From a bacterium (GTDB lineage: Bacteria > SM23-81 > DAOVCL01): 41,825 nucleotides of DNA. Under the pieces are notes generated by a model. The model made no database searches, was not told the DNA's origin, and saw only the letters and a list, made by a program, of their open reading frames with translations. A program made the position numbers and the translations under genes. The stretch covers positions 25,413 through 67,237 of the forward strand of contig JAOZPP010000006.1 in NCBI GenBank assembly GCA_029932675.1. The letters run 5' to 3'. Shown in pieces: positions 1 to 41,825 of the stretch (positions are counted from its first letter, which is position 1; each line of letters opens with the position of its first letter).

Positions 1-1199
1 CCTCCACCAGGCTCTATGCCCAGAGGGTGGACTCCCTGGGAAGGTTGAGGTGGGGAAAGGGGGTGCTTATCGCTGACGATGCCGATTATATCTCTCCTCA
101 AATGATGAGTGATGGTTTGAAGGGAGCAATTATCTCTTGGGGAAACGCCTATGGATTTGGAGATGACAATTATGTTGCTCGCATAGATGGAAATGGAAAT
201 ATTTTGTGGAATTTTCCATTGTGCACTGTGGAGGGTAGGCAATCGGCTTCTATGATTGTAAGCGATGGGAGGGGGGGGGGGATTTTAACCTGGTCAGATG
301 GGCGAGGACCCAGCGTTGATATTTATGGTCAGAAGCTGAATGGGAGTGGAGATACCTTATGGCAGAGGGCTGGCGTTCCAGTTTGTTTGGCGGATGGTCT
401 ACAGGCAGTAGATGGATGTGTAAGTGATAGTGCAGATGGCGAAACAGTTGCTTGGATTGACTATCGTAATGAGAGGCAAGACCTCTATGCTCAGCGGATA
501 AATGGGGGTGGGAAAACCCTATGGGATAGTAACGGAGTCTTCATCATCACCGCTATTGATACTACAGAGCAGATGTATACCACCTTTGACCTTGTCTCTG
601 ACAATCGCAACGGTGCCATTATTGCCTGGACTGACTATCGGGCGGGCAACTGGGACATCTACTGCCAGAGGGTGGACTCATCAGGGGTTCTGCGGTGGGG
701 AGAGGGTGGCTTGGGGGTGTGTACTGACAAAGATTGGGAAGGTCACCCTATTATGGTGCCAGATGGTGCAGGTGGTGCTATCATCGCCTGGGCTCATGCC
801 CCTGCAGGTAAGGCAGGGGTGAGAGCAAATGTTTGTGCCCAGAGGGTAGATTCAATGGGGAATTTGAAGTGGGGAGGAGTGAGGGAGGAGCCCTGGGGAG
901 ATAGGTTGCCCAGGGAGGTGAACCTGGGGCAGAACTTCCCCAATCCCTTCAACTCCACCACAATTATGAATTATGAATTAAGAATGAAGAATCCCCCTGT
1001 CCGCACCACCCTCAAAATCTACAACATCTTGGGGGAGGAGGTGAAAACCTTAGTGGATGAACCACAGAGGCCAGGCTTTTACAGGGTAGTTTGGGATGGT
1101 AGAGACAAAGGAGGGAGAGATGTGAGTTCGGGGATATACTTTTATCAGCTTAGGGTAGAAAGGTTCAGCCAAACAAGGAAGATGTTACTTTTGCAGTGA
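1..1199 (+). CDS. Repeat-containing secreted protein with C-terminal sorting tail (5' partial)
   Basis: The reading frame is open to the left edge (in-frame codons from base 3 read STRLYAQRVD, the same motif as the internal repeats), so the true start lies outside the window. The visible part has at least four repeats of about 50-60 residues with the pattern DG.GG.I..W.D.R...D(I/L)Y.QR(V/I)(D/N)..G...W, probably beta-propeller or beta-sheet blades. It then has a proline/asparagine-rich turn (NFPNPFNSTT) and a roughly 90-residue FlgD-like Ig tail (LKIYNILGEEVKTLV ... GIYFYQL) ending KMLLLQ, the layout of type IX-type secretion sorting domains. I infer export and surface attachment or release; the substrate is unknown. 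The tail is closely similar in DNA to that of the next gene. A G11 tract (271-281) lies in the coding region. Confidence 0.8.
   Translation, partial: STRLYAQRVDSLGRLRWGKGVLIADDADYISPQMMSDGLKGAIISWGNAYGFGDDNYVARIDGNGNILWNFPLCTVEGRQSASMIVSDGRGGGILTWSDGRGPSVDIYGQKLNGSGDTLWQRAGVPVCLADGLQAVDGCVSDSADGETVAWIDYRNERQDLYAQRINGGGKTLWDSNGVFIITAIDTTEQMYTTFDLVSDNRNGAIIAWTDYRAGNWDIYCQRVDSSGVLRWGEGGLGVCTDKDWEGHPIMVPDGAGGAIIAWAHAPAGKAGVRANVCAQRVDSMGNLKWGGVREEPWGDRLPREVNLGQNFPNPFNSTTIMNYELRMKNPPVRTTLKIYNILGEEVKTLVDEPQRPGFYRVVWDGRDKGGRDVSSGIYFYQLRVERFSQTRKMLLLQ
962..996 (+). repeat. Tandem degenerate heptamers (AATTATG-type) inside the sorting tail
   Basis: Five consecutive 7-base units begin with AAT: AATTATG, AATTATG, AATTAAG, AATGAAG, AATCCCC. 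They encode the NYELRMKNP part of the tail. An equivalent array is present at 7631-7665. Confidence 0.75.
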
Positions 1200-1212
1200 G
1201 GAGGTAGGTAGA

Positions 1213-1236
1213 GCGTCAGAATCGGGGTTCTGACGC
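1213..1236. other. Intergenic hairpin between the two surface-protein genes
   Basis: GCGTCAGA (1213-1220) and TCTGACGC (1229-1236) form a perfect 8-bp stem with an 8-base loop. There is no T-run after it, so it is more likely an mRNA processing or stability element, or a weak terminator, than a strong intrinsic terminator. Confidence 0.5.
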
Positions 1237-1268
1237 CTCGATAGAAAAACAAAAGGAAGGAGAGAACG

Positions 1269-4200
1269 ATGAGACGGGTAGGATTAATCATCGTATTGAC
1301 GGCAACCTTGGGGTTGCTGTTGGTGGGAGAAGGTTGGGGGACCCTGTCCAAGTCGATAAGCTTCTCCCCAGAGGATTTGACCTTCTCCCAACAGGAGGGT
1401 TATGATCTGGTAAACCTGGAGGGATGCAACTCCTTTACCACAGAGCCTGGTGCTCCCAGCCTTCCGGCAAAGACTTTGAGCTTTCTCATCCCGCAGGATG
1501 CTCAGGTTGACTCGGTGAGGATAGTAGGCTCTTACAGCCAGGAGGTTTCGGGGGATTACTGGATTTACCCTGTGCAATACCCCGTTTCTCTGGATGGGGG
1601 TGAACCTCTCCCTTTTGTGGAGCCAGATCCCTGGTATTATTTCTCCGGTCTCCCCTATCCCTGGAAGCTGGTGGAGGTGATCGGTGATGGCTACCGGGCC
1701 GGGTATCACATCGTCAGCCTGAAGCTATACCCTTTACGCTACAACGGTATTGACAGCACCCTCACCCTCTACACCCAGATCTCCTTTCAACTGAAGCTAT
1801 CGGCTGCCCCCAATGGGGCCCTGCCGGTCTATCGGAGGTCTCAGTTCAGCCAGAGGGAGGTGGAGAGGTATATCCGCAGCCTGATAGAGAACCCGGAGGA
1901 TATGGAGGGGTACGCAGGGATCCCGGCAAAGATGGAGAAGCGGGATAGGCTAAGAAAGCCCAAGATCACCCCCCTGCCTTCCCTGGAGAGTGACTGTGTT
2001 GATGAGGTAATCATCAGCTCGGAGGAGCTAAAGGACAGCTTCCAGAGGCTGGCCGACTGGAGGACAAAGGAGGGGGTGGTCACCGAGCTGAGGACAACGG
2101 AGTGGATTGGTTCCCACTACCCGGGGGTTGACCCCCAGGAGAAGGTCCACAACTTTATCAGGGACTGCTACAGCTACTGGGGGACGATGTGGGTTCTCTT
2201 GGGTGGAGACACCGATGTCCTGCCTTACAGGGGACTAAGCAGTTCCAGGGACCCCTCTGACCTCTACTTCTCCGGCCTGGATGAGAGCTGGAACAGCAAT
2301 GGGAATGCGGTATTTGGGGATGGAGCTGGTGAGATGCAGCTTGGTATGGGATTCTATTCGGTGGACTTCGTCAACCCCCAGGAGGGCTGGGCAGTAGGAG
2401 ACAACGGAACAATTCTGCACACCTCTGATGGTGGGAAGGTGTGGATGGCTCAGGAGAGCGGAACCGATAAAAGATTAGACGGGGTTAGCTTTGTGAATCC
2501 CAATCAGGGATGGATTCTGGTGGAGGATGGGACCATCCTCCATACCTCAGATGGAGGGGAGAACTGGGTAGTCCAGCCAACCGGTAAGGAGGACGAGTCA
2601 AGCAAGGGAGGAGTCGGCTGTGGTTGTATCTGCTTTGTGGATACCCTCAAAGGGTGGGCAGTTGGCTGCTGGGAGGAGAAGGTCTTGGTCACAAAGGACG
2701 GGGGGAATAACTGGTCCTATCAGGCAGAGGGAATGAGTGATCTCCTCTCTGGGATCACATTTATTGATTCTCTCCATGGCTGGGCCGTTGGCAAGTATTA
2801 CGGTAAGGCGGGAGCTGTGCTCCATACAGAGGATGGGGGACAGGACTGGCAGAGGACTCCGGTGGATGTGAAAGGAACACTGTATGAGGTCCATTTCGCA
2901 GACAGGAGTAATGGTTGGGCCAATACGGCAAGCAGGGTGATACACACATCAGATGGAGGAGGGAGCTGGGAGGTTCAGGATACAGAGCCGGGCCCAGGTG
3001 AGTTATTTATTGACCTCTGTGCTATTGACTCCCTGGAATGCTGGTTGGTGGGCTACGGTGGGCTCATCCTACATACCCAGGATGGGGGTCTGAGCTGGGT
3101 GAGGCAGGATGGGGTTCCCGATAGGGAATTCTTGGGTCTCTCCTTCCCCAATTCCCTCCAGGGTTGGGTTGTGGGGGGTGGGGGGATTATCCTCCATACC
3201 GCAGATGGGGGAGAGAGCTGGGAGACCCAGTTTGACCTCTATAGGCCCGGGGATAGGTTGGATCTGGACCCCGATGTCTGGCTGGGCCGGGCACCTGCTG
3301 AGGACACCACCCAGGTGAATGTCTTCATCAACAAGATCCTCACCTATGAGAAGAACCCACCCACAGATTACCTGAAGAAGATCCTCCTCTTAGGGGGATC
3401 CATCGTGGATAGTGGTGGCTATGGGCCAAGGACGAAGGAGGCAATACAGGACCCTGAATATAGTCCTTGGTATCCCCTTGTAGGCCTGACCAAATGGGAG
3501 CTCTATGGGCCAAAGGATGATCCGATTTCATGGCCGCCTCCACATCCCTTATGGACAGGCGATGCTGAGCTGAACCGCACAAATGCCCTGGCGGCGATAA
3601 ACTCCGGCTATCACTTTATCAACCACGGGGATCACGCAGGCAAGTATTGTCTGTGCACGGGGGCGGAGACGGGTGGAGGCAAGATCTGGAGGACGGATGC
3701 TGATGACCTGACCAATGGTTCTAAGCTATCCATCCTCTATTCCTTTGGCTGTTCCCCTAATGCCTTTGACTACGACTGCTTCTCAGAGCACTTCATCAAC
3801 AACCCCAATGGTGGTGGGGTGGCCTTTATCGGCAATACCAGAATCAGCTATGTTTCAAGCTGGGATGAAAACGACCCCAACTGGCAGGATCTCCAGTTCT
3901 ATCAGTCCCTTTTCGGGGATTCCCTCTACTTCTTAGGCCAGGCCTTTGCCACCACTCAGGATGTGGCACTGGTGTCAGGTCATGATCCCTACCTGGTCTA
4001 CATTATGAATATGCTCGGTGAGCCGGCTATGCCGGTCTGGACGGATACACCTTCTGAGCTTATGGTTTCTCATCCCTCCTCAATTGGCCTGGGGCCCACC
4101 CAGTTTACCGTCACCACCGACTGCCCCGGGGCCCTGGTTTGCCTGCAGAAGGGGAAGGAGGCTTATGCGGTGGGCCTTACAGGTGATAATGGGCAGATAA

Positions 4201-7200
4201 CCTTTGACTACAAGCCCGACACCCCGGGAACCCTCTCGGTAACTGTCACTGCCCAAAACCGTTATCCATACGAGGGAACCTGCACAGTGGGGAGCAGTCC
4301 AGAGGCCTATGTCTATGTCTGCTCAACCTATACAGAGGCGATGAGGCCAGGGGAGTCTGTTCAACTGGTCATCTCCCTCTGCAACTCAGGCCAGAACCCG
4401 GCCCAACTGGTCTCGGCCACCCTCAGCTCAGCGGATAGCGGGTTGGTGGATATAACCTCTGATTACGGCTGGTTTGGGGACATCCCCTCAGGGGGAAGCA
4501 GAAACAATCTCTCCCAACCTTTCATCCTCACCCTATCCCCGGACTGGCCGGATTCTCTGCCCTGGGCCTCCTTTCAGGTGGAGATTCAGGAGGGGCATTA
4601 CCTCTATACCTGGGAGGATGAGTTCCGGGTAGCGGTAAGGTCAGATTCATTGGTGCTGACGGGCAACTGGCTCACCGTTGGGGAGGATAGCCTTCAGGTT
4701 ACCGTTGATTCCCTCCTGGTGCACAACTATGGCTGGGGGGATGCCGATTCGGTGGTGGCGGTCCTCAGGCCCTTAAATTCAGGAATAACCGTGACGGACA
4801 GCCTCTCCAGTTTCGGCTCCATTGGGGCGTTGTCGGCTAAGCTGAGCAGGGATCCATTCTCCTTTACCGTCAGCAACTTAGACTCAATGGACTTTACATT
4901 AGTGCTCAGGGATAGATATGGAAGGCAGTGGCTTGAGGAGATTCACTTCTCCACTCTCTTGCCCCCCTATGCGGTCTGGGCTTCACTCTTTGGCCAGGAC
5001 TTCGTGGATCTGGGATGGGGTTACCAGAATCTTGCCGAACCGGTAGCCGGCTATAACCTGTACCGCAGCCCCTCCCGTGATGGGGAGTTTGTTAAAGTCA
5101 ATCCCTTTCCCATTAGGTTTTGCTGTTATAGGGATCAGGGGCTTGCCCCGGCAACCCTCTATTATTACAAGGTAACTGCTATTGATTCATCGGGGGACGA
5201 GAGTGGGCCCACGGAATTAATTGAGGTAGAGACAAACCCTTCTTTTCTCCCAGACTGGCCTCAGCCCATAGCCACAGAGGGGGAGAACCGCTCCTCGGTT
5301 GTTGCTGGCAACCTGGATGGTGATTCGACACAAGAGGTGGTGGTAGCCTCCAGGAACGAGGTCTATGCCTGGAAGGCGGATGGCAGCCTGATGGATGGCT
5401 GGCCCAAGGTGCTTACCTACACCACCAGGTCCTCCCCGGCCCTGGCCGATCTCGATGGGGATGGAAAGTTGGATGTAGTCATCAGCGGGGAGGGTAACGA
5501 CTCCGTCTATGTTTGGAACGGGGAGGGAGAGAATCTCCACGGTTGGCCTCAATCCACCCCACGCTCGGCCAGTGGAGTCCCGGCGGTATCGGACATTGAT
5601 GGGGATGGAAGTTTGGAGGTTCTGATTGGGGGTGGAGATAGCAAGCTGTATGCTTGGCACTCCGATGGCTCCCAGGTAGATGGCTTCCCGGTTGAACTGG
5701 CGGGCAACCCTGCTGGGGTAGCCATTGGGGATGTAGACCCGGATAGCCCGGGGTTGGAGTTGGCAATAAGTTGTTATGAGCCAGATGGTCATATTTATCT
5801 TCTCTCCTCTGGTGGAGGGATAATCTGGGGGAACAGCATAGACAGCTATTGCAAGGCCCCTCCTGTCTTGGGTGATTTGGATGGGGATGGAAGCTTAGAG
5901 GTAGTTGTAAGCGGTTGGCTAAATGGCAAGATTGGGGTCTGGAAGGCAAATGGGGATCCCTTCCCCGGCTGGCCTATCCAGGTTGGAGGGCAGATCTACA
6001 ACTCTCCTGCCCTGGGAGATATAGATGGCAACCCCTCTACCTTGGAGATTGCCGTGGGCTATTATGGTTCAGGCTGGGGACGTCTTAGCTGCCTTGACTA
6101 CCAGGGCAACACCTTATTTGAGAAGAGCATAGGGATGAACTATGCTTCTCCAGTGATAGCTGATGTAGACGGGGATGAAGGGGCAGAGGTGCTCATCAGT
6201 TGTGGCCGGGCCCATCCATTCCATGCCTTCAAGGTCAATGGTGATGAGCCCTTAGGTTGGCCCATTCAGCTCGGTGGGGGAAGCTGGTCATCCCCAGCCC
6301 TGGCCGATCTGGAAGGGGATGGCGATCTGGATATTCTCTTAGGTTGCACAGATGGGAAGCTGTATGGCTGGGACCTTCCCTGTATCTATGATCCCGATAA
6401 GATCGAATGGGGAATGTATCAGCACGACTATTGGCATACAGGTTTGTATACCTCAAGGAAGCACTATTTTAGCGGGCACATCAGCAAAGGGATTACCTGG
6501 GAAGGAGAGCTCTACATAACCGGTGATGTGACTATAGACAGCGGGGCGATATTAACTATTCAGGCGGGGACAGATGTTATATTTATGCCCAATCAGGACA
6601 ACCAAAAGGGAGGGGTGGATACATCCCGATGTGAGTTTATCGTGGAGGGGAATATGAGCGCCCTGGGAACAGCCTCCCAGCCGGTTAGCTTTGCATCCAC
6701 CTCCTCCGGCCCAGGAAGTTGGTATGGAATAAGGGTCAAAAACCAGGGGTGGGTAGTGATGGAGAATGTCACAATCAAGGATGGATATTGCGGGGTGGAC
6801 TTTGACTCGGCCCAGGGAGGGCATATTACCTCCTGCACCATAAAACACAATCAGTTTTATGGGATAAAGGCTTGTGCTGTGGATGATCTCACCATCGCCA
6901 GTAATACCATCTATGGCAACAATGCCTACGGGGTCTATACCCAGGACTGCTCACCCTACATAATGGGGAACAACTTCCCTAATCCCAATCAGAACTGTGC
7001 CATCAAGGTGGTGGGAAACTCGCCAGAGAAGCAGGCGGTCATCAGCGGCAATACCATTGCTATGCCTGTCCTTGAGTGTGACATACCCAGGGAAGGAGAT
7101 ACCACAGCGACTACGGGGATATACATTGAGGATGCCTCAGCTCAGATAGTGGACAACCACATAGGGGGTGGCTATTACGGCATATTGGGGATAGGTCTGG

Positions 7201-7868
7201 ACTCAACCACCGTGATCAAGGGAAGTTCAGAACAGAAGCTGGACAAAAATGTTGTAGGGTTGGCCCTTTATACAGGCTCCAGGCCAATAGTTTCTGGCAA
7301 CCACATTGACAGTTGTAGAAGCATAGGTGTAGCCTGCTACCAGAGCTGCCCTCTATTAGGTGATTCCCTCATCCCGGGAACGGGCAACAACAGCATCACC
7401 CCAGGCTCCTGTTCTCCTCAATATGCGGTATACTGTGAGGGGGTAACCGATACGATAAAGGCGGAGATGAACTTCTGGGGTGGGTCACCGCCTGATCCCG
7501 CCTGGTTCTATGGGCCGGTGGACTATGACCCTTGGCTTACCTCAGTAGGGGTGGAACCAACTACTAAGCCATCTCTGCCAGATCACTTCTCCCTTTCCCA
7601 GAACTACCCCAACCCTTTCAACCCTACCACAATTATTAATTATGAATTAAGAATTGAGAATTCCCCTATCCACACCACCCTAAAGATCTACAACATCTTA
7701 GGGCGGGAGGTGAGGACTTTGGTGGATGAGCCACAAGCTCCTGGCTACTACTCGGTGAGGTGGAACGGAAGGGACAATGCTGGCAAGGAACTGGCCAGTG
7801 GGGTATATTTCTACCGCATCAAGGCTGGGAATTTTGTGAAGACCAAAAAGATGGTTCTGCTGCGGTAG
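1269..7868 (+). CDS. Gingipain-like C25 cysteine protease with inserted YCF48 propeller, FG-GAP repeats, beta-helix and sorting tail
   Basis: A 2199-aa secreted protein. Start ATG 1269 has GGAAGGAGAG upstream and is followed by a signal peptide (about 1-24). Residues about 25-240 resemble the C25 propeptide. The catalytic domain is in two pieces (about 245-350 and 660-900). Likely catalytic His786 is in FINHGDH and Cys828 in SFGCSPNAFD, matching the His-Gly and Cys positions of gingipains. Between the pieces (about 358-655) sit seven repeats with the signature (I/L)(H/V)T.DGG..W, a YCF48/BNR-type propeller. After the protease come an Ig-like domain (about 925-1010), a CARDB-like stretch, FN3 (about 1231-1320), FG-GAP/VCBS repeats rich in D.DGDG..E (about 1327-1707), a parallel beta-helix region (about 1735-2080), and the FlgD-like tail (about 2106-2199). 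It is probably exported and cell-surface. Specificity cannot be read from sequence. Confidence 0.88.
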   Translation: MRRVGLIIVLTATLGLLLVGEGWGTLSKSISFSPEDLTFSQQEGYDLVNLEGCNSFTTEPGAPSLPAKTLSFLIPQDAQVDSVRIVGSYSQEVSGDYWIYPVQYPVSLDGGEPLPFVEPDPWYYFSGLPYPWKLVEVIGDGYRAGYHIVSLKLYPLRYNGIDSTLTLYTQISFQLKLSAAPNGALPVYRRSQFSQREVERYIRSLIENPEDMEGYAGIPAKMEKRDRLRKPKITPLPSLESDCVDEVIISSEELKDSFQRLADWRTKEGVVTELRTTEWIGSHYPGVDPQEKVHNFIRDCYSYWGTMWVLLGGDTDVLPYRGLSSSRDPSDLYFSGLDESWNSNGNAVFGDGAGEMQLGMGFYSVDFVNPQEGWAVGDNGTILHTSDGGKVWMAQESGTDKRLDGVSFVNPNQGWILVEDGTILHTSDGGENWVVQPTGKEDESSKGGVGCGCICFVDTLKGWAVGCWEEKVLVTKDGGNNWSYQAEGMSDLLSGITFIDSLHGWAVGKYYGKAGAVLHTEDGGQDWQRTPVDVKGTLYEVHFADRSNGWANTASRVIHTSDGGGSWEVQDTEPGPGELFIDLCAIDSLECWLVGYGGLILHTQDGGLSWVRQDGVPDREFLGLSFPNSLQGWVVGGGGIILHTADGGESWETQFDLYRPGDRLDLDPDVWLGRAPAEDTTQVNVFINKILTYEKNPPTDYLKKILLLGGSIVDSGGYGPRTKEAIQDPEYSPWYPLVGLTKWELYGPKDDPISWPPPHPLWTGDAELNRTNALAAINSGYHFINHGDHAGKYCLCTGAETGGGKIWRTDADDLTNGSKLSILYSFGCSPNAFDYDCFSEHFINNPNGGGVAFIGNTRISYVSSWDENDPNWQDLQFYQSLFGDSLYFLGQAFATTQDVALVSGHDPYLVYIMNMLGEPAMPVWTDTPSELMVSHPSSIGLGPTQFTVTTDCPGALVCLQKGKEAYAVGLTGDNGQITFDYKPDTPGTLSVTVTAQNRYPYEGTCTVGSSPEAYVYVCSTYTEAMRPGESVQLVISLCNSGQNPAQLVSATLSSADSGLVDITSDYGWFGDIPSGGSRNNLSQPFILTLSPDWPDSLPWASFQVEIQEGHYLYTWEDEFRVAVRSDSLVLTGNWLTVGEDSLQVTVDSLLVHNYGWGDADSVVAVLRPLNSGITVTDSLSSFGSIGALSAKLSRDPFSFTVSNLDSMDFTLVLRDRYGRQWLEEIHFSTLLPPYAVWASLFGQDFVDLGWGYQNLAEPVAGYNLYRSPSRDGEFVKVNPFPIRFCCYRDQGLAPATLYYYKVTAIDSSGDESGPTELIEVETNPSFLPDWPQPIATEGENRSSVVAGNLDGDSTQEVVVASRNEVYAWKADGSLMDGWPKVLTYTTRSSPALADLDGDGKLDVVISGEGNDSVYVWNGEGENLHGWPQSTPRSASGVPAVSDIDGDGSLEVLIGGGDSKLYAWHSDGSQVDGFPVELAGNPAGVAIGDVDPDSPGLELAISCYEPDGHIYLLSSGGGIIWGNSIDSYCKAPPVLGDLDGDGSLEVVVSGWLNGKIGVWKANGDPFPGWPIQVGGQIYNSPALGDIDGNPSTLEIAVGYYGSGWGRLSCLDYQGNTLFEKSIGMNYASPVIADVDGDEGAEVLISCGRAHPFHAFKVNGDEPLGWPIQLGGGSWSSPALADLEGDGDLDILLGCTDGKLYGWDLPCIYDPDKIEWGMYQHDYWHTGLYTSRKHYFSGHISKGITWEGELYITGDVTIDSGAILTIQAGTDVIFMPNQDNQKGGVDTSRCEFIVEGNMSALGTASQPVSFASTSSGPGSWYGIRVKNQGWVVMENVTIKDGYCGVDFDSAQGGHITSCTIKHNQFYGIKACAVDDLTIASNTIYGNNAYGVYTQDCSPYIMGNNFPNPNQNCAIKVVGNSPEKQAVISGNTIAMPVLECDIPREGDTTATTGIYIEDASAQIVDNHIGGGYYGILGIGLDSTTVIKGSSEQKLDKNVVGLALYTGSRPIVSGNHIDSCRSIGVACYQSCPLLGDSLIPGTGNNSITPGSCSPQYAVYCEGVTDTIKAEMNFWGGSPPDPAWFYGPVDYDPWLTSVGVEPTTKPSLPDHFSLSQNYPNPFNPTTIINYELRIENSPIHTTLKIYNILGREVRTLVDEPQAPGYYSVRWNGRDNAGKELASGVYFYRIKAGNFVKTKKMVLLR
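2340..3236 (+). repeat. Seven YCF48-type repeats inserted in the protease domain
   Basis: The repeats carry ILHTSDGGKVW, ILHTSDGGENW, VLVTKDGGNNW, VLHTEDGGQDW, VIHTSDGGGSW, ILHTQDGGLSW and ILHTADGGESW. Seven copies would close a seven-bladed propeller. The insert lies between NAVFGDGAGE and DRLDLDPDVWLGRAP, a join that is short and continuous in ordinary C25 proteases. Confidence 0.8.
7631..7665 (+). repeat. Tandem degenerate heptamers AATTNNN inside the sorting tail
   Basis: Five perfect-register 7-base units: AATTATT, AATTATG, AATTAAG, AATTGAG, AATTCCC. They encode INYELRIENSP. They match the array at 962-996 and are much richer in A+T than the surrounding gene. Confidence 0.8.
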
Positions 7869-7895
7869 CTCAGTTGGTAGAGGTTAGTTTATCTT

Positions 7896-7933
7896 AAGAA
7901 ACTGCCGGAGGGTTCACCCTTCGGCAGTTTCTT
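7896..7933. terminator. Strong hairpin after the C25 protease gene
   Basis: A perfect 12-bp stem, AAGAAACTGCCG (7896-7907) with CGGCAGTTTCTT (7922-7933). The 14-base interior (GAGGGTTCACCCTT) can extend the stem. It lies 27 bases after the stop codon; the 3' arm ends TTTCTT, so it could act as an intrinsic terminator for the + strand gene. Confidence 0.6.
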
Positions 7934-8222
7934 GGTGACGATTTCAATGGGCGCATTTAATCTCTCCGCCATAATCGAACTTAACTCCCTTCGGTCGCTA
8001 ACTTCTCCAGAGGGCCTCAGCGGCCCTATGGCGCTCCGCCGTCACCCTTGAAGTCCCACACCTATGCATAGGTGCGGGATTTCAAACAACCCCCACATTT
8101 CGGGTTTTCTTAGAAATTCCGAAATGCCAAAGTAATAGCCCTTGTATTATCAATAGGCCGTCAGGAATCCAAACCTGGCGGCCAACGCCCTTTAGGGTAG
8201 GTCCCCGGAGAGATACCTCCCC
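7934..8222. other. Gene-free intergenic region rich in inverted repeats
   Basis: No convincing ORF. Visible structures are AGGGCC/GGCCCT (8011-8027), a 19-bp-arm palindrome (8048-8085, listed separately), CATTTCGG/CCGAAATG (8096-8126) and GGCCGTCAGG/CCTGGCGGCC (8156-8183, one G-T pair). The region may hold a structured RNA or be relic DNA; nothing identifies a known RNA family. Confidence 0.5.
8048..8085. repeat. 38-base near-perfect palindrome
   Basis: The arms TTGAAGTCCCACACCTATG and CATAGGTGCGGGATTTCAA pair over 19 positions with one A-C mismatch and one G-T pair and no loop. A loopless palindrome of this size is unusual for a terminator; a dimeric protein-binding site or a mobile-element end are alternatives. 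Confidence 0.7.
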
Positions 8223-8255
8223 AAAAAGAAAGGCCTGAATTTCTCAGGCCTTTTT
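8223..8255 (-). terminator. Intrinsic terminator of the TPR lipoprotein gene
   Basis: AGGCCTGA (8231-8238) and TCAGGCCT (8244-8251) form an 8-bp stem with a 5-base loop, extended by A/T pairs. On the minus strand it is followed by TTTCTTTTT, directly after the stop of the 8263-8679 gene. The + side also ends in a T-run, so it may work in both directions. Confidence 0.8.
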
Positions 8256-8262
8256 GGCGTTG

Positions 8263-8679
8263 CTATTTCTTGGGGCCTCTCTTGCCCTTTGCCCCTGCAC
8301 TGTCTCCCTTACTAAAGATAAAGTCAAGCGATTTCTTCCCCGCATTCTCCATCATCCAACGAGCACTCTCCACCAGATCACAGTTTGGGTACTGCTCTAT
8401 TACCTTCCGATATGCCTCCTTCGCCTTCAGGGTATCATTTAACTGCTCAGAGTATACATAGCCAATCATAAATTGAGCCTTATAGTTATTGCTACTCTGG
8501 GGATACTCCTTGAGGATCTGCTGGTAGTACTTTAAGGCATCCTGAGAATTCCCCTTATTCAGGGCCTCCTGGGCCATAGTATAGAGTTCTTCCTCGGTCT
8601 TTGGCTTCTCCTTTTGACAGTTACCTATCATCAGGAGAAGGCCCGCTAAGAGAAAAAGAAGAAGAGGTGCCCTTCTCAT
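8263..8679 (-). CDS. Small TPR-repeat lipoprotein (YbgF/BamD-like)
   Basis: 138 aa. ATG 8679 is preceded by GGAGGTGAAAG, an excellent RBS. The N-terminus is a lipoprotein-type signal (MRRAPLLLFLLAGLLLMIGNC); the putative lipid-bearing Cys21 has Asn rather than Gly/Ala/Ser at -1. Residues about 30-110 hold two TPR-like helices pairs (ALNKGNSQDALKYYQQILKEYP and AKEAYRKVIEQYP), as in YbgF/CpoB and BamD. I infer a membrane-anchored periplasmic scaffold protein, role not determined. It is a single transcription unit with a promoter at 8711-8738 and a terminator after the stop. The C-terminal end is basic (KGKRGPKK). Confidence 0.8.
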   Translation of the reverse strand: MRRAPLLLFLLAGLLLMIGNCQKEKPKTEEELYTMAQEALNKGNSQDALKYYQQILKEYPQSSNNYKAQFMIGYVYSEQLNDTLKAKEAYRKVIEQYPNCDLVESARWMMENAGKKSLDFIFSKGDSAGAKGKRGPKK

Positions 8680-8710
8680 CTTTCACCTCCGCAATTTTAG
8701 AGTTTAGTTA

Positions 8711-8738
8711 AATATAACAGATCTTGGGTAAATTTCAA
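8711..8738 (-). promoter_or_regulatory. Sigma-70-type promoter of the TPR lipoprotein
   Basis: On the minus strand TTGAAA (-35, 8738-8733) is 16 bases from TATATT (-10, 8716-8711), about 30 bases ahead of the start codon. Confidence 0.55.
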
Positions 8739-8757
8739 GGGGATTTTTCAGGAATTT

Positions 8758-8787
8758 ATAAAAAACCAGGGGGGGAATCCCCTGGTC
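8758..8787 (-). terminator. Intrinsic terminator downstream of clpB
   Basis: On the minus strand ACCAGGGG and CCCCTGGT (8786-8779 and 8772-8765) pair around a 6-base loop, followed by TTTTTTA. It lies about 90 bases after the clpB stop and would end the chaperone operon. Confidence 0.75.
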
Positions 8788-8879
8788 TATGTTATCCCCA
8801 AGCAGATCGTTTGGGCAGATCAGCGCCTGAGGGTCAAACCGCTCAACGGTGAAGGTGGTAGGATCCCGATCCCATCACC

Positions 8880-11489
8880 CTAACCCTTCGATCCCTTCTT
8901 GAACCCGATCATCCCTTCCTGCAGGACCACCTGGATTCTCTCCCCTTCCTTAATCTGGCCGGAGAGGATCTTCTTTGCCAAGGGCTGGCTTACATACCTC
9001 TGCAGAGTTCTCCTTAAGGGGCGGGCGCCAAAGGCTGGATCAAATCCAGTTTTGGCAATATATTCTGCCGCCTCAGCAGATAAACTTAGCTCAATATCCC
9101 TCTCCTGCAACCTCTCCCTTATCTCCTCAAACTGAAGGTAGACTATCTTCTTTACCTCCTCTGGGGAGAGGGAATGAAAGACGATGATCTCATCGATCCT
9201 ATTAAGGAATTCAGGACGGAAGTTCTTCTTCAAGAGGGCCAAGACCTCTTCCCGCATCTGGTCATATACCAATGCCTCATTGGATGGGTTGATCTTCGCC
9301 GAGAGTTCCATGATCAGAGGAGCACCTATGTTAGAGGTCATAATCAGAATGGTGTTCTTGAAGTTTACAGTTCTCCCCTTATTATCAGTAAGCCTCCCCT
9401 CATCAAGCACCTGGAGGAGGAGGTTGAAGACCTCTGGGTGGGCCTTTTCGATCTCATCAAAGAGGATTACCGAATAGGGTCTCCTCCTCACCGCCTCAGT
9501 AAGTTGTCCCCCCTCCTCATAACCCACATATCCTGGAGGCGCTCCTACCAACCTGGATGTAGAGAACTTCTCCATATACTCAGACATATCAATCCGCACT
9601 AGGGCATCCTCATCTCCAAAGAGGAACTCGGCCAATCCCTTGGCCAACTCAGTCTTTCCCACCCCAGTAGGGCCAAGGAAGATAAATGAGCCATTGGGCC
9701 TGCGGGGGTCAGTAAGCCCCACCCGAGCTGATCTCACGATTCCAGCCACAGAGCTTACCGCCTGATCCTGCCCCACTATCCTTTGATGAAGGACCTCCTC
9801 CAACCTGTTCAACTTCTCAGACTCCTCCTCGGTAAGCCGAGAGAGGGGGATATGAGTCCATTTGGAGACAACCTCGGCCACATCCTCCTCATCTACCTCC
9901 TCCTTAACCAACTTCCTATCCTTCTGAATCTCCTTCAGCCTTGCCTTGGCCTCCTCTAATTTGCCCTCAAGCTCCACTATCTCACCATATCTTAGCCTAG
10001 CTGCCTTCTCCAGGTTAGCCTCCCTTTCTGCCTTCTCCGCCTCCAGCTTTGCTGACTCCAGCCCCTTCTTTAGCTCCCTGATCCGGGTAATGGCCTCCTT
10101 CTCCCTCAGCCAGTGGGAGCGGAGGGAATTCCTCTCCTCATTTAAGCGGGCCAGTTCCTTCTCAATTGGTTCCAACCTCTTCTGGGCATCTTTCTCCCTC
10201 TTCACCGCCTCCCTCTCTACCTCTAACTGCCTAATCCTCTTCTCTATGGAATCCAACTCCTCAGGCATAGAGTCAATCTCTATCCTCAGCTCTGCAGCGG
10301 CCTCATCAACCAAATCAATAGCCTTATCTGGAAGGAACCGATCGGCGATATATCTCTCGGAAAGTTTGGCTGCAGCCACCAGGGCCGCATCCTGAATCCT
10401 CACCCCATGATGGACCTCATACCTCTCCCGGAGGCCCCTGAGGATGGATATGGTCTCCTCCACGGTTGGCTCCTCAACCAAAACCGGGGAGAACCTCCTC
10501 TCTAAGGCTGCATCCTTCTCTATATTCTCCCTATACTCATCCAAGGTCGTCGCCCCAATACACCTCAGATCACCCCTCGCCAAAGCAGGCTTGAGCATAT
10601 TGGAGGCATCCATCGCCCCCCCCACAGCTCCTGCTCCAACGATGGTATGGAGCTCATCGATGAAGAGGATGACCTTACCTCCAGCACCCTCTACCTCCTT
10701 CAAGACAGCCTTTACCCTCTCCTCAAACTCCCCACGGAACTTGGAACCGGCAATCATAGCCCCGAGATCAAGGGCAATCAACCTCCTATCCTTGAGGCTC
10801 TCCGGAACCTCCCCAGCGACGATCTTCTGAGCTAAACCCTCCACAATGGCTGTCTTCCCCACTCCAGGTTCTCCGATAAGAACGGGATTGTTCTTGGTGC
10901 GACGGGAGAGGACCTTCATCACTCGCCGGATCTCCTCCTGCCGTCCGATAACTGGATCGAGCTTACCCTTGCGGGCCAATTCAGTGAGGTCCCGACCATA
11001 CCTCTTCAGGCTTTGATATTTTGTCTCCGGCTCTGCATCGGTAACCCTTTGCCCCCCTCTGATCTTCTTCATCGCCTCAAATATCCTCTCCTTAGTGGCG
11101 CCCTGCCCTCTTAGATCCTCCCCTACCCCATCCCTAGAGCCAGCAAGGGCGAGAAGAAGGTGCTCCACACTCACATATTCATCCTGCAATCTGGAGGCCT
11201 CCTTTAGGGACCCATCAAGCACCTCCTTTAATTGAGGGGAGAGGTAGATCTCACCACCTGGGCTGAGGAGGCGGGGGAGATGCTCCAACCTCTCCTTCAT
11301 CCTCATCTGGAGGGGGGAGGTAGGAACTCCAATGCTCTCCAGGATCTCTGCGGCGAGGCTCTCCTTCTGGTCAAGCAAGGCCAAAAGAAGGTGCACTGGC
11401 TCCACCTGGGGGTGCCCCCTCTCCTTGGCTAACTCATGGGCCGATTGGATTGCCTCCTGCGACTTTGTTGTAAAGTTCTCAGCTCTCAT
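8880..11489 (-). CDS. clpB: ATP-dependent disaggregase ClpB
   Basis: 869 aa from ATG 11489 ([11 protein letters not shown]). The reading frame runs on upstream for 40 more codons, but these encode an arginine run overlapping the fmdB-like gene and are unlikely to be translated. Order: N domain (1-145), NBD1 with Walker A GEPGVGKT (206-213) and Walker B FIDE (277-279), coiled-coil M domain (about 405-525), NBD2 with Walker A GPTGVGKT (606-613), and C-terminal domain. This is a normal full-length ClpB; with DnaK and GrpE encoded upstream it would resolubilise aggregates in the cytoplasm. Its start overlaps the end of the fmdB-like gene by 11 bases, suggesting translational coupling; AAGGAGGA lies 14 bases ahead. 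Confidence 0.96.
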
Positions 11490-11733
11490 CGGATTTAGAC
11501 TTTTCCTCCTTCTTAGAATCCTTCTCCTTCTTCGCCGCCTCCTTGTAGGCTTCACTGCGATAGTCCGTGGCGTAGAAACCTGCCCCTTTGAAGAGCAGTC
11601 CCCCACCACCGCTGATCAATCTCCTCACCTCGCCACGACAGTAAGGGCATTGGGATAAAGGGGGGTCATTTATTGACTGAAAGATGTCAAACTTTCTCCC
11701 ACAGCTCTCACAGAGATATTCGTAGGTAGGCAT
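11479..11733 (-). CDS. FmdB-family zinc-ribbon protein
   Basis: 84 aa. It has the FmdB/Zn-ribbon start [12 protein letters not shown] with Cys8, Cys11, Cys29 and Cys32 (C..C and CPYC) binding zinc, a [13 protein letters not shown] segment typical of the family, and a highly charged lysine/glutamate/serine tail. The family's role is poorly known (originally proposed as a regulator). ATG 11733 is preceded by AGGAGGTAAAG. It sits directly upstream of clpB with an 11-base overlap and downstream of degP, so it may be a small regulator or assembly factor in the quality-control block. Confidence 0.88.
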
Positions 11734-11909
11734 CTTTACCTCCTGAGTCTAACGAAGTTTCACCTCCCCAGTCCAGAACGGGCAAGCCATCAAGGTAAAG
11801 CGATCTGAAATAGGTGAGGCCTCAAATTGTGAAACGGAAAGTGTAAAAGTAAAATCCCCCTTTGCTAACCTTCCCTTAAAGCAACATCCTCTTGCCCTTT
11901 TAGCCAAAG

Positions 11910-13331
11910 CTATTCCTTAGGGACCTTAACAGCTACAAAGAGGGTGTTCTCACCCCTTCTTACCAGGAAGAGGATGCTCTCCCCTTTCTTAACCCTTCCC
12001 AAAACCCTCCGATAATCGTCGAGGGATGAGACCTTCTTCCTGTTTATCTCCTGGATGAGATCCCCCCGCTTTAGGCCGGCCAATTGGGCCAAGCTACCAT
12101 ATTTCACATCGGAGACGACCACCCCCTCTTGGCCAGTGTAGCCCAACCTGCGGGCCAAATCTTCAGTCAACTCCTCAACTTCTATCCCCAACTTCTCGGC
12201 CACCTCCGGGGCTGCCCCAGATGATGATGAGCCCGAAGAGGGCATCTCCCCCAGCTTAACCCAGAGACCCTTTCTCTGGCCATCCCTGATTACCTCGAGT
12301 TTCACTTTAGTTCCTGGTTTATGAGTGGCCACCATATTCTTCAACCCCACTGCATCTTTCACCTTCTGACCGGCAAAGCCAATAATTACATCCCCTCTCT
12401 TCACCCCACCTTTTGCAGCCGGTGAGTCCTTTTTCACATCCCCTACTACCACTCCCTCTGCTCTCTCCAGGCCCAGCGCCTCAGCCATATCTGAGTCTAC
12501 ATCCTGAATGATCACCCCTAGCCAACCACGAATAACCTTCCCCTTAGAGATCAACTGATCCATAACCTCTTTAGCCATATTAATGGGAATAGCAAAACCA
12601 ATCCCCTGATAACCACCGGAACGGGTGGCAATGGCCGTATTTATCCCAATTACCTCCCCCTGAAGGTTGACCAAAGCACCACCGCTATTGCCTGGATTTA
12701 TGGCTGCATCGGTCTGGATAAAATCCTCATACTCTGCCAAACCCACATTTGACCTTCCCTTGGCGCTGATTATCCCTGCGGTAACCGTATGAGATAGACG
12801 AAAAGGGTTACCAATAGCCAATACCAACTCCCCCACCTTTACCTTGTCTGAGTCGCCCAGCTTGGCCACAGGAAGGCCATGAGCATCGATCTTTATCACC
12901 CCCACATCTGTCTTGGCATCAGTGCCCACGATCTTAGCCTTAAACTTCCTCTTGTCCGAGAGGGTTACCCATATCTTCTCCGCTCCAGAGATCACGTGAT
13001 TGTTGGTGAGGATATACCCATCCTTGCTCACTATCACCCCAGAGCCCAAACCCCTCTCCCGAATCTCCCCCTGGGGGATGGGAATGGTAAAGAAACGCCC
13101 AAAGAAGTCGTTACCAAAGAAGTCCTTAAAAGGTTCCTCGCTAAATGGTGAGCCCTTGGCCTTTATCACCTTCTCACTCGATATGGAGACGACTACCGGA
13201 TTCACCTCTGCGGCTACGCGGGAAAAATCCTCGCTCAAGCCAGCCAAGGATGCACCAGCCCGCACTTGCCCCACCCAGATGAGGAGGATCAGAGGAAGTG
13301 GAGCAAATCTGGTGATAGGGTGCGTTTTCAT
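11910..13331 (-). CDS. degP: Periplasmic Do-family serine protease DegP/HtrA
   Basis: 473 aa from ATG 13331 (GGAGGAAAGG just upstream); a longer frame upstream adds 21 residues but would overlap the grpE end. An N-terminal signal peptide (about 1-26) directs export. The trypsin-like domain has the triad His112 (TNNHV), Asp142 (TDVGV) and Ser216 (GNSGG). Two PDZ domains follow (about 265-350 and 380-470), the second ending in KRGDLIQEINRKKV. It degrades or holds unfolded envelope proteins. It lies 22 bases after grpE in the same direction, which links cytoplasmic and periplasmic quality control in one transcript. There is no clear terminator after it. Confidence 0.95.
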   Translation of the reverse strand: MKTHPITRFAPLPLILLIWVGQVRAGASLAGLSEDFSRVAAEVNPVVVSISSEKVIKAKGSPFSEEPFKDFFGNDFFGRFFTIPIPQGEIRERGLGSGVIVSKDGYILTNNHVISGAEKIWVTLSDKRKFKAKIVGTDAKTDVGVIKIDAHGLPVAKLGDSDKVKVGELVLAIGNPFRLSHTVTAGIISAKGRSNVGLAEYEDFIQTDAAINPGNSGGALVNLQGEVIGINTAIATRSGGYQGIGFAIPINMAKEVMDQLISKGKVIRGWLGVIIQDVDSDMAEALGLERAEGVVVGDVKKDSPAAKGGVKRGDVIIGFAGQKVKDAVGLKNMVATHKPGTKVKLEVIRDGQRKGLWVKLGEMPSSGSSSSGAAPEVAEKLGIEVEELTEDLARRLGYTGQEGVVVSDVKYGSLAQLAGLKRGDLIQEINRKKVSSLDDYRRVLGRVKKGESILFLVRRGENTLFVAVKVPKE

Positions 13332-13353
13332 CCTTTCCTCCTTTTTAAAAGCT

Positions 13354-13833
13354 CTACCCGTGTAACTGCTTTGAGGAGGGAAAGTTCCCTCCATCGCTCA
13401 GCTTTCCCACCTTAACCCTGCTGGGCCTGAGCAGAGACTCCTTGAACAGGTATCCCTTCTGCAGTTCCTCTAAGACCAGCCCATCCCTCTCCTCCTCTTC
13501 CACCTCCTCCACCACCACTGCTTCATGCCTGGACGGTTCGAACCTCTCCCCTACGGCAAAAATCCTCCTTAAACCCTCCTCTTCCAGAACCTGGAGGAGC
13601 TTCTCATAGGTAAGCCAGAGGCCTTTGAGGGTCGCCTCCGGGTTCTCCTTGCCCATCTTCAACGCCTCTTCAAAGGAGTCCACCACCGGGAGTAGCTTCC
13701 TCAGGAGCTGACATTTAAGAAGCTGGATGTTCTCCTTTTGCTTTTTGACTTCCCTCTTCTTGTAGTTCTCAAATTCTGCTTTAAGCCTTTGCAGATCTTC
13801 CAAATAATTTGGGACTGCCTCTTCCTTGACCAT
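13354..13833 (-). CDS. grpE: Nucleotide exchange factor GrpE
   Basis: 159 aa from ATG 13833, which has AGGAGGT 7-8 bases upstream. The same frame is open to a GTG at 13890 (178 aa), but that start has only a weak RBS. The protein has the GrpE layout: N-terminal coiled coil (LQRLKAEFENYKKRE), four-helix segment with LLPVVDSFEEAL, and a beta domain (F.VGERFEPSRHEAV ... GYLFKESLLRPSRVKVG). It releases ADP from DnaK. It follows dnaK, whereas in most bacteria grpE comes before dnaK; no dnaJ is seen in this window. Confidence 0.93.
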   Translation of the reverse strand: MVKEEAVPNYLEDLQRLKAEFENYKKREVKKQKENIQLLKCQLLRKLLPVVDSFEEALKMGKENPEATLKGLWLTYEKLLQVLEEEGLRRIFAVGERFEPSRHEAVVVEEVEEEERDGLVLEELQKGYLFKESLLRPSRVKVGKLSDGGNFPSSKQLHG

Positions 13834-13928
13834 TTGAAGAACCTCCTGGGATAAGGCTAAAGCTCTCTCACTCCCTACCGAATGGAACACCAGCCTCTTT
13901 CCCGGGGCTGAGGAGGGCTAATGCTGGC

Positions 13929-15833
13929 TCAATCCACTACCTCATAATCGGCATCCACTGCCTTCCCCTTACCTCCTTCTGCTTTGCCCTCTGGCTTAGG
14001 TCCTTCTTCGGCCCGAGGACCCTGCTGAGCAGATGAAGCCTGCTGGTACATCTTTCCGGCAGCCTCATGCCACACTTGGGTGAGAGCGTCCATAGAGGAT
14101 CTTATCTCCCCTATATCGGTCCCTTTGAGTGCCTCCTTCACCCGACCGAGGGCCGTCTCGACCTTGGACTTGGTGGCCGGGTCAATTTTGTCACCCATCT
14201 CCTTCAAGTTCTTTTCCGTCTCATAGGCCAACTGATCGGCGCGATTACGTGTCTCTACTTCCTCTCTCCTCCTCTTATCCTCCGCCTGATGAGCCTCCGC
14301 ATCCCTGACCATCTTCTGAATCTCCTCTTCACTGAGTCCACTGGAGGCCTCAATCCTTATAGACTGCTCCTTACCCGTAGCTTTGTCCTTAGCGGAGACA
14401 TTAAGGATACCATTGGCATCTATGTCGAAGCTGACCTCGATTTGAGGGATGCCCCGGGGCGCTGGAGGAATCCCATCAAGGTGGAATCTCCCAATCGATT
14501 TGTTGTCAGCAGCCATTTCCCTCTCCCCCTGAAGCACATGGATCTCTACAGTGGTCTGGTTATCGGCAGCCGTGGAGAATATCTCGCTCTTCCTAGTGGG
14601 TATAGTGGTATTCTTCTCGATAAGCTTAGTGAATACCCCTCCCAAAGTCTCAATGCCTAAGGAGAGGGGGGTAACATCGAGGAGCAACACATCTTTAACC
14701 TCCCCAGCAAGAACACCTCCCTGTATAGCCGCACCTACTGCCACCACTTCATCCGGATTAACCCCCTTATGGGGCTCCTTGGAGAAGAGCCTCTTCACCG
14801 TCTCCTGCACCTTGGGTATACGGGTGGAACCACCAACTAAGATAACCTCGTCGATCTGAGAGGCCGTTATCCCAGCATCCTTCAGGGCCTGTTCACAAGG
14901 GCCCACTGTGCGCTCGATCAGATCGTCCATTAGTTGCTCCAATTTGGCCCTGGTCAGGGTGAGGTTAAGATGCTTGGGGCCCGATGAATCAGCGGTAATA
15001 AAGGGGAGGTTGATATCCGTCTTTATCGTGGTGCTCAGCTCACACTTGGCTTTTTCCGCGGCCTCCTTTAACCTCTGCAGTGCCATGGGGTCACCTTTCA
15101 GATCTATCCCTTCTGCCTTCTTGAACTCCTCTGCTAGCCAGTCTATTATCCTCTGATCGATGTCATCACCCCCTAAATGGGTATCCCCATTTGTGGACTT
15201 CACCTCAAAGACCCCATCACCGATCTCCAAGATGGAGATATCAAAGGTTCCCCCACCGAAATCATAAACAGCAATCTTCTCATCCTTCTTTTTATCCAAT
15301 CCATAGGCTAACGAGGCCGCTGTGGGCTCATTTATTATCCGCAGGACATTTAGACCAGCAATTCGCCCAGCATCCTTGGTGGCCTGTCTCTGGGAGTCGT
15401 TAAAATAGGCAGGGACAGTAATTACTGCATCGGTAACCTTCTCACCCAAGTAATCCTCCGCTGTTTGTTTCATCTTCTGGAGGACCATCGCCGATATCTC
15501 CGGTGGTGAATACTCCTTACCCCCAGCCTTCACCCGGGCATCTCCCCCCGGCCCCTTCACTACTTCATAGGGAACCTCCTCAATCTCTGTGCGCACCTCA
15601 TCGAATTTCCTCCCCATAAATCTTTTGATGGAGAAAATGGTATTCTGAGGGTTGGTGATGGCCTGACGCTTAGCCACTTGACCAACCAATCTTTCCCCAT
15701 CCTTGGTGAAGGCCACTACTGAAGGGGTAGTTCGACTGCCCTCACTATTTGGTATCACTACCGGATCGCCACCTTCCAAGACTGCGACACAGGAATTGGT
15801 GGTTCCTAAATCTATCCCAATCACTTTCCCCAT
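13929..15833 (-). CDS. dnaK: Chaperone DnaK (Hsp70)
   Basis: 634 aa. ATG 15833 ([15 protein letters not shown]) is chosen over the GTG three codons upstream, because that GTG is part of the RBS AGGAGGTGAAGAAA. It contains the phosphate-1 loop [10 protein letters not shown], the DFGGGTFD motif, the adenosine motif VGGSTRIP, the interdomain linker [13 protein letters not shown] and an acidic C-terminus (DADYEVVD). This is a full-length cytoplasmic Hsp70. It lies downstream of the hsp20 terminator, so it needs its own promoter; I could not identify a convincing one in the 60 bases available, and no CIRCE operator is present. Confidence 0.97.
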
Positions 15834-15892
15834 TTTCTTCACCTCCTAAATTGGTGATCTTAAAATCAATAGAACAGTTCAGAGGGTCAGAA

Positions 15893-15928
15893 AAGCCTCT
15901 CCCCCCGTGCAAACGGGGGGAGAGGCTT
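15893..15928 (-). terminator. Intrinsic terminator of hsp20
   Basis: A perfect 15-bp stem, AAGCCTCTCCCCCCG with CGGGGGGAGAGGCTT, loop TGCAAA. It begins 4 bases after the hsp20 stop and is followed by TTTTC on the minus strand. It separates hsp20 from dnaK. Confidence 0.88.
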
Positions 15929-15932
15929 CTGC

Positions 15933-16379
15933 TCACTTCACCTCGATGGCTATCTCTTTGGGTTTGGCCTCTTCGGCTTTGGGCAACCTAACCTTGAGCA
16001 CTCCATCCTTGTAGGTGGCTTTAACCTGATCCTGCTGAACAGTTGTCGGCAGAGTAAAGGAGCGATGAAAGGCTCCGTAGCTTCTCTCAATCCGATGGTA
16101 GTTCTCCTCCTCTACTTTCTTCTCCTGTCTCTTCTCCCCTTTCAACGTAAGGATGTTGTCATTGAGCGAAATCTTAATGTCGTCCTTCTTCATCCCCGGT
16201 ATCTCCGCAGTGACCACTATCTCATCCTTGGTCTCAGAGATATCTACGCAGGGTGACCATAGGCCTTCTCCAAACTCCTTCCTTTCCGGGAACCTCTCGA
16301 AGAGCCGATCGAAGAGCCTATTCATCTCCTCCTGCATAGTGGCCAAATCCCTGAACGGTCTCCATCTTACCAAATCCAT
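15933..16379 (-). CDS. Small heat shock protein Hsp20 / alpha-crystallin
   Basis: 148 aa. ATG 16379 is preceded by AGGAGGTGAAGGGAA. The alpha-crystallin domain spans about 40-135 (CVDISETKDEIVVTAEIPGMKKDDIKI is its start; the ERSYGAFHRSFTLP strand is diagnostic), followed by a C-terminal I-x-I type motif (EIAIEVK) used for oligomer contacts. It is an ATP-independent holdase that hands substrates to DnaK/ClpB. It is a monocistronic unit with its own terminator, and its upstream region holds a consensus sigma-54 site. Confidence 0.95.
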   Translation of the reverse strand: MDLVRWRPFRDLATMQEEMNRLFDRLFERFPERKEFGEGLWSPCVDISETKDEIVVTAEIPGMKKDDIKISLNDNILTLKGEKRQEKKVEEENYHRIERSYGAFHRSFTLPTTVQQDQVKATYKDGVLKVRLPKAEEAKPKEIAIEVK

Positions 16380-16448
16380 TTCCCTTCACCTCCTTTCGTT
16401 TCTCGATTTGGCTTTTTCTCCTCTTTAAGGATTTCAACCCAATCAAAA

Positions 16449-16463
16449 GCAAAAGGCGTGCCA
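16449..16463 (-). promoter_or_regulatory. Sigma-54 (-24/-12) promoter upstream of hsp20
   Basis: The minus strand reads TTGGCACG-CCTT-TTGCT, matching TGGCACG-N4-TTGCW at every position. The start of transcription would fall near 16437, about 58 bases before the hsp20 ATG. No sigma-54 activator gene lies in this window. Confidence 0.75.
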
Positions 16464-16554
16464 AATTAAAGTTTCTTGCCCAAAAAATTTATAATCTCTT
16501 ATCTAACAATGAATTTAAAGCATCCCCCCCTAAGGGGAGGGGTAATTAAGGGAT

Positions 16555-16598
16555 AAACAAAAATGCCATCTTGGCTTATCCCTAAGCCTTAATGGCAG
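16555..16598 (-). terminator. Intrinsic terminator of the small basic-protein gene
   Basis: On the minus strand TGCCAT ... ATGGCA encloses an inner GGCTT/AAGCC stem with loop AGGGAT, and is followed by TTTTTGTTT. It lies about 40 bases after the stop of the 16638-16772 gene. Confidence 0.72.
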
Positions 16599-16637
16599 AT
16601 GAGAGGGTCTAAATGGCAGGATCGGTGAGGACAGGGA

Positions 16638-16772
16638 TCATTCTGGCACCTTGCTCGACTTTGGCCGGGATCCCTCTTTTAACATCTGAGCCTTTTTTTT
16701 CTCTTTCCGCCTCTTCCATCTCATTCTGATGAGGAACCTTTTCCTCTTGTGCTTGCTCTTTGTAGTTGCCAT
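16638..16772 (-). CDS. Very basic 44-aa protein, possibly ribosome-associated
   Basis: MATTKSKHKRKRFLIRMRW... ; about 18 of 44 residues are Lys or Arg. ATG 16772 is preceded by AGGAGGAGGG, a strong RBS; a longer frame starting upstream lacks one and would begin beyond the promoter. It has its own promoter (TTGACA-N17-TAATAT, 16795-16823) and a terminator, so I regard it as a real gene despite its size. The composition and the RWKRRKEKKK block recall small ribosomal or ribosome-associated proteins (for example the AURKAIP1/COX24-like group), but I cannot assign a family. Nucleic-acid binding is inference. The gene is divergent from the pfk operon. Confidence 0.65.
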   Translation of the reverse strand: MATTKSKHKRKRFLIRMRWKRRKEKKKAQMLKEGSRPKSSKVPE

Positions 16773-16794
16773 CCCTCCTCCTTTCTTTATGAAG

Positions 16795-16823
16795 ATATTA
16801 ATGCTAGGCGAACCAATTGTCAA
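16795..16823 (-). promoter_or_regulatory. Near-consensus sigma-70 promoter of the small basic-protein gene
   Basis: Minus strand TTGACA (16823-16818), 17-base spacer, TAATAT (16800-16795). Transcription would start near 16788, about 16 bases before the ATG. Confidence 0.8.
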
Positions 16824-16917
16824 GCACTTTCAAGAAATCAATAGAACCTCAGTGATAAACCAGCATAAAGTTCCAATATTACTGCGAGCAATCACCGTCC
16901 TCCGGGTAATTTTAAAC

Positions 16918-16946
16918 TTGACATTGTCCAGTAGGGGGCTTATTAT
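16918..16946 (+). promoter_or_regulatory. Near-consensus sigma-70 promoter of the glycolysis operon
   Basis: TTGACA (16918-16923), exactly 17 bases, TATTAT (16941-16946). Transcription would start near 16953, about 22 bases before the pfk ATG. Confidence 0.82.
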
Positions 16947-16974
16947 TCGGAAAAGTTATAGGAGGATGGCTTCT

Positions 16975-18021
16975 ATGAAGATCGGGATTTTGACTGGAGG
17001 CGGCGATTGTCCTGGACTAAACGCGGTGATTAGGGCGGTGGTGAGGAAGGGAATAACTACCTATGGCGATCAAGTCATCGGGATATTAGAGGGGTGGAAG
17101 GGCCTATTATATGATGGAATGACCGAGGAGTTGAACATAGATGAGGTTTCCGGGATCCTCCACCGGGGGGGAACCATCCTAAAAAGCTCGCGCACAAACC
17201 CATATAAGGAAAAGGATGGTCCAGAGAGAATTAAGGAAAACGTGAAGAGAATAGGGCTTGATGGCTTGGTAGCAGTAGGGGGGGAGGACACACTGGGGGT
17301 TGCCTACAGGCTATTTAAGGAACATGAGCTAAAGGTAGTGGGGGTTCCCAAGACCATCGATAACGACCTCCCGGGCACTGATTACACCTTTGGCTTTGAC
17401 ACTGCGGTAAATATCGCCACCGAAGCCATTGACAGATTACATACCACAGCAGAATCCCACAACAGGGTTATAGTGGTGGAGGTTATGGGAAGGCACGCCG
17501 GATGGATCGCTGTAGAGGCTGGCTTGGCTGGCGGGGCGGATATGATCCTCATCCCAGAGCGCCCATTTGACATCGAGGAGGTTTGTGAAGCAATCCTGAA
17601 GAGGCACAAGAGGGGGAGGGACTTTAGCATCGTCGTGGTTGCTGAAGGGGCCAAGATGCCGGAAGGCACAGAGGGGGAGGGATATATAGCCCAGGAGAAG
17701 GAGGTAGATGCCTTTGGCCACATCAGGTTAGGAGGGATTGGACACGTCCTGGCCAAAGAGATCAAGAAAAGAACTGGATTCCAGACAAGGGTTACTATTT
17801 TAGGCTATCTGCAAAGGGGGGGGACACCAACAGCTTTTGATCGGATCTTAGCTACCAGATTTGGTATAGCTGCTATTGACCTTATCCATCAAGGTGGGTT
17901 TGGCCAAATGGTTTCCCTGCGCGCAAACAGGGTAGTTCCCATAGACATGAAGGTAGTCACCCAGAAGATACGCACAGTTGATATCGACCTCTATAATATC
18001 GCTGAGGTCTTCTTCGGATAA
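16975..18021 (+). CDS. pfkA: 6-phosphofructokinase, residues of the PPi-dependent type
   Basis: 348 aa from ATG 16975 (MKIGILTGGGDCPGLNAVI), with TAGGAGG 8 bases upstream; the much longer upstream frame crosses the promoter and is not coding. It phosphorylates fructose-6-phosphate. Motifs: GGGDCPG (8-14), GGEDTLG (102-108), PKTIDNDLPGTD (125-136, catalytic Asp129), MGRHAGWIA. The two positions that set the phosphoryl donor (104 and 124 in the E. coli enzyme) are Asp105 and Lys126 here, the pair seen in PPi-PFKs; ATP enzymes have Gly at both. I therefore predict PPi use, which would make the step reversible, but this is inference. First gene of an operon with fba, gap, pgk and fbp. Confidence 0.93.
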   Translation: MKIGILTGGGDCPGLNAVIRAVVRKGITTYGDQVIGILEGWKGLLYDGMTEELNIDEVSGILHRGGTILKSSRTNPYKEKDGPERIKENVKRIGLDGLVAVGGEDTLGVAYRLFKEHELKVVGVPKTIDNDLPGTDYTFGFDTAVNIATEAIDRLHTTAESHNRVIVVEVMGRHAGWIAVEAGLAGGADMILIPERPFDIEEVCEAILKRHKRGRDFSIVVVAEGAKMPEGTEGEGYIAQEKEVDAFGHIRLGGIGHVLAKEIKKRTGFQTRVTILGYLQRGGTPTAFDRILATRFGIAAIDLIHQGGFGQMVSLRANRVVPIDMKVVTQKIRTVDIDLYNIAEVFFG

Positions 18022-18126
18022 GAAGCAGTTCTCAGAAATCGGAATTCAGAGGGCGGGAGAGCCAGTGATAACTGACCAATGCCCGGCCTCTATGGACCAT
18101 TTATATAGCTTTTTAAGGAGGTGGGA

Positions 18127-19050
18127 ATGCCTCTAGTAACCAATAAGGATGTGCAGCTTGAGGCTCAGCGGGGGGGGTATGCCGTCGGCGCTTTCAACAC
18201 CAGCAATCTGGAGCTCACCCAAGCCATCATCGAAACAGCGGTAGAGAAGAAGTCTCCTGTGATTGTGGCTACGTCTCAGTCGGCCATAAAGTATGCCGGC
18301 ATGGAGGAGTTATCCCTGATGGTCAGGAAGCTCGCCGAGAAGGCTTCCATCCCCGTTACCCTCCATTTGGACCATGGAACCGACTATTCCACCATCATCG
18401 GCTGTTTAAGATCAGGCTGGAGCTCAGTGATGATAGATGGTTCCAGCCACCCCCTGGAAGAGAATATTGCTCTGACTAAAGAAATAGTGAAAGTCGCTCA
18501 TGCAGTTGGCGTCTCCGTAGAGGCGGAGCTGGGGAGATTAATGGGGGTAGAGGATGAGATCTCGGTGGATGCGCGGGAGGCTATCCTTACCGATCCAGAT
18601 GAAGCAGTAAGGTTCGTGGAGGAGACGGGCTGTGATACTTTAGCCATAGCCATTGGTACATCCCACGGAGCATACAAATTCAAGGGGGAACCGAGGTTGG
18701 CCTTTGACCGGTTAGAGGAGATAGCGAAGAAGGTCTCTGTCCCCCTTGTCCTCCATGGAGCATCATCCGTAAAGAAGGAGATCGTCCAATGGGGGGAGAA
18801 GTATGGGGCTAAGTTCCCTGGAGCGGCAGGAGTCCCCGATGAACACATAAAAAAAGCGATCTCCCTGGGGATCACCAAGGTAAATATAGACACTGACCTC
18901 CGTCTCTCCTTTACCGCCGGGGTGAGGGAGTTTCTGCAGAAAAGGCCAGAGGTCTTCGATCCACGCAAGATACTGGGGGCAGGTAAGGAAGCTATGAAGA
19001 AGGTAATAAGTCAGAAGATAGACATCTTAGGAAGCGAGGGGAAAGGTTAA
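18127..19050 (+). CDS. fba: Class II fructose-bisphosphate aldolase
   Basis: 307 aa. ATG 18127 (MPLVTNKDVQ) follows AAGGAGGTGGGA; the GTG at 18121 in the same frame lies in the RBS. It splits fructose-1,6-bisphosphate into DHAP and GAP using Zn. Zn ligands and active-site residues are visible: Asp82 and His83 (HLDHGTDY), Glu134 (VEAELG), His180 (IGTSHG), His210 (LVLHGASS) and the phosphate-binding NIDTD (253-257). A related tagatose-bisphosphate role is possible for the family, but the glycolytic context argues for Fba. It lies 105 bases after pfk. Confidence 0.93.
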   Translation: MPLVTNKDVQLEAQRGGYAVGAFNTSNLELTQAIIETAVEKKSPVIVATSQSAIKYAGMEELSLMVRKLAEKASIPVTLHLDHGTDYSTIIGCLRSGWSSVMIDGSSHPLEENIALTKEIVKVAHAVGVSVEAELGRLMGVEDEISVDAREAILTDPDEAVRFVEETGCDTLAIAIGTSHGAYKFKGEPRLAFDRLEEIAKKVSVPLVLHGASSVKKEIVQWGEKYGAKFPGAAGVPDEHIKKAISLGITKVNIDTDLRLSFTAGVREFLQKRPEVFDPRKILGAGKEAMKKVISQKIDILGSEGKG

Positions 19051-19063
19051 AAAATGGAGGTGA

Positions 19064-20094
<1,031 letters not shown>

Positions 20095-20095
<1 letters not shown>

Positions 20096-21288
20096 TGGCT
20101 AAACTTACCATAGATGACCTTGAGTTAAAGGGGAAGAGGGTTCTCATCAGGGTCGATTTCAATGTCCCCTTGGATGAGGAGGGGGGGATAACAGACGACC
20201 GCAGGATAAGATCGACCTTACCCACCATAGAGAAGGTTCTCTCCGCAGGGGGGAAGGCCATCCTTATCTCCCATTTAGGACGACCCAAAGGGAAACCAGA
20301 TCCAAAATTGAGTTTAAGACCTGTGGCCCAGAGGTTAGGGGAGCTTTTGGGGAAGGAAGTTGGCTTTTTCCCAGATTGTGTAGGAGAGAAGGTAGAGAAA
20401 AAGGTTAATGAGTTGCAGCCTGGAGAATGCCTGCTTTTGGAGAACCTCCGTTTCTATCCTGGGGAGAGATCGAACGACCGGAGGTTCTCCAGGGGATTGG
20501 CCAGACTGGCAGATGTATATATCAACGACGCCTTTGGCACAGCCCACCGAGCCCACAGTTCAACCTATGGGGTGGCCAGATACTTTTCTCGGAGGGCAGC
20601 GGGGTATCTTATGGAGAAAGAACTCAATTACTTAGGAAAGGCCCTCACCAATCCCAGTCGCCCATTTGTGGGGATTTTAGGAGGAGCTAAGATTTCAGGC
20701 AAGATAGAGGTGATAGCCAACCTCCTGCGCAAGGTAAACAGCCTCCTTATTGGGGGAGGGATGGCTTTCACCTTCCTGAAGGCACAGGGGTTGGAGATAG
20801 GCAAGTCCCTCTTGGAGGAGGATAAACTCAACTTAGCTCATAACCTCCTCCAGAATGCCAAAGATAGAGGTATCAGCATCTGCCTCCCTAGCGACTGTAT
20901 TATAGCTAAGGAGATAGATGGGGAGGAGGTGAAGACGGTCCCTGTAGAGGCTATCCCCCCTGACTGGATGGCCGTGGATATCGGGCCTAAGACCACCGAA
21001 GGATTTTCAGCCAAACTAAGGGGGGCGAAGACGGTGATCTGGAATGGGCCGATGGGCATCTTCGAACAGGAGAGATTTGCCCAGGGGACAAATAGTATAG
21101 CGGAGGTTTTGGCTCAGATCACCCAAGAGGGCGCAACTACCATTGTGGGAGGCGGAGATACCGCTGCCGCGGTGCAGAAGGCCGGATATGGGGATAAGAT
21201 GAGCCATATCTCCACCGGCGGCGGAGCTACCCTGGAGTTCCTCGAAGGCAAGGAACTACCAGGGGTAAGAGCTCTAACAGACAAGTAG
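20095..21288 (+). CDS. pgk: Phosphoglycerate kinase
   Basis: 397 aa from ATG 20095 ([26 protein letters not shown] would begin here); the A of ATG is the last base of the gap stop. Motifs: [28 protein letters not shown], the GGAKISGKI nucleotide region, GPMGIFE and the C-terminal GGGDTAAAV. It transfers phosphate from 1,3-bisphosphoglycerate to ADP. Length is normal. Its tight overlap with gap implies coupled translation. Confidence 0.97.
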
Positions 21289-21309
21289 AGATCCAAACAG
21301 GGGTTAAAG

Positions 21310-22407
21310 ATGAAGATCACCATATCGGTAATAAAGGCAGATGTTGGTGGATATGTAGGCCATTCCGCTATGCATCCAGCTCTAATTGAGAAAGCCAAGG
21401 AGAACCTGGAGGCAGCTAAGAACAAAGGACAGCTCATCGACTTCTGGGTGATGAACTGTGGAGACGACCTCGACCTGATTATGACCCACAAGGGAGGGGT
21501 AGGGGAGAAAGGAATACACAGGCTGGCCTGGGACACATTTATGGAGTGTACCCAGGTGGCCAAGAAGCTGAAACTCTATGGGGCTGGACAGGATATGCTC
21601 TCCGACGCCTTTAGCGGGACGATAAAAGGACTGGGGCCTGGCGTAGCAGAAATGGAGTTTGAGGAGAGGAAGAGCGAACCGGTACTTATCTTTATGGCCG
21701 ATAAGACCTCCCCAGGGGCTTGGAACCTGCCCCTGTTTAAGATCTTCGGCGATCCATTCAATACTGCAGGTTTGGTGATTGATCCCCATATGCACGGTGG
21801 CTTTAAGTTCCGCATATTGGATATCTTAGAGGGCAAACAGGTTACCCTTTCCTGTCCGGAGGAGCTTTATGATATCCTGGTCTTCTTAGGAGCCCCCAGT
21901 AGATATGTAATCGAGGCAATCTACAGAAAGAGCGACGGAGAAATAGCTGCTGTGCCCTCAACCCAAAAGCTATCCCTAATAGCAGGCAGATATGTGGGCA
22001 AGGATGATCCAGTTTTGATCGTCAGGGCGCAGAGTGGGTTCCCTGCAGTGGGAGAGGTCCTGGAGCCCTTTGCCTTTCCTCACCTTGTCGAGGGATGGAT
22101 GAGAGGATCTCACCACGGCCCTCTGATGCCGGTCCCATTCAAAAACGCCACGCCAAGCAGGTTTGATGGTCCCCCCCGGGTAGTGGCCGCTGGATTCCAG
22201 TTAAACAACGGAAAACTGGAGGGCCCGCGGGATATGTTTGACGATCCCAGCTTCGACCGAGCCAGAGAAAGGGCCAACGATATCGCCGACTACCTACGCC
22301 GGCATGGTCCCTTTGAACCCCACCGGCTTCCCTTGGAGGCGATGGAATATACCACCCTTCCTGAGGTAAGGAAAAAACTGGAGGGGAGGTTTGAGGAGGT
22401 GAAGTAG
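21310..22407 (+). CDS. fbp: Bifunctional fructose-1,6-bisphosphate aldolase/phosphatase (archaeal type)
   Basis: 365 aa of the FBPase class V family (FBPA/P), found in archaea and deep-branching bacteria. It condenses DHAP and GAP and removes the 1-phosphate to give F6P, in the gluconeogenic direction only. Visible residues: Asp11 and His18 (ADVGGYVGH) and Asp52-Asp53 (CGDDLDL) for Mg, and Tyr228/Lys231 (RYVGKDD), matching the Tyr229/Lys232 (Schiff base) of the Thermoproteus enzyme. Full length. ATG 21310 lies 22 bases after pgk with a weak RBS (GGGGTTAAAG). It shares an operon with a class II aldolase and a probable PPi-PFK, so both directions of the pathway are encoded together. Confidence 0.95.
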
Positions 22408-22597
22408 GAAGTTACACACCCCAGTTCCTCATAGGTCCCCAATCGCTTTCACTCCGATTTCGCTTTGAGCCGCTTAAAGTAGCCGACTTCTACCGCACTT
22501 TTGTGGGTTTCTCCGGAAAGCCCCAAATACCCTGACTGAAGTCATGGTCACATCAGGGGATCTGACAGCTCAGCTAGTTGGAAATTGTTGCCATTTT
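22408..22597. other. Intergenic region at the end of the glycolysis operon
   Basis: No gene. A bulged hairpin (GGGTTT with AAAG-CCC, loop CTCCGG, 22505-22523) lies about 100 bases after fbp without a T-run, so it is at most a weak terminator. No clear promoter for the following ORF was found. Confidence 0.45.
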
Positions 22598-22973
22598 ATG
22601 AACAATCCGGATAGAAAGCTCGCACTCGTAGGCGCTCTTTTGATTGTCGCAAGTGGGTTAGTGAGCATCTGGATCGGAGTACGTGAGGGCTTCATGCAGT
22701 ACCAACCCGACCCGGGCGGAGTGTTTGGACACGTTGGAGTAATTGCGGGGCTGATTGCCGTTGTGATTGGCGGCATTCTGACCTGGATTGCACTTCATGA
22801 GCCGGCAAGTCCTGTAGGCAAGGTCGTGGTAGGCCTGTCTACAGTCGTTCTTGGACACCTGGAGGGCGATTGCCGGCGCATTGCTTGTCGGAACGGCTGG
22901 TATGGCGCTTTGCTACGCCTCCGGAATCTGGCTTGTGGTGAGGGGCGTGAGGAAATGGCGACAGTCTGCCTAA
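22598..22973 (+). pseudogene. Frameshifted small multi-span membrane protein
   Basis: ATG 22598 opens MNNPDRKLALVGALLIV with two transmembrane segments (about residues 7-27 and 46-68). At about 22840-22855 the hydrophobic pattern continues in another frame: from 22851 codons read LDTWRAIAGALLVGTAGMA ... IWLVVRGVRKWRQSA and stop at TAA 22971-22973. In the original frame the same DNA gives a Cys/Arg-rich tail ending at 22993. The simplest reading is one roughly 125-aa, three-span membrane protein broken by a 1-base insertion (or 2-base deletion). A sequencing or assembly error is an alternative. Family not recognised. Style and weak RBS differ from the neighbours, suggesting transfer. Confidence 0.6.
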
Positions 22974-23007
22974 CAAGAGTTTGCACCAGATGAAGCCAAC
23001 GTTAGGT
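22968..23007 (+). other. attC-like simple-site pair (possible integron cassette remnant)
   Basis: GCCTAAC (22968-22974, matches RYYYAAC and contains the stop codon of the broken gene) and GTTAGGT (23001-23007, matches GTTRRRY) are 26 bases apart. The left side (CCTAACAAG...TTGCACC) looks like many attC sites, but the paired L boxes and central hairpin are absent, so it could not fold as a functional attC. It may be an internally deleted site or chance. Confidence 0.3.
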
Positions 23008-23041
23008 CGTCAGATAGTAGCTTCTTGGAAACTCGACCGAT

Positions 23042-23395
23042 ATGGGTGATCTCGTCCGTGGACCAGCCATCTTCGTAGCCGGAGTGGTGCTCGCCACAGT
23101 GAGCCAGATTCTCCTCCAGGAGCCACAGGTCGGCCTGAAGCAGCTTGTTACGCGATATGGAGAAGCGTGGGAAGAGCAAGATGTTAATGCGCTCTCTAAT
23201 GTATTCACCACCGACGCACTCTACCAGGAACGCGCGTTCAAGCGGCCGCTGAGAGGAGTGGCTGAGATACGCCAGTATTGGGAGCATAAGGTTGTCCGTC
23301 AACAAGCCAACATCCATTTCCGGATAATCTCGCTCTTGGAGTTGTTGGATGGGAAGATGCGGAGCTTGCGCGAGTATTGGAGAAGTTCCCGGTAG
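23042..23395 (+). CDS. NTF2-like (SnoaL-like) domain protein with apparent internal deletion
   Basis: 117 aa. Residues about 33-97 (LKQLVTRYGEAWEEQDVNAL ... DALYQERAF ... GVAEIRQYWEHKV) match the start of an NTF2-like fold, and GKMRSLREYW matches the usual C-terminal strand. The roughly 30 residues normally between these parts (two core strands) seem to be missing: the protein jumps from HFRIISL straight to LELLDGKMRSLREYW. The N-terminal 30 residues are hydrophobic and not usual for the family, and the ATG at 23042 has no good RBS, so the start is uncertain. Function unknown; these domains bind small molecules. It may be non-functional. Confidence 0.55.
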   Translation: MGDLVRGPAIFVAGVVLATVSQILLQEPQVGLKQLVTRYGEAWEEQDVNALSNVFTTDALYQERAFKRPLRGVAEIRQYWEHKVVRQQANIHFRIISLLELLDGKMRSLREYWRSSR

Positions 23396-23411
23396 GGAGG
23401 AAAGGCAACCT

Positions 23412-23903
23412 ATGAGGGTTCTTGAGGGGCGAGGAGAGCATTCTTGGGAGTTCCACATCTTGGCGCCAGAAAGATGGGGTGACTTCGAGGAGCTCTTCGG
23501 CGAGCATGGTGCCGCTGGTGGCTGTTGGTGTATGTGGTGGAGGCTGACGAAAAGGAAATTCGACGCGCAAAAAGGCGAGGCCAATCACAGAGCGATGAAG
23601 GCCATAGTTGACTCCGGACGTGTCCCAGGTTTCCTCACCTACTATAGAGAGCATCCATACAGGCAGAGAGGGGTGGCCACTAAATTGCTGAAGGCAGCAG
23701 TGGAATATGTAAGGGACAATGGGGGCAGAATTGTGGAAGGCTACCCTGTCGAGCCGCAGAAGGACAGAATGCCTGACCTTTTCGCCTATCATGGCCTTGC
23801 CTCTATGTTCCCTAGCATAGGGTTTAAAGAGGTTGCCCGCCGCTCGGAGAGAAGGCCGATTATGCGCTATATGATTGGCTCATACTACACCGTTTCTTCA
23901 TAA
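23412..23903 (+). CDS. GNAT-family acetyltransferase with apparent internal deletion
   Basis: 163 aa from ATG 23412, preceded by GGGAGGAAAGG. The N-terminal part (FEELFGEHGAAGGCWCMWWRLTKR) and the C-terminal part (YRQRGVATKLLKAAVEYVR, EGYPVEP, FAYHGLASMF, ARRSERRPIMRYMI) belong to a recognisable GNAT family of about 200 residues. The AcCoA pyrophosphate loop is present (RQRGVA). However, GFLTYY runs directly into REHPYRQRG, while relatives have about 40 residues there, including the central strand beside AcCoA. I infer an in-frame deletion; activity is doubtful. It starts 16 bases after the NTF2-like gene and shares its state of decay. Confidence 0.65.
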   Translation: MRVLEGRGEHSWEFHILAPERWGDFEELFGEHGAAGGCWCMWWRLTKRKFDAQKGEANHRAMKAIVDSGRVPGFLTYYREHPYRQRGVATKLLKAAVEYVRDNGGRIVEGYPVEPQKDRMPDLFAYHGLASMFPSIGFKEVARRSERRPIMRYMIGSYYTVSS

Positions 23904-24047
23904 AATAGACAGGGAAATGACAAGAGGGGTATCAACTCTGTCTTCAGTAGGCTGACGTTCGAAGATCTGTGAAAATTGCTAGGATGGTCTTGCCGAATAT
24001 GGGCTAAGGGTTCCCTTAGCTTAGTGAGGCTTCTTTCCCCTGTGCAG

Positions 24048-25646
24048 CTATGGGGAGAGGTCGAAGAACCTCCTCAGGTTCTCAGCTCTCTTGGGATGTC
24101 TAAGTTTCTGGAGGGCCTTGGCTTCTATCTGCCTTACTCTCTCCCTGGTTAGGTTGAAGATATTCCCTATCTCCTCTAAGGTCCTCGGCCTCCCATCTCC
24201 CAGGCCAAACCGCAACCTGATTACCTTTTCCTCTTGCTGGGTGAGGGTGGTAAGGGTCTTTTCCAACTGCTCTTGTAACATAAGGGCAGCTACTGAGCGA
24301 GCTGGGGATTCAATGCTTTTGTCCTCAACAAAATCGAGGACGGAAGTCTCTTCGTCGTCCCCTAAGGGACGGTCAAGCGAGATGGGTTCCTGAGCCGCTC
24401 TTAACATATTCGCCACCTTCTCCACAGGAAGGTTCAACTTCTGGGCGATCTCTTCCAAGGTGGGTTGTCGCCCATACTCCTGAATGAGTTTGCGGGAAGC
24501 CTTCACTACCTTATTTATCGCCTCTACCATATGAACAGGGACCCTGATGGTCCTTGCTTGATCGGCAATAGCCCGGGTGATGGATTGCTTTATCCACCAA
24601 CTGGCATAAGTGCTGAACTTATACCCTTTCCTATAGTCAAATTTTTCTACTGCCTTTATCAATCCCCGATTTCCTTCCTGGATGAGATCTAAGAACTCCA
24701 ATCCCCTGTGGGTGTATCCCTTGGAGATACTCACCACCAATCTCACATTGGCCTCGATCATATCTCGTTTTGCCTTCTCCCGTTTCGAAATCCATTGATC
24801 TACCTCTTTAAGGGTATCCTTAAGCTTAGAGACCTTCGCCCCAGCTTGGGTTTCTATCTTGTGTAGCTTTCGCTTACTCGCCCTTATCTTAGCTAAAACC
24901 TCCCCAGCTAGTGGTTTTAGGGTTAAGCCCCTATGCTCCTTTATCCTCCTTAAGGTTAGGCCCACAATCTCCTTCTCCCTCTCCAATTCCTCAATCCTTT
25001 TTACCGTATCCCGGAGGTTATCGATAAGCTTTGAAACCACTTGAGGATGGAGTTGGAGCTTTCTCAGTTCCCCCTTGGCTTTACCTACCTCTCCCTTCTC
25101 CTCTAAGTAACATCGAGCCTTATCCATGCGGGCTAATACCCCTCGTCTCTTCCGCGAGGAAATAGCCAAAGGGGTCCATTGGTTGAAGTCTAACTTTACT
25201 ACCTGGTCTACCCTTAGCTCCCCCTTGCGGAGTTTCTCCCCTAAATTAAGTAGTTCCCGAATACAGAAGGGAAGGTTGAGGAGAGCTTCCTTTATCCTGT
25301 TAGTGGCTTCCTCCATTCTCTTAGCAATCCTCACTTCCCCTTCCCTATCCAAAAGGGGGACATTCCCCATTTCCTTCATATACATCGAGACCGGATCATC
25401 ATATTGAAAGTTCTTCAGGGAGTGTCCTTTCCCTTGAGGTTTTTCCTTTTGGGGAGGGGGTTCCTCTTCGAAGTCAAGAACCTTGACTCCTTCCTCCCTG
25501 ATCATTGCCAGGAGGTCATCCATCTCATCGGATTTAAGAACCTCAGGGGGGAGAAGCTCCCTAAGCTGATCATAGGTTATCTGACCATTTTCCTTGGCCA
25601 ACTTCCTTATCTTAGCTATCTGCTTCGCCCTGAAGTCCTTATACAT
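24048..25646 (-). CDS. rpoD: Primary sigma factor RpoD (sigma-70)
   Basis: 532 aa. Region 1.1 is about 1-60, region 1.2 about 80-115, a charged non-conserved segment about 140-290, region 2 about 295-370 ([26 protein letters not shown] and [11 protein letters not shown], the -10 binding part), region 3 about 375-450, and region 4.2 helix-turn-helix about 489-520 ([20 protein letters not shown], the -35 reader). The conserved region 2.4 and 4.2 sequences agree with the TTGACA/TATAAT-like promoters seen in this window. Its ATG shares one base with the dnaG stop (TGATG), so the two are coupled; no rpsU is visible here. A GCTAAGG/CCTTAGC hairpin lies just after it (24003-24020), without a T-run. 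Confidence 0.96.
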
Positions 25647-27355
25647 CAGCCTATCTCTTTAAGTTTAGAGGAAATTTTCTGGTATTCCCTCATTAACTCT
25701 TCCTCCTTGACTTCCTCACCCCTTCCCTCCAACTTTTCCATTTGGGACCTCAATTGGCCCATCCTCCTTTTTAAGGCCTTTTGTCTAATAGCCCGCAGGT
25801 AGTCAGTAATAACCTCCTCGGCCTCCTCTCCCCCAAAAGATGCCTTAGTGATGAGCCGGGAAAGCTGGGGGTATTCATCGATGAGGGAGGCAGGGGAAAG
25901 GTCCTTTCCCCTTTGGGCTGTCTGGAAGAGGAAACTGAGAAGTTGAGCGATTTGAGGGGATTCAAGGTCCTCTATTGCCAATCTCTCCCTAACCCACCCT
26001 GCTTTCTGGGGATGGGAAAGAAGGAAGCTTAGAACAGCAAGCTCTGCGCTCACCGGACTTCTTAAGGGGGGAGGAGGTTCATTTCCGGTTTTCCGGAAAG
26101 ACGATAAGATAAGGTCTTCCTCAATATGGAGGCTTTGGGCTGCCCTTTTGATCCACAACCTCCTATGCAGCGGATCTTTAATATGAGCTAGGATTAAACC
26201 AATCTTCCTTATAGTTTGGAGCTTGCCGGCTACAGTAGTGAGATCGTGCTCTCTCTTCAGCCTTTTCAGCCTGTTATCCAAGAAGTTTTCGGCTTCTTCG
26301 ATACATCTGGCAAACCCATCCTTCCCCTTCCTTACCATCCCATCGGGATCCTCACCGGGGGGGAGGTTAGCCACTTCCACCTCCAAACCAGCTTCTAAGA
26401 GCAGTTCCATCCCCCTCTGGGTAGCTTCTCTACCCGCGGAGTCGGCATCGTAACTGATTACGGCTTTGGACGCGTACCTGGAGAGAAGTTGGGCCTGCCC
26501 GGTGGTCAGGGATGTCCCCAAGGAGGCAACCACATTTCTAAACCCAACCTGGTAAAGGGTGAGAAGATCGGTATATCCCTCCACAACTATGGCCCATCCC
26601 TTTTTTCTAATCTCTTCCTTTGTGTTGAAGAGCCCATAGAGAAGTGAACCTTTGTGATAGATAGGGGTCTCACTGGTGTTTAGATACTTTGGCTCCCCTG
26701 CACCAGGAAATACCCTACCTCCAAAGGCTACGACTCCGCCGGAGAGGTTAAAGATGGGGAAGATAATACGACCTCGAAAACGGTCATAATATCCCGCTCC
26801 CTTTTGACTTTTTAAGGCCAGCCCTGCTTTGAAGAGAAGTTCTGGTGGTAACGATCTTCTCCTGGCTTCCCTCAGTAAGTTATCCCATCCTGGAGGGGCA
26901 TAACCGAGTTTAAACTCCTCCCAGAGTTCCTCTCCATAACCCCTCTCCCGGAGGTAAGCTTTAGCTTTAGAGGAAGCCTTCAAACTGGATTGGTAGAAAG
27001 AGAGGGCAAATCGATTGGCTGTGAAGAGAAGGTCGCTCTCCTGATGAGGGGTTCCAGATTGGGGGATTTGGATATTCGCCCGGCGAGCCAAAAACCTCAA
27101 GGCTTCTCCAAAACCCATCTTCTCATGTTCAATCAGGAAGGTAAAGATATTCCCCCCTGCCCCACAACCGAAGCAATGGTATATCTGCTTCTCCTGATTG
27201 ACGCTAAAGGAGGGAGTTTTTTCAGCGTGGAAGGGACAAAGGCCAAACCAGTTCTTCCCCCTTCTTTTCAAGGGGATGTATTCGGAGATAAGAGCAACAA
27301 TGTCATTGCTCGCCCTGATTTTGTCTATTAGCTCCTGGCTCAACCTGGGAGTCAA
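25646..27355 (-). CDS. dnaG: DNA primase DnaG
   Basis: 569 aa. The start is TTG 27355 ([20 protein letters not shown]) with GAGGAGG 5 bases upstream. N-terminal CHC2 zinc domain: Cys40, His43, Cys61, Cys64. TOPRIM core: [13 protein letters not shown] and [12 protein letters not shown]. The C-terminal part (about 430-569) would be the DnaB helicase-binding region. It makes the RNA primers for replication. It forms the classic macromolecular-synthesis pair with rpoD. Confidence 0.95.
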
Positions 27356-28061
27356 AGTTCCTCCTCTTATGAGCTTAGACCTTTAGTAGACCATTCTCTC
27401 AGGACCAAACTGAATTGATTACCAGAGTTCCGCTTATCCCCTCCACCAATTTCAACCCGATTTATCTATAAATCGGCAATTATGGCGGAAAGTTGCAAAT
27501 GAGCTAAGTGCAGCTCCCGCATTCAAGATTGGCCCCAGGAGGCTATTCGGGAGAGGAGGGGAATTCAGCCAATTGATCCCTTGTTAATAGTGTTGCTTAC
27601 TTGAACTCTCTCAAAAGGGTAAACTTCAAAAAGTGACAGCTCCTCTGTCAGATCAAAGGACGATAAATGGAGTAGAGAATAACGATGTGCCTTATCTTCT
27701 TGGTTTGGAAAAGAACTCGATATTAATCCCCCGCTCAGCCGCTCTTTGAGGAGGGATGAGGAAGTTTAGGAGCACCGGCAATCTGAAGGTAGCTCTTTGG
27801 GGAAGTTCCCTCTTTAGGTAGAAAACTGCACAAGTCTGTCCAAAAATAATCTCATTTCATAGGGAAGTCAAGACTATTTGATGATATGGGGGAAAATAGA
27901 ATCCCATCTACCTTCAGACAACCTTAAGTGCCCAAAGATGGTATTAAAATGGAATTTACCTCTTCGGACCCGGCAAAATGGAAGTCTATGGACCCGCGGA
28001 GCATTGGCCTCTAAGGACGGTTTCTACCTCTGCCAGAAATAATAGGGTATTTGCGATTACA
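27356..28061. other. 706-base region without a recognisable gene
   Basis: No ORF of note in any frame. It contains a 9-bp inverted repeat CCGATTTAT-CT-ATAAATCGG (27453-27472), a short TGACAG/CTGTCA stem near 27638-27654, and AT-rich stretches. I looked for a tRNA, including tRNA-Sec expected near selA, and saw none. Confidence 0.5.
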
Positions 28062-29450
28062 CTAAAACAGTTTGAGAGCTCTTATAACCGTTTTGAAAAC
28101 CTCAATTACTTCCTCAATCTCCTCTAAGGTCCTCAGATCAAGCAAGATCTTTTCTCCCTTTACCCGAGGGATAATCGGAGGGTGAGAGAGCCTTAGCCTC
28201 TGGGCCAACTCCCAGGCAGGAAGGCCCTCAACCCTCACCCCAACGCAGATGGTGGGCAACTCCTCTCCAGCCAATGATCCCCCTCCCACTTCAGCCACCT
28301 CTTGCAGGATCTCCACCTCCCCCTTTCGCCCAATTACTCCTTTAAGCCCAGCGGCCAGTCTTTCAGCCTCCCTTTCTATATCCGCGGACCTTTTAGTAAG
28401 TAGATGAAGAAGGGGGAGCCTATCGGAGAGCTTATCGGGATGAAGGAAGAGCTTCAGGGTGGCCTCTAAGGCGGAGAGGGTAAGTTTCCCCGGCCTAAAA
28501 GCCCTATAGAGTTGATTTGCCCTCAACCTCTCCACCAGATCACCCCTCCCTATGATTACCCCCGCCTGGGGACCCCCAAGGAGTTTATCCCCACTGAAGA
28601 GGACAAGGTCGGCTCCACTTTTTATGCTCTCCCCTGCCACAGGTTCCTTCTCCAATCCATAGGAAGAAAGGTCGATCAGCGCTCCGCTCCCTATGTCGTG
28701 TACCACTGGAAGTTGAAACCTCTTTCCCAACTGCACTAAATTAATCAATTCAACTTGGGATGTAAACCCAGAAATGCGATAGTTGCTCCGATGAACTTTC
28801 ATAATTAGAGCGGTATCCTCAGTAATGGCTTCCTCGTAATCCCTAAGGTTGGTCCGATTTGTCGTCCCCACCTCCCGCATCTTCACCCCACTTTTCTCCA
28901 TGATTTGGGGAAGCCTGAAGGAACCACCTATCTCCACCAACTCCCCTCTGGAGACGATCACCTCCCTCCCCTCAGCCAAGGTATTTAAGACCAAACAAGT
29001 AGCTGCCGCATTGTTGTTTACCACCAGGGAAGCCTCAGCCCCAGTTAGATAGCAGAGGAGGTGCTGGATATGGGAGTTTCTCTCCCCCCTCACCCCTCCC
29101 TCCAGATCAAACTCCAAGCTACAGTAACCACTGGCCTCAAGGAGGGCTTCCCTTGCCTCTTGAGCCAAAGGGGCTCGCCCCAGTCCAGTGTGCAGAATCA
29201 CTCCTGTGGCATTTATTATCCTCCTCAAGCTCGGTTGGAGAAACCTTTCGACGACTTTTAGGGCCTCCTCCCTCACCTCCTCTAACCGAGGAGGCTCTTC
29301 CTCCTCTTGGAGGAGGATATCCCTCCACCTCCCCAGGGTTTCCCTTACTGCCCAGCGGAACAACCTCCGGGGGATCTGCTGGGGGCCCCCCAGCCTTAAG
29401 ACCTCATCAACCGAGGGAAGCAGCCTGAGCTTTTTGGCCTTCTTCTCCAT
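28062..29450 (-). CDS. selA: L-seryl-tRNA(Sec) selenium transferase SelA
   Basis: 462 aa. PLP-dependent enzyme that turns seryl-tRNA(Sec) into selenocysteyl-tRNA(Sec) with selenophosphate. N-terminal domain LRLLPSVDEVLR; aminotransferase fold with INATGVILHTGLGRAP; PLP lysine Lys289 in LFSGDKLLGGPQAG (Lys295 in E. coli). Full length. It implies the organism uses selenocysteine, but no selB, selD, tRNA-Sec or obvious selenoprotein lies in the window. The ATG has no Shine-Dalgarno site: a TATAAG box ends only 5 bases upstream, so the mRNA may be leaderless. It may also be read from upstream genes across a 206-base gap. Confidence 0.94.
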   Translation of the reverse strand: MEKKAKKLRLLPSVDEVLRLGGPQQIPRRLFRWAVRETLGRWRDILLQEEEEPPRLEEVREEALKVVERFLQPSLRRIINATGVILHTGLGRAPLAQEAREALLEASGYCSLEFDLEGGVRGERNSHIQHLLCYLTGAEASLVVNNNAAATCLVLNTLAEGREVIVSRGELVEIGGSFRLPQIMEKSGVKMREVGTTNRTNLRDYEEAITEDTALIMKVHRSNYRISGFTSQVELINLVQLGKRFQLPVVHDIGSGALIDLSSYGLEKEPVAGESIKSGADLVLFSGDKLLGGPQAGVIIGRGDLVERLRANQLYRAFRPGKLTLSALEATLKLFLHPDKLSDRLPLLHLLTKRSADIEREAERLAAGLKGVIGRKGEVEILQEVAEVGGGSLAGEELPTICVGVRVEGLPAWELAQRLRLSHPPIIPRVKGEKILLDLRTLEEIEEVIEVFKTVIRALKLF

Positions 29451-29455
29451 TTAAG

Positions 29456-29485
29456 CTTATAAAAACCCTAAGCATTGACGTTCAA
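29456..29485 (-). promoter_or_regulatory. Possible promoter giving leaderless selA mRNA
   Basis: Minus strand TTGAAC (29485-29480), 18-base spacer, TATAAG (29461-29456). The expected start of transcription coincides with the selA ATG at 29450, which agrees with the missing RBS. Confidence 0.4.
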
Positions 29486-29516
29486 CCATTGGCTCCCTTA
29501 TACTATCTCCTGATTT

Positions 29517-29597
29517 AGGCTCCGTATTAACGAGCCTCATCGCCAAGTAGTCGGAGACTTCAACGGACGCTTTAGGGCAATCGGCGAAGTAGAGGCT
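29517..29597. other. Structured intergenic segment between the S4 gene and selA
   Basis: AGGCTC/GAGCCT (29517-29538) can form a 6-bp hairpin. Alternatively AGCCTC plus TCGCC (29533-29544) pair with GGCGA plus GAGGCT (29583-29597). These mutually exclusive folds could mark a regulatory RNA or attenuator, or relic DNA; no known family is recognised. Confidence 0.3.
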
Positions 29598-29656
29598 ACT
29601 GTCACATTATCTACCGCTCTCTTTCTCAATTTATGCCCGATCAGGGGGGAAACAGC

Positions 29657-29908
29657 TCAAATCCCCCCAACTAATCGATAAAGGGTACGGGCCCTCTCCC
29701 TGCTTACATTCCCCTTAGGGATCTCCAGCACCACAGCTTCGATTTTACGGTCCCAGAACTCCAACCTTACCACCTGACCAGGTTTGACCCTATCCCCGGG
29801 CTTGGCCCTTCTTCCATCCAAGTAGACCCGTCCCTCTTCACAGATCCGCTTTGCCTCTGTCCTTCTCTTTATTAACCTGCTTATAGATAGGAATTGATCT
29901 ATTCTCAA
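29657..29908 (-). CDS. S4-domain RNA-binding protein, RqcP/YabO- or Hsp15-like
   Basis: 83 aa, made almost wholly of an S4 domain: MRIDQFLSISRLIKRRTEAKRICEEGRV.LDG. Its length and sequence recall B. subtilis RqcP (YabO) and E. coli Hsp15, which act on stalled 50S-nascent chain complexes. The start overlaps the stop of the upstream SurA-like gene by four bases (ATGA), so the two are translationally coupled. A ribosome-rescue role fits the foldase neighbours but is inference; other small S4 proteins exist. Confidence 0.85.
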   Translation of the reverse strand: MRIDQFLSISRLIKRRTEAKRICEEGRVYLDGRRAKPGDRVKPGQVVRLEFWDRKIEAVVLEIPKGNVSRERARTLYRLVGGI

Positions 29909-31218
29909 TTGGGGAAACTGGCTAACCTAATATCAATATAAGTCCGCTCTCGCACCTGCGAGAGCCATTGGTTAAGCTTAGTGTTGGCCTTCTCCCTAAG
30001 AGCCATACTCTTGATTACCGCCCAATCCTGCTCGAGATTAAGTCTCCTCTTCTCCCTCCTTCCGGTAAGTAGGAGAAGGTGGACTCCATAGGTGGAGATG
30101 AGAGGTTGGCTGACCTCACCCACCCTGAGCTTATCCAGTTCATCTCTGAAGCTTTCGGGTAACTGATCTGGCTCAAGCCAGCCAAGATCACCTCCTTTAT
30201 CTCGGGAGTCGAAGTCCTGAGAATACTCCATGGCCAATTGGGCGAAATCCCCCCCTTCTATGATCCTCTGCCTAAGGGTTTCCGCCTTAGCTATGGTCAA
30301 CTCCCAATCCCGGGTAGATGGCTTCAAGGAGAAGAGGATATGGCGGGCCCTCACCCTATCTGCTTCTTTCTCCTCAACTTGAATTATGTGATAGCCAAAC
30401 TTTGTTTTCACCAAATCACTTATCTCCCCCACCTTAAGGGAGAAGGCGGCTCGGTCAAATTCAGGGACCATATCCCCCCTGCTAAACCATCCCAACTCTC
30501 CTCCAGAGGAACTACTGGGGTCATCGGAATACTCCCTGGCTAACCGGGCAAAATCCCCTCCCTCCCGCAACTTCTGCAAAACCATTTTGGCCCTCTCCAA
30601 GACCATCGCCTCTGTCTTAGAACTTGGCTCCACGGTCAAGAGGATATGGCTAATTTTTACCGCTTTCTCTTGGAGAGGGAGACTATCCTGGTAATTTCGA
30701 TAAAACTCCCTCACCTCTCCGTCAGAGATCTTCACCTGGGAAACAAGCTTATCCATAAGCTTCTGCTTAAGAAGTTCACTCCGAACCTGAGAACGATACC
30801 TTCTCTTCAACCCTTCCAAAGTTAAACCTTCTCTTTCTAACTCCCTTTGGAATTCAGATGTGGAGGAGAACTGGCCCTTCACCCTTTTTAACTGCTCCTC
30901 TAAGGCCTTGTTCACCTCCCGAGGAGTTACCTGAAGGGTCTCCTTTTTTGCCTCCACTAATAGCAGTTTGTCATTCACCATCTCCTCCAGGACTTTCCCC
31001 CTCAGCCTCTTCACCTCCAGGCTATCTCCAAGGTTTACCTTCCCCTGCATAGCGAGGAGCTGAAGTTGGGCTTGAAGCTCGGAGTAGAGGATGATCTCAT
31101 CCCCTACTACTGCCACTATCCCATCTATGAGTTGAACAGGAGAGGGATAAGAGGGTAAAGTCAATATTGACAAAACATATGAAAAGAAGATTATGACCCT
31201 GCAGATTTTCCTGAACAT
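29905..31218 (-). CDS. surA: SurA-like periplasmic peptidyl-prolyl isomerase/chaperone
   Basis: 437 aa from ATG 31218, with AGAGGAAGGGAA upstream; a second ATG six codons earlier lacks an RBS. Signal peptide about 1-25. The N-terminal SurA domain (VQLIDGIVAVVGDEIILYSEL ...) is followed by two parvulin domains, about 175-270 (ISHILLTV ... GGELGWFSRGDMVPEF) and about 275-370 (RARHILFSL ... GGDLGWLEPDQLPESF), and a C-terminal helix. This is the SurA layout, a chaperone for outer-membrane proteins. It is the last foldase of the mfd block and overlaps the S4 gene. Confidence 0.92.
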   Translation of the reverse strand: MFRKICRVIIFFSYVLSILTLPSYPSPVQLIDGIVAVVGDEIILYSELQAQLQLLAMQGKVNLGDSLEVKRLRGKVLEEMVNDKLLLVEAKKETLQVTPREVNKALEEQLKRVKGQFSSTSEFQRELEREGLTLEGLKRRYRSQVRSELLKQKLMDKLVSQVKISDGEVREFYRNYQDSLPLQEKAVKISHILLTVEPSSKTEAMVLERAKMVLQKLREGGDFARLAREYSDDPSSSSGGELGWFSRGDMVPEFDRAAFSLKVGEISDLVKTKFGYHIIQVEEKEADRVRARHILFSLKPSTRDWELTIAKAETLRQRIIEGGDFAQLAMEYSQDFDSRDKGGDLGWLEPDQLPESFRDELDKLRVGEVSQPLISTYGVHLLLLTGRREKRRLNLEQDWAVIKSMALREKANTKLNQWLSQVRERTYIDIRLASFPN

Positions 31219-31381
31219 TTCCCTTCCTCTGAACAAAGATTTTTTACTTCAAACTCAACCGCTTAGGCAAATTTCAGACAACCGAGTAACTGCCGAGAAC
31301 CTACCTCTCATTCAGTTGATTGCCGGCCGCTAATAGTTGGAACTCGCTCACTGTATTTGAATTAAAATGATCCCCTCCACT

Positions 31382-32263
31382 CTAATGAGGTCCCTTATAC
31401 TTGCCCACCTTCAAGGTGTCACCTATCGAAATTGAGCTATCAGTCAGACCCGCCGAGGCAAGAAGTGAGTAGTTTATCTCCACCTTAAACCTCTTCTTAA
31501 GCCTCCTCAAAAGCGCATTAAGGTTCTCCCTCCCCCGAAGAACAGAGAGCCGATTGAGAAGTCCTTCTTTTATCAAAGCAAAATCCCTTACTGTCCCCTT
31601 TGGTTGGCGATCGGTAACCAAGATAACATGATAGTATCCATCATCTCCCTTAATTGGTCCGGAGATGTTCCCGAGAGGAGTTGAGAAGGCAGCTTTGGCC
31701 AAATAGGGAGGAAGACCTTCTCTCGTAAAATAGCCCATATCCCCCCCTCCGGCTGCTGTGGGAGCTAATGAATACTTGGTAGCCAACTCAGTGAAGTCTT
31801 CCCCTTTCCTCAGTCTCCTAACCAAATCCCTTGCCTCCTTAAGCCCAGAAACCATTATTTCGCTTACCCTTACTTCATCCTCTTGCCTCGTGAACTCCTC
31901 TGGATGAGCACGATAATACCTAAATGCCTCCCCCTCATCCCCTCCCTCAATTTCCCTTCCGAGCAATTCGGCAACGAGAATCCCTTTGGTAGCCTCCTCT
32001 ATCCTCTCCTTAATTTCTACATCCTTATCTAACCCCCTCCTCAGTGCCTCACGGTAGAGGAGCTCAGAGTCAACCCACCTCTCCACCCAACTCTTTATCT
32101 CCTCCCAAGTAAGTTTACCCTCGTAAAAAGAAGAAAGCTTATCTTTAAGCTCCTGGAGGGTAAGATGAGAACCATTGACCCTAGCCACCACAGGCTCCTT
32201 CTCCTGGCAATTGATGAGAAACAGGATCAAAAAAAGTGGTGAGAGGAAAAAGATTTTATACAA
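31382..32263 (-). CDS. PpiC-type peptidyl-prolyl isomerase, putative lipoprotein
   Basis: 293 aa. I choose the TTG at 32263 as start because AAAGGAGG lies 5 bases upstream and the next residues form a clean signal (MYKIFFLSPLFLILFLINC); an ATG ten codons earlier has no RBS. Cys19 would be lipidated; Asn is at -1, unusual for a lipobox. An N-terminal SurA-like helical part (VNGSHLTLQELKDKL) is followed by one parvulin domain, about 140-235 (VSEIMV ... GGGDMGYFTREGLPPYLAKAAF). It probably folds envelope proteins from the periplasmic membrane face. Confidence 0.85.
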   Translation of the reverse strand: MYKIFFLSPLFLILFLINCQEKEPVVARVNGSHLTLQELKDKLSSFYEGKLTWEEIKSWVERWVDSELLYREALRRGLDKDVEIKERIEEATKGILVAELLGREIEGGDEGEAFRYYRAHPEEFTRQEDEVRVSEIMVSGLKEARDLVRRLRKGEDFTELATKYSLAPTAAGGGDMGYFTREGLPPYLAKAAFSTPLGNISGPIKGDDGYYHVILVTDRQPKGTVRDFALIKEGLLNRLSVLRGRENLNALLRRLKKRFKVEINYSLLASAGLTDSSISIGDTLKVGKYKGPH

Positions 32264-32559
32264 CGCTTCCTCCTTTAAAGATTGGCCCCTCATTTGCTAC
32301 TCTAACCCTTGGCCATTTTGGAGAGCTCTACCTGTCCGCAAAAGATAAATCAATGAAGCATATACTATGGATTGGTTCAAACACAGTAATGAAGAGAGGG
32401 AGTGGGGGATCACCCTTATGAGCAAGGATAGGAGAACCCTTCAGTTATTGCTTACCTTTTCTCTCCTCACCCCATGAGTTTAAGATGATAATTGAGATTT
32501 TACCTACCTTATGGGAGTTGGCTGACTCAAAACTTCAAACATTCGACATCCTTGGTTTC
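32264..32559. other. Intergenic region upstream of the PpiC lipoprotein gene
   Basis: About 300 bases with no supported gene. A promoter for the downstream foldase genes is expected, since a terminator closes the previous gene at 32560-32596, but no clear -35/-10 pair was seen. Confidence 0.4.
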
Positions 32560-32596
32560 ACAAAAAGATAAGGCCGGGGGGAACCCTGGCCTTATC
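32560..32596 (-). terminator. Intrinsic terminator of the larger PpiC lipoprotein gene
   Basis: GATAAGGCC (32567-32575) pairs with GGCCTTATC (32588-32596), extended inward by GGG/CCC. On the minus strand it is followed by TTTTTG. It is 24 bases after the stop. Confidence 0.82.
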
Positions 32597-32619
32597 TGGT
32601 AGAATAAGCTTAGATAATT

Positions 32620-34269
32620 TTAAGCCTTAGTCTCCACAGTGGACTCCAATAGTTTCTCATCGATGGTTATCTTTACCTTCTTCCTCATATTCTCCAGCCA
32701 CTCAGCCTTTACCTTCTTCCTCTTCTCTGCCAGAGCCCAATTCTTGGCCTTCTCTTCGACCTCCTTTAAGGGCTGAACCCTCTCCTTCTTCTTTCCGATA
32801 AGCTTAATTATAGACCAGTTACCCCCCCTGCTCTTTATCGGTCCAGCAATCTGTCCCCTCTTCAAATCCCAAGCCGCTTTAAACAACGCCGGATACCGTC
32901 TCTCCTCAAAGTAACCCATCTCACCACCCTTCTTAGCAGCCCACTTTCGAAGTGATCTCTCCTTAGCCAACTTTTTGAAACTGGCTCCTCTTTTGATCCT
33001 CTTGAGAAGCTTCTCCGCTTCCTCCTTGGTCTTTACCTGGATCTCCCTTATATTTACCTTAGCCGGGACCTTAAATTTATCCTGATGAGATTGATAATAG
33101 GCCTTAACCTCATCATCAGATACGGTGACCCCCTTGGGGATAACTTCCTTTTGCATCTTACCGAGAAGAATCCTCTCCTCTGCTTTCTTCAGCTCCTTCT
33201 TAAACTCGGAGGTAGATTCTATCCCTTCCCGTTTAGCGGCATCCACAAGGAGATCTTGCAGGATATGTTGTTCAACAAAGTTCTTAACATCTTTTTCTTT
33301 TTCAAACTTAGGATGCCTAAAGGGACCAAACTTAGCCAACTGCTCGGCAAATCTACCCAATTTCCATGCTCCACCCTTATATTTCACAAGGATTCTTTCC
33401 TTTTCCTCGTCTGTGAACTCCATCTTCTCCTTTGCCTCTTTGTATTTGGAGATCACTAGTTCTAATGTTTTGGGAACATATTCTAAATTGGCCCTCTCCT
33501 TGAGTTGAGTGATATACTCATCTACCCTCTTCTTTTCCTTACTTCTCCTCAGTTGAGATTCTATCTGAGGTTTCAGCCTATCCAGTGGTTCCCTCTCTAC
33601 TTTTTTCCTCTCCACAACCTTGATGATATGCCAGCCCAATCTGTCCTTTACTGGCTGAGATATCTCACCAGGCTTAAGTTTAAAGGCAACCTCTTCAAAG
33701 GGAGGAACCTTACCCCACTTGAGAAATCCCAGGTCCCCTCCCTTATCCTTTGTTCTCCGATCCGTAGACTTCTCCTTAGCAAGTTGTACAAAATCTGCTC
33801 CCCTGTCCAGCTCTTCCTTGATCTTCTTTGCTTCTTCCTCAGTCTTCACCAAAATATGGCGAGCCCTTACCTCTACCCCTAACTTGTCGTAATACTCCCG
33901 TAATTCTGACTTACTGACCTTTACTTTATCCTTTATCTCCTTGTTATAAAGCACACGCAAAAGTATTCTCGGCTTGCTCTCCTCTATTTTCTCCTTCACC
34001 TCCGGCGACTCATTAAGTTTCTGTTCATAGGCACCAATGATCATCAACTTATCCTCAATGATCAAATCTAAAGTTTTCTTCCGGAGCTCCAACTCCTTCT
34101 CTGGGGAAGATATCTCCCCGTGTAACCCCCTCTCCCACCTCTGCTGAAACTCACTTAGAGTAACTACATGATCCCCTACCCGAGCCAAAATCTTCTCTCC
34201 CTTCTTCCCACACCCACCCAGGGTTAAAATAAGGCCCATAAGAAGTGCTAATGGAGCGTATCCCTTCAC
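32620..34269 (-). CDS. PpiC/SurA-type foldase lipoprotein with two parvulin domains
   Basis: 549 aa. The start is GTG 34269 with AGGAGAAAAAG upstream. The signal ends in a canonical lipobox (LTLGGC, Cys20). SurA-like helical region, then parvulin domain 1 at about 130-230 (VRARHILVKTEEEA ... GGDLGFLKWGKVPPFEEVAFKLKPGE) and parvulin domain 2 at about 395-490 (NIREIQVKTKEEA ... GGEMGYFEERRYPALFKAAWDLKRG). It is very rich in Lys/Glu. Predicted to be lipid-anchored in the periplasm and to help proteins fold for the outer membrane. It lies 43 bases after mfd and ends in a strong terminator. Confidence 0.9.
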   Translation of the reverse strand: MKGYAPLALLMGLILTLGGCGKKGEKILARVGDHVVTLSEFQQRWERGLHGEISSPEKELELRKKTLDLIIEDKLMIIGAYEQKLNESPEVKEKIEESKPRILLRVLYNKEIKDKVKVSKSELREYYDKLGVEVRARHILVKTEEEAKKIKEELDRGADFVQLAKEKSTDRRTKDKGGDLGFLKWGKVPPFEEVAFKLKPGEISQPVKDRLGWHIIKVVERKKVEREPLDRLKPQIESQLRRSKEKKRVDEYITQLKERANLEYVPKTLELVISKYKEAKEKMEFTDEEKERILVKYKGGAWKLGRFAEQLAKFGPFRHPKFEKEKDVKNFVEQHILQDLLVDAAKREGIESTSEFKKELKKAEERILLGKMQKEVIPKGVTVSDDEVKAYYQSHQDKFKVPAKVNIREIQVKTKEEAEKLLKRIKRGASFKKLAKERSLRKWAAKKGGEMGYFEERRYPALFKAAWDLKRGQIAGPIKSRGGNWSIIKLIGKKKERVQPLKEVEEKAKNWALAEKRKKVKAEWLENMRKKVKITIDEKLLESTVETKA

Positions 34270-34312
34270 CTTTTTCTCCTTTCCTCAAAAGTTTAAAGAT
34301 GAATATATATAC

Positions 34313-37300
34313 TCACCTCCATCTTTGCAAGATATTTTTTGCCTCTTTTAACCACTTTTTCTTCTCTACGCTATCCAAGGGAAAGATTATCTCAAACCCC
34401 CTTCCCTGACTGAACTCCATGGTTAAGGATAATTTAAAGAGGTTCCTCAGATCCTCCTGGGAAGGGGCAACCCCCGGCGGATAGGAGAAGACAAGGCCCT
34501 TATCAGAGAGCATAACCCGATTGAGCCCCTTTCCCCCAGCCAGAAGGGCCACCTCAACCCTATCAAAGAGGGATTCTCCCTCCAAGGGGAGTCTTCCATA
34601 CCTGTCCTCAACCTCCTCTCTCAGCTCCTCCACCTCAGCGAAGGACTTCGCTTCAGCAAGCCTCTGATAGACTTCTACTCTCTGATCGGTAGAGGGAATG
34701 TAGGATTGAGGGAAATGAAAGCTCTTAAAACTAACCTCTGCTCTAAGCGCCTTCACCTTTTCCTCTCCTTTTAGCTCCCTAATCGCCTCCTCGATTAGTT
34801 TACAGTAAAGGTTAAACCCCACAGCTTCTATAAAACCATGCTGTTGAGGGCCGAGGATATTGCCCGCTCCCCTTATCTCCAGATCTCGCATGGCTAAATC
34901 GAAACCTGAGCCTAAATGGGTAAACTGCTCAATAGCTTTAAGCCTCTTCTTGGCTGTAGGCGTAAGCCTCCTCCATGAAGGGACCAAAAGGTAAGCATAG
35001 GCCTGTTGGTTAGATCTCCCTACTCTCCCCCTCAACTGATATAGCTGAGCCAAACCAAATCTATCAGCTCTATTAATGATAATCGTGTTCACATTGGGGA
35101 TATCTATTCCAGATTCTATGATACTGGTGGTCACCAGACAGTCGAACCTCCGATTCAAGAAGTCTAACATTACCCTTTCCAATGATCTCTCCTCCATCTG
35201 TCCATGAGCAATGGCAAATCTTACCTGGGGGAGTAACCTTCTCAGATAGCCTGTAATCGCATGAATCGTTTCCACCCGGTTGTGGACAAAATAGATTTGC
35301 CCATTTCTTTCTACCTCCCTAAGAATAGCTTCCGAAATGACTTGGGGATTAAAACCAATGATCTGCGTTTCAACTGCCAGCCTTTCCTGAGGGGGGGTAT
35401 CTATCCGGGACATATCCCTAGCTCCCATCAGGGAGAGGTTGAGGGTACGCGGGATAGGAGTGGCTGTTAAGGTAAGGACATCCACCAACCTCCTCAGCTT
35501 CTTCAGCCTTTCCTTATGAGCTACCCCAAACCTCTGTTCCTCATCGATAACCACCAATCCCAGATCTCGAAATCTTACATCCCTCTGGAGGAGCCTGTGA
35601 GTGCCAATAACTATGTCCACCCGCCCCCCTTCTAAATCACTAAGTATCTCCTTTTGTTGACCCTTCGTCTTGAACCGGGAGAGCATCTCGACCCTAACCG
35701 GATAGTCGGCCAATCTCTCACGGAAGGTAATCAAATGCTGCTGAGCCAGAACTGTTGTAGGGACCAGAACAGCTACCTGTTTTCCATCCATTACTGCTTT
35801 AAAAGCAGCTCTCACCGCCACCTCCGTCTTTCCATAACCCACATCCCCACATACTAACCTATCCATAGGGGCCTCATCTTCCATATCAGCCTTTATGGCC
35901 TCGAGTGCAGCAAGTTGATCTGGGGTTTCCTCGTAGATAAATGAAGCCTCCAACTCCCTTTGCCACTCCGTATCCGGAGAGAAAGCGAAGCCCTTCTTAG
36001 CCTTCCTTTCAGCATATATTTCAATAAGTTCCTTAGCCATATTCTTTATTGCTCTTTTTGCCTTCCCTCTGGCTCTTTCCCAATCCACCCCCCCCAACCT
36101 GGAAAGTTGGGGGACAAATCCCTCTTTGCCCACATATTTTTGCACCCGGTCCAACTGATCGATGGGCACATAGAGCCTATCCCCATCCCTATAGACTAAG
36201 TGCAAACACTCCATCTTCTTCCCACTGCTCTTAATCAGTTTTAGCCCCAAAAACTTACCGATACCATAGTCTATATGCACCACATAGTCGCCTGCGGAGA
36301 GGGAGCGCCAAGAGCTAATAGCCACCCCTTCCCTATATCTCCTTCTCCTTTTCCTAAGAAGGTAACGGTTAAATATCTCGTGGTCGGTGAAGATGGAGAT
36401 CTTCAGCTCAGGAATAAGAAACCCATGGTTGAGGCTCCCTACCGAGATCTCTACACCTTGTTGGAGGGCAAGAAGCTCCTCCAATCTCTGGGCTTGACCA
36501 GCATTTTCACAGAGGATGTAGCTTTTCCACCCTTTCTGAAGATTCTCCTTAAGCCTCTCCCGGAGGAAGGAGACGCTTGCGTTCACCGCTTCCTGGGGAT
36601 AGGCACCTATAGGGATACACAATGGAGCATTCCCCTTAAGGGGCAAATCTTCTATAACCTTGAACTTGCCTCCCTCCTTAAACTTCACCCCCTCGGACAG
36701 AGCATCATCTTTGAGTGATTCGTGGAGGAAAAGCAAGGAACTGGGGGGGAAGTAATCAGTGATGCTTACTGAAGATTTGGCTAATCTGTCATCTGAAGGA
36801 AGAATGAAACACTCTTCCACCTTTTTCACCGACCTCTGGTTCCTCACATCAAAGTACCTAATCGATTCTACCTTCTCCCCAAAGAACTCTATCCGCAAAG
36901 GATTCTCCCCCCCATAAGGGAAGATATCCAATATCCCCCCTCGAACACTGAAATCCCCTACAGCTTCCACTAAGGGAAGGCTTTCAAAACCCATATCCAC
37001 AAGCTTTTCTATTAGTTCCTCCCTATCCAGTATTTGGCCAACTCTAACCCTAACCACCCTTCGAAAGAAGTATTCAGGAAGCATCACCCCTTCCTCCAAA
37101 GCCTTTGGGGTAGCCACCACGATCAACCTCCCTCCCTGGGAGAGCAACCAGAGGGCCTCTACCCTCCCCCCCATTATCTCCGGATCATCTCTATGGGAAG
37201 AGAGTGGGAGAAATGGCCTTGTCTCCTCCCCAAATGACCTTAGATCATCAACTATCTCCCGGACTTCCCTTGGTTGGCTAACGAGAACCAGAATAGGGGC

Positions 37301-37453
37301 ATCCAACCCCTCCCTGAGGAGCGATAAAAGCAGGGATTTGGAGGAACCATAAAGCTCGGAGACAGAAACCCTTGAGCTGTTTTGTATTAACTCAAGGAGA
37401 GTAAGAAGGAGTTTTGATTCCTTGACCTTTCTTCTGATTTCTTCCAGAGCCAT
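34313..37453 (-). CDS. mfd: Transcription-repair coupling factor Mfd
   Basis: 1046 aa from ATG 37453 (MALEEIRRKV). It frees stalled RNA polymerase and recruits UvrA. UvrB-homology module about 25-330; RNA polymerase-interacting CarD-like domain about 385-440 (SAGDYVVHIDYGIGKFLGL); RecG-type translocase with Walker A CGDVGYGKTE (535-544) and Walker B DEEQ (637-640); TRG region (SIIESGIDIP, YQLRGRVGRS); D7 regulatory domain at the C-terminus. Start choice: no RBS precedes this ATG, and a TTG 14 codons upstream also lacks one. A TATATT box 7 bases before the ATG suggests a leaderless mRNA. Confidence 0.95.
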   Translation of the reverse strand: MALEEIRRKVKESKLLLTLLELIQNSSRVSVSELYGSSKSLLLSLLREGLDAPILVLVSQPREVREIVDDLRSFGEETRPFLPLSSHRDDPEIMGGRVEALWLLSQGGRLIVVATPKALEEGVMLPEYFFRRVVRVRVGQILDREELIEKLVDMGFESLPLVEAVGDFSVRGGILDIFPYGGENPLRIEFFGEKVESIRYFDVRNQRSVKKVEECFILPSDDRLAKSSVSITDYFPPSSLLFLHESLKDDALSEGVKFKEGGKFKVIEDLPLKGNAPLCIPIGAYPQEAVNASVSFLRERLKENLQKGWKSYILCENAGQAQRLEELLALQQGVEISVGSLNHGFLIPELKISIFTDHEIFNRYLLRKRRRRYREGVAISSWRSLSAGDYVVHIDYGIGKFLGLKLIKSSGKKMECLHLVYRDGDRLYVPIDQLDRVQKYVGKEGFVPQLSRLGGVDWERARGKAKRAIKNMAKELIEIYAERKAKKGFAFSPDTEWQRELEASFIYEETPDQLAALEAIKADMEDEAPMDRLVCGDVGYGKTEVAVRAAFKAVMDGKQVAVLVPTTVLAQQHLITFRERLADYPVRVEMLSRFKTKGQQKEILSDLEGGRVDIVIGTHRLLQRDVRFRDLGLVVIDEEQRFGVAHKERLKKLRRLVDVLTLTATPIPRTLNLSLMGARDMSRIDTPPQERLAVETQIIGFNPQVISEAILREVERNGQIYFVHNRVETIHAITGYLRRLLPQVRFAIAHGQMEERSLERVMLDFLNRRFDCLVTTSIIESGIDIPNVNTIIINRADRFGLAQLYQLRGRVGRSNQQAYAYLLVPSWRRLTPTAKKRLKAIEQFTHLGSGFDLAMRDLEIRGAGNILGPQQHGFIEAVGFNLYCKLIEEAIRELKGEEKVKALRAEVSFKSFHFPQSYIPSTDQRVEVYQRLAEAKSFAEVEELREEVEDRYGRLPLEGESLFDRVEVALLAGGKGLNRVMLSDKGLVFSYPPGVAPSQEDLRNLFKLSLTMEFSQGRGFEIIFPLDSVEKKKWLKEAKNILQRWR

Positions 37454-37460
37454 AGTGAAT

Positions 37461-37490
37461 AATATAAAAAAAGTTACTCGCCAAGGGCAA
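37461..37490 (-). promoter_or_regulatory. Possible promoter giving leaderless mfd mRNA
   Basis: Minus strand TTGCCC (37490-37485), 18-base spacer, TATATT (37466-37461). The start of transcription would fall on or next to the mfd ATG at 37453. Confidence 0.4.
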
Positions 37491-37493
37491 CCC

Positions 37494-37524
37494 AAAAATC
37501 AAAGGCCCCCTGGAATGGAGGCCT
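37494..37524 (-). terminator. Intrinsic terminator of the Ca-loop lipoprotein gene
   Basis: Minus strand AAGGCCTCC and GGGGGCCTT pair (one G-T/mismatch position) around ATTCCA, followed by TGATTTTT. It is about 50 bases after the stop and ends the OMP-lipoprotein operon before mfd. Confidence 0.78.
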
Positions 37525-37575
37525 TATTGAGGAGCGTTTCCTCTCTTCATAGGCGTTTGAACTGGTAAAACTCTT

Positions 37576-39744
37576 TCACCAATACCATTGGTTGTCGTGG
37601 CCCTTTCTGTTTCCAGCGAGATCTTTAATATCCGCCGTTACCACTACGGATCCGCTGGAGATGCGATTATCTAATGGTTTGAAGGTAACTGTGGTGCCGA
37701 TACCACTGGGGCTTGTGGGAGTATTCCAGGCGCCAAGGGAAAGGGTGCCAATGGCTCTCTTTCCCTTGGAGGTAAGGACAATTGTGGCATTACTTATCGT
37801 CTGCTTATCTATCTCCTCGGTGAAGTAAACGCTGAAGGTTCCATCATAGTTATTAGAGAAATGATCTACATCGGGCCTGACGATATCCTCCGCGACAACC
37901 GAACCATCGCTGTTTCTGTCCCCAGTGGTGAATTTGTAAACAATGTCCTGGGTATTGCTCAGCTTATTGCCAGCAGCATCGGTTATCTCTTGGGCCTTGA
38001 GTGTCAGCTCATAGTCCGTGCCAGGCTTTAAATCCTCTGCTGGATCAAAAGTTACTCTAAAAAGGGTCGGGCTGGTTTCGACATTGTCATAGGAGACTGT
38101 CCCTCTAACCGATGTTTTGGAGTCGGCCTCCCTCAAGATAACGGTAGATGTGTCCACGGTGTTTTCGTCAACTGGCTGAGTTACAATTTCACCATAGGGA
38201 TCGTAGGTTTGATCTGCCAGATCGACGGCGATGGAGACATCCGTCCAGATCGTGGAGACCTCTTGATTTCCAATAAGATAGTAGGGGAACCTCTTAACAT
38301 AGGGGTGCATATCGTCAAGGGTAGGAGGAACAGGGGTTCCGGGCTGAGGTTGATCGTAATTTCCATCGTTATCCAGATCCACCGTTAAGCTTTCCCCTGA
38401 AGCATCGTAAACTCCATTGGAAATCGCATCTACCCAATAATCACCCTCCGGCCAGTTCCAGATCAAGTTGTGATTGGTATCGGTGAATGGCTCTGAATAG
38501 CCGATAAACCTGACCCGAACCGTATCGGGATTTGTGGGTATCCTAACCAACTCAAAGGGAGCGCTGAAGGGATCCCATGGGTCTCCTCCTAAACCGATCG
38601 TCACCGCAGGGTCATATTCATCATCACCATCATAGTCATATCCAGGGTAGACCGGTTCAGCATCATCCCAGTGAGGAACCTTGATCAAAGTTCCTGTGGA
38701 ATCTCTATGCCCCCGGATAGTTGTGGAGTCATGATTGAGGTTGGTGAACGGCTCCGCATAGTCACATCGCCCATTTGGTGTTTCGGTGTCCGAATAAGTG
38801 TCACCATCCTCTGGGTCGTAAACCTCGTCACCATCAGCATCATATCTCAACTCAGTATAATTGTATCTGCCATCACCGTTGACATCGGTATAGGGCTCAG
38901 CCGGATCCCAGGTTGAATCATGGTCCAAATCCTGGAAGAACTCGCCCAGATCACAAATGCCATTGTGGTTCACGATGTCTTGAAACGGTTCACCATCCCG
39001 GTCAAACCGCCCATTTCCGTTATTGTCAAAATACCTTTCACCGGCATCATAAAAACCATTACCATTCAGGTCAATATAAGGTTCGCCATTATCATAGTGG
39101 TGGTTATAAGGCGGCTGATCTGTAAAGGGTTCACCTATCTGTCCATCATTGAAGATATGGTCGCCATTCAAGTCCTGGAGGTTGTCGTAAATTCCGTCAT
39201 GGTCTAAATCCTGGAATTCATCTCCCTCCCGATGGGTGGTAAATCTGGCATAGAGATCATCATCAGGGCTCTCACCACCCTTCCCATCTCCATCCATATC
39301 GAGCATATTGCCAGCTACATCCCTCACCTGGGCGGCCTTTATCTCAAAGACATAAGTGGAGTTGTAATTTAGGTCCGAAATGGGAGTAAGTATGAGGGCA
39401 GTGGTGGGACCTACCTGCCAGTGGAAATCAACAGGCACAACTGTCCCATCCGATTTCTTTAGGCTGATACCGATGGTATCTGGCTTCATCTGACTTTCGA
39501 ATTCAACCCAAATCCTGGCTTTTGGATCGGTGTGATCCACTAAAGCACTGGGGCTAAGGGTAAATGGGTCCCCTCCATAATGGCTAATCTGGAATGAAAT
39601 CCCCCCGGTTGCCGATGGCATGAAAGGGGTTTCGTTTACCTCGGGCGCAACGGGGCTGGTGTCCTTTTTTCCACAACCAAACAACCCTAATGCCACCACT
39701 AAAAAAAGCGCACCCACCTTATGGAAATTCCTCACATTCCCCAT
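37576..39744 (-). CDS. Lipoprotein with SbsA/Big_5 Ig-like domains and about 13 EF-hand-like Ca-binding loops
   Basis: 722 aa. ATG 39744 follows AAGGAGGCAAAG. The signal ends in the lipobox GLFGC (Cys24). Ig-like SbsA/Big_5 domains lie at about 50-170, 505-610 and 640-720 (signatures FES.MKPDTI, DLKPGTDYELTLKAQEITDAAGN, FTEEIDKQTISNATI). Between the first two, about residues 175-465 are repeats of the form (E/G)(P/R)(F/Y).D.N.NG.YD.GE, with loops starting near 179, 191, 225, 240, 256, 272, 287, 302, 319, 335, 370, 422 and 456. These match the D.D.DG calcium loop of EF-hand and dockerin domains. Predicted surface or periplasmic lipoprotein, probably rigid only with calcium. Function unknown. 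It follows the OMP gene by 9 bases. Confidence 0.85.
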   Translation of the reverse strand: MGNVRNFHKVGALFLVVALGLFGCGKKDTSPVAPEVNETPFMPSATGGISFQISHYGGDPFTLSPSALVDHTDPKARIWVEFESQMKPDTIGISLKKSDGTVVPVDFHWQVGPTTALILTPISDLNYNSTYVFEIKAAQVRDVAGNMLDMDGDGKGGESPDDDLYARFTTHREGDEFQDLDHDGIYDNLQDLNGDHIFNDGQIGEPFTDQPPYNHHYDNGEPYIDLNGNGFYDAGERYFDNNGNGRFDRDGEPFQDIVNHNGICDLGEFFQDLDHDSTWDPAEPYTDVNGDGRYNYTELRYDADGDEVYDPEDGDTYSDTETPNGRCDYAEPFTNLNHDSTTIRGHRDSTGTLIKVPHWDDAEPVYPGYDYDGDDEYDPAVTIGLGGDPWDPFSAPFELVRIPTNPDTVRVRFIGYSEPFTDTNHNLIWNWPEGDYWVDAISNGVYDASGESLTVDLDNDGNYDQPQPGTPVPPTLDDMHPYVKRFPYYLIGNQEVSTIWTDVSIAVDLADQTYDPYGEIVTQPVDENTVDTSTVILREADSKTSVRGTVSYDNVETSPTLFRVTFDPAEDLKPGTDYELTLKAQEITDAAGNKLSNTQDIVYKFTTGDRNSDGSVVAEDIVRPDVDHFSNNYDGTFSVYFTEEIDKQTISNATIVLTSKGKRAIGTLSLGAWNTPTSPSGIGTTVTFKPLDNRISSGSVVVTADIKDLAGNRKGHDNQWYW

Positions 39745-39754
39745 CTTTGCCTCC

Positions 39755-41569
39755 TTAAAACTTGAGGGTTAAGGACAACCTCAGAGAACGATAGAAATTG
39801 GTATCGAAAATGCTCTCGTTATCATTAACCGCATTGGGGTCAACCCCATTGCCCAAAAATCCAAGCAGATCCACTTGTAGGTTTTTGGTAGCTCTCCAGC
39901 CTAGGCCATAATAAAAGGAAGTTGTTTGGTTCAAGGTTTCAGAACTCTGCTTTGAAGAGAGATAGGAAACATCATCAATAGTTGTGCTTTTCGTCCCATC
40001 CCCATAAACCGTCTCTGTGGTCCTGGGGACCTTTTCCTTAACCAGTTCCTCGGTGGTCAAGACCCTCTTCTCTATCCTGTGGATTGCCCCAACCCTCAGA
40101 ACCCATCTGTTGTCCCTATCTATTCCGTATTCCAGGCCAATCGGAAGAGTAACTACAGTCTGCTTGTCCTCTATCTTCACATCGGCTTTGTAAGATCCCG
40201 TGATGGTAGTGGTGTAGTCATCTCCATCATCTTGTTCTTGGTCCCCATCATCGTAAGTGAACACTTCCCGCTCGCTAAAATCCCTGGTAGAAGTCACCTC
40301 GTTGGGTGAGTAGTCAAGGAACATCGCCATACCAAGCCTCAATCTCTCCCCCAATTTCGCCTCCGTCCTGGTCCTGAAAATCAAGTCCCTCACCTTGTTA
40401 TCACCCTTATCCGTTGTTTGGCCTAAATAGGTATGGGTTGACTGATAAACATTTCCAGCAAGGGTCATCCCTTCTTTGGAGTAGAAGTAACAGTCATTAT
40501 CACTTAGATCTACATCAAGCGTCCCGAACTTTATCCCCACACGGGTCTCGGTGTAGACCTTCTCACTCCAGTGGTAGGTCTCTAAGCTGGAAAGCGTAAT
40601 CAGATTACCTCCTCTTGGATCATCTACCCTCACCCTCTCCGTCTGGTTCCATCTGTCTATAATTGTATCTGTGGAAACATCCCAGGAATAGGAGTAGAAG
40701 TCATTAACCCTATGCTCTTTAGTCACTTTATCAAATCCCAGATCGAATCTGATATCCAGCTTATCGCTCCGACTTTTCTCTATCGCCAGGAGGAAACCGG
40801 TAGTGGGGGTCTTATCGGTTGTGGAAAATTCCCCTTTCTCCAATAGCTTAGAGGTAGCTTCACCGGTAGATAGATCCACAGTCCCCACATCCTTGTTAAA
40901 ACTTGGATCCCCAAAGGCAACGGGAGCAAATCTAAAGCTTCCTCTTGCGGTGTTGGTCTCAAAATAGTTGTCACCGAATCCATAATGAGAGACCCTTAGG
41001 CCAAGCTTCAGGGTCCCGTTGTCTAAAGCCTGGTTGAAAAGCCAGTCCCTGGACTTAAATATCTCTGTATGGTCAGCACTCATAGCACTGGTGAATTTGG
41101 TATCATAGATATTATCTCCATTGACATCAAACATCTTCACCATCTGGCCGGAGAGATAACCCTCTCCCCAAATATCAATCAAACCGTCGCTATCCAGATC
41201 AAGGCTGACATCCCCTGGCCTCTTGGCATTGGACAACTCCAGCAGAAATGTTGACCTCATCCGCCAATCCTCTTTGAAGCTCAGAAATCTACAGAGTTTC
41301 CTGAAATCCCCAGAGATCCCCCAGAGGTAGATATTATCCGTACGATCACCAAATATCTCCTCCCCGTTGGTGGTCAAATTGCTCAGATTGGTATAGAGCC
41401 TCCAGCCCTCATTGTCTAAGACAAAAATTGGATCCGTATCGTTGTCAAAATCGTCCCTGAATACCCCCCCGGTGGCGCTACTTCTGAAGGAATGGGTCCA
41501 GCCCAATGCTGAACTGACTGAGGATAGCATTAGGCCAACAAATAGCAGTGTGAAAATACTCTTTCTCAT
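39755..41569 (-). CDS. Putative outer-membrane beta-barrel protein
   Basis: 604 aa from ATG 41569 (MRKSIFTLLFVGLMLSSVSSALG, a clear signal peptide); an adjacent ATG is at 41572, and the weak RBS AAGGGGG serves both. The frame is open further upstream to 41686, without a signal-like start. The mature part has many alternating amphipathic strands with aromatic residues (for example YTETRVGIKFGTLDVDLS, RLRLGMAMFLDYSP, TSFYYGLGWRATKNLQVDLLGFLG) and ends in LRLSLTLKF, the C-terminal Phe signal for BAM assembly. Two Ca-loop-like motifs (DLDSDGLID, DVNGDNIYD) occur near residues 130-165. No family recognised. It is the first gene of an operon with the Ca-loop lipoprotein. Confidence 0.8.
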   Translation of the reverse strand: MRKSIFTLLFVGLMLSSVSSALGWTHSFRSSATGGVFRDDFDNDTDPIFVLDNEGWRLYTNLSNLTTNGEEIFGDRTDNIYLWGISGDFRKLCRFLSFKEDWRMRSTFLLELSNAKRPGDVSLDLDSDGLIDIWGEGYLSGQMVKMFDVNGDNIYDTKFTSAMSADHTEIFKSRDWLFNQALDNGTLKLGLRVSHYGFGDNYFETNTARGSFRFAPVAFGDPSFNKDVGTVDLSTGEATSKLLEKGEFSTTDKTPTTGFLLAIEKSRSDKLDIRFDLGFDKVTKEHRVNDFYSYSWDVSTDTIIDRWNQTERVRVDDPRGGNLITLSSLETYHWSEKVYTETRVGIKFGTLDVDLSDNDCYFYSKEGMTLAGNVYQSTHTYLGQTTDKGDNKVRDLIFRTRTEAKLGERLRLGMAMFLDYSPNEVTSTRDFSEREVFTYDDGDQEQDDGDDYTTTITGSYKADVKIEDKQTVVTLPIGLEYGIDRDNRWVLRVGAIHRIEKRVLTTEELVKEKVPRTTETVYGDGTKSTTIDDVSYLSSKQSSETLNQTTSFYYGLGWRATKNLQVDLLGFLGNGVDPNAVNDNESIFDTNFYRSLRLSLTLKF

Positions 41570-41639
41570 CATCGCCCCCTTGTCTGCGTGGCAATCCCCT
41601 AAAACGGAAAAAGATAACGACGATCTCACCTTCTTCGCT

Positions 41640-41651
41640 ATCACCTCCTTT
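41640..41651 (-). promoter_or_regulatory. Extended Shine-Dalgarno-like sequence in the OMP leader
   Basis: Minus strand AAAGGAGGTGAT, a 12-base match to the complement of the 16S rRNA 3' end, lies about 70 bases before the OMP start. The nearest in-frame start (GTG 41629) is 10 bases after it; the signal peptide argues for the later ATG. Confidence 0.4.
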
Positions 41652-41723
41652 GAAAAGCCGATTTGAGAGTAACATCTAAGAAGCAAACGCTCTCTATGAA
41701 GGTCCCTTCACATTTTGGGATGA

Positions 41724-41752
41724 AGGATATCACATCAAAAAATTCCTGTCAA
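41724..41752 (-). promoter_or_regulatory. Sigma-70 promoter of the OMP-lipoprotein operon
   Basis: Minus strand TTGACA (41752-41747), 17-base spacer, TATCCT (41729-41724). Transcription would start near 41717, giving a leader of about 145 bases. Confidence 0.7.
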
Positions 41753-41825
41753 GCCAAAAATGAACTTTTCATGGCTGATGACCCCACATGGTAACCACCC
41801 TGAATAGATTCTCTCTCTTTCATCC

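Follow-up and report, generated by a model that had tools for sequence, protein, structure and literature searches.

A seven-bladed YCF48-type propeller within the C25 peptidase domain of a predicted type IX secretion cargo, and a second type of propeller at the same loop

Does a complete beta-propeller that interrupts the catalytic domain of a secreted protease take part in selecting what the enzyme cuts, or is it merely carried in a permissive loop? This question is raised by an open reading frame (positions 1269-7868, plus strand, as are all features of this gene given below) in a stretch of DNA of 41,825 nucleotides from an uncultured bacterium of sediment, here called the window. The frame encodes 2199 aa and is predicted to specify a secreted, multidomain C25 peptidase with an internal propeller.

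Domain layout and active site

The window protein begins with a signal-like hydrophobic segment and a Propeptide_C25 domain (residues 47-176, positions 1407-1796; 31.6 bits, cut-off 22). The Peptidase_C25 domain follows as an N-terminal half (residues 241-352, positions 1989-2324), delimited by the profile match and the alignment of relatives, and a C-terminal half (residues 662-930, positions 3252-4058), delimited by Pfam and the empty site in relatives; next come the Ig-like Peptidase_C25_C domain (residues 928-1001, positions 4050-4271; Pfam), a region of FG-GAP repeats (positions 5421-6353; profile matches), which is a second repeat region separate from the propeller repeats, a right-handed beta helix (residues 1819-1979, positions 6723-7205; Pfam) and a T9SS type A sorting tail, also matched as FlgD_ig in Pfam (residues 2111-2196, positions 7599-7856). 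Upstream lies a gene (positions 27-1199, frame still open at the left edge of the window) whose product likewise has a FlgD_ig/T9SS-type tail at its end and whose body consists of repeats of another kind. On the minus strand, the window carries housekeeping genes, i.e., an Mfd-type helicase (positions 34313-37495) and a stress cluster encoding a Clp ATPase, an HtrA-like protease, Hsp70 and Hsp20 (positions 8880-16379).

Family alignments place the catalytic Cys at C828 (codon at positions 3750-3752) and, by alignment to gingipain, the catalytic His at H789 (codon at positions 3633-3635), both in family-conserved columns. A preliminary description of this locus had reported Cys828 as retained, which these alignments bear out, and had taken His786 as the catalytic His; H786 is instead the first His of the NHxGHA motif and occupies the position of a gingipain Tyr. 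This motif is conserved in relatives and reads NHGDHA in the window protein, where further departures from the family consensus near the site include S829 for Trp and changes at residues 859-865, in addition to D788 for Gly. As L070, the closest relative without the insert and a member of the same genus, also reads NHxDH, the D788 change is not due to the insertion. The replacement of several near-invariant residues of the active-site loop could indicate that the C25 domain, as a pseudoenzyme or scaffold, leaves the main function to the propeller; we consider this improbable, as Cys828, His789 and the pro-domain are all kept and some of the replacements are common to the nearest uninserted relative. 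The window protein is predicted to have protease activity. It resembles the gingipains RgpB and Kgp (C25, clan CD) in its pro-domain, its complete though split profile, its Cys/His dyad, its C25_C Ig domain and its T9SS tail, and differs from them at the insertion site, which is a short hairpin in Kgp and RgpB and a 309-residue propeller in the window protein.

The propeller insert and its place in the C25 fold

Pfam matched Peptidase_C25 to the window protein with 173 bits (cut-off 23) in two stretches (profile positions 2-128 and 118-373), with PSII_BNR (119.6 bits, cut-off 27) between them. The pattern [ILV][HV]T.DGG..W had seven exact matches at residues 383-651 (positions 2415-3221); 2000 shuffles of the same protein contained no match. 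When residues 241-969 were used as a query, C25 relatives matched query residues 1-112 and 421-729 as directly adjoining segments, and the matches of standalone propellers were limited to query residues 95-437. In the alignment, relatives show an empty site that reads FGE-(2 to about 20 aa)-D.VDLYPDVFVGR, where the window protein has approximately 309 aa; this places the insert, linkers included, at residues ~353-661 (positions ~2325-3251), with Pfam, the predicted structure, Foldseek and the motif copies in agreement. The seven motif copies and the splitting of the C25 domain by YCF48-type repeats, both noted previously, are thus confirmed by these analyses; the span proposed earlier (positions 2340-3236) agrees with ours to within about 15 nt per end, and its proposed location in a loop fits a site that is short and variable in length (2-20 aa) among relatives. 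These data make it a solid finding that the C25 domain of the window protein carries a whole seven-bladed YCF48-type propeller. The repeats share the seven-bladed, Asp-box-like propeller with Ycf48/HCF136 (PSII_BNR); as the Ycf48 equivalog PRK13684 (NCBIfam) scored below its cut-off (122 of 326 bits), they belong to the same fold family as Ycf48 and do not represent the photosystem factor. Unlike Ycf48, a standalone photosystem II assembly factor, the propeller of the window protein sits inside a protease.

We also predicted the structure of residues 241-1005 with AF2, using an alignment of the window protein with 49 C25 relatives and five propeller proteins (mean pLDDT 85.1, pTM 0.71). In this model, residues 122-416 (model numbering) form a confidently predicted propeller of 28 strands, which we grouped as seven blades of four strands each, and the two C25 halves flanking them are predicted with confidence and in the right strand order; confidence is low for the linkers (model residues 113-118 and 419-423) and for one C25 loop (472-526). 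Foldseek, with scores normalised to the target, aligned the model to Ycf48 (5ojr; TM 0.74, about 297 of 301 residues) and to a designed seven-bladed propeller (7bie; TM 0.83). The match to RgpB (4ief/1cvr; TM 0.60-0.61, likewise normalised to the target) spans 365 columns and most likely covers the C-terminal half only. The pTM exceeds the value of ~0.56 that a rough calculation gives for a free-floating propeller and therefore argues against such an arrangement in the model, which by itself is no proof that the N- and C-terminal halves join. As a surface loop tolerates changes in length, the two halves should still fold as one C25 domain.

The insert directly precedes strand beta4 (VFVGR) and lies in the N-terminal catalytic subdomain, in a short loop between a beta-ribbon and beta4. 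In the gingipain sheet, the strands follow one another as 6 up, 5 up, 7 up, 8 up, 9 up, 10 down, 4 down, 3 down, 1 down, 2 down; those of the N-subdomain run opposite in direction to those of the C-subdomain, in which the third and fourth caspase-like strands bear the catalytic His and Cys at their C-terminal ends (PMC4357240). Since beta4 points downward, it begins at the top of the sheet, which is the active-site edge. Projected onto this published topology, the insertion loop would lie on the active-site edge, approximately three strands from the Cys-bearing strand, and the topology of the window C25 domain is compatible with a propeller-gated peptidase (PMC4357240).

Export, origin of the insert and recurrence in a second lineage

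The sorting tail of the window protein scores above the cut-off for the type A sorting domain (TIGR04183, 36.2 bits, cut-off 23) and just under the cut-off of 27 for the Pfam equivalents PF18962 and PF13585 (23.6 and 24.7 bits). The 3.0 Mb genome to which the window belongs (G000) contains approximately 20 C25 peptidase genes and encodes the SprA translocon (G000:C25:4692-10130; 758.7 bits summed, cut-off 200). As its sorting domain exceeds the cut-off and the genome encodes SprA, the window protein is a predicted T9SS cargo. The protein was also considered as a PorU sortase and rejected in this role, as NF033707 reached 63.1 of 420 bits and matched in the tail only.

Standalone secreted YCF48-type propeller proteins are encoded in the same genome. 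In the propeller tree, the insert groups with two of them with weak support (85/88 and 87/61), and it shares 46% identity with one standalone propeller of this genome (L039). Given the weak support, an intragenomic origin is only suggested; capture of the insert from a resident secreted propeller gene is possible. The window comes from a metagenome-type assembly; the YCF48-type form is found in one genome only, and YCF48 genes occur at the ends of other contigs, all of which could point to an artefact of assembly or binning that joined a C25 gene to a YCF48 gene. We regard such an artefact as very improbable: the frame is open across both junctions, both ends of the insert coincide with the family loop, the G+C content of the insert (0.554) is like that of its flanks, and among the insert-free YCF48 copies found in the genome even the closest shares only about 41-46% identity, so that no near-identical repeat was seen that could have caused a misjoin. 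Four other genomes, moreover, show an equivalent arrangement in full open frames.

These four genomes represent four genera of one family in another phylum. In G210:C8 (L059, L150), a C25 domain is split at the same loop by approximately 300 residues of Reg_prop repeats, which amount to seven blades by our count. The same arrangement, with open frames, was found in G340, G386 and G387, whose proteins show 47-52% identity over the whole query; the inserts alone are 39-47% identical among the four genomes. A sister from this family (G069) has an empty site, GEAHG-DNPDLLPDLVVGR. In the C25 tree, the window protein groups with uninserted relatives (support 97/96) and the Reg_prop proteins form a separate clade (100/100) with an uninserted sister; in addition, the inserted propellers represent different Pfam families (PSII_BNR in the window protein and Reg_prop in the second lineage). 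Separate, supported C25 clades and different propeller families together indicate that two propeller insertions occurred independently at the same C25 loop and that the arrangement is not unique to the window. It is uncommon for a catalytic fold to receive a whole domain and keep its reading frame. The same loop, filled in two unrelated lineages with two different seven-bladed propellers, can be read as a natural insertion port, and the family of the second lineage, with four orthologues that carry the insert and a sister that lacks it, offers a clean test set.

Possible roles of the propeller and distribution of the arrangement

Our best explanation, which we hold with about even confidence, is that the window protein would be a T9SS-exported, extracellular C25 cysteine protease in which a whole seven-bladed YCF48-type propeller, inserted in the short loop before beta4, serves substrate docking or limits access to the cleft. 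The propeller would most likely sit beside the cleft, as it enters the fold at the sheet edge that also carries the catalytic Cys and His, and would either dock particular substrates or partners or restrict entry, by analogy with Ycf48, which binds a D1 peptide (entry title, 5ojr), and with prolyl oligopeptidase (S9), where a seven-bladed propeller over the peptidase site is proposed to limit substrate entry (PMC5446394). Prolyl oligopeptidase would be an analogue in working, with a seven-bladed propeller juxtaposed with a peptidase domain; unlike the window protein, it is a serine peptidase of alpha/beta-hydrolase fold, its catalytic domain and propeller are both unrelated to those described here, and gating in the C25 case is putative. 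C25 and seven-bladed propellers also meet in PorZ, which has two such propellers, binds A-LPS and serves the C25 sortase PorU (PMC8545088), and the insert of the second lineage is of the Reg_prop type; PorZ, however, acts in trans, and the propeller-bearing proteins of the two lineages score only 63.1 and 43.6 bits against a PorU cut-off of 420. The gating or substrate-selecting role that the preliminary description had proposed for the propeller is plausible.

A serious, if less probable, alternative is that the propeller is a passive surface-binding module (for a glycan, a mineral, the cell wall or a partner protein) in a permissive loop and is unrelated to substrate access. It is consistent with the mosaic nature of these proteins (FG-GAP, beta-helix and Ig modules), with the standalone secreted YCF48 propellers of the same genome and with the length variability that the insertion loop already shows among relatives. 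In an Altiarchaeota C25 protein, furthermore, an InhA-like MAM is inserted at a different loop, which indicates that C25 domains accept inserts elsewhere. On the other hand, a passive role would predict random modules at random loops, whereas a seven-bladed propeller is found at the same loop in two independent lineages; the presence of another propeller at this loop in the second lineage, together with the projected place of the loop on the active-site edge, speaks for a function linked to the protease. As an unrelated family placed a different seven-bladed propeller there, the loop before beta4 seems to be a natural site for the docking of modules that possibly control what the protease cuts, and secreted proteases may repeatedly have arrived at this way of controlling docking or the access of substrates. 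The stronger proposal that C25 peptidases acquired seven-bladed propellers before beta4 at least twice independently, both overhanging the cleft as a substrate filter, so that cysteine proteases would have their own equivalent of the gate in prolyl oligopeptidase, strikes us as doubtful.

We assessed how common such inserts are by a local HMM analysis of 149 loci, in which only the window protein and L059 carried a domain-size insert at this loop. Two HMM searches of 56 genomes gave at least some 300 further matches, and further cases may exist beyond the matches listed. A separate, earlier wide search scored two candidates per genome, so that it is not a census. Additional split genes were suspected where C25 matches started at profile position ~112-128; besides the Reg_prop family, none of the 32 candidate loci checked had a recognisable domain-size insert, and in those with an identifiable N-terminal half the two parts were separated by a diverged loop of at most about 65 residues. 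Scanning genome contigs with the insert together with its junctions gave no relative; when the junctions served as a query against the phylum's four genomes, the window was the sole match. A same-genus genome has C25 paralogues without the insert; the YCF48-type form is known from one assembled genome. In the literature searched, no report of a C25 domain interrupted by a propeller was found, and both topics appeared together only in a T9SS review.

Other unusual C25 architectures were observed as well. The MAM-bearing Altiarchaeota protein (L110:4224-9041; JAUWTD010000037.1) has a C25 domain interrupted by approximately 143 residues and was rejected as a case of insertion at the same loop, as its insert is in the N-terminal subdomain but at another loop. 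Two very long C25 proteins (L061, G182:C34, 3772 aa; L067, G259:C21, 3805 aa) have uninterrupted catalytic domains.
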